A stretch of 64,000 nt of DNA from Thalassospira lucentensis (GCF_001613805.1 NZ_LPVY01000003.1:310001-374000), one strand, 5' to 3'. Shown: positions 1-64,000, counted from the first letter of the stretch. The notes: generated from the letters alone by a model not told the origin. Program-made: numbers and translations.

Positions 1-157
1 CCGACACTCCCCGGGTCTTCATATATTTCAGTATTTACCGATTTAACGCTTTCACCAACTCGTGACTGCACTTAATGCAAAGTTATGCTAAATCCGAAAC
101 TGAAACCGCGTCCCCAACGTATCTGATGCATGTGTTTTCTTGAAAAAGGTAGCGACA

Positions 158-619
158 ATGAATTCCAAAGGTAAAATCCGTCATTTTGTTGCATCGCTGG
201 CGATGACGTTTGCATTGGGCACCGTATCCTCCGCTGCCTTGGCAATGGGCAGCGGCAGCAGTTGGGGCAGTGACACTCCCGATCTGTCCACAATCGTCGA
301 AATGATTGATGCCGGAAAATATGACACGGCGATCGAAAGCCTTGAAGCGATGCTCAAAGAAGATCCAAAGGACGCCAATGTGCTGAACTATCTTGCCTAT
401 AGTCAGCGCAAGTCTGGTGACTTTGAAAGTGCTGCCCAGAATTACGAACGCGCATTGATGATTGATCCCGAACATAAAGGCGCCTTGGAATATCAAGGTG
501 AATTGTTCCTCCAAACCGGGAAACCGGATATGGCGCGCGAAAACCTCGCCCGGTTGGAAAAAGTCTGCGGCATGGATTGCGAAGAATACAAAGAACTGGC
601 TGCCAAAATCCCGCAATAG
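158..619 (+). CDS. Secreted TPR-repeat protein
   Basis: The protein has 153 residues from the ATG at 158. A TTG at 140 is in frame, but the ATG has a better placed AAGGT ribosome site. Residues 1 to about 29 form a signal peptide ending in Ala-Leu-Ala, so the product is probably periplasmic. Residues 45-130 hold two to three tetratricopeptide repeats (the second contains SAAQNYERALMIDPEHKGA). A C-x3-C pair (VCGMDC) lies near the C-terminus. TPR proteins are docking scaffolds and no enzyme activity is suggested. It lies upstream of a tail-anchored small protein and a SPOR lipoprotein, all on the plus strand, which hints at a cell-envelope role. The partner is unknown. Confidence 0.8.
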   Translation: MNSKGKIRHFVASLAMTFALGTVSSAALAMGSGSSWGSDTPDLSTIVEMIDAGKYDTAIESLEAMLKEDPKDANVLNYLAYSQRKSGDFESAAQNYERALMIDPEHKGALEYQGELFLQTGKPDMARENLARLEKVCGMDCEEYKELAAKIPQ

Positions 620-685
620 GTTTGCACCACGAAAGACCTCCCAAAACTATTCGTTAGGATAGCTTTGCAACAGGCATGTTTGTCG

Positions 686-718
686 CCATGTATTACCCCT
701 CTTGTGGGTAATACATGG
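686..718 (+). promoter_or_regulatory. Perfect 13-bp inverted repeat over a candidate start codon
   Basis: CCATGTATTACCC (686-698) and GGGTAATACATGG (706-718) pair perfectly around a 7-nt loop. No T run follows, so it is not a classic terminator. The ATG at 715, first candidate start of the next gene, lies in the right arm. It could be an operator, or an RNA hairpin that hides that start. Confidence 0.5.
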
Positions 719-1119
719 AATTGGACTTGGCCATGCCTGATGCTGTGATGCGGAAAAGCTATACTGTTGTTGTCGTGCGCAGCACCGGGCAGCAAATGGA
801 TTTGGAAACGCTTTCGGATTATCAAAGCGCAATCAATTCCGCAAAAAATGCATTAACCAACAACAACAATACCGAAGTCCGCGTCGTCGAAAGCAAATAT
901 GACGACGCTACAAAGCGCGATAAGAAGCAGGTCGTGAAAATCCTTACCCGTCAGGAAAGTGGTACAGGTAATGGCGGAACGGCAAAATCACGTTCAAAAA
1001 ACTCCGGCGTCAGCCACGACGTTGCCAGCCAGTTTAGTAAGGGCATCGTCAATATCGTCCTTGCAATTACGGTTCTGGTTCTCCTTGCCGGGATTATCGT
1101 TCCATTAATGAACCGCTGA
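715..1119 (+). CDS. Small tail-anchored membrane protein, unknown function
   Basis: I do not recognise this family. The protein has up to 134 residues. The body is polar, with an Asn-rich stretch (NNNNTEV), a charged middle and a Ser/Gly/Lys-rich linker. It ends in one hydrophobic segment (IVNIVLAITVLVLLAGIIV) three residues before the C-terminus, so it should be anchored in the inner membrane with its bulk in the cytoplasm. The start is uncertain: ATG codons at 715, 733 and 748 are all in frame and none has a strong ribosome site. The 748 start would begin MRKSYTVVVV, which looks like the start of a folded domain. Confidence 0.6.
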   Translation: MELDLAMPDAVMRKSYTVVVVRSTGQQMDLETLSDYQSAINSAKNALTNNNNTEVRVVESKYDDATKRDKKQVVKILTRQESGTGNGGTAKSRSKNSGVSHDVASQFSKGIVNIVLAITVLVLLAGIIVPLMNR

Positions 1120-1212
1120 TATCCTGATTACACAGTCAATCCTGTCTAAAAAAGATACCCTGCCAAACGCGGAGCTAAATCGATTATCTGTTTTCGCTGA
1201 CTGCTTGACAGT

Positions 1213-2634
1213 ATGCCGCCCGATTGCAAAATTGGTGACGTCCATGCATTGGACCTCCGGGGGCTCAAAGGGAAATCAGGTGCCAATCAATTGATCAATA
1301 AAAGCGCCAAGTCTGTCATCTTGTCACGCTGGAAATATGGCTGCCTGACGATAGCCCTATTTACCCCCCTGCTTTCCGGATGCTCGTCAGACGATATGAT
1401 GTCGTTATTTGGTGATGATGACGCATCAAACCAGATCAAGATAAGCGATACCAACCGTCCGTCAGAAACCGCAATGACAGCCGGGATTGACAGTGCGGCC
1501 TGCGGACTGTTCTTTGACGGCTCTTCTAAAGACACAGCATCTCTCCTGCCTCAGGTTGACAACACAGAAGATCCGATAGCACTTCAGGGCAAACCGGCAG
1601 ACGATCTCCGCCATGCAATGGCACTTGATCTAGAAGGGAAGCACGCGAAGGCACGTCGTCTTTATCTCTGGCTGACGGCGGCTGACCCGAATGCCTCAAT
1701 CGCGATCAATTGCGGTAACGGCATCATGCTGAGCGGCACGATCACAAGTCTTGCACAAAAGCGCATCAAGGCAATGGACGCCGCCAATCCGGCTCTTGCC
1801 CGATCACGCGAGATTGACACGGTCGTCGCCTCGGCGATTGTTGCGCCCGGGCCAGAACTTCCCGACCCACCGACGGTGCAAAGAAATCGTGACTTCTACA
1901 AAAATACCATTGCCGTCAATGTACAGCCTGAAGATTCGACAACAGCTCTCCCTGAGATGCGAATGGATGTGAGTAGTAATACCGCACGCCTCACATCTGT
2001 TGATCGCTCTGCCAAACAAATAGCTGCCCCATCTGCTTCAATGGCGGCCTCCAGGGGGACAACCACAACCGTCACAACGGCTTCAGCAACGACACCGGGC
2101 ATCATCAAGGGGGATGCAGTTACCCCAAGCGCGTCAAACAAGGCGCTGCTGTCGACAACGCGCCCGGTTGAAAGTGGCTCGCTGGAGCTCGCCGACGAAG
2201 CAGCTGCCACCAATAATAATCTGATCGAAGTTCCGATGGTGGATGCGACGTCAACAGCCGCAACCAGTAGTACACCAGCGACAATGCAACCAGAACCAGA
2301 ACCAGAACCCGACACAAAATCAGTCCCGCCATCCTCTGCCCCCAAAGCGGAACCAATGCAACCTGCCCCGGTACTGAATTCTTACTATACAGTGCAGTTG
2401 GCAGCGTATCGGTCCCGCGAAATGGCAGAGTCACGCTGGCTGAAATTTGAAACCATGGGCGACGGTACTCTTCAGGGGGCAAGCCACGAGGTGCAAAGCA
2501 TTGCGATTGAGGGTCAAGGGCTGTTTTTCCGTCTGATGACCGGTCAATATGCCAGCCAGTCCGAGGCACAGTCTGCCTGCAACGGCCTGAAACGGGCGGG
2601 GATTGATTGCCTTATCCGGCACATGACACCCTGA
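1213..2634 (+). CDS. SPOR-domain lipoprotein
   Basis: A hydrophobic segment is followed by LLSGC, a lipobox with the acylated Cys at about residue 57 from the ATG at 1213. A TTG at 1321 would give a more normal 21-residue signal (MSRWKYGCLTIALFTPLLSGC), so the true start may be there. The middle (about 180-385) is a low-complexity Thr/Ser/Ala/Pro/Glu linker with a run of Glu-Pro. Residues about 388-473 form a SPOR domain (SYYTVQLAAYRSREMAESRW and the closing GLKRAGIDCLI). SPOR domains bind denuded peptidoglycan glycans, often at the division site. The role is therefore probably cell-wall or division linked, but the specific partner is not shown. Confidence 0.8.
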   Translation: MPPDCKIGDVHALDLRGLKGKSGANQLINKSAKSVILSRWKYGCLTIALFTPLLSGCSSDDMMSLFGDDDASNQIKISDTNRPSETAMTAGIDSAACGLFFDGSSKDTASLLPQVDNTEDPIALQGKPADDLRHAMALDLEGKHAKARRLYLWLTAADPNASIAINCGNGIMLSGTITSLAQKRIKAMDAANPALARSREIDTVVASAIVAPGPELPDPPTVQRNRDFYKNTIAVNVQPEDSTTALPEMRMDVSSNTARLTSVDRSAKQIAAPSASMAASRGTTTTVTTASATTPGIIKGDAVTPSASNKALLSTTRPVESGSLELADEAAATNNNLIEVPMVDATSTAATSSTPATMQPEPEPEPDTKSVPPSSAPKAEPMQPAPVLNSYYTVQLAAYRSREMAESRWLKFETMGDGTLQGASHEVQSIAIEGQGLFFRLMTGQYASQSEAQSACNGLKRAGIDCLIRHMTP

Positions 2635-2654
2635 TCCCTGCCTGAACGGTTCGC

Positions 2655-3017
2655 TTACGACCCGGACTTGTTTCCGGGAGATGTACCGATACTTGACGAC
2701 TTATCCGACCATTGACCGAATGAACGATGCCGGTGAAGAGCTTCGGGTCGCGTCTTACGACCGTGTCGACGAAGAAAAGCCGGCAGTCGTGCGATAATCG
2801 CCTCGATCTTGCTGTTATGTCGGTAATATCGCCATCGCAGGTATTGAATGAAACGTCTGGTACGCTTTGATCCCGCAGCCAGCATCGGTATGCCGATTGC
2901 GATGAAAACCATTCCAAAAAATGGCGGGGGCAATGGCAGAAACACACATCCGATGAACAGGTTGATCCCGCCGCCGATCATTAACATGGTCGATTTCAAA
3001 TGTCTCGAGCGTCTCAA
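2655..3017 (-). CDS. Small membrane protein, PGPGW-like
   Basis: The protein has 120 residues. Two hydrophobic segments (about 10-28 and 30-47) are separated by a Pro-rich turn (LPLPPPFFG) and followed by a basic tail (KRTRRFIQYLRWRYYRHN). The layout resembles small PGPGW-type transmembrane proteins, but the motif is not exact. Its 3' part is Arg/Ser rich and may not be conserved. An overlapping reading frame (2815-3102) starts with a convincing hydrophobic helix, so the gene could be longer with a frameshift. It sits between two plus-strand genes with its own orientation. Confidence 0.45.
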   Translation of the reverse strand: MRRSRHLKSTMLMIGGGINLFIGCVFLPLPPPFFGMVFIAIGIPMLAAGSKRTRRFIQYLRWRYYRHNSKIEAIIARLPAFLRRHGRKTRPEALHRHRSFGQWSDKSSSIGTSPGNKSGS

Positions 3018-3181
3018 ATTGGCGGTATCCGGCGCTGATGGCGTTGGTAAACACGATTATCGCGCCCGTTAAAGCTGCCGCCAAAAGAATGTTCAAAGAC
3101 AATTTACCGTGAAGGCGATTGCCAAAGTGACGATCTGGGTTAAATTGCAGGTCAGCCCATCAACACAAGTCAGGTTTTGAC

Positions 3182-3826
3182 ATGTTTTCTTCGACCTCCC
3201 CTGAAAAAATCACAATCCCGTCGGCCGAAACAGCACTGCCCGGCCGCGCCGAGAAATTGCAGGTAGCTGACCGTCATGTGGTTACAGGTAATCCGATGAC
3301 CGGTCCGTTTCCCGATAATCTTGAAACGGCTGTATTTGGTATGGGCTGCTTCTGGGGGGCCGAACGCCTTTTCTGGAAACAGGACGGCGTCTATACCACA
3401 GCCGCAGGTTATGCTGGCGGTTACACTGAAAACCCTACCTATCGCGAGGTTTGCAGCGGCATGACCGGTCATGCGGAAGTTGTTCTGGTGGTCTATGATC
3501 CGGCTGTTATCTCGTATCAGACACTACTGCGTCTGTTCTGGGAGAACCACGACCCGACCCAAGGCATGCGTCAGGGTAATGACATCGGCACCCAGTACCG
3601 GTCAGTAATTTACACCCTGAATGACAAGCAGAAGATGGGTGCTGAAGAATCCCGCACTCAATACCTGAATGCTCTCAGGGCCGCAGGTCGCGATGCAATC
3701 ACAACCGAAATTCAGACTGCGCCGACCTTCTTCTACGCCGAAGATTTTCATCAGCAATATCTGCACAAAAACCCGGACGGCTATTGTGGCCTGGGTGGAA
3801 CTGGCGTGTCCTGCCCTGGAATGTGA
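3182..3826 (+). CDS. msrA: Peptide-methionine (S)-S-oxide reductase MsrA
   Basis: MsrA reduces the S epimer of methionine sulfoxide in oxidised proteins, using thioredoxin. The catalytic motif GCFWGAE is present with Cys56 as nucleophile. The family blocks [54 protein letters not shown] and [19 protein letters not shown] follow in order. The last contains a Cys suited to resolving the disulfide. At 214 residues, with an N-terminal extension of about 50, it matches the longer E. coli-type MsrA. There is no signal peptide, so it acts in the cytoplasm. It is transcribed alone. Confidence 0.95.
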
Positions 3827-3945
3827 ACCCGCAAACATTACAGCAGCCTGTGCAAAAACCGTCACAGAATGATGAAAAGCCTGACAAATTCTGACAAAAC
3901 GTGTGTCTTGTTGAGTTCTTTTCTTGAAGGTATAAGCTTTCCCTG

Positions 3946-5433
3946 ATGTCAGGGGGAAAAGCTATACCCGGGAAGATCAAACATATTCGGCCCCATAGCC
4001 GCTATCTGGTCGCTCTGCTTCTGTTCTGGGTTGCACTCGGACTTTGGCTGGGAGTCTTTGCTCCTTATTTTCTCGAACTGGAACCCGGTTACAATGCTTC
4101 ACTGACCTTGTTGGGTGAGATCATCCTGATGGGTGGCGGCATATTTATCATTGTCGCAATCACTTGGCTTTGGTCCCGTTACCGGGCAATGCGCGATAAT
4201 CTGTACGCCCACCTGCCCGGCCTGGTATTTGGCATTACCCCGCAAGGCAAGATCGAATTTGCATCAGATCTTGGACTGAAATGGCTGGGCATTGACGAAA
4301 AAGCTGGAAGTTCACACCACCGTATTCAGGATGTTCTATCTGCCAACAAGGACTTGGCTGATCTGCGTGAACGCGCACTACTTACAGACGGGCAAATTGT
4401 CGAAGCCGAAATTGCGGTATTTACCGTTGCCGAACAGAGACGCTGGCTTCGCATTCAGTGCCGAACCATGCCACCTCATACACCCGACAGCATGATCGAA
4501 TGCATTGCCTGGGACATTACCGAACTGGTTCGGGAACGCACGCTACGGACCGAAAGCGAGCAACGCCTTGAACAGATGGCCAATCTGTCGAGTGAAGGTT
4601 TGTTTTTGCATGATGCCGGCAAGTGCGTTGATGCCAATATTGCGGCCGAACGAATGTTTGGCCACTCGCGTGACGAGTTACTGCTGATGAGCGCAGTGGA
4701 CATTATCGCCGAAAGCAGCCTGCAAATGGTTATCGACAACATTCAATCCGGGTACGATAAACCTTACGAGGCGACAGCCATGCGTAAAGACGGAACGCTT
4801 TTTCCCTGCGAAATCAACGGGCGCAATGTTGTGATTGATGGCGTCAAACTGCGCCTGACCAGTTTTCGCGATATATCCGAACGCAAGATTGCCGAAGACC
4901 TTGTGCGCTATCAGGCCACACACGATGCCCTGACCGACCTTCCAAACCGGTATCTGTTTGTCGACCGGCTTGAATATGCCATCAAGCTCGCGAAACGCCG
5001 CAAGGAGCGTTTCGCGCTAATGTATGTAGATCTGGATGGTTTCAAACAGCTAAATGATATGCACGGTCACGTCATCGGGGACAAAGTTCTGGTGGAGGTG
5101 GCACAAAGGCTTCGTCACAGCTTACGCGAAGTCGATACCGTCGCCCGGATTGGTGGCGACGAATTCACGGTTATTCTTCCCGGTACGGAAACACTCGAAG
5201 ATGCTGAAATCGTTGCACGCAAAGTTTTGCAATCACTGACAAGCTCACCGATCAACATTTCAAGCCAGAAACAGACATACAAAGCATCGGCATCAATCGG
5301 AATTGCCCTTTACCCCGATCATGCCGACAATTTCGATGACATGATTTCTGTTGCCGACAAGGCAATGTATCAAGCGAAAAAAAGCGGCAAAGACCAATTC
5401 AGATTTGCCGCACCAGTCACATCACACACCTGA
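3946..5433 (+). CDS. Membrane PAS-PAS-GGDEF diguanylate cyclase
   Basis: This is a predicted cyclic-di-GMP synthase. Two N-terminal membrane helices (about residues 18-42 and 52-72) are followed by two PAS-like regions (about 85-190 and 205-320) and a GGDEF domain (about 325-490). The active-site motif GGDEF is intact at residues 403-407. An inhibitory-site RxxD (REVD, 394-397) lies five residues upstream, so product feedback is likely. No EAL or HD-GYP domain is present, which argues against a phosphodiesterase role. The PAS domains should sense a cytoplasmic or redox cue, and the ligand is unknown. The gene is single and ends next to the convergent iclR-type gene. Confidence 0.92.
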   Translation: MSGGKAIPGKIKHIRPHSRYLVALLLFWVALGLWLGVFAPYFLELEPGYNASLTLLGEIILMGGGIFIIVAITWLWSRYRAMRDNLYAHLPGLVFGITPQGKIEFASDLGLKWLGIDEKAGSSHHRIQDVLSANKDLADLRERALLTDGQIVEAEIAVFTVAEQRRWLRIQCRTMPPHTPDSMIECIAWDITELVRERTLRTESEQRLEQMANLSSEGLFLHDAGKCVDANIAAERMFGHSRDELLLMSAVDIIAESSLQMVIDNIQSGYDKPYEATAMRKDGTLFPCEINGRNVVIDGVKLRLTSFRDISERKIAEDLVRYQATHDALTDLPNRYLFVDRLEYAIKLAKRRKERFALMYVDLDGFKQLNDMHGHVIGDKVLVEVAQRLRHSLREVDTVARIGGDEFTVILPGTETLEDAEIVARKVLQSLTSSPINISSQKQTYKASASIGIALYPDHADNFDDMISVADKAMYQAKKSGKDQFRFAAPVTSHT

Positions 5434-5438
5434 TCGCG

Positions 5439-6200
5439 TCATACCGGCTTGCCGCCATATTCGCGGCTGAGATCGGCACAAACCCGACGCACTTTCAGGC
5501 CGAACTGCTCTATCCGGTCATTCGGGATGCGCGCGGCGGGTCCGGAAAGGGAGAGCGCTGCAATTGGCAATCCGGTTTCATCGCGCACGACACCGGCAAC
5601 ACACCGCAAACCGACGGCATGCTCTTCATCATCAAGCGCATATCCACGCTGCCTTGATCTATCCAGATCGGTTTTCAAGGTATCTTCGCTGATCAGGGTG
5701 CGTTCGGTGATTTTCGGCAAGCCGTGCTGCGTAATGACAGCAGTCACTTCCTCTTCCGGCAAGAACGCCAACAACGCCTTGCCAACCCCCGAACAATGCA
5801 TAAGTGCGCGCCGTCCCGGAGTGACCAATGCACGCATCATCTTGCGACACTCGACCTGCGACAGGAAAATGACTTCCCCGCCATCGGCGACGGCAAGATT
5901 AACCGTTTCTCCGCTGTCTTCCATCAACGCCCGCATATAGGGACGCGCAATCTGGCTAAGATTGCGGTTTTTGGTAAATGCATTGCCAACGCTGAATGCC
6001 TGCACCCCGATTGACCAGAGTGTTCGTTCTCCGTCAAAAGTCACATAGCGTTCGTGCTGCATCGTTGTCAGCAAACGATGGACGGTTGAAGGCGGCAAAT
6101 GCACCTGATGAGCGATTTCGGTCAAAGTCATTCCATACTCGCTGTCTGCAAGTGTGTTCAGAATGCTGATCGCCCTTACCAATGACTGAACCTGCTGCAT
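5439..6200 (-). CDS. IclR-family transcriptional regulator
   Basis: The family pattern is clear: an N-terminal winged helix (about 1-65, with MTLTEIAHQVHLPPSTVHRL as the recognition region), then the effector-binding domain (GETVNLAVADGGEVIFLSQV, MHCSGVGKALLAFLPEEEV, RGYALDDEEHAVGLRCVAGV, GLPIAALSLSGPAARI). The ATG at 6200 (MQQVQSLVRA) gives 253 residues. An ATG at 6209 is also in frame. IclR proteins bind small acids or sugars and usually control a neighbouring catabolic or transport gene. Here the only same-strand neighbour is the membrane protein upstream at 6272-7078, 71 bp away, which may be its target. Confidence 0.9.
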   Translation of the reverse strand: MQQVQSLVRAISILNTLADSEYGMTLTEIAHQVHLPPSTVHRLLTTMQHERYVTFDGERTLWSIGVQAFSVGNAFTKNRNLSQIARPYMRALMEDSGETVNLAVADGGEVIFLSQVECRKMMRALVTPGRRALMHCSGVGKALLAFLPEEEVTAVITQHGLPKITERTLISEDTLKTDLDRSRQRGYALDDEEHAVGLRCVAGVVRDETGLPIAALSLSGPAARIPNDRIEQFGLKVRRVCADLSREYGGKPV

Positions 6201-6271
6201 GCAGATCATCCTTCCGGTCGAAGGCTTTGATGCCTTGGGAACTGATATATCGTAATGTTATGGGATTGGCG

Positions 6272-7078
6272 TCATGCGCGCACGGACTTTTCACGCATCC
6301 AGACCAAAGTGGAATATGCGATTAGATAGATCGTCGCAACGGCGAAAGACAGGAGCGTCCCGATATTGATCCCCCAAAGCGGATAGGTCACCGTCACCGC
6401 CAGAATATAAATCCAAAGCGCCCCCATTCCCCTTGGAAAGTTGCGGATTACGGTATGAAGGGGACCGGTGCCATAAGACACATGCAGGATCAGCATCATC
6501 GGATAAAGTGTTACAGGGAAACCGGAAAACAGCCCGGCCCATTTGGGACCGATCCAGGCGGCTATGCCACTGATACCAAGAACAATCAGCGATGCCAGAA
6601 TAGCACGGAATAAAACCACACGCCTTGTCAGCCGGACCCGGTTAAGAATCCGGACATTCTCTATGCCGCGAAATAGTATCAGGGCCAGCACCATCGCAAC
6701 CAGCAAGGTAACCGCCCCGGAAAGACGGGTAAACGCAATCTGCTGACAAATCCAGGATACGAACATGAATGCGCCGAAGGCCGCAAACGAGCTTATCGGC
6801 AACTGAACAATCAGCCTCCGGTCGACCAGTAACCGAGAGGTCATATAATACGCGTAAAGGAAGGCGAGTGTCGCAATCAATCCAGGCAGGGCATAAACCG
6901 CACTTTCCGATGCAAAGGCAATTCCCTGTTCCAGGCCGATGAAATACAGCAAGATCGCCGTTCCAAGTGGATAACCTGAGAGGACGCCTGCGGCACGCGG
7001 ACCTGCCCGTTCCGCAAGGATCGATAATCCCAGCACAACAGAAATGGATACTGCAAGCTTGGCAAACAGTAACGTCAC
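6272..7078 (-). CDS. Polytopic membrane protein with internal duplication
   Basis: I do not recognise a named family. The 268-residue protein is almost entirely hydrophobic, with about eight membrane helices and short loops. The motif G-P-(R/K)-x-A-G-x-x-S-G-(Y/F)-P occurs twice: GPRAAGVLSGYP at about residue 26 and GPKWAGLFSGFP at about residue 178. Each copy sits at the end of a helix. This points to two homologous halves, as in many small transporters. It probably forms a two-gene unit with the downstream iclR-type gene. The substrate is unknown. Confidence 0.7.
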   Translation of the reverse strand: MTLLFAKLAVSISVVLGLSILAERAGPRAAGVLSGYPLGTAILLYFIGLEQGIAFASESAVYALPGLIATLAFLYAYYMTSRLLVDRRLIVQLPISSFAAFGAFMFVSWICQQIAFTRLSGAVTLLVAMVLALILFRGIENVRILNRVRLTRRVVLFRAILASLIVLGISGIAAWIGPKWAGLFSGFPVTLYPMMLILHVSYGTGPLHTVIRNFPRGMGALWIYILAVTVTYPLWGINIGTLLSFAVATIYLIAYSTLVWMREKSVRA

Positions 7079-7216
7079 AGGAACCTCCCAAATCTTATTT
7101 TAACAATTCATCGATGAATTGTCGTAATATTATATTTTACCGCTATCTCCTTTTTCGTGACGGCGCAAGCCTGAACCAATTTCAGGAGGCCAAACAGTCA
7201 AGCAAATAGGCAACGA
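7079..7216. other. Intergenic region, no gene seen
   Basis: This stretch lies between the terminator of the mini-chemoreceptor gene and the start of the membrane protein gene. It is AT-rich around 7095-7140 and should hold the promoter of the minus-strand membrane protein/iclR unit. No coding frame is convincing. Confidence 0.4.
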
Positions 7217-7245
7217 AAAAGCGGGCCCCGAAGGTGCCCGCTTTT
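7217..7245 (-). terminator. Rho-independent terminator after the mini-chemoreceptor gene
   Basis: AAAAGCGGGC (7217-7226) pairs with GCCCGCTTTT (7236-7245) around a 9-nt loop. On the minus strand the stem is followed by a run of T. It lies about 40 bp past the stop of the gene ending at 7284. Confidence 0.8.
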
Positions 7246-7283
7246 GTTCTGTTTTTGCCGACCGGCACGATATCAATAATCTG

Positions 7284-8345
7284 CTAGGATGCCACAGCAA
7301 GTTTCGGTGCCGGTTTATCTGCGGCCTTTGATCTATTTCGTGATTGCTGGACAATCACCCCGCGCCAACCGAGCCCCTGATAGGTTTCATAACCCGGCGT
7401 CAACGCATAGGCGACAAGCGCCCCATCCGCCAAAAGATAAGAGCCGCGCTTTGGGTCTTTGACCTCCAGCTTCATCTGTTCAGACAAGACACCCTGACCA
7501 TCCGAGGCCGCAATGATGCGATTTTTTGAATCAATAAGCATCACACGCGTGCGTGCGCGCTCTTCATCATTGAAATTCAATGCTCCGACAACCATCGGAG
7601 CCTGATTTTCCCAATCGAAGAACACACCCATAACACCGACAACCTCGCCTTTGGCTTGGCCGCCTCGTCTTACGGCGGTGGCATAGGTCGCCGTAGCAGC
7701 GTTATCCAGCAATTCATTACGTGCGATATCTGCAACCGCATATTCACCGCCGTCCCGGCACCGCATGGCATCGCGAAACCAAGGCATTTGACTTATATCC
7801 GTCCCGACAAGGCGATATTTATCAGGACGACCATTGGCGATGATGCGGCCGTTACAATCAGCAACCCACAAATCAAGATAAACAGTATAAGAATCCAGGA
7901 TTATTCCCAGACGCTGTGATGTCTGCACACCGACATCCGCATTTCCGGAATTCTCGCAGACATCGACAACAGCAGCGTCGGTTGCCCACCAACGAACATC
8001 GCAGGATCGCTCGTACAAATTACGATCCATAAGCTCAACAATATATCGCGACAGATCCGAAAACCGGTCACCGCGTGCCGTCTGAGCAGTACGCTCAAGA
8101 TCAAGTGCCAGCCTGTCGAACATCTGCTCAAGCTCTTCGGTGATTACGGTAACCCGCTGCGAAATTTCTTTTACCTCGTTGGCCACAACGCCAAATCCAC
8201 GCCCGACTTCCCCCGCACGGGCAGCTTCGATCAGCGCATTCAGCGCCAGCGTTCGTGTCGCCCGGGTTACTCCTTTGATTTCCGTAATCTTCTCATTGGC
8301 AAGCTGCGACATGTCTGTTGCCACCTGCAAAATTCGTTCGGGCAT
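7284..8345 (-). CDS. Soluble mini-chemoreceptor: MCP signalling tip plus Cache domain
   Basis: The N-terminal part (about residues 1-85) is a coiled coil that carries the methyl-accepting chemoreceptor hairpin tip ([20 protein letters not shown] and [10 protein letters not shown]). This tip normally binds CheA and CheW. It is followed by a C-terminal Cache-like sensor (about 110-330, with [14 protein letters not shown] and [19 protein letters not shown]). There is no membrane helix and no HAMP domain, so the protein is cytoplasmic. The domain order is reversed, and the hairpin is far shorter than in usual receptors. The ATG at 8345 has GGAG nine bases upstream. A GTG at 8360 would add five residues. 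The ligand is unknown. Confidence 0.8.
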
Positions 8346-8512
8346 TCCTGCAAGCTCCACTTGTGAAATTCGGTTTCACCCTGTGCTGATGCTTTTTTTT
8401 TACGCATCATTCTTATGCGTGCAATTTATATGCAATTCATGCGCAATTGGTTAATGAAAAAATGCTTACATAAAAGGATTGCTATCATTTGTCGGTCAGA
8501 CCAAGCCAAACG

Positions 8513-8537
8513 AAAAAGGACGGGATAATTCCCGCCC
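8513..8537 (-). terminator. Terminator after the TauE/SafE gene
   Basis: GGACGGGA (8518-8525) and TCCCGCCC (8530-8537) form an 8-bp stem with one G-T pair and a 4-nt loop. On the minus strand it is followed by TTTTT. It lies about 40 bp beyond the stop at 8579. Confidence 0.7.
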
Positions 8538-8578
8538 CTAAAATCAACTTTTGATAAAATCACGCCCGGAACAACAGA

Positions 8579-9349
8579 TCAAACACTCGCGAAATGCAAT
8601 ACGGCATCAAACAACAGCTTCAGACCGGTCACAAACAGTAATGTATAACACACCCGATAAAACAGCTTTGCATTCACCTTATCGTGCGCCCAAAGCCCAA
8701 GCCAGGTTCCGAACAGCGCCACAGGTACAAGAACCAGCGCGGTGCCAAGATTGGCACCACCAAATTGCCCGAGATACCAGTACGGGATCAGCTTCACGTA
8801 ATTGACAACGATAAAGAACATGACGGTCGTGCCGACAAAAACCGTCTTGTCCATTCGCTGAGGTAACAGGAAAACAGAGACCGGCGGGCCACCAGCATGC
8901 GCGACAAAGCTGGTAAAACCAGCAATGGTCCCCCAGAATGATCCCTTTGCCCAATTGGCAGGTCTGGATTCATCACCACGTTTCTTTCCGCGAAACCAGT
9001 GATCAAGCGTAAATCCGATGGCAATCAGGGCAATGATCAACTTCACGGCATATTCATTCAGATAACTGAACGATAATGTGCCGATCAAAATACCAAGGAG
9101 TGCGGCCGGAATCAGGATCATCATATTGCGGCGATCCCAGTTCTTCCGGTAGGCCCAGACATTCGCAACATCCATCAGGCACAATATCGGCAACATGATC
9201 GCCGCCGCAGCCTGTGGCGACAGTGCCAATGCCATCAGGGGCACCGCCATCACACCAAGCCCGCCACCAAACCCGCTTTTTGACACACCGGCAATCAACA
9301 CAGCCGGGATGCCGACAAGGTAAAAGAAAGGATCGGTGATAATTTCCAT
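8579..9349 (-). CDS. TauE/SafE-family anion exporter
   Basis: The 256-residue protein has about eight membrane helices. Its opening is typical of the family: VLIAGVSKSGFGGGLGVMAVPLMALA, with the Gly-rich loop after the first helix. The second-half motif (GFTSFVAHAGGPPVSVFLLP) is also present. Family members move sulfite, sulfoacetate or related organosulfur anions across the inner membrane. No sulfur-metabolism gene is nearby, so the substrate cannot be assigned. It is followed by its own terminator and lies downstream of the moaB-type gene on the same strand, with a 52-bp gap. Confidence 0.88.
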   Translation of the reverse strand: MEIITDPFFYLVGIPAVLIAGVSKSGFGGGLGVMAVPLMALALSPQAAAAIMLPILCLMDVANVWAYRKNWDRRNMMILIPAALLGILIGTLSFSYLNEYAVKLIIALIAIGFTLDHWFRGKKRGDESRPANWAKGSFWGTIAGFTSFVAHAGGPPVSVFLLPQRMDKTVFVGTTVMFFIVVNYVKLIPYWYLGQFGGANLGTALVLVPVALFGTWLGLWAHDKVNAKLFYRVCYTLLFVTGLKLLFDAVLHFASV

Positions 9350-9401
9350 GAAATCGTCCTAAGGAAAGCTGATCGTGTCTGACACCGGTCAGACCAACGA
9401 A

Positions 9402-9932
9402 TTACTTTTCGGTCAAACGCGGCATCAGTTCGACGAAATTGCACGGGCGATGACGAATATCGAGCTGATAGAATAGAATATCATCCCACGCATCCTTGCA
9501 GGCTCCGTTTGACCCCGGCAGCGCAAACATGTATGTCCCGCCCGAAACCCCGGCGGTAGCCCGCGACTGAACCGTTGACGTACCGATCTTGGCATAAGAA
9601 AGCCAGCGAAACAGTTCGCCAAATCCCGGTATTTCCTTGTCATAAACCTTCTGATGCGCCTCTGTCGTTATATCGCGCCCGGTAACGCCAGTGCCGCCTG
9701 TACTGATGATTACGTCAATTTCCGGATCATCACACCATTGCCTGAACTGTGCGACGATCACATCAAAGTCGTCCTTCACAATAGTACGCGCAGCAACCTT
9801 GTGCCCCTTGGCCTTGATCCGATCGACAAGGATTTGGCCGGATGTATCGTTTTCCAGCGTTCTGGTATCGCTCACCGTCAGAACGGCAATATTTACAGGC
9901 ACAAAAGCGCGGCTTTCGTCGATTCTGGACAT
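9402..9932 (-). CDS. moaB: Molybdenum cofactor biosynthesis protein B
   Basis: MoaB/Mog-family proteins bind molybdopterin, and Mog adenylylates it before molybdate insertion. The MPT-binding motif STGGTGVTGRDIT is intact, followed by FRWLSYAKIGTSTVQSRATAG and the ending block YMFALPGSNGACKDAWDDIL. The ATG at 9932 gives 176 residues and has GGAG eight bases upstream, so it is preferred over in-frame codons further up. The length fits MoaB. No other molybdenum gene is seen in the window, so it acts with genes elsewhere. Confidence 0.92.
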   Translation of the reverse strand: MSRIDESRAFVPVNIAVLTVSDTRTLENDTSGQILVDRIKAKGHKVAARTIVKDDFDVIVAQFRQWCDDPEIDVIISTGGTGVTGRDITTEAHQKVYDKEIPGFGELFRWLSYAKIGTSTVQSRATAGVSGGTYMFALPGSNGACKDAWDDILFYQLDIRHRPCNFVELMPRLTEK

Positions 9933-10040
9933 CGCAATAACTCCGGATGGTGGCATCATTGGCGACAGAGTAATCAGCATATCGACAAGCGCAAGCCGTT
10001 TCAGGATACCGCATCGCACAACGCCATCCGATCGCATCAC

Positions 10041-10349
10041 AATCGAACAAAATTTCGGATTTCTCAGTTATTTAATTACCATATTTCACGAAATTTGACG
10101 GCGCCATGCACCTTCTCGAAAACAAGAAACAATCAAAAAATAACCATTATTTTCAATAAACTATATGGCCATCTCGGCACACAAGAGCAGGATAGGCTGC
10201 AAGATTATTCATGCTTCGCGTCACCTGCCCCATGACTTTTCTTGCCGTGCAACATAATTCCCCGTAAAAAAGTGGTAGGGAGATACCGATTTCACACTGA
10301 AAAATAGTCGGTAGTTGCAATAAAACAGGCAGGAAACAAAGGATCCATC
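10041..10349. other. Divergent promoter region of moaB and the acetoacetyl-CoA synthetase gene
   Basis: This is about 300 bp between divergent genes, AT-rich at 10120-10165. A strong purine-rich ribosome site (AGGAAACAAAGGAT) lies just before the synthetase ATG at 10350. I see no convincing operator palindrome. Confidence 0.4.
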
Positions 10350-12302
10350 ATGAGCGATTTGCTTTGGCAGCCCAGTCCGACCCGCGTTGAAAACGCCAAC
10401 GTTACCCGTTTTCGCAACTGGGTGAACGAAAAGCACAGCTTGAAACTGGATAGCTTCCACGCGCTCTATGACTGGTCTGTTACTCGCAAGGAAGATTTCT
10501 GGCCTGCAATTATCGATTATGCAGGCCTGAAAGCCGAAAGCTGGGGCGACACGGTACTTGTCGATGGCGACAAAATGCCCGGCGCCAAGTTCTTCCCCGA
10601 TGCACGTCTGAACTTTGCCGAAAACCTGCTGGTGCGCGATGACCATACCGACGCGCTTGTGTTCTGGGGCGAAGACAAGGTCAAAACCCGGATTTCGTGG
10701 TGCGATCTGAATATTGCGGTATCGAAATTCTCGCAGGCACTGCGCGCCGAAGGGATTACCAAAGGCGACCGCGTCTGCGGATACATGCCCAATATGATCG
10801 AAACCGTTATCGCCATGCTCGGTACGGCGGCAATCGGAGCGACATGGTCATCGGCCTCCCCCGATTTCGGTGTTCAGGGCGTCGTTGACAGGTTTGGCCA
10901 GATCGAACCCAAACTCATGATTACGGTCGATGGCTACCACTATAACGGCAAAAGCCACGACATTCGCGAAAAGGTCCGCGATGTAATTGACCGCATCCCG
11001 TCGATCCAGAAGGTTGTGATTGTCAAATATGCCTTTGACGGCACCAACACGACCGGCATTCGTGGCGGCATTTCCTGTGATGATTTCCTAGCCCCTTTCA
11101 GAGCGGAAAAAATCGCATTTGAACAGGTCGAATTCAATCATCCGCTTTATGTAATGTTTTCTTCCGGTACGACCGGCAAGCCGAAATGCATCGTGCATGG
11201 CGCAGGCGGCACCCTCCTGAAACAGGTGTCTGAACATGTCCTGCACTGCGATGTGGTTCCAGGTGATCGGGTATTCTATTTCACCACATGCGGCTGGATG
11301 ATGTGGAATTGGTTGATGGGCGGCCTCGCAGCCGGTGCGACATTGCTGCTTTATGATGGATCGCCCTTCTACCCCAGTGGCAATATCCTGTTTGACTATG
11401 CGGACGCCGAAGGCATGACCCTTTTCGGGACATCGGCCAAATATATAGATGCATTGGCCAAGGCCGAGCTCAAACCGCGCGAAACCCATAATCTGTCGAC
11501 CGTGCGCGCCATGACATCGACCGGGTCGCCATTGGCACCTGAAAGCTTCGATTATGTCTATCGCGACATAAAGCCGGACATCCATCTGGCATCGATCTCG
11601 GGGGGCACAGATATTCTCGGATGTTTCGTCCTTGCCTGTCCGGTCTTACCGGTGAAGCGCGGTATCATCCAGACCCGCGCCCTGGGCCTTGCTGTTGATG
11701 TTTTTGACGATGACGGCAAATCAATCCGGAACGAAAAGGGCGAACTGGTCTGTACCGCCCCCTTCCCGTCCATGCCGATTGGCTTCTGGAACGATCCTGA
11801 TGGTTCACGTTACAAAGATGCCTACTTCAATCGCTTCGATAACATCTGGTGTCACGGCGATTATGTCGAACTTGATGACGATGGCGGTATGGTTATCTAT
11901 GGCAGATCCGATGCAACGCTGAACCCCGGTGGTGTTCGTATCGGCACCGCCGAAATTTACCGTCAGGTCGAAAAGCTGCCCGAAATTCAAGAATCCATCG
12001 TCATCGGCCAGGAATGGGATAACGATGTCCGGGTCGTTCTTTTCGTTGTGCTGCGCGAAAAATATCAGCTCGACGAACTTCTGATCCACCGTATACGCAA
12101 ACAGATCAGGAACAACTGCACCCCGCGGCATGTCCCGGCAAAGATCATTGCAGTGGCAGACATCCCGCGCACCAAGTCGGGAAAAATCACAGAGCTGGCC
12201 GTGCGCGATGTTGTTCATGGCCGCCCAGTAAAGAACCAGGAAGCGCTTGCAAACCCCACTGCTCTTGAACTTTTCTCCAATTTGCCGGAACTGCGCAGCT
12301 AG
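10350..12302 (+). CDS. Acetoacetyl-CoA synthetase
   Basis: This enzyme activates acetoacetate with ATP and CoA (EC 6.2.1.16), feeding ketone-body or polyhydroxybutyrate carbon into acetyl-CoA. At 650 residues it matches the family. The N-terminal cap begins LLWQPSPTRVENANVTRF. The AMP-binding P-loop is SSGTTGKPK at about residues 271-279. The acetoacetyl-CoA synthetase block CGWMMWNWLMGGLAAGATLL follows, then TSTGSPLAPE, WCHGDYVELDDDGG, and the C-terminal catalytic Lys in RTKSGKITE. It is transcribed alone and ends in a strong terminator. An acetyl- or propionyl-CoA synthetase is less likely because of the N-terminal block. Confidence 0.93.
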   Translation: MSDLLWQPSPTRVENANVTRFRNWVNEKHSLKLDSFHALYDWSVTRKEDFWPAIIDYAGLKAESWGDTVLVDGDKMPGAKFFPDARLNFAENLLVRDDHTDALVFWGEDKVKTRISWCDLNIAVSKFSQALRAEGITKGDRVCGYMPNMIETVIAMLGTAAIGATWSSASPDFGVQGVVDRFGQIEPKLMITVDGYHYNGKSHDIREKVRDVIDRIPSIQKVVIVKYAFDGTNTTGIRGGISCDDFLAPFRAEKIAFEQVEFNHPLYVMFSSGTTGKPKCIVHGAGGTLLKQVSEHVLHCDVVPGDRVFYFTTCGWMMWNWLMGGLAAGATLLLYDGSPFYPSGNILFDYADAEGMTLFGTSAKYIDALAKAELKPRETHNLSTVRAMTSTGSPLAPESFDYVYRDIKPDIHLASISGGTDILGCFVLACPVLPVKRGIIQTRALGLAVDVFDDDGKSIRNEKGELVCTAPFPSMPIGFWNDPDGSRYKDAYFNRFDNIWCHGDYVELDDDGGMVIYGRSDATLNPGGVRIGTAEIYRQVEKLPEIQESIVIGQEWDNDVRVVLFVVLREKYQLDELLIHRIRKQIRNNCTPRHVPAKIIAVADIPRTKSGKITELAVRDVVHGRPVKNQEALANPTALELFSNLPELRS

Positions 12303-12326
12303 CAGAAACCTCCGGAATGACACAGC

Positions 12327-12356
12327 AAAACCCCGTCGTGTGCGCGACGGGGTTTT
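12327..12356 (+). terminator. Terminator after the acetoacetyl-CoA synthetase gene
   Basis: A 12-bp perfect stem (AAAACCCCGTCG at 12327 with CGACGGGGTTTT ending at 12356) and a 6-nt loop are followed by CATTTTTG. Confidence 0.9.
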
Positions 12357-12836
12357 CATTTTTGCGAAAGATTAATCAGAACTGCAACGTGTCATGATCA
12401 GGGCCAGGCCGACATCAGAAGTCGATTCCGCGTCGCAACAGAGTTTATTTTTTGAGCAACAGTTAACTTTGTTCAAAAATTGCTCATTTAATTGCTGGCA
12501 ACAAAAAAATTTTGAGATTTGTTTGTTTTTGGAACCTGACCATTCGAACAGGTTTTTAACCTTTTGAAATATGGCGACTTTTGGGAACCGACGAAGGGTG
12601 TAGTCGCTCAAACAATGTTTACCAGCCCAGTACCAAAGCATGGAAATCACGCGAATCTGATGAACAAGCCCCCAGCGTGAAATTTTTCAGACTTGACACA
12701 TAGCAGCCGAAAATTTCTTAATTTGGAGGTCCGATAAAAAAACAGGACAGTAGGATATGCTGCTCTGGCATATCCAGGGTGGCATAAAAGTTACCAAAGC
12801 CATAAAGAATGCTTTGCTAATGAGGGAGCTCATCTA
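12357..12836 (+). promoter_or_regulatory. Long AT-rich leader and promoter region of aapJ
   Basis: This is 480 bp with no credible gene. The part at 12440-12530 is very AT-rich. A TTGACA at 12693-12698 followed after about 16-18 bp by TTAAT-like sequence (12715-12722) is the best promoter candidate. Just before aapJ lies GAGGGAGCTCAT-type sequence with the ribosome site. The long upstream region suggests regulated expression of the amino acid transporter, for instance by nitrogen status, but I see no exact known operator. Confidence 0.4.
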
Positions 12837-13856
12837 ATGAAAATCAAAACGATCCTGGCCGCTGGCGCAATGTCTGTTGCCGCCATCGCCGCGAACAATG
12901 CCCAGGCGGGCGCTGTACTTGACGGCATCAAGGCTAAAGGTTTCGTTCAGTGTGGCGTGAACACCGGTCTTCCGGGTTTCTCCGCTGCCAATGCCGAAGG
13001 TAAATGGGAAGGTATCGACGTTGACGTTTGCCGTGGCATTGCTGCTGCACTTCTGGGCGACGCCAACAAGGTTCAGTACACCCCGTTGACCGCTGCACAG
13101 CGTTTCACCGCGCTTCAGTCCGGCGAAATCGACATCCTTTCGCGTAACACCACGGCGACCCTGACGCGCGACGTCAAGCTTGGTCTGACCTTCCTTGGTA
13201 TCAACTACTATGATGGTCAGGGCTTCCTGATTCCGAAAGCTCTGGGCGTATCCAGCGCGACGGAACTTGACGGCGCAACCGTTTGCGTCGAACCGGGCAC
13301 CACCACCGAACTCAACCTGGCCGATTACTTCCGTGCCAAAGGCATGAGCTTCGAGCCGGTCGTTATCGAAAACATCAACGAAGCAACTGCTGCCTTCTTC
13401 TCTGGTCGTTGCGACGTTTACACCACTGACGCATCGGGCCTTGCCTCGATCCGTACCACCATGGCACCGAACCCGGACGACTATGTGATTCTTCCGGAAA
13501 TCATTTCCAAAGAACCGCTTGGTCCGGCTGTTGCACAGGGTGACGAACAGTGGGCAGACATCGGTCGCTGGGCTCTTGCAGCCATGATTGAAGCCGAAGA
13601 ATACGGCGTCACCAGCGCGAATGTCGACGAAATGAAGAGCAGCACCAATCCGGGTATCCAGCGTCTTCTGGGTGTCTCCCCGGGCATGGGCGAAGCTCTT
13701 GGTCTTGACGAAGAGTGGGCATACCGCATCATCAAGCAGGTCGGTAACTATGGCGAAAGCTATGAGAAAAACGTTACCGCGAAACTGGGTGTCGAGCGCG
13801 GCCTGAACGCTCTCTGGACCGATGGTGGTCTGCAATATGCTTGGCCGGTTCGCTAA
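12837..13856 (+). CDS. aapJ: General L-amino acid ABC transporter, periplasmic binding protein
   Basis: The signal peptide (about residues 1-24, ending AQA) is followed by a family 3 solute-binding fold. Family blocks include GFVQCGVNTGLPGFS, WEGIDVDVCRGIAAALLGD, LSRNTTATLTRD, CVEPGTTTELNLADYF and a Cys-containing SGRCDVYTTDASGLASIR. This layout is specific to the AapJ type, which binds many L-amino acids. At 339 residues it has the usual length. It heads aapJQMP, with a hairpin between it and aapQ that should keep its own expression higher than that of the membrane parts. Confidence 0.95.
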   Translation: MKIKTILAAGAMSVAAIAANNAQAGAVLDGIKAKGFVQCGVNTGLPGFSAANAEGKWEGIDVDVCRGIAAALLGDANKVQYTPLTAAQRFTALQSGEIDILSRNTTATLTRDVKLGLTFLGINYYDGQGFLIPKALGVSSATELDGATVCVEPGTTTELNLADYFRAKGMSFEPVVIENINEATAAFFSGRCDVYTTDASGLASIRTTMAPNPDDYVILPEIISKEPLGPAVAQGDEQWADIGRWALAAMIEAEEYGVTSANVDEMKSSTNPGIQRLLGVSPGMGEALGLDEEWAYRIIKQVGNYGESYEKNVTAKLGVERGLNALWTDGGLQYAWPVR

Positions 13857-13882
13857 TATTTAGCGTAGGCTGAAAAGCACCT

Positions 13883-13930
13883 AACGAAGCTCCGCCCCAC
13901 TGCCTGAACGCATGGGCGGAGCTTTTCGTT
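13883..13930 (+). terminator. Intra-operon hairpin between aapJ and aapQ
   Basis: GAAGCTCCGCCC pairs with GGGCGGAGCTTTTC around a loop of about 16 nt, inside the 116-bp gap after aapJ. It probably stops part of the transcripts or protects the aapJ end, as commonly seen after binding-protein genes in such operons. Confidence 0.6.
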
Positions 13931-13972
13931 AAGGCACATATATATTGGATACAATCTACACCTGAGGGTCAG

Positions 13973-15169
13973 ATGAGTAAGACTCAAAATGCCCCGGGGG
14001 GTGTTCGTTCCAAGACCGTCGTCGATTACCTGAATGACGAGAACGTTCGCGCAATACTATACCAAATCATTGCGATCGGACTTGTCTGTTTGGCGGGCTG
14101 GTATCTGGTTTCCAATACGCTGGTAAACCTGGAACGACAAAACATCTCAACCGGTTATGGCTTCCTTGATCTCGAAGCTTCGTTCGAAATCAGTGAAAGC
14201 ATGGTCCAGTACAGTGCACAAAGCAGTTATGCAACGGCACTGTTGGTTGGCCTCCTGAACACCGTAAAGGTGTCTTTGCTCGGAATTATTCTGTGTACCA
14301 TTATCGGTACAATTTTCGGGATCGCACGCCTGTCGTCGAACTGGATCGTTCGAAAACTGGCAACTGTTTACGTGGAAACTTTCCGTAACATCCCGGTCCT
14401 GTTGCAGCTTTTCTTCTGGTATGCAGTTATTCCGAACGCGTTCCCGCATCCGCGCGACGCCTTCGAACCACTGCCCGGTGTCCTTTTGACATCGCGCGGC
14501 ATGTATATGCCGGTTCCAGTTGCCGACAACGCCTATACACTGATGGGGATTGCTGCGATCATCGCTGTCGTTGCGATCTTCTTCATCAAGAAATGGGCAA
14601 AAAAGCGCCAGGATGAAACTGGCCAACCATTCCCGATATTCCTTGTTGGAACGGGTATTTTTGTCGGCCTGGTCTTTATCGCCTATCTGATCGGTGGTGC
14701 ACCGACGGATATGGATATGCCTGAACTCAAAGGCTTCAACATTCGTGGCGGTTATAATATCTCGCCGGAATTCCTTGCGGTTCTGATTGGCCTCACGGTT
14801 TACACATCAACCTATGTTGCCGAAGTCGTACGTTCCGGTATTCAGGCCGTCCCGCATGGCCAGTGGGAAGCAGCCGACAGCCTTGGCATTAAACGTTCGG
14901 TTGCCCTTCGCAAGGTGATCCTGCCGCAATCCATGCGCGTCGCCATTCCGCCACTGACCAACCAGTATCTGAACCTGACCAAAAACAGCTCGCTTGCCGT
15001 CGCTGTCGGTTATCCGGATCTGGTGTCGGTATCAAACACGACCATGAACCAGACCGGTCAGGCGATCGAAGCAATTTCGATCTTTATGTCGATCTATCTT
15101 GGTCTGTCCTTGTTGACCTCGCTCTTTATGAACTGGTTCAACAAGAAAATGGCACTGGTGGAGAGGTAA
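13973..15169 (+). CDS. aapQ: General L-amino acid ABC transporter permease AapQ
   Basis: This 398-residue inner-membrane permease has about eight helices. The ATPase-contact EAA motif is EAADSLGIKRSVALRKVILP near residue 305. A large insertion between the first helices and the core is typical of AapQ compared with HisQ-type permeases. Two bases separate its stop from aapM, so the two are translated together. It should form the heterodimeric channel AapQ-AapM. Confidence 0.95.
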   Translation: MSKTQNAPGGVRSKTVVDYLNDENVRAILYQIIAIGLVCLAGWYLVSNTLVNLERQNISTGYGFLDLEASFEISESMVQYSAQSSYATALLVGLLNTVKVSLLGIILCTIIGTIFGIARLSSNWIVRKLATVYVETFRNIPVLLQLFFWYAVIPNAFPHPRDAFEPLPGVLLTSRGMYMPVPVADNAYTLMGIAAIIAVVAIFFIKKWAKKRQDETGQPFPIFLVGTGIFVGLVFIAYLIGGAPTDMDMPELKGFNIRGGYNISPEFLAVLIGLTVYTSTYVAEVVRSGIQAVPHGQWEAADSLGIKRSVALRKVILPQSMRVAIPPLTNQYLNLTKNSSLAVAVGYPDLVSVSNTTMNQTGQAIEAISIFMSIYLGLSLLTSLFMNWFNKKMALVER

Positions 15170-15170
15170 G

Positions 15171-16274
15171 ATGGCAGATAACGCAAAATTACCTCCGCTT
15201 CCCACAGGTACTTTTTCTGCCCGTGCCGTTGCATGGTCAAAAAAGAACCTGTTTGACGGCTGGTTCAACACCCTCCTGACACTGGGCTCGATTGCCTTTC
15301 TGGTTTGGCTTATTCCGCCACTCGTGAACTGGGCAATCGTCAATGCCACGCTCGAACCGACGATTGAAGGCTGTGCCGAAGTCACCGGTGCGTGTTGGGG
15401 CTTCGTTAACGCCAACTTGCGCCTCATTCTGTTCGGAACCTACCCGTACGATGAACAATGGCGCCCCCTTCTTGCGATGATCGTCCTGATGGGCATCATC
15501 TGCTTTAGCCTTGGCGGGGTTAAATATCCGTCCCTCCGCAAGGCGATCATCCCGATGTGGGTGATCGGGGTTCCGATCATTGCCATCCTGATGTGGGGTG
15601 GCGTGCTTGGTCTGACCTATGTCCAGAACAGCTATTGGGGTGGTCTTCCGCTGACCCTGATACTGTCGGCGATCGGCATCATTTTTGCCTTCCCTCTGGG
15701 TTTGCTTCTGGCGTTGGGCCGTCAGTCAACAATGCCGGCGATCAAGACGATCTCGGTTGTCTATATCGAGGTGATCCGTGGCGTACCGCTGATTACGGTT
15801 CTGTTCATGGCATCAGTGATGTTTCCCCTGTTCCTTCCGGACGGTGTGACCATCGACAAGCTGTTGCGTGCGCAGATCGGTATCATCCTGTTCACTGCGG
15901 CCTATCTTGCCGAAGTGTTCCGTGGCGGTCTGCAGGCTGTTCCGCGTGGCCAGTTTGAAGCCGGCGACAGCCTTGGCCTGTCCTATTGGCAGTCCATGCG
16001 TCTGATCATCCTGCCGCAGGCTTTGCGTCTGGTGATCCCGCCAACCGTCAACAGCTTCATTTCGATGCTTAAGGATACAACGCTGGTGGTCATCATCGGT
16101 CTGTTCGACTTCCTTGGCACCGTCAAGCTGGCACTGCGCAGCGACCCGGCATGGACGAAATACTACGTCGAGGGTTATGCCTTCGCCTCGGCAATTTTCT
16201 TCCTGATCTGTTTCTCTATGGCCAAATATTCGGCCTATCTTGAAAAAGAGCTCCGCAAGGGCGAGCAGCGGTAA
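15171..16274 (+). CDS. aapM: General L-amino acid ABC transporter permease AapM
   Basis: This is the second permease of the Aap system, 367 residues. Its EAA motif is [20 protein letters not shown], and family sequence such as [25 protein letters not shown] is present. Membrane helices fill most of the length, with a periplasmic loop near residues 60-100 containing two Cys ([11 protein letters not shown]). It starts immediately after aapQ and is followed 17 bp later by aapP. Confidence 0.95.
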
Positions 16275-16291
16275 GGAGAGAGGAAAAAACA

Positions 16292-17080
16292 ATGACAGCT
16301 ACAGAAGCACAAACCACCAATGGCGTTGTCCCTCCTCCGTCGAACGAGGAAGTGATTACCGTCAGCAAAGCCAACAAATGGTATGGCAACTTCCATGTTC
16401 TCAAGGATATCGATCTGCATGTCCGCAAGGGCGAGCGTATCGTTATCTGCGGTCCGTCCGGCTCAGGCAAATCGACCCTGATCCGTACGCTCAACCGTCT
16501 TGAGACCTATCAGAGCGGTGAAATCACCGTCGATGGCATTCTGCTTGGCGACGATGTTAAAAACATTGAAGCCGTTCGCCGCGAAGTCTGCATGGTGTTC
16601 CAGCACTTTAACCTTTTCCCGCACATGACCGTGCTGGAAAACCTGACGCTGGCACCAATCTGGGTTCGCAAGATGCCCAAGAAAGAAGCCATCGATCTGG
16701 CGATGCATTATCTGCAGCGCGTTCGGATCGCCGAACAGGCCCACAAATTCCCGGGCCAGCTTTCCGGTGGTCAGCAACAACGTGTGGCAATTGCCCGCTC
16801 GCTCTGCATGCAACCGAAAATCATGCTGTTCGATGAACCGACCTCGGCGCTCGACCCGGAAATGGTCAAGGAAGTGCTAGACGTTATGGTCGAACTCGCC
16901 AAGGAAGGTATGACCATGCTTTGCGTCACCCACGAAATGGGCTTCGCCAAAGAGGTCGCCGACCGCGTCGTGTTCATGGATGCTGGTGAAATCGTTGAAA
17001 TGGCAGGTCCGCAGGAATTCTTTGCGAACCCCAAAAGCGAACGGACCAAGCTGTTCCTCAGCCAGATCCTGTCGCATTAA
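16292..17080 (+). CDS. aapP: General L-amino acid ABC transporter ATPase AapP
   Basis: This is the cytoplasmic ATP-hydrolysing subunit, 262 residues. Walker [11 protein letters not shown]-loop [14 protein letters not shown], signature [15 protein letters not shown], Walker [15 protein letters not shown] and the switch His in CVTHEMGFA are all intact. The sequence is close to the GlnQ/HisP class. It is the last gene of aapJQMP and is followed by a strong terminator. Confidence 0.96.
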
Positions 17081-17118
17081 TCAAAACGCATTGCGGATTT
17101 CCGCTTATGACGTACCGG

Positions 17119-17149
17119 AAACGGCCCCAAACGGGGCCGTTTTCTTTTT
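17119..17149 (+). terminator. Terminator of aapJQMP
   Basis: AAACGGCCCC (17119-17128) pairs with GGGGCCGTTT (17133-17142) around a 4-nt loop, followed by a T-rich tract to about 17150. Confidence 0.9.
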
Positions 17150-17224
17150 TGTAAATTTCGGACTTGCCCCCTGCCCGTCAAATGCCGAAGATCGGCGGGC
17201 AAACAGCAATGGATAAACATCTTC

Positions 17225-18049
17225 ATGACCACGCCTTCCGCACCTGCATCCACTGACACGACATTGGACTTCATCACTGTCCAGTCCCTGACCAAAAAGT
17301 TCGGCCCCAGCACCGCACTTGATGATGTCAGCCTGTCGCTTGGCAAGGGGGAAACCATGGCGGTCATCGGACCGTCGGCTGCGGGCAAAAGCGTGTTGAT
17401 GAAATGCATCGTCGGCCTTCACGGCGCGGATGGCGGCAAAATCATGCTGGGTGGCGATGATGTCAGCCAGACCAGCTCCCCGGCCCGCAAACAATGGGCA
17501 GAACAGATCGGTATGCTGTTTCAGCAGAACGCCCTGTTTGACAGCATGAAGGTTTGGGAAAATATCTGTTTCCGTCAGATCGAGCGCCGGACACTGACAC
17601 GCAAGGCCGCGAAAGACCATGCCATCGAATTGCTTGGCCATGTCGGCCTGTCCGAAGACAGTGCCTTTCTATCTCCTGGTGATTTGTCTGGCGGCATGCA
17701 GAAACGTGTTGGCATTGCACGCGCCATTTCAACCGATCCAGAAATCCTGCTGCTTGATAATCCGACGGCGGGTCTTGATCCGGTTCTGTCGAACCATATC
17801 GAACTTATGATCAGCAAGATCGCAACCCAGCGTGGCACCACCGTTATCACCATCACCAATGACATGCATATCGCACGCACGCGATACGCAAATCTGGTGA
17901 TGATGCATGCGGGCAAAGTTTATTGGTCGGGTCCGACGAACGATATAGATGACGCCCATAATGAACATCTGACCCAGATGCTCAATGGCTCGTCACAAGG
18001 CCCGATCACCATGCGCATGGGCAAGCGCGGCGACCATATGGTCGCCTGA
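17225..18049 (+). CDS. Orphan MlaF-like ABC ATPase lacking two catalytic residues
   Basis: The protein has 274 residues. Walker A GPSAAGKS (49-56), Q-loop MLFQQNALFDSMKV and signature LSGGMQKRVGIARA resemble MlaF, the ATPase of phospholipid-transporting MCE systems. The C-terminal tail LNGSSQGPITMRMG also resembles the MlaF tail. However, the residue after the Walker B Asp is Asn179 (LLLDNPTAGLDP) where a catalytic Glu is expected. The switch His is Asn212 (ITNDMH). It could still bind ATP and close, but hydrolysis should be poor. No MlaE-type permease is adjacent. It lies downstream of the aap terminator and is followed by a convergent DeoR gene. Confidence 0.8.
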   Translation: MTTPSAPASTDTTLDFITVQSLTKKFGPSTALDDVSLSLGKGETMAVIGPSAAGKSVLMKCIVGLHGADGGKIMLGGDDVSQTSSPARKQWAEQIGMLFQQNALFDSMKVWENICFRQIERRTLTRKAAKDHAIELLGHVGLSEDSAFLSPGDLSGGMQKRVGIARAISTDPEILLLDNPTAGLDPVLSNHIELMISKIATQRGTTVITITNDMHIARTRYANLVMMHAGKVYWSGPTNDIDDAHNEHLTQMLNGSSQGPITMRMGKRGDHMVA

Positions 18050-18066
18050 TCACCCATTCTTGCCAA

Positions 18067-18831
18067 TCAGTTGGCGGTATAAACCGACACATCTGCTTCA
18101 CGGATGACATCTGCCCAAACCGGACCGGGATGACGGTCGGTAAACAGAGCATCAATTTCCGACAGATGCCCCAGCCGAACCATCGCACGCCGCCCGAATT
18201 TCGATGCATCGGTACACAGGAATGTCTGGCGCGCATTGGAAATAATCGCACGCGCCACCCGGACTTCACGATAATCGAAATCCATCAGGCTGCCGTCTTC
18301 GTCAACGCCCGAAATCCCGACAATCGCGTAATCCACTTTGAACTGGTTGATAAAGTCGATGGTCGCCTCACCGATCACGCCAAAATCGCGCTGGCGAACA
18401 ACACCACCTGCGATGATCACCTCAAACCCCGGATTGGCGGCACAAATCTGCGCGACATGCAGGTTGTTGGTAATGATTTTCAGGCTCTTGTGGGACGATA
18501 ATGCACGCGCGACTTCTTCATTCGTCGTCCCGATATTGATGAAGATCGACGCCCCTTCGGGAATATGCTGTGCCACCAGCTTGGCGATTTCGCGCTTGCT
18601 GCCAAGGTTAAGAACCTGACGGTCTGTATAGGCTGTGTTTTCTGTGGTCGAAAGGCTGGCCGCCCCGCCATGATAACGCGCAACAAGGCCTTCTTCGGCC
18701 ATTTCATTGATATCGCGTCGAATGGTCTGAGGGGTAACGGCAAAATGATCGGCCAATGTATCAATCGTCATGAAACTGTTGGCCGCGACCAGTTCCAGTA
18801 TTTCACGACGCCGCCGATCAAGCTTGCCCAT
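18067..18831 (-). CDS. DeoR/GlpR-family transcriptional regulator
   Basis: The protein has 254 residues. The N-terminal winged helix (about 1-57: RRREILELVAANSFMTIDTL and TPQTIRRDINEMAEEGLVAR) is followed by the DeoR sensor domain, which has a ribose-phosphate-isomerase-like fold. Sensor motifs are SKREIAKLVAQHIPEGASIF, NIGTTNEEVARAL, NNLHVAQICA and VGISGVDEDGSLMDFDYREV. Family members sense phosphorylated sugars such as glycerol-3-phosphate. The sequence is closest in feel to GlpR, but no glp gene lies in the window, so the target is unknown. Confidence 0.9.
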   Translation of the reverse strand: MGKLDRRRREILELVAANSFMTIDTLADHFAVTPQTIRRDINEMAEEGLVARYHGGAASLSTTENTAYTDRQVLNLGSKREIAKLVAQHIPEGASIFINIGTTNEEVARALSSHKSLKIITNNLHVAQICAANPGFEVIIAGGVVRQRDFGVIGEATIDFINQFKVDYAIVGISGVDEDGSLMDFDYREVRVARAIISNARQTFLCTDASKFGRRAMVRLGHLSEIDALFTDRHPGPVWADVIREADVSVYTAN

Positions 18832-18962
18832 ATTGCTTCCTTCCGCCCTGAATTTTCGTCTTTGATTGTTAATTTTCGTTATCGATCAAAATGACGCTAA
18901 TGACAACAAGATGCAAGCCTTGTCATACAACATCACCAATTGCATTTCCTGTCATTCAATGC

Positions 18963-19883
18963 TCAGACAAATTGCTTGGGAAATCCGTTAAACCATTCGC
19001 GCGCCGTATTAGTTTCCCGACGAATGAATTCGATCAACGGTCGGATACGTGCTGCATCTATCATGTCATTATGACAAACAAGCCAGTAATCGCGATGAAT
19101 TGGAATAATCCGGGGCATCACGGCAACCAAATCGTCAAACATTGCCCCCATATAATACGGCAACACACACAGCCCATAACCCGCACGGCAGGCTTTAAGC
19201 TGCGCAAAAACACTGGATGTCTGATAAGACGGTCTCAACCCCGGAATAATTTCACCCAGATAGTTGAGTTCCGGGGTAAAAATCATGTCCTCGATATAAC
19301 CGATGAACGGGTGCCCCGCGAGGTCCTCGCGCTGTTTGATAGCCCGGTTGCGGGCAAGATAATCTCGCGATGCATAGACATAAAGAATGTAACTGGAAAT
19401 TTTCTCGAAGTGATAGGAACCGGCCTTTGGCGTACTGAGCGAAACCGAGACATCCGCCTCGCGCCGCGATAACGAAACGATCTGCTGGATATTGACCATC
19501 TCGATGGTCAGGTTCGGATATTGACTGGCAAAATGAGGCAGCTTTTCTGCGATGAAAAAATTGCCATAACCTTCAGGAACACTTAGCCGGATCACCCCGG
19601 TTAACGGTAATGCACCATCCCCGACCACACTAAGCATTTTGTCCGCTTCAAGCGCCATTGCCTGAGCTGGCTCCATCAGCCTTTGCCCCATCGGCGTCAA
19701 TGTATAACCTGTCGGACTGCGCTGAAACAATTTTGCCCCGATCCCCTGTTCAAGCCTCTCAATCCGTCGTGCAACCGTCACATGGCTGGTTCTCAATCGC
19801 CGTGCCGCAGAGGAAAGCTTGCCTTCCTGAGCGACGGCAAGGAAATACTGTAAATCATCCCAAGGGAACTGGCGCATCCACAT
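18963..19883 (-). CDS. LysR-family regulator, divergent from the Liv-type operon
   Basis: The protein has 306 residues. The helix-turn-helix region is DDLQYFLAVAQEGKLSSAAR followed by TSHVTVARRIERLEQGIGAK, and a LysR substrate domain fills the rest. An in-frame ATG two codons later (MRQFPWDD) is an equally good start. It is divergent from the transporter/oxidoreductase operon that starts at 20178, with about 290 bp between them containing an inverted repeat. It is therefore the likely activator or repressor of that operon. The effector may be the transported compound. Confidence 0.9.
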   Translation of the reverse strand: MWMRQFPWDDLQYFLAVAQEGKLSSAARRLRTSHVTVARRIERLEQGIGAKLFQRSPTGYTLTPMGQRLMEPAQAMALEADKMLSVVGDGALPLTGVIRLSVPEGYGNFFIAEKLPHFASQYPNLTIEMVNIQQIVSLSRREADVSVSLSTPKAGSYHFEKISSYILYVYASRDYLARNRAIKQREDLAGHPFIGYIEDMIFTPELNYLGEIIPGLRPSYQTSSVFAQLKACRAGYGLCVLPYYMGAMFDDLVAVMPRIIPIHRDYWLVCHNDMIDAARIRPLIEFIRRETNTAREWFNGFPKQFV

Positions 19884-19924
19884 TCCTGTTCATTTTTGTA
19901 CATGCATTGTCCAAAATTATATAT

Positions 19925-19943
19925 TTGACCGGGTTTTGGTCAA
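19925..19943. promoter_or_regulatory. Inverted repeat TTGACC-N7-GGTCAA, candidate LysR operator
   Basis: TTGACC (19925-19930) and GGTCAA (19938-19943) flank seven bases, about 40 bp upstream of the lysR start and in the shared promoter region with the Liv-type operon. This position and symmetry fit a LysR recognition site. The other part of the 290-bp gap (to 20177) holds the operon leader and no gene. Confidence 0.45.
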
Positions 19944-20177
19944 TGTTAGCGTAAGTCATGGTCCTGAACACAAGAATAGAATCAGAAATGAATCGTTCTT
20001 TTTCAGATACTTAATCGGATAAATCACAAGGCCGATTAAAATAACAAAATTGTGCAATCAAGGCACATCCCAATCATCCGGTCTGTAACAATGGTTGAAC
20101 ATCATTCGGCCCGGAAGAGTCGTCTGGTTTGCCAACAGGCATACTGGAAAACATAGTTCCATCAGGGAGGAACCTAG

Positions 20178-21386
20178 ATGAAGAAGATTGCAATTGCATC
20201 TGTTGCGATAATGGCTGCCGCTGTAGCATTGCCCGCACATGCCGAAATCTCCGATGATGTTGTCAAAATTGGTATCCTGAACGATCAATCCGGTGTCTAT
20301 GCCGATTTTGGCGGCACCTGGTCCTTTGAAGCCGCAAAAATGGCTGTTGAGGATTTTGGCGGCACCGTTCTTGACAAGAAGATCGAAGTCATTACCGCCG
20401 ACCATCAGAACAAACCCGATGTTGCCGCCAACATTGCGCGTCAGTGGTATGATCAGGATCAGGTCGATACGATCATGGAACTGACAACCTCATCGGTCGC
20501 TCTGGCCGTACAGGGCATTTCCAAGGAAAAGAAAAAGATCGATATCGTAACCGGTGCGGCCACCACGGCCCTGACCGGTGAACAATGTTCGCCCTATGGC
20601 TTCCACTGGGCGTATGATACCCATGCACTGGCAGTCGGCACCGGCGGTGCATTGGTGAATAACGGCGGTGATAGCTGGTTTTTCCTGACGGCTGACTATG
20701 CTTTCGGTTATTCGCTGGAAGAGCAAACCGGCAACTTCGTCAAGGAAAACGGTGGCTCGGTAGTCGGTGCGGTTCGACATCCTTTGGCAACAACTGACTA
20801 TTCCTCGTTCCTGTTGCAGGCGCAGGCATCCGGCGCAAAAGTCATTGGCCTTGCCAACGCCGGTCTCGATACCGCCAATGCCATCAAACAGGCTTCGGAA
20901 TTCGGCATCGTTCAGAGTGGCCAGCGTCTTGCAGCACTGCTCTTTACCCTTGCTGAAGTCCATGGTTTGGGCGCAGAAGCCGCACAAGGGCTGTCACTGA
21001 CCGAAGGGTTCTATTGGGATCGCAACGATGAAACCCGCGAATTCGGCAAACGTTTCTTTGATCGCACCGGGCGTATGCCCAACATGATCCAGGCTGGCAC
21101 CTATTCTGCCGTCCTGCAGTACCTCAAAGCGGTAAAGGAAACCGGGACGGATGAAACCGAAGCCGTCGCGAAAGCTCTGCATGAAATGCCGGTTAATGAC
21201 GTTTTTGCCAAAAACGGCAAAGTCGGTGCAAATGGCCGCATGATCTATGACATGTACCTGATGGAAGTCAAAGCTCCTGACCAGATGACCGGTGACTGGG
21301 ATTACTACAACGTTCTTGATACCGTCCCCGGCGACAAAGCTTTCATCGATCCGGCGAAAAGCGGCTGCTCATTGGCATCGAACTAA
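20178..21386 (+). CDS. Liv-type ABC transporter periplasmic binding protein
   Basis: The signal peptide spans about residues 1-22 (ending AHA). It is followed by a type I branched-chain amino acid/amide binding fold: VKIGILNDQSGVYADFGG at the N-terminus, VIGLANAGLDTANAIKQASE, and a paired Cys near the C-terminus (SGCSLASN). The 402-residue length is normal. The ribosome site GGGAGGAAC precedes the ATG. Such proteins bind amino acids, amides, urea or aromatic acids, so the ligand is not assigned. It heads a six-gene operon ending in a GMC oxidoreductase, which may process the imported compound. Confidence 0.92.
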   Translation: MKKIAIASVAIMAAAVALPAHAEISDDVVKIGILNDQSGVYADFGGTWSFEAAKMAVEDFGGTVLDKKIEVITADHQNKPDVAANIARQWYDQDQVDTIMELTTSSVALAVQGISKEKKKIDIVTGAATTALTGEQCSPYGFHWAYDTHALAVGTGGALVNNGGDSWFFLTADYAFGYSLEEQTGNFVKENGGSVVGAVRHPLATTDYSSFLLQAQASGAKVIGLANAGLDTANAIKQASEFGIVQSGQRLAALLFTLAEVHGLGAEAAQGLSLTEGFYWDRNDETREFGKRFFDRTGRMPNMIQAGTYSAVLQYLKAVKETGTDETEAVAKALHEMPVNDVFAKNGKVGANGRMIYDMYLMEVKAPDQMTGDWDYYNVLDTVPGDKAFIDPAKSGCSLASN

Positions 21387-21390
21387 GAAC

Positions 21391-22194
21391 ATGACAGCGA
21401 CCGGAACTCACACGAATCCGGGTAACCATCAAAACGAGACAAAGGCACGGGTGGTCCTTACCGCCCGTGACCTTCGTCGCGATTTTGGCGGGTTCACCGC
21501 GGTCAATAACGTCAATCTTGACGTTCATCACGCCAAAGTGCATGCGCTGATCGGCCCGAATGGCGCAGGCAAAACCACCGTTTTCAATCTTCTGACCAAA
21601 TTCCTGCAACCGACCAGCGGGAAGATCACCCTGCTGGATCATGATATTACCAAAACAGCACCTGCCCGCGTGGCACGTATGGGCCTGGTACGATCATTCC
21701 AGATTTCCGCAATTTTTCCGCACCTGACGGTTATGGAAAATATTCGCGTCGCGTTGCAACGTCCGGGCAATCTGGCGATCCAGTTCTGGCAGCCGCTTGG
21801 TAAACTTGACGTTCTGAATGATCGCGCAATGGAACTTCTGGAATCTGTCGGTCTTCAGAATGAATATGACAGTCAGGCTGCTGATCTTTCCTACGGCCGC
21901 AAACGTGTGCTGGAAATCGCGACGACACTGGCACTCGACCCCAAAGTTCTGTTGCTGGACGAACCGATGGCGGGCATGGGGGGCGAAGATGTCGGTATGG
22001 TTGCTGAACTGATTCGCGAAGTTGCCAAAACCCGCGCGGTCCTGATGGTTGAACATAACCTCAATGTTGTCGCCGATCTGTGCGATCACATCACCGTTCT
22101 GCAACGCGGCGAAATTCTGGCGGAGGGCGATTACGCCACCGTCAGCAACGATGAACGCGTCAAGGTCGCCTATATGGGAACGGATCATGACTGA
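21391..22194 (+). CDS. livG: Liv-type ABC transporter ATPase (LivG)
   Basis: This cytoplasmic ATPase has 267 residues from the ATG at 21391, four bases after the binding-protein stop. Walker A GPNGAGKTTVF, the LivG-type signature LSYGRKRVLEIATTL, Walker B VLLLDEPMAGMG and the switch His in MVEHNLNVV are present. LSYG in place of LSGG is normal for LivG. Its stop overlaps the livF start by eight bases, which implies coupled translation. The gene symbol reflects the family, not the substrate. Confidence 0.93.
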   Translation: MTATGTHTNPGNHQNETKARVVLTARDLRRDFGGFTAVNNVNLDVHHAKVHALIGPNGAGKTTVFNLLTKFLQPTSGKITLLDHDITKTAPARVARMGLVRSFQISAIFPHLTVMENIRVALQRPGNLAIQFWQPLGKLDVLNDRAMELLESVGLQNEYDSQAADLSYGRKRVLEIATTLALDPKVLLLDEPMAGMGGEDVGMVAELIREVAKTRAVLMVEHNLNVVADLCDHITVLQRGEILAEGDYATVSNDERVKVAYMGTDHD

Positions 22195-22897
22195 CAGAAA
22201 ACCACTTCTTTCAGTACAGGGCCTGAATGCCTGGTACGATGAAAGCCATATCCTGCATGGTGTGAACCTTGAGGTTTGCGAAGGTGAAACGGTTACCATC
22301 CTTGGCCGTAACGGCATGGGTAAGACCACGACTTTGCGCTCAATCATGGGCATTTTGCGCAAACGCACCGGCACAATCGAATTTGACGGCAAGGACCTTA
22401 TGAACCGGCCGCTGCATCACACAGCACGTGCCGGCATCGGGTTTGTTCCCGAAGAACGCGGGATTTTCGCAACCCTCAGCGTCGAGGAAAACCTCACGCT
22501 ACCGCCTGTCGTCTCGCCGAACGGCATGTCCATCGATGAAATTTATGATCTGTTTCCCAACCTTTTGGAACGACGCAACAGTCAGGGAACCAAATTGTCC
22601 GGAGGCGAGCAGCAGATGCTTGCCATGGCTCGCATGCTGCGTACCGGGGTCAAGATGTTATTGCTAGACGAACCGACCGAAGGCCTTGCTCCGGTCATCG
22701 TCCAGCGTATCGGCGAGGTTCTGCAGACCCTGAAACAGCGAGGCATGACCATTCTTCTTGTTGAACAGAATTTCCGGTTTGCCAGCAAAATTGCCGACAG
22801 GTTCTACATCATGGATCACGGCGTGGTGACAGAAGGTTTCGACGTGGCGGAACTGCCCGCCAGAATGGACACCTTGCACGAAGTTCTGGGGGTATAG
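22187..22897 (+). CDS. livF: Liv-type ABC transporter ATPase (LivF)
   Basis: This 236-residue partner ATPase starts inside the end of livG (ATG at 22187). Walker A GRNGMGKTTTL, signature LSGGEQQMLAMARML, Walker B MLLLDEPTEGLAP and VEQNF (Gln at the usual His neighbourhood, typical of LivF) are visible. It pairs with LivG beneath the LivH/LivM membrane subunits. Confidence 0.93.
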   Translation: MTDRKPLLSVQGLNAWYDESHILHGVNLEVCEGETVTILGRNGMGKTTTLRSIMGILRKRTGTIEFDGKDLMNRPLHHTARAGIGFVPEERGIFATLSVEENLTLPPVVSPNGMSIDEIYDLFPNLLERRNSQGTKLSGGEQQMLAMARMLRTGVKMLLLDEPTEGLAPVIVQRIGEVLQTLKQRGMTILLVEQNFRFASKIADRFYIMDHGVVTEGFDVAELPARMDTLHEVLGV

Positions 22898-22901
22898 CGC
22901 C

Positions 22902-23789
22902 GTGACTATGATATTTGGAATTCCGATCCAGGCGTTTCTCGGCCAACTTCTGATCGGTCTGATCAACGGATCCTTCTACGCAATGCTTAGCCTGGGTCTG
23001 GCGATCATTTTCGGCCTTCTTCGCGTGATCAACTTCGCACATGGCGCCCAATACATGATGGGAGCCTTTGTCGGTTTCCTGCTGCTGTCATGGATCGGGG
23101 TAAATTACTGGCTGGCATTGCTGGTAGCACCGGTCATTGTCGGCATTACCGGCATTGTAATCGAACGCTTTGCCTTGCGTCGCCTTTATAATTTGGACCA
23201 TCTGTACGGGCTTCTGTTCACCTTTGGCCTTGCTCTGGTGATCGAAGGTGGATTCCGGTATTTTTACGGTACTTCCGGTCAACCCTATGCCACCCCCGCC
23301 CTGCTTTCCGGCGGGGTTAATCTTGGCTTTATGTATTTGCCGATTTATCGCGGCTGGGTAGTCGTTGCATCGCTGATTGTCTGTATCGGCACGTGGCTTT
23401 TGATCGAAAAGACCAAACTTGGCGCCTATCTTCGTGCCGCAACCGAAAATCCGACACTGGTCCAGTCATTTGGCATCAATGTACCGTTCCTCCTGACGCT
23501 GACATATGGGCTTGGTGCCGGTCTGGCTGCACTGGCCGGGATCATGGCCGCACCGATTTATCAGGTCAGCCCGCTGATGGGATCGAACCTGATCATTGTG
23601 GTGTTCGCCATCGTGGTTGTCGGCGGGATGGGATCGATTATGGGGGCGATTGTCACAGGCTATATGCTTGGCATCCTCGAAGGGTTGACCAAGGTCTTTT
23701 ATCCCGAAGCGTCAAATATCGTGATTTTCGTAATCATGGCTATCGTTCTTTTGGTCCGGCCTGCGGGTCTGTTTGGTCGGGATGCGTGA
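22902..23789 (+). CDS. livH: Liv-type ABC transporter permease (LivH)
   Basis: This inner-membrane permease has 295 residues and about eight helices. The family opening GLINGSFYAMLSLGLAIIFGLLRVINFAHGAQYMMGAF is characteristic of LivH. The end VGGMGSIMGAIVTGYMLGILEGL is the usual ATPase-contact region. It starts with GTG at 22902, four bases after livF; an ATG at 22908 is an alternative. Confidence 0.93.
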   Translation: MTMIFGIPIQAFLGQLLIGLINGSFYAMLSLGLAIIFGLLRVINFAHGAQYMMGAFVGFLLLSWIGVNYWLALLVAPVIVGITGIVIERFALRRLYNLDHLYGLLFTFGLALVIEGGFRYFYGTSGQPYATPALLSGGVNLGFMYLPIYRGWVVVASLIVCIGTWLLIEKTKLGAYLRAATENPTLVQSFGINVPFLLTLTYGLGAGLAALAGIMAAPIYQVSPLMGSNLIIVVFAIVVVGGMGSIMGAIVTGYMLGILEGLTKVFYPEASNIVIFVIMAIVLLVRPAGLFGRDA

Positions 23790-23790
23790 T

Positions 23791-24774
23791 ATGACAGAAA
23801 TAACAATGACATCGGAACCCCGCCAATCGGCATACCGGATACAGCTTGCCTTGCTCGCTGTATTGATCATCGGCCTTGTGATTGCGCCCTTCGTCCTTTA
23901 TCCGGTTTTCCTGATGAAGGTCCTGTGTTTTGCCCTGTTCGCCAGTGCCTTCAATCTGCTTTTGGGATTCACGGGCTTGCTGTCGTTCGGCCACGCAGCC
24001 TTTTTCGGCGGGGCGGCCTATTTCACTGCTCATGCAGTTAAAGAATGGGGCTTCGCTCCCGAAGCCGGTATCCTTTTTGGCGTTGTGGGTGCCGCCTTCA
24101 TGGGGCTGATCATCGGATTTTTCGCCATCCGGCGCCAGGGCATCTATTTTGCGATGATTACACTCGCCCTGTCACAGATGTTCTTTTTCTTCTGCCTGCA
24201 ATCGGAATTCACCAAAGGTGAAGATGGCTTGCAAGGTGTACCGCGCGGGCATCTGCTTGGCCTTATCGATCTGAACCAGCCATTAAATATGTATTTCTTT
24301 GTTCTGGCAGTCTTCGTGATTGGGGTGTTCATGGTCTGGAGGATTGTGCACTCTCCGTTTGGCATGATCCTGCGATCCATTCGGGAAAATGAAAACCGGG
24401 CAATTTCACTGGGCTACTCGGTCAATCTGTACAAGCTTGCCGCCTTTGTCATGTCGGCGGCTTTGGCCGGTCTCGCCGGCGGTCTCAAGGCACTGGTGTT
24501 CCAGTTTGCCACCCTTACCGATGTGGCATGGCAAATGTCAGGCGAAGTCATCCTGATGACCCTGCTTGGCGGGATCGGAACGATCTTCGGCCCGATCTTC
24601 GGTGCGGCTTTTGTCGTGACCGTGCAGAACTATCTGTCAACCACCGGCTTCCCGGTAACGGTGCTGACCGGCCTTATCTTCATTGTCTGTGTGCTGGTGT
24701 TCCGCCGTGGCATTGTCGGCGAGTTCAACGCGTCACGCCTCGCTGACAAGCTGGGCCTTCGGTCCAGAAACTAG
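23791..24774 (+). CDS. livM: Liv-type ABC transporter permease (LivM)
   Basis: This second permease has 327 residues from the ATG at 23791, directly after the livH stop (TGATATG). LivM features are FNLLLGFTGLLSFGHAAFFGGAAY, RRQGIYFAMITLALSQMFFF, SPFGMILRSIRENENRA and the ending LLGGIGTIFGPIFGAAFVV. It completes the LivGFHM set. Confidence 0.93.
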   Translation: MTEITMTSEPRQSAYRIQLALLAVLIIGLVIAPFVLYPVFLMKVLCFALFASAFNLLLGFTGLLSFGHAAFFGGAAYFTAHAVKEWGFAPEAGILFGVVGAAFMGLIIGFFAIRRQGIYFAMITLALSQMFFFFCLQSEFTKGEDGLQGVPRGHLLGLIDLNQPLNMYFFVLAVFVIGVFMVWRIVHSPFGMILRSIRENENRAISLGYSVNLYKLAAFVMSAALAGLAGGLKALVFQFATLTDVAWQMSGEVILMTLLGGIGTIFGPIFGAAFVVTVQNYLSTTGFPVTVLTGLIFIVCVLVFRRGIVGEFNASRLADKLGLRSRN

Positions 24775-24783
24775 GGAAGCAGC

Positions 24784-26388
24784 ATGACCACGCAACAATT
24801 CGACTATATCATCGTCGGCGCAGGATCGGCTGGCTGTACTCTTGCAAACCGGCTGTCCGAAATCGAAAATGCCACCGTCCTTCTGCTGGAGGCCGGTGGC
24901 AAAGATACCAATCCATGGATCCATATTCCGGTCGGCTATCTTTATTGCATCGGCAATCCAAATGTCGATTGGTGCTTTAAAACCGAGGCCGAAGAAGGCC
25001 TGAACGGCCGATCATTGGGATATCCGCGCGGCAGGGTTCTGGGCGGATGTTCGTCGATCAACGGCATGATTTATATGCGAGGTCAGGCCGCTGATTATGA
25101 CCAATGGCGTCAATCGGGATGTGACGGTTGGGGCTGGGACGACGTGCTGCCGCATTTCAAAAAATCCGAAGATTACTATCTTGGCTCCGATGACATGCAC
25201 GGATCAGGCGGCGAATGGCGAGTTGAACAGGCGCGCGTGCGCTGGGAAATCCTTGATGCGTTTCAGGACGCCGCCGAACAGGCCGGCATCCCGAAGGTCC
25301 CGGACTTCAACCGCGGCAATAACGAGGGTTCAGGCTATTTCGCGGTCAACCAGAAACGCGGCATTCGCTGGAACACTTCAAAGGCATTTCTGAAGCCTGC
25401 CCTGTCGCGAAAAAACCTGGAACTGCGAACACATGCGCAGGTTCGGCGTCTAATCATTGAAAACGGTCGCGTCACCGGTGTTGAATATGACCGCAATGGC
25501 GTGATTGAAACCGTCTCGGCACGTCGTGAAATCATTCTGTCGGCCGGTGCCATCGGCTCGCCCCATATTCTGGAACTATCCGGCATCGGTCGGGGCGATG
25601 TCCTGCAAAAACATGGCATCCAGACTATCCATGAAAGCACGCAGGTCGGTGAAAACCTGCAAGATCACCTTCAATTGCGCTGCGCATTCAAGGTCAGAGG
25701 CATCCGCACCCTGAACGAACAGGCCAGCAGCCTTGTCGGCAAGGCCGGGATCGCGCTGGAATACCTGTTCAATCAATCAGGACCGATGTCGATGGCCCCA
25801 AGCCAACTTGGCATCTTCACCAAATCGGATGCATCATTCGAAACACCAAACCTGCAATATCACGTGCAGCCGCTATCGCTTGAAAAGTTCGGCGATCCCG
25901 TCCATCCTTTCCCAGCCTTTACGGCAAGTGTCTGTAACCTGCGTCCGCAAAGTCGCGGCAGCATACATTTGAAATCACCCGATTTCCGCAATCAACCGGC
26001 CATCGCCCCCAATTATCTGAGTGCGGATGCCGACAAAAAGGTTGCTGCGGACTCAATCCGGCTGACCCGCAAAATCGCCAATCAGCCCGCCCTTGCCGCC
26101 TACAGGCCCGAAGAATTCAAACCCGGCCCGTCATACGAGACAGAGGATGATCTGATCAAAGCCGCAGGCAATATCGGCACGACAATTTTCCACCCCGTCG
26201 GTACATGCCGCATGGGCGCGGACCCGGCATCGGTGGTTGATCCACAATTACGGCTGCGTGGGCTTGACGGGCTTCGGATTGCTGATGCCTCGATCATGCC
26301 CACCATCACATCGGGCAATACCAATTCACCAACCATCATGATCGCGGAGAAAGCCGCGGCCATGATTATGGCAAGCGTACGCAACTAG
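24784..26388 (+). CDS. GMC-family FAD alcohol dehydrogenase/oxidase
   Basis: The protein has 534 residues. The FAD-binding motif VGAGSAGCTLANRLSE lies near the N-terminus. The GMC signature region follows (YPRGRVLGGCSSINGMIYMRG), then SAGAIGSPHILELSGIG. The catalytic His is at about residue 470 (FHPVGTCRMG), and the Asn pair is in SGNTNSPT near 512. It resembles choline dehydrogenase and long-chain or polyol dehydrogenases. No betaine-aldehyde dehydrogenase is nearby, so choline is not favoured. It is the last gene of the operon, so it probably oxidises the hydroxyl of the compound brought in by the ABC transporter. Confidence 0.92.
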   Translation: MTTQQFDYIIVGAGSAGCTLANRLSEIENATVLLLEAGGKDTNPWIHIPVGYLYCIGNPNVDWCFKTEAEEGLNGRSLGYPRGRVLGGCSSINGMIYMRGQAADYDQWRQSGCDGWGWDDVLPHFKKSEDYYLGSDDMHGSGGEWRVEQARVRWEILDAFQDAAEQAGIPKVPDFNRGNNEGSGYFAVNQKRGIRWNTSKAFLKPALSRKNLELRTHAQVRRLIIENGRVTGVEYDRNGVIETVSARREIILSAGAIGSPHILELSGIGRGDVLQKHGIQTIHESTQVGENLQDHLQLRCAFKVRGIRTLNEQASSLVGKAGIALEYLFNQSGPMSMAPSQLGIFTKSDASFETPNLQYHVQPLSLEKFGDPVHPFPAFTASVCNLRPQSRGSIHLKSPDFRNQPAIAPNYLSADADKKVAADSIRLTRKIANQPALAAYRPEEFKPGPSYETEDDLIKAAGNIGTTIFHPVGTCRMGADPASVVDPQLRLRGLDGLRIADASIMPTITSGNTNSPTIMIAEKAAAMIMASVRN

Positions 26389-26404
26389 CCACAAAAACCA
26401 GACA

Positions 26405-26437
26405 AAAAGGCCGGGCAGTCACCCTACCCGGCCTTTT
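26405..26437. terminator. Bidirectional terminator between the GMC gene and deoA
   Basis: AAAAGGCCGGG (26405-26415) and CCCGGCCTTTT (26427-26437) form an 11-bp stem with A and T runs on both sides. It sits between convergent genes and can serve both strands. Confidence 0.9.
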
Positions 26438-26455
26438 GCATTCTCAGTTGTGTGA

Positions 26456-27796
26456 TCACCCATTGGTGCGGGCAACTATCCGTTCGCGCACTGCCGCGGC
26501 AGAACCGGTTCTGGCGACCTCGCCATCGCCAATTACGATTGCCTCGCGCAACAGCGCCGTCGCCTCGTCAAGCTGTGCCTGATCACGGATATGAGCGATA
26601 CAAAGCGGCGTATCGGCCGAAACGGCCTGCCCGACCTTGATGAAATCGGTAAAGCCGACAGCAAAGTCGATCTTCTGATCGGCACGCGTCCGGCCACCTT
26701 TCAACGCAACCAGCGCCAGACCAACCTTGCGGGCATCCATCGATACAACCCGCCCGGTCTTCGCCGCGCTGACGGACTTAATCATCGGAGCTACTTCAAG
26801 ATGGGCCGATGTGTTTTCGATAAAATCGGCTGGACCGCCAAGGGCCGATACCATTTTGCCAAATACTTCGGCTGCCTTGCCCGATGTCAGGGCGTCACTG
26901 GCTTTTTGCAAACCATCGGCAACATCACTGGCAACACCGGTCAGCGACAGCATTTCGGCTGCCAACGCCATCGTGACATCATAAACACGCTGTTCCTGAT
27001 GCTTGCCGGTCAGGAAATCAACCGCTTCATGCATTTCAAGCGCGTTGCCGACCGTATCGCCCAGAACCTGTTCCATATCGGTCAAAAGGGCCGTTGTCGG
27101 CACACCATTGCGGGTTGCGACTTCGGTGATGCTTTCGGCCAGTTCGCGCGCACGATCATATTCATTCATGAAGGCACCCGATCCGAATTTGACATCCATC
27201 ACCAGCGCATCGAGTCCCGCCGCCAGCTTTTTCGACAGGATCGATGCCGTGATCAACGGAATGCTTTCAACCGTCGCGGTGACGTCGCGAATACCATAAA
27301 AGCGCTTGTCCGCAGGGGCAAGATCGGCGGTCTGTCCGATGATGGCGCAGCCGACTTCGCGCGTGACCTTGGCAAATTCATCCAAGGTCGGTGCGGTACG
27401 ATAGCCCGGGATGGAATCAAATTTGTCCAGCGTTCCGCCTGTATGACCAAGGCCACGCCCCGAAATCATCGGAACAAAAGCACCGCACGCACCAACAATC
27501 GGCCCCAGCATCAGGCTGACCTTGTCGCCAACCCCACCAGTAGAATGCTTGTCGACAATCGGCCCGTCAAGGCCAAGCGCCTTCCAATCAAGTACGGTCC
27601 CAGAATCACGCATATTGCGCGTCAGCGCCGCGCGCTCATCCATGGTCATGCCGTTAAAGAAAACCGCCATGGCAAGGGCTGCAACCTGCCCCTCGCTGAT
27701 GCTTTCATCGGCAATGCCCTTTACGAAAAAGGCGATTTCGGCGTCTGTCAGAACTTCGCCTTCACGTTTACGGCGAATGATTTCCTGCGGCAGCAT
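26456..27796 (-). CDS. deoA: Thymidine phosphorylase
   Basis: DeoA cleaves thymidine or deoxyuridine with phosphate to give the base and 2-deoxyribose-1-phosphate. Signature blocks are [36 protein letters not shown] and FGSGAFM (phosphate/base site). At 446 residues it has the DeoA length (pyrimidine phosphorylases of the Pdp type are similar). It is the last gene of the nucleoside operon, 58 bp after the purine nucleoside phosphorylase gene, and acts in the cytoplasm. Confidence 0.95.
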
Positions 27797-27854
27797 ATGC
27801 TGTCTCCTGCGCGCTTATTATTAAATTACGTTTTCAAACTCGTTTGAAACAGGC

Positions 27855-28661
27855 TCATGCATCACTTGAAAAATAACGCAGCAGGATCTTGATTAAATTG
27901 GAAGATCCTTCTTTCGCCATTTCAAGTGTCTGTTCATGACTAAGAGCGGTCGGGCTCATGCCAGCGGCCAGATTGGTGATGTTTGAAACTGCTGCAACCC
28001 GGAATCCCAGACGGCGGGCAAGAATGTTTTCCGGTACGGTCGACATGCCCACCGCATCCACCCCCAGAACCTTAAGCGCACGAATTTCGGCCGGTGTTTC
28101 AAAACTTGGCCCGGTGCACCAGCAATAAGTCCCTTCAAACAGGTCAATGCCAAGCTCTGCCGCAGTATTTTTCAACCCCGATCCGATTTCCGGGTCATAA
28201 GGCACATCCATCCCGACAAAGCGATCATCACCATGATATCCGATCAACGGATTGGGCCCGAACAGGCTGATATGATCCGTAATCAGCATCAGGTTCCCCG
28301 GTGATGCCTCGGAGATTAGCGAGCCCGCCGCATTGGTCAGGATAAGTCGGTCTGCCCCCAATTCACGCAATGTATCAAGCGGCTCGTTCATCAAATCCGA
28401 ACGGCCATGTTCATAATAGTGCGCCCGACCCTGCATGACGGCAACCGATACACCGCCAATCCGGCCAAGTACCAACTGCCCCCCATGGCCCACCACCGTC
28501 GGCTTGGGAAAGCCCGGCAGGTCGGCATAGGAAATCCTGATCGCATCACTGACGGCGTCAATAACGCCCCCCAGCCCACTGCCAAGAACAAGTGCAACCT
28601 CGGCCTTAAAGCCCGGTGCCTTGGCGGCAATGATGTCCAATGCGGCTTTGACGTTACTCAT
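27855..28661 (-). CDS. Purine nucleoside phosphorylase, trimeric 6-oxopurine type
   Basis: This enzyme splits inosine or guanosine with phosphate into base and ribose-1-phosphate. Motifs of the trimeric class are VLGSGLGG, PTVVGHGGQLVLG, LTNAAGS, TGPSFETPAEIR and GMSTVPE. The Asn in SNITNLAAG is the residue that selects 6-oxopurines, so adenosine should be a poor substrate. The protein has 268 residues. The start overlaps the cdd stop by four bases (ATGA), so translation is coupled. It belongs to the nucleoside uptake and salvage operon. Confidence 0.93.
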   Translation of the reverse strand: MSNVKAALDIIAAKAPGFKAEVALVLGSGLGGVIDAVSDAIRISYADLPGFPKPTVVGHGGQLVLGRIGGVSVAVMQGRAHYYEHGRSDLMNEPLDTLRELGADRLILTNAAGSLISEASPGNLMLITDHISLFGPNPLIGYHGDDRFVGMDVPYDPEIGSGLKNTAAELGIDLFEGTYCWCTGPSFETPAEIRALKVLGVDAVGMSTVPENILARRLGFRVAAVSNITNLAAGMSPTALSHEQTLEMAKEGSSNLIKILLRYFSSDA

Positions 28662-29077
28662 TTCAAATTCTCCGGCCCGAAGGAATGGGGAATAAGTTCT
28701 TCACGCGTCAGGGTCAAAAGCGTTTTGCCAGCATCATTGATGATATAAATCGTCGCATCCGATCCGGTGAATTCCCGGATTTTCTGGCGACACCCACCAC
28801 AAGGCGTACAGGCAACATTGCCAAGCCCGACAACGACGATTTCGTCAAACTTGGTTTCACCCGACAGAACCATTGCCGAAATTGCCCCGGCTTCGGCACA
28901 CACACCTTCGGGATAGGCCGCATTTTCAACATTGCATCCGGCAATGATCTGTCCGCGTTCCGTACGAAGGGCTGCGCCAACGTGGAATTTCGAATATGGC
29001 GCATATGCCCTGTCACGCGCGGCAAGTGCCGCATCAATCAAATCGCGCGGGGCGTCGGTTACAGTTTGCGATGTCAT
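28658..29077 (-). CDS. cdd: Cytidine deaminase
   Basis: Cdd converts (deoxy)cytidine to (deoxy)uridine, which DeoA-type enzymes can then use. The zinc ligands are seen in CAEAGAIS (with the catalytic Glu) and CTPCGGCRQ. N-terminal blocks AYAPYSKFHVGAALRT and GCNVENAAYPEGVCAE are typical. The 139-residue size fits the short tetrameric class. It is followed by the overlapping purine nucleoside phosphorylase gene. Confidence 0.95.
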   Translation of the reverse strand: MTSQTVTDAPRDLIDAALAARDRAYAPYSKFHVGAALRTERGQIIAGCNVENAAYPEGVCAEAGAISAMVLSGETKFDEIVVVGLGNVACTPCGGCRQKIREFTGSDATIYIINDAGKTLLTLTREELIPHSFGPENLK

Positions 29078-29104
29078 GTGTCTTGATCCTGTTTTTCCTG
29101 CCGC

Positions 29105-30118
29105 TTATCGCGGGCAGGTTCCGTCCTGCATATAGTCGTGAACAATAATCCTGCCGTTGATGATGTCGTTGCGCGCCGCATCGGCCGCATCCTTCATCGC
29201 AGACGTGATCAGGTCCCTGTTAAAATCGTCAAGCGCCCAGTCGATCCCACCTTCGGCAAGTCCAAGACTGCGAATACCCGGCTTCCAGTCCCCATTGCGC
29301 GCCGCCTTGAAAGCCTCGAACACCGCAACATCGACATGTTTGACCATCGATGTCAGAACCGAACTCGGATGCAACCCATTCTGGTTTGCATCCGATCCAA
29401 TTCCAAGCTTTCCGGCATCCGCAGTCGCCTGCAAAACACCAATTCCCGTACCACCGGCCAGTTGCAAGACAACATCCGCGCCAAGACCGATCTGTGTGGT
29501 CGCCAGTTCGGCACCACGGGCCGGATCATTCCACGCAGCACCGGTGGTTCCCGTCATGTTTTCCAGTACCTTGATGCCCGAAACCGCCTGCAACGCACCC
29601 AGGGCATAGCCACAGGTCATTCGACGGATCAACGGAATATCCATGCCGCCAACAACACCAATCGTTCCCGATTTCGATGCCATGGCCGCAAGCATCCCGA
29701 CAAGATACGTGCCTTCATGTTCGCGAAACACAACCGACTGCACATTAGGTTGATCAACAACCATATCGACAATGGCAAAACGGGTATCGGGAAATTCCGG
29801 CGCAACTTTGGCAAGCGACGTCGCCTGCTGAAACCCGATCACAACAATCGGGTCCCGTCCCTCGCGGGCAAAATTCCGGATCGCCTGTTCGCTTTGCGTG
29901 TCATTACGCAATTCGAACTCGCGATAATCAATGCCGGTTTCCTGTTTGAAACGCTCCGCCCCTTCGAAAGCCGACTGATTGAACGAACCGTCAAACTTGC
30001 CACCGGTTGAATAAACAACTGCTGGCGTAATTTCGGCGGCCTGCACGGCAAAAACCGTGGCAGGCAGCGCAACAGCCAGAACGGCAATGATGGAAAAGAC
30101 CTGTTTGCAATTCATCAC
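29105..30118 (-). CDS. BMP/PnrA-family nucleoside-binding protein, copy 1
   Basis: This periplasmic nucleoside-binding component has 337 residues. The Sec signal ends near residue 28 (VQA|AEIT) and there is no clear lipobox Cys. BMP family motifs are GGKFDGSFNQSAFEGAERF, FREHEGTYLVGMLAAMAS, GMDIPLIRRMTCGYALGA, WNDPARGAELATTQ and LAGGTGIGVLQA. It is paralogous to the protein at 33877-34872, the same operon's first gene, and lies downstream of the permeases. Two binding proteins for one channel suggests that the purine and pyrimidine ranges are split, which is inference. Confidence 0.92.
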   Translation of the reverse strand: MMNCKQVFSIIAVLAVALPATVFAVQAAEITPAVVYSTGGKFDGSFNQSAFEGAERFKQETGIDYREFELRNDTQSEQAIRNFAREGRDPIVVIGFQQATSLAKVAPEFPDTRFAIVDMVVDQPNVQSVVFREHEGTYLVGMLAAMASKSGTIGVVGGMDIPLIRRMTCGYALGALQAVSGIKVLENMTGTTGAAWNDPARGAELATTQIGLGADVVLQLAGGTGIGVLQATADAGKLGIGSDANQNGLHPSSVLTSMVKHVDVAVFEAFKAARNGDWKPGIRSLGLAEGGIDWALDDFNRDLITSAMKDAADAARNDIINGRIIVHDYMQDGTCPR

Positions 30119-30166
30119 AGCCTCGTTTGCCAGATATGCCGGATCGGGAAGCTGACCGCAGCGCGA

Positions 30167-31138
30167 TCAGCGTTCCTTCACATACGGACGACCAAGCGAT
30201 TTGGGCGGAATGGCGCGGCCAATAAAGCCCGCCAACAGGATCACCGTCAAAACATAGGGTAGTGCCTGCACCAGTTGCACCGGCACCTCGCCGATCCCCG
30301 GCAGGATAACACCCTGCATGCGGGTTGCCGCGGCATCAAGAAAACCAAACAGCAAGCACGCAAACAATGCCGGGAAAGGTCGCCATTTGCCAAATACCAT
30401 GGCTGCGAGCGCGATGTAGCCCTTGCCCGCTGTCATATCCTGAAGGAAGGACGCACCCTGCGCGGTCGAAAGATACGCCCCCGACATGCCGACAAGAATA
30501 CCACTGCACATCACCGCACGATAACGCATGGCGACAACTCCGATACCGGCGGTATCAACCGCCCCCGGATTTTCACCAACCGCACGCAGACGCAAACCGA
30601 AACGGGTGCGATACATCACCCACCACGCTGCCGGAACTGCAAGGAACGCGACATAAACAAGAATGTTATGACCGCTCAGCAATTCCGAATAAATTGATCC
30701 AAGTACCGGGACATCGGCAACGGCATCCGCACCGGGCAGGGTAATCGGTTGGAACCGCGATTCATGATCAAGCGACGGCGTCTTGCCGCCTTGCGCAAAC
30801 AGCGCAATCCCGACAAGTGCCGTCAGGCCCGACATCAGGATATTGATCGCCATGCCTGATACAACCTGATTGCCTTTATGCGTGATGCAGGCAAAACCAT
30901 GCAGCAGCGAAAGGCAGATCGTGGTTCCGATTGCCGCCAGCAACCCGACCCACGGATTTCCGACATAATAAGCCACGGCAGCAGCCGAAAACGCCCCGCC
31001 CAGCATCATGCCTTCAAGTGCCAGGTTGATCGTGCCGGACCGCTCCGAAAACATCCCGGCCAGTGCGGCAAGAATAAGCGGGGTCGATGTCCGAAGTGTC
31101 GCATCCAGAAGCAGGATAACCAGTTCAAAATTATCCAT
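30167..31138 (-). CDS. Nucleoside ABC transporter permease 2
   Basis: The protein has 323 residues from the ATG at 31138, which shares one base with the upstream permease stop (TAATG). About ten helices are predicted. Typical sequence of the BmpC/NupQ type is RTSTPLILAALAGMFSERSG, TINLALEGMMLGGAFSAA and FGLRLRAVGENPGAVDTAGI. It should pair with the other permease to form the channel driven by the double ATPase. Confidence 0.92.
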   Translation of the reverse strand: MDNFELVILLLDATLRTSTPLILAALAGMFSERSGTINLALEGMMLGGAFSAAAVAYYVGNPWVGLLAAIGTTICLSLLHGFACITHKGNQVVSGMAINILMSGLTALVGIALFAQGGKTPSLDHESRFQPITLPGADAVADVPVLGSIYSELLSGHNILVYVAFLAVPAAWWVMYRTRFGLRLRAVGENPGAVDTAGIGVVAMRYRAVMCSGILVGMSGAYLSTAQGASFLQDMTAGKGYIALAAMVFGKWRPFPALFACLLFGFLDAAATRMQGVILPGIGEVPVQLVQALPYVLTVILLAGFIGRAIPPKSLGRPYVKER

Positions 31139-32256
31139 TATACTGCCTCCTGCGCACGGCGGCGCAAATGCCACGCTGTATAAATCCGGGTCACACGCGG
31201 ACGAAACATATGTTCCATCGCACCGGTAAACAGGATCACAAGCCCCTGAATAACCACGACCATATCGTTCGAAATCGTTGGGATTTCAAAGCTGAGCTCC
31301 GCCCCGCCCTGATACAGCATTCCAAACAGCAATGCCGCCAGGAATATACCAAACGGGTGATTGCGTCCCATCAGGGCAACTGCAATTCCTACAAAGCCGT
31401 AACCGGCGGTAAAGTCGATCAGCAATCGGTGCTGAACACCCATCACTTCGTTAAGCGCCATGAAGGCCGAAAGCGCGCCTGAAATCATCATAGCCATGAT
31501 AATGTAACGCCCCGGCTCGATCCCGGCATAGGTCGCGGCAACCGCATTGGCACCCACGGTGCGGATCGCATAACCCCATCTTGTATGCCAGATGAACAGC
31601 CACACCAGAACACTGCAGACAAGCGCGTACACAAATGAGAGGTTCAGCGGACTGCTTGCCATTTCCAGACCAAGGCCTGCGGCGATATCATGAATGAACG
31701 GCAAACGCAGATGTTCGGCGATCTGTTCGCTTTCCGGGGTCATTGATCCCTGAGGCCGCAGAACATTGACCAGCAAATAAACCATCAGTGACGATGCAAT
31801 GAAGTTGAACATGATCGTGGTGATCACGACATGCGACCCGCGACGCGCCTGCAGATATGCCGGGATATAGGCCCAGGCCGCACCGAAAATTGCCGCCGCC
31901 AGAATGGCAACAATCAGCATTATCGGGAATGGCAGAAAATCAAGGTAAAGGGCGGCCAGAATAACGCCAAGACCACCGACATAGGCCTGCCCTTCGGCAC
32001 CGATATTGAACAGCCCGCAATGGAATGCCACGGCAAAGGCCAGACCGGTAAAGATGAAGTTGGTGGTGTAATAAAGCGTATAACCCCACGCCTCTTCATA
32101 GCCGAACGCACCATAAAGCAGAATTTCAACAACTTGTGTCGGGCTTTCACCGATCGCCAGAACAACAAGCCCCGAAACGACCAGTGCCAGCAGAAGGTTG
32201 AGCAGCGGCAACGCACCAACATCAATCCAGCGCGGCAGTTGAACGGTATCACTCAT
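31138..32256 (-). CDS. Nucleoside ABC transporter permease 1
   Basis: The 372-residue permease is of the BmpB/NupP type, with about ten helices. Family sequences include GLFNIGAEGQAYVGGLGVIL, GSHVVITTIMFNFIAS and GYAIRTVGANAVAATYAGI. Its start overlaps the ATPase stop by four bases and its stop overlaps permease 2, so the three are translationally chained. Confidence 0.92.
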   Translation of the reverse strand: MSDTVQLPRWIDVGALPLLNLLLALVVSGLVVLAIGESPTQVVEILLYGAFGYEEAWGYTLYYTTNFIFTGLAFAVAFHCGLFNIGAEGQAYVGGLGVILAALYLDFLPFPIMLIVAILAAAIFGAAWAYIPAYLQARRGSHVVITTIMFNFIASSLMVYLLVNVLRPQGSMTPESEQIAEHLRLPFIHDIAAGLGLEMASSPLNLSFVYALVCSVLVWLFIWHTRWGYAIRTVGANAVAATYAGIEPGRYIIMAMMISGALSAFMALNEVMGVQHRLLIDFTAGYGFVGIAVALMGRNHPFGIFLAALLFGMLYQGGAELSFEIPTISNDMVVVIQGLVILFTGAMEHMFRPRVTRIYTAWHLRRRAQEAV

Positions 32257-33848
32257 GCGTGGCCCTCCGCGGCTTTGGCTTCATGGGGGTCAACCCCGGC
32301 CATCATCAGGCCAAGAACCCGTTCATTTGCTTCGGCAGCAGAAACTTCACCGATGATGGAACCATCACACATCACCAGTATGCGGTCGGCAAGAGACATG
32401 ATTTCGTCCAGTTCGACGGATACCAGCAGGACGGCCTTGCCGGCATCGCGCATCGCAACAATACGTTTGTGAATGAATTCGATGGCGCCGATATCGACAC
32501 CACGCGTCGGCTGACCAACCAGAAGAAGTTCCGGATCACGCATGATTTCACGCGCCAGAACCAGCTTCTGCTGGTTGCCGCCGGAAAAATTGGCCGCTTT
32601 CAAATCAGGATCATTTGGTCGCACGTCGAATTCCGACATCATATGTTCGGTCGCACCGGAAATCGCATGCCAGTTCAGGAACATGCCTTTCTGATAGGCT
32701 GCATCATCTTCATAACCGAGAATAGCGGCTTCCTTGGCCGAAAATGACGTCACCATCGCCATGCGATGGCGATCCTCAGGCACATGGGCCACACCGCGTT
32801 TACGCAGTTCGGCGGCATCAACACCGCGACCGGGTGTCACATCCTGCCCGTTCAACAGGACCTGTCCCTCGCTTACAGCACGTATCCCGCCAAGCGCTTC
32901 AAGAAGTTCGCTCTGCCCGTTGCCGGAAACCCCGGCAATGCCGACGATTTCACCAGCACGAACCGTAAAGCTGGCATTCTTGACCTTGCGCACACCCTGC
33001 GATGTTTCAACGCACAGATTATCGACCTCAAGAACCGTCGCCGCCGGTGCGGCCTCACCCTTTTCAAGGCGCAAAAGCACCTTGCGGCCGACCATCAGTT
33101 CGGAAAGTTCTTCGGGGCTGGTTTCAGCCGTTTTGCGATGGGCCACCATTTCACCCTGGCGCATCACGGAAACATTATCCGTTGCCGCCATGATTTCACG
33201 CAGTTTATGCGTGATCAGAACAACCGTCTTGCCCTGCTGCTTCAGGGTTTCCAGAATGCGGAACAGATGATCCGCTTCCTGCGGGGTCAAAACGCCCGTC
33301 GGTTCATCCAGAATAAGGATTTCGGCCCCGCGATAAAGGGCCTTCAGAATTTCAACGCGCTGCTGCAAACCAACAGACAGGTCACCAACAATGGCATCGG
33401 GATTAACGTCGAGCGAATATTCACGCTCCAGACGTTTAAGCTCCTCGCGGGCCTTGTCTACGCCCTCGCGCAGGATTGCTCCGCCCTCGACACCCAGAAT
33501 AACGTTTTCAAGAACCGTGAACGGTTCAACCAGCATGAAATGCTGATGAACCATGCCGATCCCGACCGCAATGGCATCTTCGGATCCCTTGATGTCGCAA
33601 AGTTTGCCATCGACATGGATGGTGCCCCCGTCCGCCTGATAAAAGCCGTACAGGATACTCATCAGGGTCGATTTGCCAGCACCGTTTTCCCCGACGATGC
33701 CGTGAATCGTACCCTTTTCAACTTTCAGATCGATTGATTTATTCGCGTGTACCGCCCCGAACCGCTTGTCTATACCGCGCAGTTCAATAGCGGGTTGCAC
33801 GGCACCGGTCTCCCCGGCGCCGTGCATTTGATGCATCGTATCCGACAC
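32253..33848 (-). CDS. Nucleoside ABC transporter ATPase, two fused domains
   Basis: The protein has 531 residues with two ABC domains in one chain. Domain 1: Walker A GENGAGKSTLMS, signature LSVGLQQRVEILKAL, Walker B ILILDEPTGVLTP, switch His in LITHKLREI. Domain 2: GVSGNGQSELLEAL (Gln in place of Lys), FSGGNQQKLVLAREIM, LLLVGQPTRGVD. The weaker second site is normal for sugar and nucleoside ATPases of this class. It lies 28 bp downstream of the BMP protein gene at 33877. Confidence 0.94.
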   Translation of the reverse strand: MSDTMHQMHGAGETGAVQPAIELRGIDKRFGAVHANKSIDLKVEKGTIHGIVGENGAGKSTLMSILYGFYQADGGTIHVDGKLCDIKGSEDAIAVGIGMVHQHFMLVEPFTVLENVILGVEGGAILREGVDKAREELKRLEREYSLDVNPDAIVGDLSVGLQQRVEILKALYRGAEILILDEPTGVLTPQEADHLFRILETLKQQGKTVVLITHKLREIMAATDNVSVMRQGEMVAHRKTAETSPEELSELMVGRKVLLRLEKGEAAPAATVLEVDNLCVETSQGVRKVKNASFTVRAGEIVGIAGVSGNGQSELLEALGGIRAVSEGQVLLNGQDVTPGRGVDAAELRKRGVAHVPEDRHRMAMVTSFSAKEAAILGYEDDAAYQKGMFLNWHAISGATEHMMSEFDVRPNDPDLKAANFSGGNQQKLVLAREIMRDPELLLVGQPTRGVDIGAIEFIHKRIVAMRDAGKAVLLVSVELDEIMSLADRILVMCDGSIIGEVSAAEANERVLGLMMAGVDPHEAKAAEGHA

Positions 33849-33876
33849 TACAAATCCCCGGTTTGTTCGTCCTGCC

Positions 33877-34872
33877 TTACATCGGGCAGGCGCTGTCGCT
33901 CATGTAATCATGGACTTCAAGGTTGCCGGAAATGATTTCTTCCTTGGCCTTGGCAACAGCCGCTTTCATGTCGTCGGTGATGAGTTTCTCGTTGTTCTCG
34001 TCAAGCGCCCAGTCAACGCCGCCTTCTGCAAGGCCAAGAACGGTTACGCCCGGTTCCCATGTGTCGTTGGCAGCAGCGTCGAACGCTTCGTAAACAGCAA
34101 CGTCAACACGCTTGAGCATCGAGGTCAGAACCGAACCCGGATGCAGGGCATTCTGGTTTGAGTCAACACCGATGCCAAGCTTGCCGGCATCCGCCGCCGC
34201 CTGCAGAACACCAACGCCGGTGCCGCCAGCCGCGTGATAGACAACGTCCGCCCCACGGTCGAATTGCGATTTTGCAAGTTCGCCACCTTTAACCGGGTCA
34301 TTCCATGCCGCACCGGTGGTGCCGGTCATATTCTGGAAGACTTCGGCATCGGCATTGGCGTGTTTAACACCCTGCGCATAACCACAGGCAAATTTGCGGA
34401 TCAGCGGAATATCCATGCCACCGATGAAGCCGACCTTGCCGGTTTTTGATGCCATTGCTGCCAAAACACCAACCAGGAACGAACCTTCATGTTCCTTGAA
34501 TACCACCGACTGAACGTTCGGCAGGTCAACAACCATGTCAACGATCGTGAACTTGATATCAGGGAATTCGGTTGCAACTTTCTCAAGGGCTGATGCCTGC
34601 GAGAAGCCGATTGCAACAATCGGGTTCATGCCGCGGCGTGCGAAGTTGCGCATGGCCTGTTCGCGCTGCGAATCGTTCTGGATTTCGAAATCGCGATACT
34701 CGGTCCCGGTGTCGGCCTTGTATTTCTCGGCACCGTTATATGCGCCCTGGTTAAACGAACGGTCAAAACGGCCGCCCAGATCGTAAACGACTGCCGGTTT
34801 GATTTCTGCTGCGCTCGCTACACCTGCATAGCATGCAACAGCCGCGACCATGGTGGTCAGAAGCTTTTTCAT
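33877..34872 (-). CDS. BMP/PnrA-family nucleoside-binding protein, copy 2
   Basis: The protein has 331 residues. The signal peptide ends at about residue 21 (VASA|AEIK). A Cys at residue 14 is not in a strong lipobox. The mature sequence parallels copy 1 block by block: GGRFDRSFNQGAYNGAEKY, FKEHEGSFLVGVLAAMAS, GMDIPLIRKFACGYAQGV, TGTTGAAWNDPVKGGELA and GVDSNQNALHPGSVLTSM. It is the first gene of the operon and probably the main receptor. The promoter lies in the 597-bp region toward the divergent nucleotidase gene. Confidence 0.93.
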   Translation of the reverse strand: MKKLLTTMVAAVACYAGVASAAEIKPAVVYDLGGRFDRSFNQGAYNGAEKYKADTGTEYRDFEIQNDSQREQAMRNFARRGMNPIVAIGFSQASALEKVATEFPDIKFTIVDMVVDLPNVQSVVFKEHEGSFLVGVLAAMASKTGKVGFIGGMDIPLIRKFACGYAQGVKHANADAEVFQNMTGTTGAAWNDPVKGGELAKSQFDRGADVVYHAAGGTGVGVLQAAADAGKLGIGVDSNQNALHPGSVLTSMLKRVDVAVYEAFDAAANDTWEPGVTVLGLAEGGVDWALDENNEKLITDDMKAAVAKAKEEIISGNLEVHDYMSDSACPM

Positions 34873-35469
34873 TCCGATGCCCTTCTATTGCTTGATTCTC
34901 TTTTATATCCCGCCAGTGCCCTTAACCGGCAGGACTCCCTCATCGAAAAAGTGTTTCATGCAGCAGCGCCGCTTTTTGCCCCGGATGCCGGTATGCTTTT
35001 GTGCGTCTCTGCTGCAGAACGCCTATGGTAACTACAAAATACAGTACTCTGTAAATAGCAGAGCACGGACCATAGGCACAAAACCTGTCCATTCGGTCAG
35101 AATTCATTCTACCCCAGCTTACCTTTTTACCGTCTATCTGCGGGGTTTCCCTTAGTTTTTCACGCATTAGAAAACGCTGACATTTCAATCGCTGCCGATA
35201 CTATTTCTCAAAGAATTTCATAATCGCGACTCACGCTATTTCTGTAATCCTGCCTGTTGGCCCGAAAACAAAGGCGTCCGATTCTGCATTGCAATGAAAA
35301 TGTGTCCTCCATCGCCCTGATGCGGATCGACAATTTAACCGTCACGTCATCAACCGGACGTACCCCCAAAAGAATTTTAATGCTAGGGTCACGTGCGTTC
35401 AGGGATTTGACTTTTCATGCCACACCGGGTCGAGGGATCCCGGTGCAACGGCTTGTTCGGAGATAAAAA
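34873..35469. promoter_or_regulatory. Divergent control region of the nucleoside operon and the nucleotidase gene
   Basis: No gene fits in these 597 bp. The notable element is a nested inverted repeat at 35021-35077, annotated separately. The remainder is AT-rich at 35125-35265 and holds promoters for both directions. I cannot name the regulator. No nucleoside repressor gene (CytR, DeoR or NupG-like) is present next to it. Confidence 0.5.
35021..35077. promoter_or_regulatory. Nested inverted repeat, operator or structured leader RNA
   Basis: GCCTATGGT (35021-35029) and ACCATAGGC (35069-35077) pair perfectly. Inside them, GTACTCTG (35044-35051) and CAGAGCAC (35059-35066) form an 8-bp helix with one wobble pair and a 7-nt loop. 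Read on the minus strand, this would be a two-helix RNA 150-200 nt upstream of the BMP gene. It could be a leader element or a two-part DNA operator. It does not match any riboswitch I know. Confidence 0.45.
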
Positions 35470-37065
35470 ATGAAACGGAAAATTGCGGGGCTTCTTTCGG
35501 CCTGCACGATGCTGACTTTCGGTGCCGGTTCGGCACTTGCGGATTATGATCTGCGCATCCTGCATACCAACGACGTTCATGATCGTGTTGAATCGGTTAC
35601 CAAATACAATAACAGTTGCAGCGCCGAAGACGAAACAGAAGGCAAATGCTTTGGCGGTTATGCCCGTTTGGCAACCGCCATTCGCGAGAATCGTGCCATG
35701 GGCGGCAATGTCCTTGTTCTGGACGGCGGCGATCAGTTCCAGGGATCGCTTTATTATTCGACCTACAAGGGCAAGCTGACCGCCGAACTGATGGCAATGG
35801 CGGGTTACGATGCCATGACCATCGGCAACCATGAATTTGACGACGGCCCCGAAGTTCTTGCCGCCTTCATCAAGGCCAGCAAAATTCCGGTCCTATCGGC
35901 CAACGTCAAGCCGCTTGGCGGTTCCGGCCTTGAAGGGTTCATCAAGCCCGACACCATCGTCGAAGTCGGGGGCGAGAAAATCGGCCTGATCGGCATCACC
36001 ACCGAGGAAACCCCTGATATCTCGAGCCCGGGCGACCATGTCAGCATCACCGATTCCGAAATGGCGCTGCGCTATTCGGTTGCCCGTCTGCGCCTTAAAG
36101 GCATCAATAAAATCATCGTCATGAGTCATTCCGGCTCCTACAAGGATTTTGAACTGGCCAAAACCGTCAGCGGCATCGATGTCATCGTGGGCGGTCACGA
36201 TAACCAGCTCTTCTCGAACACCAATGAAAAGGCCAACTATCCCTACCCGGTTGTCGAAACCGCACCGGATGGCAAACCCGTTCTGGTCGTTCAGGCCTAT
36301 GCCTATAGCCGCTATCTCGGCGCACTCGAAGTCACCTTTGATGATGACGGAGTGGCAAAGGCATGGTCGGGGGAACCGATCACCCTTGATAGCAATATCA
36401 AACCGGCCGATGACGTTCTGGCAAAAATCGCCGAAGTTAGCGGTTCGGTCGATGCCGTCCGTACCATCGAAGTCGGCAGCTTTACCATAGCGGCCGATGG
36501 ATCGCGCGAAACCTGTCGCGCAATGGAATGCTCCATGGGCTCGCTGATTGCCGATGCGATGCTTTGGAAAGCTGGCGAAGGTTACCAGATCGCCATCCAG
36601 AATGGCGGCGGTGTCCGCGCCAGCATTGACGAAGGCACCGTAACAATGGGCGAAGTTCTTACGGTTCTGCCGTTCCAGAACGCCCTGGCAACCTTCAAAC
36701 TGTCAGGTGCCGATGTCATTGCATCGCTTGAACATGGCGTGTCGATGGTATCCGAGGGCAAGGGCCAGTTCCCGCAGGTTTCCGGCCTGAAATTCGATCT
36801 GGATCTTAACGCGCCGGTCGGGGCGCGCGTATCCAACGTCATGGTCAATGAAGGCGGTACTTTCGCCCCGATTGATCCGGCCAAAACATATGGCGTTGTA
36901 TCGAACGACTTCATGCGCAATGGCGGGGATGGCTATGCCTTGTTCCGCGACAACGCAACTGATGTCTATGATTTCGGTCCGAACCTTGAACAGGCTGTTG
37001 CGGAATATATCGGCATGAATTCGCCGATGACCCCGGCAACCAGTGACCGCATCATGATTAAATAA
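35470..37065 (+). CDS. Secreted 5'-nucleotidase / UDP-sugar hydrolase (UshA-like)
   Basis: The protein has 531 residues. The signal peptide ends at about residue 24 (SALA|DYD), so the product is periplasmic. The N-terminal metallophosphoesterase has the metal motifs LHTNDVHDR, LDGGDQFQGS, TIGNHEFDDG and VGGHDNQLF. The C-terminal 5'-nucleotidase domain carries QNGGGVRASI and FMRNGGDGYALF (nucleobase pocket). It dephosphorylates nucleotides to nucleosides outside the cytoplasm. It is divergent from the nucleoside uptake operon, whose substrates it would supply. A strong terminator follows. Confidence 0.93.
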   Translation: MKRKIAGLLSACTMLTFGAGSALADYDLRILHTNDVHDRVESVTKYNNSCSAEDETEGKCFGGYARLATAIRENRAMGGNVLVLDGGDQFQGSLYYSTYKGKLTAELMAMAGYDAMTIGNHEFDDGPEVLAAFIKASKIPVLSANVKPLGGSGLEGFIKPDTIVEVGGEKIGLIGITTEETPDISSPGDHVSITDSEMALRYSVARLRLKGINKIIVMSHSGSYKDFELAKTVSGIDVIVGGHDNQLFSNTNEKANYPYPVVETAPDGKPVLVVQAYAYSRYLGALEVTFDDDGVAKAWSGEPITLDSNIKPADDVLAKIAEVSGSVDAVRTIEVGSFTIAADGSRETCRAMECSMGSLIADAMLWKAGEGYQIAIQNGGGVRASIDEGTVTMGEVLTVLPFQNALATFKLSGADVIASLEHGVSMVSEGKGQFPQVSGLKFDLDLNAPVGARVSNVMVNEGGTFAPIDPAKTYGVVSNDFMRNGGDGYALFRDNATDVYDFGPNLEQAVAEYIGMNSPMTPATSDRIMIK

Positions 37066-37090
37066 GCCCGAACCAACGGGTTTGACCAAA

Positions 37091-37132
37091 GGGCAGCGCA
37101 CAATGATCCCGTGCGCTGCCCTTCTTGTTTTG
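37091..37132 (+). terminator. Terminator after the nucleotidase gene
   Basis: GGGCAGCGCAC (37091-37101) pairs perfectly with GTGCGCTGCCC (37111-37121) around a 9-nt loop, followed by TTCTTGTTTTG. Confidence 0.92.
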
Positions 37133-37211
37133 CTTGCGTTGCGTTGGCCCTGCGGCTTATGACTTCGCACCTGTCGCCAACGACCCATTCAATAAGAAAC
37201 AGAGCATCATC

Positions 37212-38162
37212 TTGATCAACCCGGCCAGCAATATCCTTTGCCTTGGTGCAGCCCATTTTGACCGAACACTGCAATGCACGGAAACATTCGTGCCTGCGGC
37301 GTCAAACCCTGTGCGGACCCTGCATCGCAAACCGGGTGGTGTCAGTCGCAATATCGCGGTTCACCTGCGGTTGCAGGGATGTAATGTCGGCATGCTGGGT
37401 GCGGTCGGCGACGATGGCGACGGCGATCAGATCATCCGCTCCTTATCGGAAATCGGTATCGATACACGGCAAATCCGCAAAATCCCCGGCGGCCATACCG
37501 CGGGTTACACTGCCATTCTTGACGAAACCGGTGAACTGGCCCTTGGCCTGATGGATGCCGAAGTCTATGACCGCCTGACATGCGACCTTCTGGCTGATCA
37601 ACTGGCAAATATTCAAAACTGGCCCTGGTGGCTGGTCGATGCCAATCTGCCGACCGAAACGCTGACCTGGCTGGCTAACCAGAAAGGTACATCGCGTTTT
37701 TGTGCCGCGACCGTATCCCCGTCAAAATCGGCCCGTTTCAAGCCGCTTCTGGACAAACTTGATGTCCTGATTGCCAACCGCGCTGAAGCAAAAGTCCTGT
37801 CAGGTATTGAAATCAACGACATCGATGACGCGGTAAACGCGATCAAATCCCTGCGTGACCATGGTATTCCCCATATTGTCGTCACACTGGGTGCCAAGGG
37901 TGTCATATCCGCCGATGACCGTGAAATTGCGTTCTGGCGCCCCCTGCCCACCAAGGTTGTTGACGTCAATGGTGCCGGTGATGCGTTTTATTCAGGCTTT
38001 CTGTCGGCTTTCAGCAAACCGGAAACCAGCTTTGACGCCGCGATTGGCACCGGCCTTGCCATGGCAAGTCTGACGGCGGAAACCCACGGCACAACAGTCT
38101 GGAACCTTGATAGCAAAACGGTTCAGGAACGCGCGTTAAACGCCTACAAAGAAACGATCTAA
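37212..38162 (+). CDS. PfkB-family carbohydrate kinase, pseudouridine-kinase-like
   Basis: The PfkB fold is clear: NILCLGAAHFDR, the substrate loop PGGVSRNIAVHLRLQGCNVG, MLGAVGDDGDGDQI, and the ATP/anion-hole motif DVNGAGDAFYSGFLSAF with its catalytic Asp. The spacing and the GELALGLMDAEVYDRL stretch resemble PsuK more than ribokinase. I see no psuG glycosidase in the window, so the substrate remains open. The start is uncertain: no ATG is in frame, a TTG at 37125 lies inside the terminator and is unlikely, and the TTG at 37212 gives 316 residues and a normal N-terminus. The gene ends overlapping the convergent amidotransferase gene. Confidence 0.75.
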   Translation: MINPASNILCLGAAHFDRTLQCTETFVPAASNPVRTLHRKPGGVSRNIAVHLRLQGCNVGMLGAVGDDGDGDQIIRSLSEIGIDTRQIRKIPGGHTAGYTAILDETGELALGLMDAEVYDRLTCDLLADQLANIQNWPWWLVDANLPTETLTWLANQKGTSRFCAATVSPSKSARFKPLLDKLDVLIANRAEAKVLSGIEINDIDDAVNAIKSLRDHGIPHIVVTLGAKGVISADDREIAFWRPLPTKVVDVNGAGDAFYSGFLSAFSKPETSFDAAIGTGLAMASLTAETHGTTVWNLDSKTVQERALNAYKETI

Positions 38163-39016
38163 CTGCGAATTTTACCGACTGAATATTTCAGCCAGTTGCC
38201 CAGTTCGATCAATCGGCGTTCATAGCGCAACGCATCATTATCAATGCCATATTGCCATGCCAGATCGCGTCGGCCCGGGTTCTCATGCAATGTCATCCAG
38301 TTGGCCGCCATTGTCTCAAGCGCGCCCTGATCGGCAAACAATCCAGCATCAATCAACCGTTGCCCATACCGCCGGAAAATCGCGGCAAGTTCAGCCAGCG
38401 TATATTCGGGATGGTATTGCACGCCCCAGAATTTCAGACCGTCATATTCCATCACCAATGCCTGAATATGGCTGTGTTCGTTCCCCGCAAGGATTACCGC
38501 CCCCTTTGGCGGAACCGATACTTCGTCCATATGCACCGTCAGTGCCGAAAAACAAATCGATTTCCCGCGATACATCGGATGCGCAACCCCTGCCCGATTC
38601 AGGCGGATCATGCGGCCCACGCCGATCTCGCGTCCATTGGGCGATGCACGCACTTCGCCGCCAAACGCACGGGCAACAATCTGCATGCCCCAGCAACTGC
38701 CAAATACCGGCACACCGGATTCAACCGTCGCCCTGGCCAATGGTAATTGGTTTAAAACGGCATCTTCATCGATATAGGCATTAAGCGCCGAACCGGTCCA
38801 AGCGATGCCGTCAAAATCGCCAAGCTTCACACCGTCGGGAAGACAGTCCGGCCCATCATCTGCAGGCCGGACAATCGTAACATCAAGTTCAGGATCAAGG
38901 CGTCGCAGGGCCGTTTCATATCCCTCGCCCGATGGCGATCCCCCCAGTGAACGGTTCAATTCATTCACTTCGTGGCGATTGCCATCGACAATCAGGATTT
39001 TTCTGACGTTTTCCAT
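38159..39016 (-). CDS. Class I glutamine amidotransferase, putative gamma-glutamyl hydrolase
   Basis: The 285-residue protein has a single GATase-1 domain. The catalytic triad is visible: Cys108 in GSCWGMQ, His202 and Glu204 in QYHPEY. There is no synthetase domain, so it probably hydrolyses a free amide. It is the last gene of a run with an alcohol dehydrogenase, an aldehyde dehydrogenase and a glutamine-synthetase-like ligase. By analogy with PuuD it could release the gamma-glutamyl group from the oxidised intermediate. The sequence around Cys108 is closer to GuaA-type stand-alone GATases than to PuuD, so this role is inferred from context. Confidence 0.8.
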   Translation of the reverse strand: MENVRKILIVDGNRHEVNELNRSLGGSPSGEGYETALRRLDPELDVTIVRPADDGPDCLPDGVKLGDFDGIAWTGSALNAYIDEDAVLNQLPLARATVESGVPVFGSCWGMQIVARAFGGEVRASPNGREIGVGRMIRLNRAGVAHPMYRGKSICFSALTVHMDEVSVPPKGAVILAGNEHSHIQALVMEYDGLKFWGVQYHPEYTLAELAAIFRRYGQRLIDAGLFADQGALETMAANWMTLHENPGRRDLAWQYGIDNDALRYERRLIELGNWLKYSVGKIRS

Positions 39017-39062
39017 GATAACACCCTGATCCCGTTATTGTTCTGGTTATCGTTTCTTGAAC

Positions 39063-40232
39063 TTAGCCAAGTTCGCCGACACAGGCCCGACGGAAGATTT
39101 CGGCATAATCAGCCACCGAAAGTTCAATCGGGTTGCCTCCATCGGACGGATCACCCTTGGCTTTGGTCGCGACTTCTTCGGCACGGTTTACGTCAACACC
39201 GATTTCCGCCAGCGTATTGACGATGCCAAGACGGGTACGGAACGCCAGAATCCATTCAAACAGGGTATCAAAGCCCGGTGCGGCAAGGCCCAGCAAACGA
39301 CAAATCGTTTCACAATTGCCTTCAATCGCGCGGCGGTTGGCACGCATGATATACGGCAGAAGGATTGCGTTGGTCAGGCCATGGTGGGTATCAAAAATCG
39401 CCCCGATCGGATGGGCCAGTGCATGAACACCGCCAAGTCCCTTCTGGAAGGCTGTTGCCCCCATCGACGCTGCCGAAAGCATATCAGCGCGCGCCTCGAT
39501 ATCCTTGCCATCGTCATAGGCACGCGGCAGGGCATCAGCAATCAAACGCATACCTTCAAGGGCCACACCATCCGCCATCGGATGATAACCCGGCGCACAA
39601 TGGGCTTCGAAACAATGCACAAACGCATCGACACCGGTCGCGGCCGTCACATGCGGCGGCAGGCCAATGGTCAGTTCCGGATCGGAAATCACGATGGCTG
39701 GTAACATCTTCGGATGGAAGATGATTTTCTTTTCGTGCGTATCTTCCTTGGTGATCACGCTGGCACGACCGACTTCGGAACCAGTCCCCGATGTAGTCGG
39801 AACGGCAACAATCGGCGCGATACCGGCCGGATCGGCACGGGTCCACCAGTCACCGATATCTTCGAAATCCCACATCGGACGGGTCTGCCCCGCCATCAAG
39901 GCAACTGCCTTGGCCGCATCAAGGCCCGAACCGCCACCAAAGGCAATCACACCGTCATGACCGCCTGCACGGTAGACCGCCAGACCGTCTTCAACGTTTT
40001 TGCCTGTCGGATTGCCTTTCACACCAGCAAACAGCCCTGTCGGAAGTCCTGCGGCTTCGTTTGCGGCAATCGCATCGCGCACCATCGGCAGGTCTTTGAG
40101 CCCCTCGTCGGTGATCAACAACGGCTTCTTCATGCCGGTTGCCTTGCAGGCATCTGCCAGTTCTGAAATACGGCCCGGACCAAAACGCACGGAGGTCGGG
40201 AAGTTCCAGTTTCCAACAATCTTCTTGGTCAT
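39063..40232 (-). CDS. Iron-containing (type III) alcohol dehydrogenase
   Basis: The protein has 389 residues from the ATG at 40232. NAD-binding sequence GGGSGLDAAKAVALMAG and the metal-ligand region DAFVHCFEAHCAPGYHPMAD with LAHPIGAIFDTHHGLTNAI are present. Type III dehydrogenases interconvert primary alcohols and aldehydes with NAD. It lies between the amidotransferase and aldehyde dehydrogenase genes on the same strand, so it should produce the aldehyde for the latter. In the Puu pathway an FAD oxidase holds this position, so the substrate here likely has a hydroxyl group. Confidence 0.92.
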   Translation of the reverse strand: MTKKIVGNWNFPTSVRFGPGRISELADACKATGMKKPLLITDEGLKDLPMVRDAIAANEAAGLPTGLFAGVKGNPTGKNVEDGLAVYRAGGHDGVIAFGGGSGLDAAKAVALMAGQTRPMWDFEDIGDWWTRADPAGIAPIVAVPTTSGTGSEVGRASVITKEDTHEKKIIFHPKMLPAIVISDPELTIGLPPHVTAATGVDAFVHCFEAHCAPGYHPMADGVALEGMRLIADALPRAYDDGKDIEARADMLSAASMGATAFQKGLGGVHALAHPIGAIFDTHHGLTNAILLPYIMRANRRAIEGNCETICRLLGLAAPGFDTLFEWILAFRTRLGIVNTLAEIGVDVNRAEEVATKAKGDPSDGGNPIELSVADYAEIFRRACVGELG

Positions 40233-40261
40233 CTCTGTATCCTTTGCGCGCAAACGCGACG

Positions 40262-41653
40262 TTAAATCTTGGTCCGCAGGTGGAAGCTTTTCGGCCGGGT
40301 CAGTGATTCGTAACCCAGTTTCGAAAGCGTGCATCCACGTCCCGAATTTTTCACCCCCGTCCAGGCCAGTGCCGGATCAAGGTAATCTGCACGGTTCATG
40401 AAAACCGTTCCGGTCTGAAGCCGATCACCAATCGAAAGGGCGGCATCCTCATCCGCCGTCCAGACCGATGCCGTCAGGCCGAATTCACTGTCATTCATCA
40501 GGGCAATGGCTTCCTCGTCGGACGTCACCTTCATGACGCCGACCACCGGGCCAAAGCTTTCCTCGCTCATGACGCGCATCGAATGATCGACATTGATCAA
40601 AACCTGCGGCGCCAGATACGGGGTGCCTTCCTTGTTGGCAGCAAATTTCGACGGATCGATCAATGCCTTTGCCCCGTCGCGGATGGCATCGGCAATCTGG
40701 CCACGCACAAAGGCCGCCGATGACGCCCGCACCATAGGGCCAAGGTTGGTTTCCGTATCAACCGGACTGCCAAGGCGGTATTGCGACACAAGGTCGGCTG
40801 CCTTTTCGACAAAAGCATCAAATACGCTTTCATGGGCGTAAATACGTTCAATCCCGCAGCACGACTGCCCGCTGTTAAAGAACGCACCATCAATGACGTT
40901 TTCCACCGCATGATCGATATTGACGTCCGAACGCAGATAGGCCGGGTCCTTGCCGCCAAGCTCCATACCTGTCGCGATGAACTTACCACCCACCGCTTTC
41001 TGGACCGCGTGACCGCCTGGAACCGAACCGGTGAAATTGACGAAATCAACACGGATATCGCCCATCAGTTTTTCCGCATCCGCATGGCTCAGATGCAGAT
41101 ATTGGAACAATCCCTTGGGCAGACCGGCGACTTCAAAGGCCTCGGCAAAGCGTTCCGCGCAAAGTGGGGTCTGGTGCGAATGTTTCAGCACCACCGCATT
41201 CCCTGCCATAAGGGCCGGAACAACGCCATTCACGGCCGTCAGATACGGGAAGTTCCACGGTGCGATGATCGCAACAACGCCCAATGGTTCACGGCGGATG
41301 AAACGGTTAAAACCGGCCTTCTCGCCCGGATTGTAATCGCCAATCGCCTCTGGGGCGATATCGATCATGTAATCTGCACGTTCCTTGAAACCGTTGACCT
41401 CACCACCAGCCTGCGAAATCGGGCGGCCCATCTGCCAGCTGATTTCAGTCGCGATTTCATCCTTTTTCGCGACAAAGGCGGCAACCGCCTTGCGCAGAAC
41501 TTCCTGACGAGTTGCGACCGACACAGTTCGCCATTCGGCCTGTGCGGCGCGGGCAACATCAAGTGCCTTGTTGATCTCGGCAGCACTGGCAAGCGGACGC
41601 TCGACATAAACGGATCCATCAACGGGCGAGATGGTGCGTAAACTCTCGGACAT
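40262..41653 (-). CDS. NAD(P)-dependent aldehyde dehydrogenase
   Basis: The 463-residue protein is of the ALDH superfamily. Catalytic Cys265 is in GQSCCGIER and general base Glu231 in MELGGKDP. Cofactor and oxyanion regions are APWNFPYLTAVNGVVPAL and NFTGSVPGG. It is close to the gamma-aminobutyraldehyde or succinate-semialdehyde type. It follows the glutamine-synthetase-like gene by 84 bp and precedes the alcohol dehydrogenase gene by 29 bp, in one operon. Confidence 0.93.
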   Translation of the reverse strand: MSESLRTISPVDGSVYVERPLASAAEINKALDVARAAQAEWRTVSVATRQEVLRKAVAAFVAKKDEIATEISWQMGRPISQAGGEVNGFKERADYMIDIAPEAIGDYNPGEKAGFNRFIRREPLGVVAIIAPWNFPYLTAVNGVVPALMAGNAVVLKHSHQTPLCAERFAEAFEVAGLPKGLFQYLHLSHADAEKLMGDIRVDFVNFTGSVPGGHAVQKAVGGKFIATGMELGGKDPAYLRSDVNIDHAVENVIDGAFFNSGQSCCGIERIYAHESVFDAFVEKAADLVSQYRLGSPVDTETNLGPMVRASSAAFVRGQIADAIRDGAKALIDPSKFAANKEGTPYLAPQVLINVDHSMRVMSEESFGPVVGVMKVTSDEEAIALMNDSEFGLTASVWTADEDAALSIGDRLQTGTVFMNRADYLDPALAWTGVKNSGRGCTLSKLGYESLTRPKSFHLRTKI

Positions 41654-41737
41654 AATGCCTCACAATTGGAGAATGAGTTAGGGCGCTAAGATATGTGATC
41701 GGGCGCGAAGCGACGATGCGTCGCCGCGTGCAACAGA

Positions 41738-43105
41738 TCAAATGATTTCGAAGTAACGCTGCATTTCCCAGTCGGTAATCGCCTTGCGGAATTCGCGTTC
41801 TTCCCATTCCCGCGATTGGGCGTAATGGGTCACAAATTCTTCGCCAAACAGTGATTTTGCCGCCTCGGATTTGCGCAAACGTCCGGCTGCCTCGTAAAGG
41901 GTCGCGGGCAATGTCGTATCTTCGGGGAATTCCTGCGCATAGGCGTTGCCAACGACCATTTCGCCCGGCTCCACCTTGTTTTCAATGCCCCAAAGCCCCG
42001 AGCCGATGGCAGCCGAAAGCGCGATATAGGGGTTAATATCCGCCGCAGCAATGCGATATTCAATGCGTTGCGACTTCGCACTCCCCGGAATGACGCGAAG
42101 CGCCGTGGTCCGGTTTTCAACTCCCCATGTTGCCGTCGTCGGTGCCCAGAAACCCGGGATCAGTCGCGAATAACTGTTTACCGTACAGGCCACCATCGAC
42201 AGCAGTTCCGGCATAAGTTTCTGCTGCCCGCCAAGGAACCAGCGCATTTCATCGGACATGTTGTGCGGTTTATTGGCGTCATAAAATGCCGCCCGGCCAT
42301 CCTTGCCCTTTATCGAAACATGCATATGCCCCGACTGCCCCGGCCAATCGGGCGACCATTTCGCCATAAAGGTCGCCATCCATCCAGCACGCTGGGCCAG
42401 AACCTTGGTAAAGGTCTTGAACAATGCGGCTTTGTCGGCCGCCCTTAATGCATCGTCATGACCGATGGCGGCTTCAAGCACACCCGGGCCAGTTTCGGTA
42501 TGAAGTCCCTCGATCGGGAAATCCATGCTTTCGCCCAGTTCAAGCAGGTCATGATAGAATTCCGAATGCACGGAATTACGCAGCATCGAATAACCGTAAA
42601 AGCCCGGCGTGATGTTCTTAAGATTGCGATAATTCTTCTCGCGCACAGAATGCGGATCTTCCTCGAACAGAAAAAACTCGAATTCGCAGGCGGCCGAAAC
42701 GTCATACCCCATGCTATCGGCTTTTTCGAGAACACGGCGCAATGTGCCACGCGGGCAAACCGTTTCCGCCCGTCCGTCGAACTCACCAAGGAACAGGACT
42801 GTATCGTCCTCCATCGGCAATTCGCGGCAACTTTCCGGGATCACGCGCACCGGTGCATCCGGATATGCCGTGTGCCAGCCAGTAAACTCGGACTTGTCAT
42901 AAAGCTGGTCATTTGAATCCCAGCCCAGAACCACATCACAAAAGGCAAAACCGGAATCGAGTGCCGACAAGAATTTGTCGCGATGCATGTATTTGCCGCG
43001 CATGATTCCGTCGACGTCGAAAATACCGATTTTGACGAATTTGATGTCTCGTTCCTTGATCAGTTTTCGTGCGTCATCGGCGGTTTTGACATCCTTCGCC
43101 TGCAT
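41738..43105 (-). CDS. Glutamine-synthetase-like gamma-glutamyl-amine ligase
   Basis: The protein has 455 residues. The beta-grasp start IKFVKIGIFDVDGIMRGKYM is followed by the catalytic domain: metal site CEFEFFLFEE, GLHTETGPGVLEAAI, HMHVSI, NSYSRLIPGFWAPTTATWG, ENRTTALRVIPG and RIEYRIAAADINPYIALSA. This is the PuuA/GlnA-III type, which joins glutamate to amines, rather than GlnA-I for ammonia. The neighbouring genes support an amine or amino alcohol as partner. Two TGTAA-N6-TTACA sites lie about 90-150 bp upstream. It probably starts its own transcript. Confidence 0.88.
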   Translation of the reverse strand: MQAKDVKTADDARKLIKERDIKFVKIGIFDVDGIMRGKYMHRDKFLSALDSGFAFCDVVLGWDSNDQLYDKSEFTGWHTAYPDAPVRVIPESCRELPMEDDTVLFLGEFDGRAETVCPRGTLRRVLEKADSMGYDVSAACEFEFFLFEEDPHSVREKNYRNLKNITPGFYGYSMLRNSVHSEFYHDLLELGESMDFPIEGLHTETGPGVLEAAIGHDDALRAADKAALFKTFTKVLAQRAGWMATFMAKWSPDWPGQSGHMHVSIKGKDGRAAFYDANKPHNMSDEMRWFLGGQQKLMPELLSMVACTVNSYSRLIPGFWAPTTATWGVENRTTALRVIPGSAKSQRIEYRIAAADINPYIALSAAIGSGLWGIENKVEPGEMVVGNAYAQEFPEDTTLPATLYEAAGRLRKSEAAKSLFGEEFVTHYAQSREWEEREFRKAITDWEMQRYFEII

Positions 43106-43194
43106 CGGCGGCCTCCTGTGATTTGGGCTTTGTTATTGTGTCGGATTGACCGGTTCCTGCCCGTTTATATTTCGCGTCTTGTGACGTCTTGGTC

Positions 43195-43210
43195 TGTAAT
43201 GTAAATTACA
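43195..43210. promoter_or_regulatory. TGTAA-N6-TTACA site A, ligase promoter
   Basis: TGTAA and TTACA half-sites with a 6-bp spacer, 90 bp upstream of the ligase start. The same 16-bp pattern occurs in front of the TRAP operon and rpiR. Confidence 0.65.
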
Positions 43211-43243
43211 ACATTGAACATTTAAACAAATATTTTGCCATTT

Positions 43244-43259
43244 TGTATTATTTGTTACA
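43244..43259. promoter_or_regulatory. TGTAT-N6-TTACA site B, ligase promoter
   Basis: A second site with one mismatch in the left half, 49 bp from site A. The pair spacing of about five DNA turns is nearly the same as for the other pair (50 bp). Confidence 0.55.
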
Positions 43260-43298
43260 TGGACAAAACTCGCATAAATACAAAAGAATACCGGTTTA

Positions 43299-43336
43299 CA
43301 GGGCAGCAGGTGCCCAATGAAACATCTGCTGCCCTG
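43299..43336 (-). terminator. Strong inverted repeat after dctP
   Basis: CAGGGCAGCAG (43299-43309) pairs perfectly with CTGCTGCCCTG (43326-43336), with a loop of about 16 nt. It lies directly past the dctP stop at 43367. It lacks a T run, so it may stabilise the 3' end or terminate with help. The rest of the gap to the ligase gene carries the TGTAA-N6-TTACA sites. Confidence 0.6.
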
Positions 43337-43366
43337 CCCAATCAAAATTGACCGTTCCCGACGGGC

Positions 43367-44419
43367 TTAGCTGTAACGATACGGCTTGCCGGCTTTTTCC
43401 ATCACCGCAGCATACTGCTTGAAGATATCCACGACCTTCGCGCAACGCGGGCTGGTCTGTGCAATCTCGTCCCAGAATTTATGTGCTTCGGCTTCAACCG
43501 TCGCCCATTCCGCATCCGGGATCGAGGTCAGCTTCATCTTCGTGCCTTGGGTACGAAGTTTGGCTTCACCACCCCAGTACCAATGCTGGCGATAATAGTG
43601 CGAGCTGTCCATGCACAGCTTGAACAGAACTTTCAGATGTTCCGGAAGTTCGTTCCAGCGTTCTTCATTGGCGAAGAACGAGCCACACCATGCACCAGAA
43701 ATGTTGTTGGTCAGGAAATAGTTGGTCACATCGGCCCAACCGACCGTGTAATCCTCGGTGATGCCCGACCATGCAATCCCGTCAAGTTCGCCGGTCTGAA
43801 CGGCAACCTCGATGTCTTCCCACGGCAGGGTGACCGGAACAACGCCAAAGCGCGACAGGAATTTACCAGCCGTCGGGAAGGTAAAGACACGCTTGCCTTT
43901 AAGGTCTTCCAGACTGTTGATCGGATCAACCGTTGCAAAATGGCACGGGTCCCACGAACCGGCCGAAAGCCATTTGACACCTTCGACTTCGCTATATGCT
44001 TCGTCCCAGATTTCGTTCAGGCCGTATTCTTCAAACAGGACCGGAACGTCAAGGCTGTAACGGGTCGCGAACGGGAAATAGCCGCCAAAGACCGAAATAT
44101 CCACCGGAGCCGCAATCGAGTCATCATCGGACTGAACCGCATCAATAGTGCCGCGCTGCATGGCACGGAACAACTCGCCGGTCGGAACCAGCTGATCGGC
44201 ATAGTAAAGTTCGATTTCCATTTCGCCATTGGCGACCTTGTTAAAGGCATCAATCGCCGGTTTGATCACATGTTCGCCCAGCGCCGGACCGGCATAGGTC
44301 TGCAAACGCCAGGTGATCTTGGCGTTCTGCGCCTTGACATAAGGTGCGGCAAACGCCGTGGTACCGGCTGCTGCGGTTGCAACACCGGCTTTCTTCATAA
44401 AGTCGCGTCTCGTCGTCAT
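43367..44419 (-). CDS. dctP: TRAP transporter solute-binding protein
   Basis: The protein has 350 residues. A twin-arginine signal (TTRRDFMKKAG) suggests Tat export of a folded protein to the periplasm. The mature part has the DctP-family pattern ITWRLQTYAGPALGEHVIK, GTIDAVQSDDDSIAAPVDIS and EVAVQTGELDGIAWSGITEDY. It belongs to the TRAP group that binds organic anions, keto acids or related solutes. Gene order is Q-M-P, not the usual P-Q-M. The ligand should match the neighbouring catabolic enzymes, but it is not shown by the sequence. Confidence 0.9.
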   Translation of the reverse strand: MTTRRDFMKKAGVATAAAGTTAFAAPYVKAQNAKITWRLQTYAGPALGEHVIKPAIDAFNKVANGEMEIELYYADQLVPTGELFRAMQRGTIDAVQSDDDSIAAPVDISVFGGYFPFATRYSLDVPVLFEEYGLNEIWDEAYSEVEGVKWLSAGSWDPCHFATVDPINSLEDLKGKRVFTFPTAGKFLSRFGVVPVTLPWEDIEVAVQTGELDGIAWSGITEDYTVGWADVTNYFLTNNISGAWCGSFFANEERWNELPEHLKVLFKLCMDSSHYYRQHWYWGGEAKLRTQGTKMKLTSIPDAEWATVEAEAHKFWDEIAQTSPRCAKVVDIFKQYAAVMEKAGKPYRYS

Positions 44420-44586
44420 TGTATCATCTCCCTGATCGATGAAGTTCGTTAACGCATTAATTAGCTGCCCTGCCCGCCTTACGGGTCTGGCAGCGCCTCC
44501 TCTTGTTGGAAATTTGAACCTCCCCTGAATTGATTTTGTTTTGAACGGCGGGGCCTTGCGACCCCGCCGGTATCGGGTTCATTTGC
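44420..44586 (-). promoter_or_regulatory. Gap between dctM and dctP with a hairpin
   Basis: A 167-bp gap holds a GC-rich hairpin near 44550 (GGCGGGG and CCCCGCC around CCTTGCGA). It may limit read-through from dctM or give dctP a separate transcript level. Confidence 0.4.
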
Positions 44587-45912
44587 TTACCGCGCGTAAT
44601 GCCATTCCGGCAGCCACAGCGCGATCTGCGGGAACGCCATCACGATGCCAAGCGCCATCGCCATGATGATCACAAACGGTGTGATGGATTTATAGATGTC
44701 CTTTAACGTCACCTCTGGCGGGGCCATGGCTCGCATCAGGAACAGGTTGTAACCAAACGGCGGTGTCATATAGGCGATCTGACAGGTGATGGTATAAAGC
44801 ACGCCATACCAGACCAGATCGAAACCAAGTGCACCAACCAGCGGCACATAAAGCGGTGCGACGATCACCAGCATTGCGGTGTCATCAAGGAACATGCCCA
44901 TCAGGATGAAGGAAATCTGCATCATGATCAGTATCTGCCACGGGCCAAGGCCCATCTGATCGACAAAGAAGCTTTCAATCGCCCGGACCGCACCCAGGCC
45001 GTCAAAAACGGCACCAAAGGCAAGGGCCGCCAGAATGATCCACATGAACATGCAGCTGATCGAAAGCGTTTTGCGCAGGGTTTCTTCCATGACAACGCGG
45101 GTCAGGCGGCGCTTGAACAAGGCGGCAATGGTCGCGGCAAGCGCCCCCACGGCTGAACTTTCAACAAGCGATGTAATCCCCATCAGGAACAGACCGGTCA
45201 TCGAGAAGAAGATGAACAGCGGAACGATCCCGGCTTTCAGCAGGCCGACCTTCTCGCCCCATGTGATTTCCGCGCGTTCGTCCTTGCTCAAGGCCGGGCC
45301 CATGCTGGGCTGCAGCCAGCAGCGAATGGCGATATAAATGATGAACATGCCCGCCATCAGCAACCCGGGGAACACCCCCGCCAGCCAAAGCTGCCCGACC
45401 GGCTGACGCGCGATCATGCCATACAGCACCAGAACCACACTTGGCGGCACCAGAATGCCAAGCGAACTGCCCGCCTGGATCACGCCGGTCACCATGACCT
45501 TGTCATAGCCACGCCGCAAAAGCTCCGGCAACGCAATGCTGGCACCGATTGCCATGCCCGCTACGCTCAGCCCGTTCATGGCCGAAACCGCCACCATCAA
45601 AACAATCGTCCCGATAGCAAGACCACCGCGCACCGGCCCCATCCAGACATGGAACATCCGGTAAAGATCATCGGCCAGACCGGATTCCGAAAGCATGTAA
45701 CCCATATAGACAAACAGCGGCAACGTCAGAAGCGGATACCACTTCATCAGCTTCATCGCGGCACTGAACGCCATTTCAGAACCGCCATCCCCCCACATAC
45801 CAAGAGCAAAAACAACGGCAACAAAACCGATGGCACCAAAAACCCGTTTCCCGGTCAGAAGCATCAGCATCATCGTGGAAAACATCAGAAGAGCGATCAT
45901 CTCGTAACTCAT
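44587..45912 (-). CDS. dctM: TRAP transporter large permease
   Basis: The 441-residue membrane protein has about 12 helices. DctM features are LTLPLFVYMGYMLSESGLADDLY, MNGLSVAGMAIGASIALPELLRRGYDKVMV, QAGSSLGILVPPSVVLVLYGM and the end TPPFGYNLFLMRAMAPPEV. It uses the ion gradient to move the solute delivered by the binding protein. Its start overlaps the dctQ stop by four bases. Confidence 0.95.
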   Translation of the reverse strand: MSYEMIALLMFSTMMLMLLTGKRVFGAIGFVAVVFALGMWGDGGSEMAFSAAMKLMKWYPLLTLPLFVYMGYMLSESGLADDLYRMFHVWMGPVRGGLAIGTIVLMVAVSAMNGLSVAGMAIGASIALPELLRRGYDKVMVTGVIQAGSSLGILVPPSVVLVLYGMIARQPVGQLWLAGVFPGLLMAGMFIIYIAIRCWLQPSMGPALSKDERAEITWGEKVGLLKAGIVPLFIFFSMTGLFLMGITSLVESSAVGALAATIAALFKRRLTRVVMEETLRKTLSISCMFMWIILAALAFGAVFDGLGAVRAIESFFVDQMGLGPWQILIMMQISFILMGMFLDDTAMLVIVAPLYVPLVGALGFDLVWYGVLYTITCQIAYMTPPFGYNLFLMRAMAPPEVTLKDIYKSITPFVIIMAMALGIVMAFPQIALWLPEWHYAR

Positions 45913-46418
45913 GAAAGGCTCTCCCCGCGGGCGGCTGCCACATCTTTAAAGAAGGTTGCAATTGCCTGCAGCAGCATCATGAACACGCCAAATGTCATGA
46001 TCGCCTTGATCGGCGACATCGGCGGTGACCACGCGGAATAGCTGGTTTCGCCATACTCGAACGCATAGGCGGTCGATGACACGCCGCCATACAGCAGAAA
46101 TGCCAGATAAAAGATCAGAAACAGGATCGTGATCGCATCAAGCCCGGCCTGTTTGCGCGGCGACAATGCGCCATACAGCAAATCCATCCGAACGTGCGAG
46201 TCCAGCTGCATGGAATATCCCCCGCCCAGCAGGAAATAGGACACCATCAGGAACTGAGCCGTTTCCAGTGTCCAAAGGGCCGGAAATTCCATCAGCTTGG
46301 TCGCGGCGGAATACAAAAGCACCGCAAGCATCGCAAAAATCAGATACATCGCAAACCGGCCGATGATGCGGTTCACACAATCGACCCATCTGACGTAGGT
46401 CTTGATAAATTCAGGCAT
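45909..46418 (-). CDS. dctQ: TRAP transporter small permease
   Basis: The 169-residue protein has four membrane helices and ends in a basic tail. It resembles DctQ (LETAQFLMVSYFLLGGGYSM, HVRMDLLYGALSPRKQAGLD). It is the first gene of the dctQMP operon and is preceded by a leader of about 300 bp that carries the divergent control region with rpiR. Confidence 0.92.
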   Translation of the reverse strand: MPEFIKTYVRWVDCVNRIIGRFAMYLIFAMLAVLLYSAATKLMEFPALWTLETAQFLMVSYFLLGGGYSMQLDSHVRMDLLYGALSPRKQAGLDAITILFLIFYLAFLLYGGVSSTAYAFEYGETSYSAWSPPMSPIKAIMTFGVFMMLLQAIATFFKDVAAARGESLS

Positions 46419-46743
46419 CTAACGCCACCCCAACATCTCCCTGTTTTATCGGTCGCAACAGCGGTTGGTCTGCCATCTGCAAATACGATCCCACCCGTTC
46501 GCATCCGAAGGACACGAACGGTGATCTGAAATGCCTTACCGCCCGGAAAAACCCGGCAGGTTCAACATCGACACCAAATCTGGATGGAAATATTCGCAGC
46601 CCTGACAACCCATATTGCATCCCCCTTGTCTGCACCACCTTTTACAAGGCCGTACCGTGTGATGAACCGCCTCCCAGGCGACCGACTCTTGCCAAGTCGT
46701 TGAATTGTTGCACCGCTTTTCGCGGTACGGGTTTTATCCCTTC

Positions 46744-46759
46744 TGTAATGAACGTTACA
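46744..46759. promoter_or_regulatory. TGTAA-N6-TTACA site C
   Basis: Perfect TGTAA and TTACA arms with the spacer TGAACG, upstream of dctQMP. The centre is 50 bp from site D. Confidence 0.65.
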
Positions 46760-46793
46760 TGATTTCAATTTTGATGACAAGAATATCAAATAT

Positions 46794-46809
46794 TGTAAAA
46801 TTCGTTACA
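46794..46809. promoter_or_regulatory. TGTAA-N6-TTACA site D
   Basis: Perfect arms with the spacer AATTCG, extended to TTGTAA/TTACAA, about 110 bp upstream of the rpiR TTG start. Likely bound by the RpiR protein for both directions. Confidence 0.65.
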
Positions 46810-46921
46810 ATCATTGTATTTGTAGGTCAGACAAGGTAAACCGCGCCCGAACAATGCATAAGCGCAATTTGCGGGTGTTTGGCCATTCCGTGCGAATGGC
46901 ATAACCGGGGAAATATCGCCT

Positions 46922-47803
46922 TTGGATGCGAAGCAGCAGGCAACGAAACCGACAGTCGCCGAACAGATCACGCAAAAAGCCGATACACTGACCGCGTCGG
47001 AACGCAAACTGGCCCAGGCGCTGCTTGGCAACTATCCGATGGCCGGCCTTGAAACGGTGGCAACCTTTGCCGAAAGGTGTGGCGTTTCCGCCCCGACGGT
47101 GCTGCGCTTTGCCAGCAAGATCGGCTTTGACAGCTATCCCGATATGCAGGCGCGCCTGCGCGGTGAACTCGAAGCTCGCCTGCAATCACCTTTGACCCGA
47201 AGCAGCCTGCCACGCTCGCGCAATCATTCCGGTCATCCGATGGGTGAATTGCTTCATGAAATGACCGAAGCAACCATTAGCAACATTCGCACAAGCCTTG
47301 CCAACATCAACCCGGCCGAACTGCAAAGTGCCATTGAACTGATCGGTGATTGCAAGGGATCGGTTTATCTGCTGGGCGGGCGGTTTACATCCGCCCTTGC
47401 GGTTTATGCCTATGAACATCTGCGCACCATGCGAAGCCATGTTCGGCGCGTCTCGGGCCAAAGTGCCAAATGGGCCGAAGACCTTCTGGATATCGGCAAA
47501 CGCGATGTTCTGCTGGTTTTTGATGTCCGACGTTATCAGGCTGATGTCATTGCCTTTGCCGAAGCCGCCGCACGGCAGGATGCCAAAATCATTCTTTTCA
47601 CGGACCAGTGGCTCAGCCCGATTGCGCAATTCGCCCGGCATGTCTTTCCGGTCCGTATCGAAACCGGCACGACATGGGATAGCTCTGCTGCCAGCATGGT
47701 AATGCTTGAAACCCTGCTTGAAGGGGTTGGTCAACATAACCCCGAGCAGGTGCGTGCGCGCATCAAGCATCTGGAAATTCTGCGTCGCCCGTCTCAATCT
47801 TAA
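46922..47803 (+). CDS. MurR/RpiR-family regulator with SIS domain
   Basis: The protein has 293 residues. The N-terminal RpiR helix-turn-helix (about 25-80: SERKLAQALLGNYPMAGLET and CGVSAPTVLRFASKIGFDSY) is followed by a SIS sugar-isomerase-like domain (about 125-255: YLLGGRFTSALAVYAYEHLR, DVLLVFDVRRYQADVIAFAE). The start is TTG at 46922, since no ATG is in frame nearby. It is divergent from the TRAP operon and is the obvious candidate to bind the four TGTAA-N6-TTACA sites. The effector could be a phosphorylated compound or an amine catabolite. Confidence 0.9.
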   Translation: MDAKQQATKPTVAEQITQKADTLTASERKLAQALLGNYPMAGLETVATFAERCGVSAPTVLRFASKIGFDSYPDMQARLRGELEARLQSPLTRSSLPRSRNHSGHPMGELLHEMTEATISNIRTSLANINPAELQSAIELIGDCKGSVYLLGGRFTSALAVYAYEHLRTMRSHVRRVSGQSAKWAEDLLDIGKRDVLLVFDVRRYQADVIAFAEAAARQDAKIILFTDQWLSPIAQFARHVFPVRIETGTTWDSSAASMVMLETLLEGVGQHNPEQVRARIKHLEILRRPSQS

Positions 47804-47900
47804 GACGCCGCGTACATTCGCCGCAGTAATGATTGAAACCACCGCCGCACCGCGATAGCTTGGGGCATAATTTTTATCACCAAATACCGGAGCCGCACCG

Positions 47901-48143
47901 ATGCATCCCTTCTTCATTTTCGTGAAATGCGATCTGGGCAAAGCCTATGACGTTGCCACCTCACTGGTCGAGGAAATCGAAGGTGTATCGGAAGTCTATT
48001 CGATCTCGGGTCCGTTCGAGCTGCTGGTAAAGGTCTATATCGAGGACGGTCAGGATATCGGGCGCTATGTGAACGAAAAAATCCATCTGCTGCCCCATAT
48101 CAAGGACACCCAGACCATCATTACCTTTAACGCCTTCACCTGA
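47901..48143 (+). CDS. Stand-alone Lrp/AsnC ligand-binding domain protein
   Basis: The 80-residue protein matches only the C-terminal RAM domain of Lrp/AsnC regulators (FIFVKCDLGKAYDVATSLVE, VYSISGPFELLVKVYIEDGQ, DTQTIITFNAF). There is no DNA-binding domain. Such small proteins can bind amino acids and may form mixed oligomers with full Lrp proteins. It is followed directly by a strong terminator. Which ligand it binds is unknown. Confidence 0.85.
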   Translation: MHPFFIFVKCDLGKAYDVATSLVEEIEGVSEVYSISGPFELLVKVYIEDGQDIGRYVNEKIHLLPHIKDTQTIITFNAFT

Positions 48144-48157
48144 TTTACCGAAAATGC

Positions 48158-48189
48158 AAAAACGCGATGACATGGCTCATCGCGTTTTT
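48158..48189 (+). terminator. Terminator after the Lrp-domain gene
   Basis: AAAACGCGATGA pairs with TCATCGCGTTTT around a 6-nt loop (48171-48176), followed by further T residues. It should also stop transcription arriving from the tRNA side on the minus strand. Confidence 0.9.
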
Positions 48190-48244
48190 TGTTTTATTGG
48201 TTTTGGCAAAAGAAAAAGGCACCCTGTTCGGGTGCCTTGATCAA

Positions 48245-48337
48245 TGGCGGACAAGGAGGGATTCGAACCCTCGATGGGGCTTTTGACCCCATACTCCCTT
48301 AGCAGGGGAGCGCCTTCAGCCACTCGGCCACTTGCCC
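48245..48337 (-). tRNA. tRNA-Ser (anticodon GCT)
   Basis: A 93-nt type II tRNA is read on the minus strand, with acceptor arms GGGCAAG and CTTGTCC (one G-U pair), discriminator G and an encoded CCA. The anticodon GCT is complementary to 48301-48303 and reads AGC/AGU codons. The long variable arm (GTATGGGGTC...GCCCC) and the T-arm GGTTCGAATCC confirm serine. Confidence 0.95.
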
Positions 48338-48371
48338 TTATCTCTTTGGTGTTCCGTGCGGAACGACGCCT

Positions 48372-48400
48372 TTCTTAAACATCGCATCAGCCCATGTCAA
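48372..48400 (-). promoter_or_regulatory. Sigma-70-like promoter of tRNA-Ser
   Basis: On the minus strand, TTGACA (48395-48400) is followed by a 17-bp spacer and TAAGAA (48372-48377), about 35 bp before the tRNA 5' end. The remaining gap to 48624 shows no gene. Confidence 0.6.
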
Positions 48401-48624
48401 TGCCGGAAACAGGCGTCCTGCCCGTTTTCTTTTATCAAATCCGTTGAATGAAACCACCAGCTTTTTGAAGGGCTTTGCCATTGCCTTTTCCGGTTGAGGA
48501 CCAAAAGAGTCTCCAAACCATCATATTGCTGTCATCGCAGCGAAAAACTTGGCTGTCATAAGAACAATGTAAGCTTCTTTTTCCCGTTTGAGCCCGTTCG
48601 AGACAGAAAGCAGGTTAAAGCATC

Positions 48625-48846
48625 ATGCGTACCGTTTATCAGAGCACGGATGACCTTGGTCATACCCTTCGCGCCCTGAAACTCAGCAAGGAAGGCCACA
48701 ACAATCCGGTCTATCTTGGCCTTGTAATTCACGATCGCGAAGTCCTGTTTCGCACCCGTGAAAATTCATCACGCGAATTTGTTCTGCAGAAGATCAAGGA
48801 ATTCGTCGCGGCCAACAGCCCGACATTAAATGCCCAACCGGCCTGA
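48625..48846 (+). CDS. Small conserved-looking protein, unknown function
   Basis: The protein has 73 residues from the ATG at 48625. It is soluble, with no signal and no Cys. An N-terminal alpha/beta part (HNNPVYLGLVIHDREVLFRT) is followed by a helix (SREFVLQKIKEFVAANS). I do not recognise the family. It probably has its own promoter and is closed by a terminator that contains the stop codon in its loop. Confidence 0.6.
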   Translation: MRTVYQSTDDLGHTLRALKLSKEGHNNPVYLGLVIHDREVLFRTRENSSREFVLQKIKEFVAANSPTLNAQPA

Positions 48847-48859
48847 TGGCCGGTTTTTT
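48836..48859 (+). terminator. Terminator containing the stop codon of the 73-residue gene
   Basis: AACCGGCC (48836-48843) pairs with GGCCGGTT (48848-48855) and a T run follows. The 4-nt loop TGAT holds the TGA stop of the small gene. Confidence 0.8.
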
Positions 48860-48920
48860 ATTGCCCGGATCGCGGCCGGTTCATCCCGCCCGCCATACCA
48901 CGCGAAACGAGATCGCGCCG

Positions 48921-48977
48921 GGGCGAAACTCCCCGTTCGCCCTGCAACTCGAACCGCCGGTCCATGGACCGGCGGTT
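48921..48977. repeat. Stacked inverted repeats between convergent genes
   Basis: GGGCGAA/TTCGCCC (48921-48942) is followed by a perfect 26-bp palindrome (48952-48977, arms AACCGCCGGTCCA) and TCTTTAT. It lies between the small gene and the MFS gene end, and may be a second terminator or an intergenic repeat element. Confidence 0.5.
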
Positions 48978-48989
48978 TCTTTATCTGGC

Positions 48990-50165
48990 TTATGCCCGCT
49001 GCGTCACCGCCAGCCGCCCGCCAAGCCACATCAGGATCATCGCCATCACCAGTACAGGCAAAACACCGAAATTAATGATGTTCCATCCCGCCCCGGCAAT
49101 CAGCGCACCTGCCACCAGCGATGCCACCGTCCCGGTGATGCTGTTGCCAAGTTCCATCAGGCTTTGCGCATGGCCGCGTTCCGATGCGTCATGCCCCTCG
49201 CCCAAAAGCGTCGTCCCCGCCAGCAGCATCAGATTCCAGCCAATCCCCAGCAGGAACGAACTGATCAGGAATGCCGAAAAACTGATCCCCGATACAGCAA
49301 AGGCGACACTGAACACGAGTGCGATCGCGCCAACCATCGCCATCAAACGCGCACCAAACCGGTCAATCATCGGACCGGCGACAAAGGCCGGTAAAAACAT
49401 ACCGATAATGTGCCAGCGAATCACATTCGCCGCCGTATCAACATCAAACCCGCAAAACTTCATCGCAAGCGGTGTTGCCGTCATAACAAGGATCATGATG
49501 CCATGCCCTGCGGCACTGACTGCAATCGCCCCGCGCAGCCTTGGCCGTTTCAGAAGTTCCAGCATAACCGCCCCGCCCGTCTTGGTTTTTGCCGGAACCC
49601 CGCCATCCCGCAACATCAACATGATCAACGCCGCCAATGCCGCCAGCCCGGCGAGTGCCAGATACGATCCGGTAAAGGGGATCGCGACCATATTGCGGGT
49701 ATGACTGGCAATTTCCGGCGCAATCAGGGCCGCAAGAACGCCGCCGCCCACCACAAGCGCAGCCGCCCGGCCCTTCTGATCGTCACGCACCGCTTCTAGT
49801 GCGGCATAACGGTAATACATCGCCGATGCCTGATAGCCACCAATCAGCAATGTACCGAGACACACCAGACTGAACTCTGCCTGATAAACACCACCCGCCA
49901 CCACGGCACCGCCAAGCACGCCGCTGACCGCGCCCAGAAACAATCCGGTCCGCCTGCCATAACGCTGCATGATCATCGCCAGCGGATGCACACAGGCAAG
50001 GTTGCCCAGCAACAATAACGCCAGCGGCAGGGTCGCCAGCTCCGGCACAGGGGCCAGATCAATCCCGATCAGGGATGTAAGGGTGATCCCGATCAGCGAG
50101 CAGGACCAATAAAGCGCCTGGGCAATAAACAGCAGACGCACCGATCCATTGGTCAGTAACAGCAT
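48990..50165 (-). CDS. MFS transporter
   Basis: The 391-residue inner-membrane protein has about 12 helices. The MFS motif between helices 2 and 3 is weak but present (AMIMQRYGRRTGLFLG). A second one appears between helices 8 and 9 (GPMIDRFGARLMAMVG). It looks like a drug or metabolite exporter of the small MFS class. It starts 52 bp downstream of the GlxA-type regulator gene on the same strand, so the two may be co-transcribed. The substrate is unknown. Confidence 0.85.
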   Translation of the reverse strand: MLLLTNGSVRLLFIAQALYWSCSLIGITLTSLIGIDLAPVPELATLPLALLLLGNLACVHPLAMIMQRYGRRTGLFLGAVSGVLGGAVVAGGVYQAEFSLVCLGTLLIGGYQASAMYYRYAALEAVRDDQKGRAAALVVGGGVLAALIAPEIASHTRNMVAIPFTGSYLALAGLAALAALIMLMLRDGGVPAKTKTGGAVMLELLKRPRLRGAIAVSAAGHGIMILVMTATPLAMKFCGFDVDTAANVIRWHIIGMFLPAFVAGPMIDRFGARLMAMVGAIALVFSVAFAVSGISFSAFLISSFLLGIGWNLMLLAGTTLLGEGHDASERGHAQSLMELGNSITGTVASLVAGALIAGAGWNIINFGVLPVLVMAMILMWLGGRLAVTQRA

Positions 50166-50217
50166 GTCGCCAACTCCAATAAAAACAGATGATTACGAAA
50201 ATATCTTCGCCGTTCGC

Positions 50218-51249
50218 CTACACCGGAACGGCCATCGGCCTTCGTCCGAAACGGTCGGCATATTCCTGCGGACTGACCGACAGATGGCGTTGAAAGGCCC
50301 GGCGCAGGGTTTCCGGATGACCAAAGCCGCACAGCCGCGCTGCGCGCGTCACGGTCATCGCATCATCCTGCAAAAGGGCACGTGCGGCTTCAATCCGGAC
50401 CCGTTCAACATAACGTGCCGGTGTCATGCCAAGATCGCGGGTGAATACCCGCGAAAATGTCCGGGCCGACATCCCCGCACGATTTGCCAGAACTTCCAGC
50501 GACAAATCACCGTCCAAGTGGCCCGGCATCCATTCCAGCAGCCCGGCGAGCTGCGCGGTCGCCCCGATGGCAGGCGTCAGATAGGCCGAAAACTGCGCCT
50601 GCCCGCCTGGCCGTTTCAAAAACATCACCAGCCGCCGCGCCACGGCAAGGGCAATGGCACGCCCGTGATCGGCTTCGACCAATGCCAGCGCCAGATCAAT
50701 GCCCGCCGTTACTCCGGCGGATGTAAAGATATGCGGATCACCGTCCATACCGGTCGCGTCATAGCTATGCAGTCGATCCTCGATCACATTGACCTTCGGG
50801 AAATGCGCGCGCATCTCGTCGCAGCGTGACCAATGCGTGGTGGCCATCCTGTTGTCCAGAAGCCCTGCCTCGGCCAGGATCAACGCACCGGAACAAACCG
50901 AGCCAAGTCGCTCGACGTGGCATTCTGCCCGCGCCAACCATTCCAGAATATCCTGGCGCTGGCGCAACCGGTTCACACCATCGCCACCAGCAATCAGGAC
51001 AGTATCGGTTTCATCCAGATCAAGGTCCCGCCAATCCAGATCGGCATAAAGCCTGAACCCGCCTGATGTCTGCACCGGCCCGGCGGCATCGGCAATCACC
51101 AGCAACTCATAGGCCCGTTCGCGCCCCTGCCGTTCCAGTTCGGCATTGGCTGAGGCAAAAACCTGCAACGGCCCGACAACGTCAAGGCTCATGACATCGT
51201 CAAAGGCAAGGCAGGCGACGGTTTTCGTGCTGGTTGTGCTGTCAGGCAT
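50218..51249 (-). CDS. GlxA-type AraC regulator with DJ-1/PfpI domain
   Basis: The protein has 343 residues. The N-terminal DJ-1/PfpI-like domain (about 1-190) includes ACLAFDDVMSLDVVGPLQVF and LGSVCSGALILAEAGLL with the Cys at the nucleophile elbow. The C-terminal AraC helix-turn-helix (about 230-330) has LEVLANRAGMSARTFSRVFT and RLCGFGHPETLRRAFQRHLS. This class often senses quaternary amines (e.g. GbdR, CdhR) or is uncharacterised. The likely target is the MFS gene downstream. Confidence 0.9.
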   Translation of the reverse strand: MPDSTTSTKTVACLAFDDVMSLDVVGPLQVFASANAELERQGRERAYELLVIADAAGPVQTSGGFRLYADLDWRDLDLDETDTVLIAGGDGVNRLRQRQDILEWLARAECHVERLGSVCSGALILAEAGLLDNRMATTHWSRCDEMRAHFPKVNVIEDRLHSYDATGMDGDPHIFTSAGVTAGIDLALALVEADHGRAIALAVARRLVMFLKRPGGQAQFSAYLTPAIGATAQLAGLLEWMPGHLDGDLSLEVLANRAGMSARTFSRVFTRDLGMTPARYVERVRIEAARALLQDDAMTVTRAARLCGFGHPETLRRAFQRHLSVSPQEYADRFGRRPMAVPV

Positions 51250-51412
51250 GGCAATCCCCGTTCATCAGGAATACAGCATGCCTCAGGTTACTGTTGGCAA
51301 CAATGACAAACACCCCACGAATCTTGCCACAACATCTGTTGCCACAATCTTCGCGGGGTGTGCCTCTTCGCAGCTTTACTGCGTCTCCCCACCAAACTCT
51401 GGATCGGCCGCC

Positions 51413-53101
51413 CTAAAAACCGCTTCGCTGCAAAAGGGCATAGAAATCACGTATCGTGCCTTCCTTGGCCGTCATATCCTTGATGTCATCAACAAGCTTG
51501 TCGGTAAAATTCGGCTGTTTCAGATAGCCGACGACCCTTTTTCGGGCCATGGATGCCGATTTCCCCTCAATCAGAACACCACTCGAACAGAATTGCACCA
51601 GCATATAGGCACGCTTGCGCAGATGAAGCGACGGATTGTCGATCCGCTCAATCACTTTTTCACGCACCAGATAATCCGCCAGCCCCTCGTCAAGCTTGTC
51701 GCCAATGCGCTGTTTCTGTTCGTCGGAAAGTTTCGATGCCTGAAGCGCATCATTCATCACGGTGACCGTCGCCATCTTGTCACGTGGTTTGGCATCACTG
51801 TCGCAAAATGCGCGCAATGCCCGCATATCCTTGACCGTATCCATCAGCATATCGAAAACTTCGTCCCCGAAATCTTCGACAATCCCGGAATTCATAACTG
51901 CCAGCAGCCAGGCCATCTTGCGGCAATTCGGCCCCATGCGACCGTTGATTTCCGCCACCCCGTCAATCATGGCACGCGGACCACCAACATTGCGAAGACG
52001 CGCGCCGCGCTCGGCCAGGGCCGATACCATCGGCGCCCCGTAAACAACGCCCTTCTCGCTCACCAACCGGTCCAGAATACCGACCAGCGGATCAGGATCG
52101 CTTTCATGGCGGGTCAGACTGTTCGCACTACGCAACTCGCGAACAATATAATCAAACAGGGCTTCCTGCGATGTCGCCAGCAAGCCCGAACCAAACAGCG
52201 GGTTCAGCAATTCAAGAATATCATCGGCTGAACCGCGATTGCCACGCGCCCGCCCCAACGCCAGATCGATATGCAGGATTACGGCATCGCCAAAGCTGCG
52301 CGAACTGCCAAGCAATTCTTTCAACGCCACTGGCGATCCCAGAATGTCGGCAATAACATCGTCAAGCAGCTTGCGCGCGGCCTCATCTTTCTCGTCACCC
52401 TTAACCTTCAACGCCAGGTCAAGCTTGCCAACCCAGTTTCGGCTTGACGACAACACCCGCGTCAGCGCAACCATGGTCAGAAAGTCGGTATCCTCCGCAA
52501 GATTCAGACGGCGAATTTCATCACGGACTTCGGAAATGGTGGCATCTTCAAATGCCGGAAGGTCGACCTTTTCGACCTCGCGCGCACGCGCGGCCAACTG
52601 CTCGATCGCGCCATGCAGCTTGTTCATGGCCTCGATATGGTCGCCATCGGTCGCCTTGGCATGAATGCCGGCCACCTTGTCGACAGCAGTCGGCATCAAT
52701 GTATCATGAAACATCAACTTGCGCAGATTCTGGTAATTATACATTACCTCGCAAGGGGTCAGGATTTCCTGTTCGAAATATTTGCGTAGCAGACGATTGA
52801 TCGTCGCACGGCTTTCCGACTGCAAAAGGTCGTTATCGGAATCACAAAGCGGTGCATCCTCAATCGCCGAGACACGAACATCCTTGTCGTCGTCTTCGCC
52901 TGCACCCTGCTTTTCCAGAAGAACTTTTTCGATATGTCGACCGTCGGCGCGTTCCCAATCACGAACAACCCTAACGGCGGAGACCTTGGTCTTTAAAAGC
53001 TTTTCAGCCTCGTTAACCGCCTCTTTTTCGACATCAAAGGTCGAATGAATGATCCAGCGTTCCCCACGCTGAACCCTTACTTCAAAGGTCGTATCCGACA
53101 T
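51413..53101 (-). CDS. Large soluble protein of unrecognised family
   Basis: The protein has 562 residues from the ATG at 53101; a GTG at 53110 is also possible (AGGGAG lies between good and poor spacing for each). It is soluble, with no signal peptide and no membrane helix. The first 45 residues resemble a small beta domain (TFEVRVQRGERWIIHSTFDV). The rest is mainly helical and charged, looking like an array of helical repeats. Recognisable patches are RNVGGPRAMIDGVAEINGRM and NCRKMAWLLAVMNSGIVEDF. I could not match it to a known enzyme. It lies alone, downstream of an AT-rich promoter region. Confidence 0.85.
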   Translation of the reverse strand: MSDTTFEVRVQRGERWIIHSTFDVEKEAVNEAEKLLKTKVSAVRVVRDWERADGRHIEKVLLEKQGAGEDDDKDVRVSAIEDAPLCDSDNDLLQSESRATINRLLRKYFEQEILTPCEVMYNYQNLRKLMFHDTLMPTAVDKVAGIHAKATDGDHIEAMNKLHGAIEQLAARAREVEKVDLPAFEDATISEVRDEIRRLNLAEDTDFLTMVALTRVLSSSRNWVGKLDLALKVKGDEKDEAARKLLDDVIADILGSPVALKELLGSSRSFGDAVILHIDLALGRARGNRGSADDILELLNPLFGSGLLATSQEALFDYIVRELRSANSLTRHESDPDPLVGILDRLVSEKGVVYGAPMVSALAERGARLRNVGGPRAMIDGVAEINGRMGPNCRKMAWLLAVMNSGIVEDFGDEVFDMLMDTVKDMRALRAFCDSDAKPRDKMATVTVMNDALQASKLSDEQKQRIGDKLDEGLADYLVREKVIERIDNPSLHLRKRAYMLVQFCSSGVLIEGKSASMARKRVVGYLKQPNFTDKLVDDIKDMTAKEGTIRDFYALLQRSGF

Positions 53102-53181
53102 AACGCGCACTGGCTCCCTAACTTCCTGTATGGGGGCGGCATTTGCATGCCCTTACTCAGTCAGGCGCGTGTCCCATCATT

Positions 53182-53209
53182 TTTATATTTATACTTCTTT
53201 ATAAGGCAA
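53182..53209 (-). promoter_or_regulatory. Candidate promoter of the unrecognised 562-residue gene
   Basis: On the minus strand TTGCCT (53204-53209) and TATAAA (53182-53187) are separated by 16 bp, about 80 bp upstream of the start. The rest of 53111-53380 is AT-rich with no gene. Confidence 0.35.
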
Positions 53210-53380
53210 TTCTGTTTCTGAAAACAATAGGGCGAATTCGAACTTTTCAAATGTTATCGGAAATCGTGGTATTCCAGCAAAACAGCTACCATTCTGAATA
53301 CATCAAAAAACAATCATACAACCGAAAATACACATACCTTGGTATGGCCGGCTATACCAAACCTATCCTTTCGGCAAATT

Positions 53381-54001
53381 TCAGCGATAAGACCGGGCAA
53401 TGGAATCGCTCAGTCGCGCCAAAAGATCACTCATGGCAGCAACGGTTGCCTCGGTGGTTGTGTCTTTCGGAACCACGGTGTCAGTAAACCGTTCGGACAC
53501 GGCAACTTCGCCGGAATTGAAATTGACGATTTTCCAGCGTGCCGCCATCTGCACGGAACCGTCCGGTTGGCGCTCAAACTGCCCAAGATCCACCACGATC
53601 TGCCAGACAACCCCGTCACGTGAATTCCACGGGAATGTCTCGATCCGTTGCGGGCTCAGTCGATGATCCAGATTTTCCACCAGGACACGCTGAATGTTTT
53701 CATCCAGCGGCTCGGCCCAGCGATCAAACTGATTGATCACCAACCGGTTATCGCTGCTGCGTGTTACGATCTGGCTGCGATCCAGATGACTTGGGATAGT
53801 GATAGGACCAACGCCGACCACCGCCGTTCTGGCCGCCCCCGACGGCGCAGAAACATCATCCGGGGACAACAGGAAATAACGTTCCTGAACCGGTGTGCTG
53901 CATGCTGCCAGAACTCCCAGCGATGCTACAAACATTCCCGCCATCACACGATTGCGAATTTTTGCCATTGCTTTCGGTTTCATCTGCAATTCCTGCATCA
54001 T
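53381..54001 (-). CDS. pqiC: PqiC-like outer-membrane lipoprotein
   Basis: The 206-residue protein has a lipobox ending LAAC (about residue 34, SLGVLAACSTPVQERYFLLS). It then shows the PqiC/YmbA-type pattern VGVGPITIPSHLDRSQIVTR, QFDRWAEPLDENIQRVLVEN and a closing amphipathic helix (VAAMSDLLARLSDSIARSY). Its start overlaps the pqiB stop by four bases. It should anchor the MCE tunnel at the outer membrane. Confidence 0.9.
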   Translation of the reverse strand: MMQELQMKPKAMAKIRNRVMAGMFVASLGVLAACSTPVQERYFLLSPDDVSAPSGAARTAVVGVGPITIPSHLDRSQIVTRSSDNRLVINQFDRWAEPLDENIQRVLVENLDHRLSPQRIETFPWNSRDGVVWQIVVDLGQFERQPDGSVQMAARWKIVNFNSGEVAVSERFTDTVVPKDTTTEATVAAMSDLLARLSDSIARSYR

Positions 54002-55683
54002 TCTTCCTCCCGGCGGCCCGGTTTGCCCAGGATCAGGGCATTCGGATTTTGTTCAAGGAATTCGGCAAGATCACGCAACGACCGGGCTGCTGCCGACAAT
54101 TCCTTCATGGTTTCCTCGAAATTATAGCGGACCGGCGAACTGGGCGAGGTCACATCACGCACCCCGCCAAGCGCAACCTGCGCGGTTTCCAGTGCTTTCT
54201 GGGTTGCCGGCAATACGCTGGTATCAAGGTTCGTCACAAGCTGGTTCACCCCGGCAGCAGCCTGTTTCAGGCTATCCATTCCTTCGATGATTGCCGGTGA
54301 TGTAACGATATTCTCCATTCCCTCGACAGTTCCCAGCAGGCGGATACCGATTTCCTCTATCGGGAATGTCTCGACCTTTTCAAGCAGCGAGGACAACGAA
54401 TTGCTGATCTCGTCTATTTTCTGCGGCAATGTCGGCAGTTCGGGAATTCTCGCCTGCCCGTCACCCAGATACCGGGCAGGTGTCACCGGATACATGCCAA
54501 GATCGACAAACAGTTGACCGGTAATAAAGCTTCCGGTTTTCAGTCGCGCCCGCAAGCCGCGCTCGACCAGAATATCCATGATCTGCGCATAGTCGGTATT
54601 TTCGGGATTCTGCCCACCAACCATCTGTACCCGTTCCGGTTCCAGCGTGACTTCGACCGGCACCCGGAATGACTGGCTCGGCACAACATATTCCAGATTG
54701 ACGCTGTTGACCGTACCCACACGGATGCCATTGAACTCCACCGGCGCCCCCGGCGTCAGTCCGCGAACGGATGAATCGAAATACAGCATGTATTTCTGGG
54801 TGATGCCATGTGCCAGAATTTCCGCCTGTTTGCGATTATCATTAAGCCTGAATACCGTATCGGATTTCGCTGTTTCGGAATTAAGGCTTTCTTCCGGCGT
54901 ATAGAAATTGATCCCGCCAGCCAACACTGAGCGCACCGATTGTGCACGCACCGAAAAACCTTCCGCATTCAGATCAAGGCTGATGCCGCTTGAATTCCAG
55001 AACCGCGTATCGCGCTTGACCAATGCATCAAACGGCTTGCGAATATAGATCGGGATAGACACCTTTTCGGCGGCGGAATCCAGGTTGGTATCAAGGACCT
55101 CGCCAACCTCGACCCCGCGCAGCAGAACCGGGGTTCCCGACGCGACCGAACCGAGCTCCTCCGCCATCAGGATAAAGCGTGTTCCATCCGTACCATCGGG
55201 CACATATTCCGGTTCTTCCGATCCGGTAAATTCGCGCGCTTCCTTCCCCGATTTATCGGGTACAACCTCGATATAGGCGCCTGAAACGATGGTTTGCAGG
55301 CCGGAAATACCCTGTGCAGAAACACGCGGGCGCACCACCCAGAATTTGGTGTTCTCAGTCAGATAGGGCTCGAACTCCGAAGTCATGCGCAGGGTCAGCA
55401 CGACATGATCAAAATCCTTGCTCAAATTGATTTCGGTCACCTGTCCGACATCGACGTCACGATACCGCACCGCGGTTTTGCCCGCTGTCAGTCCTTCGGC
55501 CGATTCAAATGTTACGGTGATTTCCGGGCCCTTGGCCGACGCTTCGCGCCATAACAGCCAGCCGCCAATGATCAACGCGACAATCGGCACGATCCAGATA
55601 ACCGGCAGGTTCTGAAATGCCTTTTTCACCTCGGGCCTGCCCGGCTGCCCCTGATCGGCATTCCGGCTGGTGTCGTCCGTCAT
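53998..55683 (-). CDS. pqiB: PqiB, periplasm-spanning MCE protein
   Basis: The protein has 561 residues. An N-terminal membrane helix (about 29-47, VIWIVPIVALIIGGWLLWRE) is followed by three MCE domains. Each starts with a typical pattern such as ITVTFESAEGLTAGKTAVRYRDVDVGQVTEI, GSVASGTPVLLRGVEVGEV and VRGLTPGAPVEFNGIRVGTV. A C-terminal helical part follows (about 450-560). Three MCE domains and this length are diagnostic of PqiB, a lipid-transfer tunnel between membranes. Its start overlaps pqiA by four bases. Confidence 0.95.
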   Translation of the reverse strand: MTDDTSRNADQGQPGRPEVKKAFQNLPVIWIVPIVALIIGGWLLWREASAKGPEITVTFESAEGLTAGKTAVRYRDVDVGQVTEINLSKDFDHVVLTLRMTSEFEPYLTENTKFWVVRPRVSAQGISGLQTIVSGAYIEVVPDKSGKEAREFTGSEEPEYVPDGTDGTRFILMAEELGSVASGTPVLLRGVEVGEVLDTNLDSAAEKVSIPIYIRKPFDALVKRDTRFWNSSGISLDLNAEGFSVRAQSVRSVLAGGINFYTPEESLNSETAKSDTVFRLNDNRKQAEILAHGITQKYMLYFDSSVRGLTPGAPVEFNGIRVGTVNSVNLEYVVPSQSFRVPVEVTLEPERVQMVGGQNPENTDYAQIMDILVERGLRARLKTGSFITGQLFVDLGMYPVTPARYLGDGQARIPELPTLPQKIDEISNSLSSLLEKVETFPIEEIGIRLLGTVEGMENIVTSPAIIEGMDSLKQAAAGVNQLVTNLDTSVLPATQKALETAQVALGGVRDVTSPSSPVRYNFEETMKELSAAARSLRDLAEFLEQNPNALILGKPGRREEE

Positions 55684-56966
55684 GATGACATCCCCTGTTC
55701 CTTTTGCATTCCCGCCCGATCCCAGATCAGCCGTGGATCAAACGCCATTGCCGACAGCATGGTCAAAATAACCACGGCACAGAAGGCCACAGCACCAAAT
55801 CCCGGTGCAACGGTTGCAATGTTACCCAATTTCACAAGTGCTGCCAGTATCGAAACCATGAACACATCAACCATCGACCATCGGCCGATCAGTTCCGTGA
55901 TCCGGTAGACCAGCGTCCGCTGCCGAAGCGGCCCGCTCAATCCCAACCCTGTTGCAACATAAACCCACCCCAACAGCACGATTTTCAGGATCGGCACCAC
56001 GATGCTGGCCGTAAAAACAACAATCGCAATCGGCCATTCACCCGATTGCATCAAAACCGCCACCCCCGACAGGATGGTATCGGATTCTGCGCGTCCCAAA
56101 TATGTGATCGTCATGATCGGGAAAATATTGGCCGGGATATAAAGCACCATCGCCGCCACCAGAAGCGCCCACGCCCGCGACAGGCCTCCTGCCTTGCGAT
56201 GATGCAGATGCGTCCCGCATCGTGGACATTTCCCGCCGGTTTCCCGTGCAGCACTATCGGTTACGACAAACGCGCATGTTTCGCAGGTCATCCAGCCAGT
56301 TGCCTTTGTCTGCCCGGCATTGGCACGCAGCTCTTCCAGATCCTCAAGCGTCGCATAACGCAAATTTTCCGGCGCCAGTCGCCGCCAGATGGTCCTCGGA
56401 TCCAGCGTCGTACTCATCAGCAATGTCGCCGGGATCAGCAGACAAACCGCATAAAAGGCAGGCCCGGCGATGACATCGGCAAAATCCGTCAGCTTGGTCA
56501 GCGCGACCAGAAGCCCGATCAGGAACACATCCAGCATCGACCAGGGCCGGATCACCGCCAAAACCCGCCAGACCGCCCGCAGGCCCGGCACGACAAAGCC
56601 GAAATAAAGCGGCATCAAAACATAGATATATGCCCCGATCAGCATCAGGGGGGCTGCAATCGACGTTAACGCCACCATAAAGGCCAGGAACGGAAAACCT
56701 TCCTGCCAGAAGGTCACAACTCCGCTTAGCAGTGTGTTGCTTTCGGTGCGCCCTTCCATGGCAAAGGTCAGGATCGGAAATGAATTGGCAATCAGAAACA
56801 GGACAAGTGCGGTAATGGCGAAGGCCAGCGGCCGTTCCACAGTGCCCTTCTGCGCCTGATACAAGGGCGACCCGCAGCGCACGCACCGCGCCACAAAGCC
56901 CGGTGGGATGTCGTCTTCAACATGCAGGTAATCGCAATGTTCACAGGCAACAAGGCGATGCGACAT
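55680..56966 (-). CDS. pqiA: PqiA, membrane partner of PqiB
   Basis: The protein has 428 residues in two homologous halves. Each half has a zinc-ribbon-like Cys set (CEHC with CVRC near residue 8-31; CETC with CPRC near 235) and about four membrane helices. The second-half sequences ANIFPIMTITYLGRAESDTIL and the first-half NSFPILTFAMEGRTESNTLL match. Genes pqiA-pqiB-pqiC are chained by four-base overlaps and act together in envelope lipid transport and stress response. Confidence 0.95.
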   Translation of the reverse strand: MSHRLVACEHCDYLHVEDDIPPGFVARCVRCGSPLYQAQKGTVERPLAFAITALVLFLIANSFPILTFAMEGRTESNTLLSGVVTFWQEGFPFLAFMVALTSIAAPLMLIGAYIYVLMPLYFGFVVPGLRAVWRVLAVIRPWSMLDVFLIGLLVALTKLTDFADVIAGPAFYAVCLLIPATLLMSTTLDPRTIWRRLAPENLRYATLEDLEELRANAGQTKATGWMTCETCAFVVTDSAARETGGKCPRCGTHLHHRKAGGLSRAWALLVAAMVLYIPANIFPIMTITYLGRAESDTILSGVAVLMQSGEWPIAIVVFTASIVVPILKIVLLGWVYVATGLGLSGPLRQRTLVYRITELIGRWSMVDVFMVSILAALVKLGNIATVAPGFGAVAFCAVVILTMLSAMAFDPRLIWDRAGMQKEQGMSS

Positions 56967-57116
56967 TCAACCTTCCTGTTTCCATAAGGCGTTAGCGCAC
57001 AGTCTGGAAGTCATGTGAGTAAGCGGCAGAATTCATCCCCTGTCAAATCTGATTGGCAAATCGGATCGTCCTTATGCCATATGGCGAAAACCGAAAATAA
57101 ACGCGATCCCAACCCT

Positions 57117-58016
57117 TTAGTTCCCGATTTGGGGCAAATAATGGCGCGCTTCACCCAGAACGATCTCATTGACCTGCGACAGCAATCCGCTTTGCATATT
57201 CCAGTGATGCCAATAAAGCGGCCGTTCGATTACATGCGGGCATGGCTGCACCAACCGTCCGCTCTGTAAACCTTCCGCCGCCTGATGCTCCTCAACCACG
57301 GCATAGGCGATACCCTGCTCGGCCACGGTAACGAAACCTTGCGAACTTGGCACCGTATGGGCCGGAAATTCCCCCGGCACCAATCCGAAATACCTGTTTA
57401 AGAACTGGTTTTGCAATTCGTCATGGCGCGAAAAATTCACCGCCGGACAGGATCGCAACACATCCGCCGTCACCCCATTGGCAAAATACCGGTCCCGGAA
57501 TTCCGGCGCTACCACCATGATATAGCGCATCGCCCCCAATGGCCGCACCCGGCATCCCTGTATCGGATCGGGCCGTAAACTGACCGCGCCCAGCACGGTG
57601 CCAGCCTGAAGCGCCTCGTGATTAAGGGCCTCGTCATCGACCGTCAGATGCACCAGCAGGTCAAGCTCGTGAAATAACCTTTTGGGAACTTTGACAAACC
57701 ATGTCGCCAGACTGTCGGCATTCACCGCAATCGCGATCTGGCCGAAACGGCTGGCAGAATGCAGCTTTGGCAGTTCATCATATAATTCCTGCTCAAGCAG
57801 GCTGACCCGCTGATAATGCTGCAACAGCCGCTTGCCCGCGTCGGTCGCGGCAATCGGTTTGGACCGGACGATCAATGGCTGCCCCAACCGGTCTTCCAGC
57901 AACTTGACCCGCTGGGATATCGCCGACTGCGTCAGGCCAAGATCACGCGCCGCCTTCTCAAAACTGCCATGCCGGATCACCTCGGCACTGGCCTGCAACA
58001 GCTTGTAATCGATCAT
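57117..58016 (-). CDS. argP: LysR-family regulator, ArgP-like
   Basis: The protein has 299 residues. The DNA-binding domain (about 1-60) reads YKLLQASAEVIRHGSFEKAA and LGLTQSAISQRVKLLEDRLG. The effector domain (QIAIAVNADSLATWFVKVPK, TVPSSQGFVTVAEQGIAYAV) is close to ArgP/IciA. ArgP senses arginine and lysine and controls argO. It is divergent from an argO-type exporter gene at 58338, which supports this. The protein is shorter than some ArgP but has all parts. Confidence 0.88.
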   Translation of the reverse strand: MIDYKLLQASAEVIRHGSFEKAARDLGLTQSAISQRVKLLEDRLGQPLIVRSKPIAATDAGKRLLQHYQRVSLLEQELYDELPKLHSASRFGQIAIAVNADSLATWFVKVPKRLFHELDLLVHLTVDDEALNHEALQAGTVLGAVSLRPDPIQGCRVRPLGAMRYIMVVAPEFRDRYFANGVTADVLRSCPAVNFSRHDELQNQFLNRYFGLVPGEFPAHTVPSSQGFVTVAEQGIAYAVVEEHQAAEGLQSGRLVQPCPHVIERPLYWHHWNMQSGLLSQVNEIVLGEARHYLPQIGN

Positions 58017-58337
58017 TTTATTATCCCAACTTCATCCACCAGCCACACACATATTCATCAATGGATCACCCGCCACCAATAATGCATCACGGACACGAAT
58101 CAGCCTCGCCTGCCACCAAGGATGGATCGCCTCATCAGAGCTGCATCACCCTTCCACACAACCATGCTCCCCTGCTGCTTAAACAGCTTGCGAACCAAAT
58201 GATACCGGGGCTGGTCATACGCTGCCCTGCCCACCTAGAACATAAAATTTCCTAATACTATATCATGATAATTCTATTTTTTTATTTATCAAAGCTGCTA
58301 TCCCTGCCGCATCGACAACGATTTTGCGGGATGAAAA
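58017..58337. promoter_or_regulatory. argP/argO divergent region
   Basis: About 320 bp, with an AT-rich part near 58240-58300 and a TATCATGATA palindrome (58261-58270). Partial direct repeats containing GCCACCAA occur at 58070-58120. No gene is seen. ArgP sites are expected but cannot be fixed by eye. Confidence 0.4.
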
Positions 58338-58964
58338 ATGCTTCTGACCTTTGCGACCGGATTTGGCCTTGGCGGCGGGTTGATCATTGCGATTGGAGCA
58401 CAGAACGCCTTTGTACTGGGACAAGGATTGCGCCGAAACCATCCGGTGATGGTGGCATTTGTCTGTGCGTTGTGCGATGCCGTGCTGATTGCGGCCGGGG
58501 TTGCCGGTCTGGGAACGCTGGTTGCCACCTACCCGATCCTGACCAAAGCCGCGGCATGGGGCGGTGCGGCCTTTCTGATCTGGTACGGGTTTGGCGCGCT
58601 AAGACGCGTATTTGAAACCGAAACCCTGTCAGAAAGCGATGTCAGGCAGGCGGGCTGGAAGGCGGTTCTATCGACCACACTGGCCGTAACCCTTTTGAAC
58701 CCGCATGTCTATCTTGATACCGTTGTCATGCTGGGCGGGATTGGCGGGCAGTTCCCCGCCGAGGAACGGTTGACCTTTGCGCTTGGCGCGATGAGTGCGA
58801 GCTTTGTCTGGTTCTTTGCCATCGCCCTTGGCGCGGCGTGGCTGGCGCCCTATGTCGCACGGCCAATCACCTGGAAAATCATTGATGGCGTAACCTGTGC
58901 GGTGATGTGGCTGGTGGCTTACAAGCTGATCGCACCGGAAATCGCGCCCCTGATTTATTCCTGA
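58338..58964 (+). CDS. argO: LysE/ArgO-type amino acid exporter
   Basis: The 208-residue inner-membrane protein has about six helices. It opens with the LysE-family sequence GFGLGGGLIIAIGAQNAFVL and carries LLNPHVYLDTVVMLGGIGGQ. It should export arginine or lysine and prevent overload. It is divergent from the argP-like gene and transcribed alone. Confidence 0.9.
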   Translation: MLLTFATGFGLGGGLIIAIGAQNAFVLGQGLRRNHPVMVAFVCALCDAVLIAAGVAGLGTLVATYPILTKAAAWGGAAFLIWYGFGALRRVFETETLSESDVRQAGWKAVLSTTLAVTLLNPHVYLDTVVMLGGIGGQFPAEERLTFALGAMSASFVWFFAIALGAAWLAPYVARPITWKIIDGVTCAVMWLVAYKLIAPEIAPLIYS

Positions 58965-59024
58965 GTGAAAATGAATAATCGACGTGATTAAACATTTTTT
59001 GTGAAGAATAGAGATTCGGGCGGC

Positions 59025-59603
59025 TTATTTGCCCATCGCTTCCTTGAAATGCTGACGGCAGACGGAGACATATCGATCATTGCCGCCGATTTCGACCTGG
59101 GCTCCCTCGCGCACGGTATTGCCGTTTTCATCAACGCGCAGAACCATCCCGGCCTTGCGTCCGCAATGGCAGATTGTCTTAAGCTCGCTTAGTTTGTCGG
59201 CCCAGGCCAGAAGCCATTTAGAACCTTCAAAAAGCTGCCCCTGAAAATCGGTACGGATGCCATAGCACAGCACCGGTACGCCAAGCTTGTCGGCGACATC
59301 GGAAAGCTGCCAGACCTGATCCTTGGTCAGAAACTGCGCCTCGTCCACCAGCACGCAATCAATCCGGCCTTCATCAAGCTTTTCCCCGATCAGGGCGCAC
59401 AGGTCGGTATTGCCGTCAAACAAGACGGCCGGGGCTTCAAGGCCAATGCGCGATGCGATCTTGCCAACACCAAAACGATCATCAAACGCCACGGTTAGCA
59501 GAAGCGTCTGCATGCCGCGTTCCTGATAGTTGAAGCTTGATTGCAGAAGTGTCGTCGACTTGCCCGCATTCATCGACGAATAATAAAAGAACAGCTTGGC
59601 CAT
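59025..59603 (-). CDS. tdk: Thymidine kinase
   Basis: Tdk phosphorylates thymidine to dTMP. The P-loop [11 protein letters not shown], the Mg-site DEAQFL, the lasso loop and zinc Cys (CHCG, VCRQHF) are present. The 192-residue length fits the type II family. It competes with DeoA for thymidine in the same cell. It is transcribed alone on the minus strand. Confidence 0.95.
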
Positions 59604-59681
59604 GGTTCCCCCTGAAGAGCGTTATTGGGGAATAGCCGATCAATCAGGATTGATCAATATGACAACAGCAGCCAAAACCGG

Positions 59682-60593
59682 TTATCCGCCATTGCGGCCC
59701 ATATCGATGTCGCGCAGTTCGCGCCGCATAAAATCAAGCAGCGACTGAATTTTGGCACTGCGCGTCACACCGGCCGGAAAAACTGCAAAAACTTCAAGAT
59801 CGGGCAGTTTGCAGTTCGGCAACACATGCACCAGATCACCACGCGCAATTTCATCGGCAATATCGCAAAACGGCACAACCGCAAGCCCGTGCCCGCCGCG
59901 CAGGAATTGCAGGCGGGCGGTTGCATTATCAACCCGGACACTGCCCGAGACCCGAATGGATTTTTCCTGATCATCGCAGGTCAGACGCAGCGTTTCAGGA
60001 ACCCGGCTATACATCACCCAGTCATGATCGGCGAGCTGTTCGGGGGTTCCGGGCAGTCCAGCCCGCGCAACATATCCCGCCGACGCCGCAATGATACGGT
60101 GGGTCTGATAGAGCTTGAAACTTTTAAGGTCCGAGCTTTTGAGCGGCCCGGACCGGATGCCGATATCAATCCCGCGCCCGATCAGATCGACAACCTCGTC
60201 AGACAGATGAACATCAATCGCCACCCCCGGATAGGTCTGGCGAAACCGGTCAAGGATCGGCACGATCCGAAGTGTGCCCAGATGCACCGATGAGGTGATC
60301 GATATCTTGCCGACCGGCTCGTCACGCAGGACTTCGACCCGCTTGCGGGCGGCCTCGGCCTCCAGCGCAATCGTCCGGCAACTGTCGTAATAACGCGTTC
60401 CGGCATCGGTCAGGCTGAAATTACGCGTGCTGCGCCGAAGCAGCGGCACGCCAAGTTTGGCTTCAAGCTGCCGGATCTGATGGGATACCGCAGCACGGCT
60501 CAGCCCCATCTTGCGCGCCGCGGCAGAAAACCCGCCATCCTCGACCACACGGGCGAAAATTATCATTGCCCGAACTTCATCCAGTGCCGACAT
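59682..60593 (-). CDS. LysR-family regulator, divergent from the DJ-1 gene
   Basis: The protein has 303 residues. The helix-turn-helix reads ARVVEDGGFSAAARKMGLSR and AAVSHQIRQLEAKLGVPLLR. The effector domain follows (GKISITSSVHLGTLRIVPIL, YVARAGLPGTPEQLADHDWV, FLRGGHGLAVVPFCDIADEI). It is divergent from the DJ-1/Hsp31 gene at 60704, so it likely controls it. The effector is unknown. Confidence 0.9.
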   Translation of the reverse strand: MSALDEVRAMIIFARVVEDGGFSAAARKMGLSRAAVSHQIRQLEAKLGVPLLRRSTRNFSLTDAGTRYYDSCRTIALEAEAARKRVEVLRDEPVGKISITSSVHLGTLRIVPILDRFRQTYPGVAIDVHLSDEVVDLIGRGIDIGIRSGPLKSSDLKSFKLYQTHRIIAASAGYVARAGLPGTPEQLADHDWVMYSRVPETLRLTCDDQEKSIRVSGSVRVDNATARLQFLRGGHGLAVVPFCDIADEIARGDLVHVLPNCKLPDLEVFAVFPAGVTRSAKIQSLLDFMRRELRDIDMGRNGG

Positions 60594-60703
60594 TTCATAC
60601 GCTCATTTAATTTGACAATCTGTCCAATTCTTCGACCTTTCGCAAATTAGATCAGCATCCTATCCTTGGTGCAAATCCTATTCACATATCGAGGACCAAA
60701 ACG

Positions 60704-61384
60704 ATGCGTATTCTGATGATTGTGACGTCCCACGACAAAATGGGCGATACCGGCCACAAAACCGGTATCTGGCTGGAAGAACTTGCCGCCCCCTATTTCC
60801 GGTTCCGCGATGCCGGTGCCGATATCACGCTGGCATCCCCCAAGGGTGGTCAGCCGCCGCTTGATCCCAATAGCCAGGTTCCCGATGCCCTGACCGAAGC
60901 GACCAAACGGTTTGAAGGTGATGCCGATGCCCAGAAGGCATTCGCCAACACCGTGAAACTTGATGGCCTGAAAGCCGATGATTACGACGCGCTGTTTTAT
61001 CCCGGCGGTCACGGGCCGCTTTGGGATCTGGCGATTGACGCCAAATCCATCGCCCTGATCGAGGCATTTGTCGCACAGGACAAACCGGTTGCCGCCGTCT
61101 GCCACGGCCCGGCTGCGTTCGTTAATGCCAAAACCAAAGACGGCAAGCCGCTGGTGTCGGGCAAAAAAGTCACCGGTTTCACCAATGACGAGGAAAAGGC
61201 CGTCGGCCTTGAAAAAGTCGTGCCGCTTCTTATCGAGGATGAATTCACCAAACAGGGCGGTCTTTATGAACGCGGTGATATGTGGGCGTCCCATGCAGTT
61301 GTCGATGGCAAACTGGTGACCGGCCAGAACCCGGCATCTAGTGACGCGGCCGCCGACGCAGTTGTCAGATTGCTGGGTAAATAA
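60704..61384 (+). CDS. DJ-1/PfpI family, Hsp31-type glyoxalase III-like protein
   Basis: The 226-residue protein has the nucleophile Cys133 in AVCHGPAAF with His134, and an acidic residue (Glu25-26 in LEELAAPYF). Sequences TGHKTGIWLEELAAP and FTNDEEKAVGLEKVVPLLIE are typical of the Hsp31-like branch, which turns methylglyoxal into lactate and acts as a chaperone in some bacteria. The sequence does not tell which activity dominates. Confidence 0.9.
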   Translation: MRILMIVTSHDKMGDTGHKTGIWLEELAAPYFRFRDAGADITLASPKGGQPPLDPNSQVPDALTEATKRFEGDADAQKAFANTVKLDGLKADDYDALFYPGGHGPLWDLAIDAKSIALIEAFVAQDKPVAAVCHGPAAFVNAKTKDGKPLVSGKKVTGFTNDEEKAVGLEKVVPLLIEDEFTKQGGLYERGDMWASHAVVDGKLVTGQNPASSDAAADAVVRLLGK

Positions 61385-61454
61385 TCGCTTGACCTTCCAG
61401 CGACTGGAAGCCCCATAGTCGGATCATCGAATCCAAACGAACGGAGCCACCGGA

Positions 61455-61655
61455 ATGCTGAAACTGAAAGTCGATGAAATGAGCTGCGGCCATTGCGCCG
61501 CAACTGTTACCAAAGTCGTCGAAGGCGTTTCGGGCGTTGAAAAAGCCGATATCGACCTGGCCAAGGGCGAAGTAACCGTGACCGGCAATACCGATGTCGC
61601 AGCCCTGATCGCCGCCATTGACGATGCCGGTTACCCAGCCCGTGAACTGGCCTGA
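61455..61655 (+). CDS. Heavy-metal-associated copper-chaperone-like protein
   Basis: The 66-residue protein is a single HMA domain. The metal-binding pair Cys11 and Cys14 is in MSCGHCAA, followed by the beta-alpha-beta pattern (VVEGVSGVEKADIDLAKGEV) and AAIDDAGYPA. It resembles CopZ and would carry copper(I) in the cytoplasm. No copper ATPase lies beside it. It ends at a strong terminator. Confidence 0.88.
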   Translation: MLKLKVDEMSCGHCAATVTKVVEGVSGVEKADIDLAKGEVTVTGNTDVAALIAAIDDAGYPARELA

Positions 61656-61673
61656 TCGCACATCACACCAATG

Positions 61674-61703
61674 AAAAGGCCGCCCCGATGGGCGGCCTTT
61701 TTT
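61674..61703 (+). terminator. Terminator after the HMA gene
   Basis: AAAAGGCCGCCC pairs with GGGCGGCCTTTT around CGAT, followed by more T residues. It stands between convergent genes and can serve the MFS gene from the other side too. Confidence 0.9.
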
Positions 61704-61720
61704 GTTCCGGCATGCGGCAT

Positions 61721-62926
61721 TCAGGCGTCAGGGACGTGTTCGATATCGGGCAGGAAAATCGCAAGGAAGCCGATGGCTGGTAACCACGCGCAAAGCTGAT
61801 AGACCGGCCCCAGCCCAAAATGATCGGCCATCACGCCAAGAATGGCCGCGCCAATCCCGCCAAGTCCGAAGGCAAGGCCAAAGAACAGACCGGAAATCAT
61901 GCCAATGCGCCCCGGCACAAGTTCCTGCGCATAGACCACAATCGCCGAAAAGGCCGATGACAGGATAAGACCGATGGCAATCGAGAGCATCACAGTTGCC
62001 CCCAACCCGACATAGGGCAGGATCAGCGCAAAGGGCAGTGCCCCAAGGATCGATCCCCAAATCACCTTTTTGCGGCCAATCCGGTCGCCAACCGATCCAC
62101 CGATCAGCGTCCCCACCGCGACCGAGGCCAGGAAAATGAACAGATAAATCTGGGCGTCGCCTTCTGACAGCGGGAATTTTTCCATGAGGTAAAACACGTA
62201 ATAGCTGGTGAAACTGGCAAGATAGAACCATTTCGACAGCATCAGACAGAACAGAACCGACAAGCCGACAATCACCTGGCGTCGGGCCGGAAGATTTGCC
62301 GCCAGATGAACAACACGCGGGCGGCGCACGGCATGGCCGTTGCGTTTATACCAGCGCCCGAGCAGCGTCAGGATCACAGCACCGGCCAATGCAGCAAAGG
62401 CAAACCATGCCAGACTGCCCTGTCCGTGCGGCAAAACCACGGCGACCACCAGCAACGGCCCGATGGCTGAACCGACATTGCCGCCCACCTGAAACAGCGA
62501 CTGCGCAAAGCCATGCGCCCCGCCCGATGCCAGACGCGCCAGACGCGAGGATTCCGGGTGAAAGATCGATGATCCCACGCCGAGCATCGCACTGCCCATA
62601 ATCAGTATTCCATAACTGGTTGCCGAGGACAGCACCAGAAGCCCCGCCATCGACATCCCCATACCAAACGGCAGGGAATAAGGTTGCGGTCGACGGTCGG
62701 TGAAATGACCGATAAAGGGTTGCAACAGTGATGCCGTCACCTGATAGGTCAGAGTCAAGAGGCCAAGCTGCGCAAACGATAGATCAAAGCCGCCCCTGAA
62801 CACCGGATAAGCCGCGACAAATAGCGACTGGATCATATCGTTCAGCAAATGACAGAAACTGGCCGCGCCCAGAACCGGCAAAACGGTTCGGGCCACCTGC
62901 GGACGGTTAAGAACGGCTTCGTTCAT
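61721..62926 (-). CDS. MFS transporter, fosmidomycin-resistance-like
   Basis: The 401-residue protein starts at the ATG at 62926. Twelve helices are visible. The Fsr-type pattern includes SFCHLLNDMIQSLFVAAYPV, LLQPFIGHFTDRRPQPYSLP, GVGSSIFHPESSRLARLASG and IGGSVGDRIGRKKVIWGSIL. It is divergent from an AraC regulator, as is common for small-molecule exporters. The natural substrate is unknown. Confidence 0.9.
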   Translation of the reverse strand: MNEAVLNRPQVARTVLPVLGAASFCHLLNDMIQSLFVAAYPVFRGGFDLSFAQLGLLTLTYQVTASLLQPFIGHFTDRRPQPYSLPFGMGMSMAGLLVLSSATSYGILIMGSAMLGVGSSIFHPESSRLARLASGGAHGFAQSLFQVGGNVGSAIGPLLVVAVVLPHGQGSLAWFAFAALAGAVILTLLGRWYKRNGHAVRRPRVVHLAANLPARRQVIVGLSVLFCLMLSKWFYLASFTSYYVFYLMEKFPLSEGDAQIYLFIFLASVAVGTLIGGSVGDRIGRKKVIWGSILGALPFALILPYVGLGATVMLSIAIGLILSSAFSAIVVYAQELVPGRIGMISGLFFGLAFGLGGIGAAILGVMADHFGLGPVYQLCAWLPAIGFLAIFLPDIEHVPDA

Positions 62927-63061
62927 CGTTGACCTCGTTGAAATGACATTAAACGCACGCCTTGGTGCGTTGATCGTCATTATAAAAATTGCAAAACGGC
63001 CCACTACCGCGTTAGGGTCAATTTATTACCAGACTGGGCCAATCATCGCAGACAGGCATCA

Positions 63062-63820
63062 ATGTCATCATTTCGCGAAGTTCCAAGACCGGTTATCGCA
63101 TTGGGTACGGATTATCCCGACGGTCACGTGATTGCCGCACACCGCCATGATCGCGATCAGTTGCTGTATGGCATGACCGGGGTTTTGATGGCATCAACCC
63201 CGCAAGGCGCATGGATGATGCCGCCACAGCGCGGCATGCTGATTCCCGCCGGGGTGATCCACGAAGTCCGCCTGTTTGGCGATGTCAAAATGCGGTCGCT
63301 TTATCTGCGCCCGGACCGGCTTGGGGATACAGACAACCAATGCAAGGTGGTCGGCATTTCATCGCTGATGCGCCATTTGCTGATCGAAGCGGTTACCGTC
63401 CCGCCGGAATATAACATGGCGGGCCGTGATGGTGCATTGATGGCGCTGATTGAACATGAAATCAAACGGTTGCCGGTCCTTCCGCTGTCGCTTCCGTTGC
63501 CAGAACAGGCGGGATTACGGGAAAAATGTCGGGCGTTTCTGGCCTCCCCGACCCCGCATGAAACCATTGATGACTGGTGCCATCATCTGGGTATGAGCCG
63601 CCGAAGCTTTACCCGGCAGTTTCGCAAGGAAACCGGATCAAGCTTTGTCGAATGGCGTCAACAGGCCTGCATCCTTGCCGCCCTGCCAAGACTGGCCGCC
63701 GGCGAAGCCGTGACAACGATTGCGATGGACCTTGGCTATGACAATCCCGCCGCGTTCAGCAATATGTTCAAACGCATTCTTGGTGCATCACCGCGCGATT
63801 ACAGGACCACAGACACTTAG
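63062..63820 (+). CDS. AraC-family regulator with cupin domain
   Basis: The protein has 252 residues. A cupin sensor (about 10-110, VIAAHRHDRDQLLYGMTGVL, GMLIPAGVIHEVRLF) is followed by an AraC helix-turn-helix (about 160-245, RSFTRQFRKETGSSFVEWRQ and AMDLGYDNPAAFSNMFKRIL). It resembles NimR-type regulators of MFS exporters. Its divergent neighbour is the MFS gene, which is the likely target. Confidence 0.9.
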   Translation: MSSFREVPRPVIALGTDYPDGHVIAAHRHDRDQLLYGMTGVLMASTPQGAWMMPPQRGMLIPAGVIHEVRLFGDVKMRSLYLRPDRLGDTDNQCKVVGISSLMRHLLIEAVTVPPEYNMAGRDGALMALIEHEIKRLPVLPLSLPLPEQAGLREKCRAFLASPTPHETIDDWCHHLGMSRRSFTRQFRKETGSSFVEWRQQACILAALPRLAAGEAVTTIAMDLGYDNPAAFSNMFKRILGASPRDYRTTDT

Positions 63821-64000
63821 GAAGATATTTGACCTGTGAGCTTACAAAAACCTAGAACATCTGGATTAATTCACCAGACAACAAGCCAATACGCATAGAA
63901 AATGGTTAAGCCCATAAATTAATCGAGCTTAACCATTGAAAAATAAGGCTGATAGAAGTTCGTTTAGCGCTCATCAGCCATATCTGGGTCTGAACTTTGG
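63821..64000. other. 3' end of the window, nothing recognised
   Basis: This is AT-rich sequence after the AraC gene, with no coding frame or clear hairpin I can support. Confidence 0.4.

Follow-up and report, generated by a model that had tools for sequence, protein, structure and literature searches.

The window analysed here, 64,000 nucleotides of Thalassospira lucentensis (GCF_001613805.1, NZ_LPVY01000003.1:310001-374000), carries genes for a TRAP transporter, a glutamine-synthetase-like ligase (glnA), two dehydrogenases and an amidotransferase-like protein, together with a divergent rpiR-family gene (Table 1). Two pairs of TGTAA-N6-TTACA dyads lie among them, one between rpiR and dctQ and the other in front of glnA. 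The initial annotation had placed four such sites at 43195, 43244, 46744 and 46794, three exact and one with a single mismatch, and our motif count confirmed all four; the mismatch lies in G2, where one half-site is TGTAT rather than TGTAA. Measured from start to start, G1 and G2 are 49 bp apart and Q and R 50 bp, so the spacing first noted holds; its description as five helical turns does not, since it comes to ~4.7 turns at 10.5 bp per turn.

Table 1. Coordinates of the genes, putative operators and predicted promoters at the locus, counted from the first nucleotide of the window.
Feature	Position	Strand	Basis or remark
Class-I glutamine amidotransferase-like, probably gamma-glutamylglycine hydrolase	38159..39016	-	PF00117
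Iron-containing alcohol dehydrogenase of the pathway	39063..40334	-	PF00465 + PF25137, conserved in operon
Aldehyde dehydrogenase of the pathway	40262..41653	-	PF00171, conserved in operon
Glutamine-synthetase-like ligase, probably ethanolamine gamma-glutamylase	41738..43105	-	PF00120, operon position
Operator G1, glnA-proximal, TGTAATGTAAATTACA	43195..43210		exact dyad
Operator G2, glnA-distal, TGTATTATTTGTTACA	43244..43259		one mismatch
dctP / etoX-like TRAP solute-binding protein, probably for ethanolamine	43367..44419	-	PDB 4uab/4xf5 match
dctM / etoW-like TRAP large permease	44587..45912	-	PF06808
dctQ / etoV-like TRAP small permease	45909..46418	-	PF04290
Operator Q, dctQ-proximal, TGTAATGAACGTTACA	46744..46759		exact dyad
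Predicted dctQMP promoter: -35 TTGTCA (46780-46775), 17 bp, -10 TAACGT (46757-46752)	46752..46780	-	
Predicted rpiR promoter: -35 ATGACA (46774-46779), 16 bp, -10 TAAAAT (46796-46801)	46774..46801	+	
Operator R, rpiR-proximal, TGTAAAATTCGTTACA	46794..46809		exact dyad
rpiR, RpiR/MurR-family regulator, proposed operator-binding protein	46922..47803	+	HTH_6 + SIS

The rpiR, permease, ligase, dehydrogenase and amidotransferase genes were assigned with Pfam. RpiR has an N-terminal HTH_6 domain (PF01418, 51.2 bits) and a C-terminal SIS domain (PF01380, 61 bits), both above the gathering cut-offs. Pfam and the conserved gene order also place a ligase, an alcohol dehydrogenase and an aldehyde dehydrogenase together in the operon; the ligase scored below all cut-offs of the NCBIfam equivalog models. 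The listed start of the alcohol dehydrogenase reading frame overlaps the preceding gene. DctP matches PDB 4uab/4xf5, which we take to be Csal_0678, with 565 bits over 319 residues, and falls in the ethanolamine clade. According to PMC10132767, the C. salexigens homologue binds ethanolamine, and the pathway given there is the source of the role assigned to the amidotransferase.

That paper describes a cluster in Phaeobacter sp. MED193 with an rpiR gene (MED193_10021), gamma-glutamylglycine amidohydrolase, EtoVWX, ethanolamine gamma-glutamylase and two dehydrogenases (PMC10132767). As far as that description goes, the Thalassospira locus resembles it in having RpiR, a TRAP transporter, a glutamine-synthetase-like ligase and aldehyde and alcohol dehydrogenases, and differs in the class-I amidotransferase at the operon end, in the extra operator pair before the ligase gene and in the ligase itself, which belongs to another subfamily than in most relatives and is only ~30% identical to the ligase that most of them have at this position. 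Because DctP matches 4uab/4xf5 and the gene set matches the MED193 cluster, these genes are identified, by homology, as an ethanolamine gamma-glutamylation operon of the EtoVWX type, for uptake and breakdown. The ethanolamine pathway is without a sugar phosphate.

The checks proposed for the dyads included a genome scan and a comparison of orthologous rpiR/TRAP loci. The scan showed the exact motif to be rare: it occurs three times in the whole 4.55-Mb genome, every time at this locus. One mismatch is tolerated at 40 places in the genome, among which we sought a wider regulon and found coding and intergenic scatter with no common theme. One of these one-mismatch sites (L208, TGTAATGTAAATAACA) is intergenic.

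For the comparison we surveyed 29 Thalassospira genomes, 14 of which have an RpiR orthologue (at least 75% identical). In all 14, two exact dyads lie between rpiR and dctQ at a spacing of exactly 50 bp, and all 20 half-site columns of the alignment are invariant, against 28 of the 423 other columns of this intergenic region (7%). Loci on named Thalassospira contigs match this one at up to 99%. The glnA pair is recognisable in 12 of the 14 genomes (nine with a spacing of 49 bp, three with 50 bp) and deleted in two. G1 has at most one mismatch in 10 of the 14 and two mismatches in two; among the 12 genomes with the pair, two have one degenerate site, and 11 share the G2 mismatch.

The operon, rpiR and the paired sites occur together across the 29 genomes. 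The glutamine-synthetase-like ligase of this clade is present in 14, the same 14 that have the RpiR orthologue, and DctP of this clade in 15, namely those 14 and one more (G003). Its RpiR (41% identical) and its ligase are not those of the other 14, and its operon has no TGTAA dyads; a weaker TGAAA-type pair, 30 bp apart, is found instead. At this locus lie 38 of the 55 exact sites of the RpiR-bearing genomes. The other 17 (1.2 per genome) are on a par with the 15 genomes that lack this RpiR, whose background is 19 exact sites (1.3 per genome), with no pairs ~50 bp apart.

These results bear on whether the dyads are chance palindromes within A+T-rich intergenic DNA. When two mismatches are allowed, the window holds 14 sites against 12.85 expected, which is no excess over chance and is what such a reading predicts. 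However, the exact sites, their spacing and their conservation are all far above chance; site conservation already refutes this explanation, to which we give next to no probability.

We then considered the promoters between rpiR and dctQ. The predicted rpiR promoter, [AC]TGACA-N16-TAAAAT, has an aggregate score of 10 of 12 across the 14 genomes (z 4.6) and an invariant -10. Toward the operon, the predicted dctQMP promoter has both hexamers invariant in 14 genomes and a joint best aggregate of 8 of 12, level with another placement; its -10, TAACGT, matches only weakly. The -35 hexamers of the two promoters overlap, and the -10 boxes occupy positions 3-8 of operator Q (dctQMP) and positions 3-8 of operator R (rpiR). 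Thus, each operator of this pair covers one predicted -10 of two back-to-back promoters. Two divergent promoters that share a -35 region and have each -10 inside an operator would produce a spacing of 50 bp, and we consider the spacing best explained by this predicted layout.

A similar register is seen beyond the genus. RpiR relatives with 33-49% identity are common across the alphaproteobacteria and, in the subset whose neighbourhood was examined, mostly adjoin the same TRAP and enzyme genes. Among the 117 relatives outside Thalassospira with enough upstream sequence, 89 have a TGWAA-N6-TTWCA site (at most one mismatch, at least 9/10, within ~330 bp upstream), compared with 4.3 (sd 1.9) in dinucleotide shuffles. 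Hence, the TGWAA-type site recurs over marine and other alphaproteobacteria. Pair spacings cluster at 44 bp (27 pairs) and 29/30 bp (33 pairs), and shuffled upstream sets gave about one pair in total per set; some of the 29-bp pairs are made up of the next operator and a partial site that lies over the -35. A TTGAC-type -35 directed toward the operon stands at fixed offset 25 in 24 of the 27 pairs of 44-bp spacing and at fixed offset 10 in 12 of 13 pairs of 30-bp spacing, so that the predicted -10 falls in the operon-proximal operator. The -10 register here and in the relatives favours repression by occlusion plus autoregulation.

Alternatively, protein contacts and not promoter geometry might fix the spacing, with an RpiR tetramer holding one pair or all four operators. 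Pointing this way are the strict 50-bp spacing in 14 genomes, the frequency of paired sites in relatives, and the pneumococcal RpiR-family protein NanR, which occurs as dimer and as tetramer and for which contact with another half-site, at a distance of 23 bp, has been proposed (PMC12713135). However, spacings of 30, 44 and 50 bp, by group, correspond to 2.9, 4.2 and 4.8 turns at 10.5 bp, and 49-50 bp misses five turns by a quarter turn; with 29/30 or 44 bp in relatives, no single helical phase is conserved. Moreover, the -10 register accounts for the 50-bp spacing without protein contact. Looping or cooperative tetramer binding, suggested in the initial annotation, was therefore neither shown nor needed, and because the promoter register was found we set looping aside as a necessary cause. 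We judge it unlikely that contacts set the spacing; tetramer bridging is compatible with promoter occlusion as an addition.

The glnA pair is the weaker half of the case. Promoter scoring found no convincing promoter toward glnA inside this pair; the best promoter-like signal, TAAACA-17 bp-TATTAT (8.9 of 12, z 4.0), points away from glnA, and the conserved G2 mismatch improves its -10. The pair might thus be a relic of an older divergent rpiR-glnA order, or an antisense driver, with control of glnA lost. Consistent with this, rpiR is directly divergent from an orthologous glnA in one genome (G328), and the pair has been lost in two. A relic would not need conserved half-sites, however, and once the two genomes with the deletion are set aside, 17 of 20 half-site columns are invariant across the other 12, vs 10 of 185 elsewhere, which counts against a relic; we regard loss of glnA control as unlikely.

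Which protein binds the dyads was approached through the recognition helix. The first 25 relatives gave us a rule: TGTAA half-sites accompany the helix sequence PTV-L/I-R, in Thalassospira PTVLR, and TGAAA half-sites accompany PTV-A-R. We then applied it to genomes collected later. Where the call was clear, I/L helices went with TGTAA by 8:0 and A helices with TGAAA by 20:3 (Fisher p 2e-5); helix V occurred with both half-site types, and for many relatives no call was clear. In a tree of the C-terminal part of RpiR the helix changes only three times and the operator five times. The independent helix-operator pairs agree in direction, with about three switches, too few for tree-corrected significance, and the match was dropped as tree-corrected proof for this reason. 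Hence, the apparent tracking of the half-site middle base by one recognition-helix residue supports, and does not prove, that RpiR reads the sites. In the SIS domain, where RpiR/MurR proteins typically have a sugar-phosphate ligand, all 40 aligned RpiR relatives have D-x-R-R-Y where PDB 3sho has S-V-W-R-Y.

Another regulator with the same 5-6-5 dyad geometry, such as a CRP/FNR-family protein, could bind instead. CRP sites (TGTGA-N6-TCACA) share this geometry, and read as TGTA-N8-TACA the dyad resembles NtcA sites. A global regulator would have many sites, whereas exact ones lie nowhere else in this genome; among the 29 genomes the paired sites are restricted to those with this rpiR, and the half-site base varies with the recognition helix of RpiR. 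The half-sites also differ from those of CRP/FNR operators, and we consider binding by another regulator very improbable.

The divergent RpiR is most likely the single local regulator at the putative operators, because exact sites are restricted to the locus, because the operon, rpiR and paired sites co-occur, because site and spacing are conserved, and because the site recurs upstream of distant rpiR homologues with the matching helix residue. The single-regulator proposal of the initial annotation thus survives, shorn of looping and tetramer binding. Direct computation gave the sites, their conservation, their confinement to the locus, the co-occurrence with rpiR and the operon, and the promoter-like register.

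We consider it likely that RpiR represses by occluding the -10 boxes and that ethanolamine or a pathway intermediate relieves this repression, and we place higher confidence in RpiR as the predicted binder of the sites than in this full mechanism. RpiR would bind operators Q and R, covering the -10 boxes of dctQMP and rpiR, and so block both transcripts, including its own (autoregulation). The glnA pair would bring the glnA-ALDH-FeADH part of the pathway under RpiR, and ethanolamine or a gamma-glutamyl intermediate, probably the inducer, would release the repressor. Binding, repression, autoregulation and the inducer are here what we infer. More tentatively, and with the balance of our judgement against it, ethanolamine RpiR repressors might form a family spanning the alphaproteobacterial class, with paired operators at three fixed spacings (30, 44 and 50 bp), the -10 inside an operator and helix A vs I/L setting the half-site middle base, in which a tetramer may join the sites.

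TGTA half-sites, TGAAA half-sites and a 6-bp spacer are each known already from operators of the RpiR family, and what is found here is an unusually well conserved paired layout. The Pseudomonas RpiR-family regulators RccR and HexR offer one comparison: RccR pseudo-palindromes start with TGTA, with two 15-bp sites 68 bp apart at aceE, and HexR is a repressor released by its ligand (PMC5489143). The present system shares the family, TGTA-starting sites (RccR) and two sites at one promoter region (RccR at aceE); unlike RccR, whose half-sites are TGTAGT with 3 bp between, it has 5-bp half-sites with 6 bp between, and in place of the Pseudomonas ligand KDPG, a sugar phosphate, there is an amine pathway. 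IolR of Caulobacter crescentus, with the module dyad GGAA-N6-TTCC (PMC2597717), is likewise an alphaproteobacterial RpiR-type regulator with a 6-bp spacer, and differs in its half-site and its myo-inositol pathway. NanR of Streptococcus pneumoniae has TGAAA/TTTCA half-sites, which resemble the TGAAA class in our relatives, and a recognition-helix arginine of NanR makes a base contact at the G of TGAAA (PMC12713135); in contrast to the system here, NanR has a 4-bp spacer, acts as an activator and has a sugar-phosphate ligand.

We found no operator described in the literature for an RpiR regulator of etoX-type ethanolamine genes, nor, in the available part of PMC10132767, one for MED193_10021. 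Membrane lipids supply ethanolamine, a nutrient widespread in the sea, and about 5-10% of ocean bacteria are reported to have etoX (PMC10132767). The analysis yields a testable candidate operator together with predictions of the promoter layout and of the specificity residue; these can be used for finding ethanolamine regulons in many alphaproteobacteria and for studying signal sensing in an RpiR protein that acts outside sugar-phosphate metabolism. When 85,000 genomes were scanned for exact dyads in tandem, most of the genomes returned were A+T-rich and unrelated. A 50-bp pair in Robbsia (L063) has none of these genes in its vicinity; only the Thalassospira matches adjoin this rpiR.

The glutamine-synthetase-like ligase of the window shares only about 30% identity with the enzyme occupying the same position in most relatives' operons. 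We found 76% identity to the ligase of genome G328, where rpiR lies directly divergent from the ligase gene. In one Thalassospira (G003, locus L161), the equivalent operon carries a different RpiR (41%) and a different ligase, and its predicted operator pair is a 30-bp, TGAAA-type one. Regulator, ligase and predicted operator differ jointly in this operon.

The SIS domain of RpiR holds a D-x-R-R-Y and a GG[RD] motif in 40 of 40 aligned relatives, and this conservation suggests a ligand pocket common to this RpiR subfamily.

We found two exact TGTAA-N6-TTACA dyads, spaced 50 bp, in Robbsia andropogonis (locus L063), where the 8 kb examined contained no operon or rpiR homologue. In two Thalassospira genomes (G017 and G013; loci L159 and L160), a stretch of about 70-80 bp is absent from the dctP-glnA gap, and the glnA operator pair is missing with it. 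Within this pair in the window lies a promoter-like TAAACA-N17-TATTAT, directed away from glnA. In relatives, the mismatch conserved in the operator produces TATTAT or TATAAT.

A strong stem-loop follows dctP, ahead of the glnA operator pair. Its stretch has a folding energy of -34.9 kcal/mol (z -2.95), and its counterpart in locus L153 reaches z -4.28. The stem-loop has no clear T-run; it is perhaps a stabiliser of dctP mRNA or a partial terminator.

Coordinates of the features discussed
Feature	Sequence	Position	Strand
Glutamine-synthetase-like ligase gene	window	41738-43105	
Promoter-like signal	window	43223-43251	+
Stem-loop	window	43298-43337	-
rpiR	window	46922-47803	+
Dyad pair	Robbsia andropogonis L063	3344-3409
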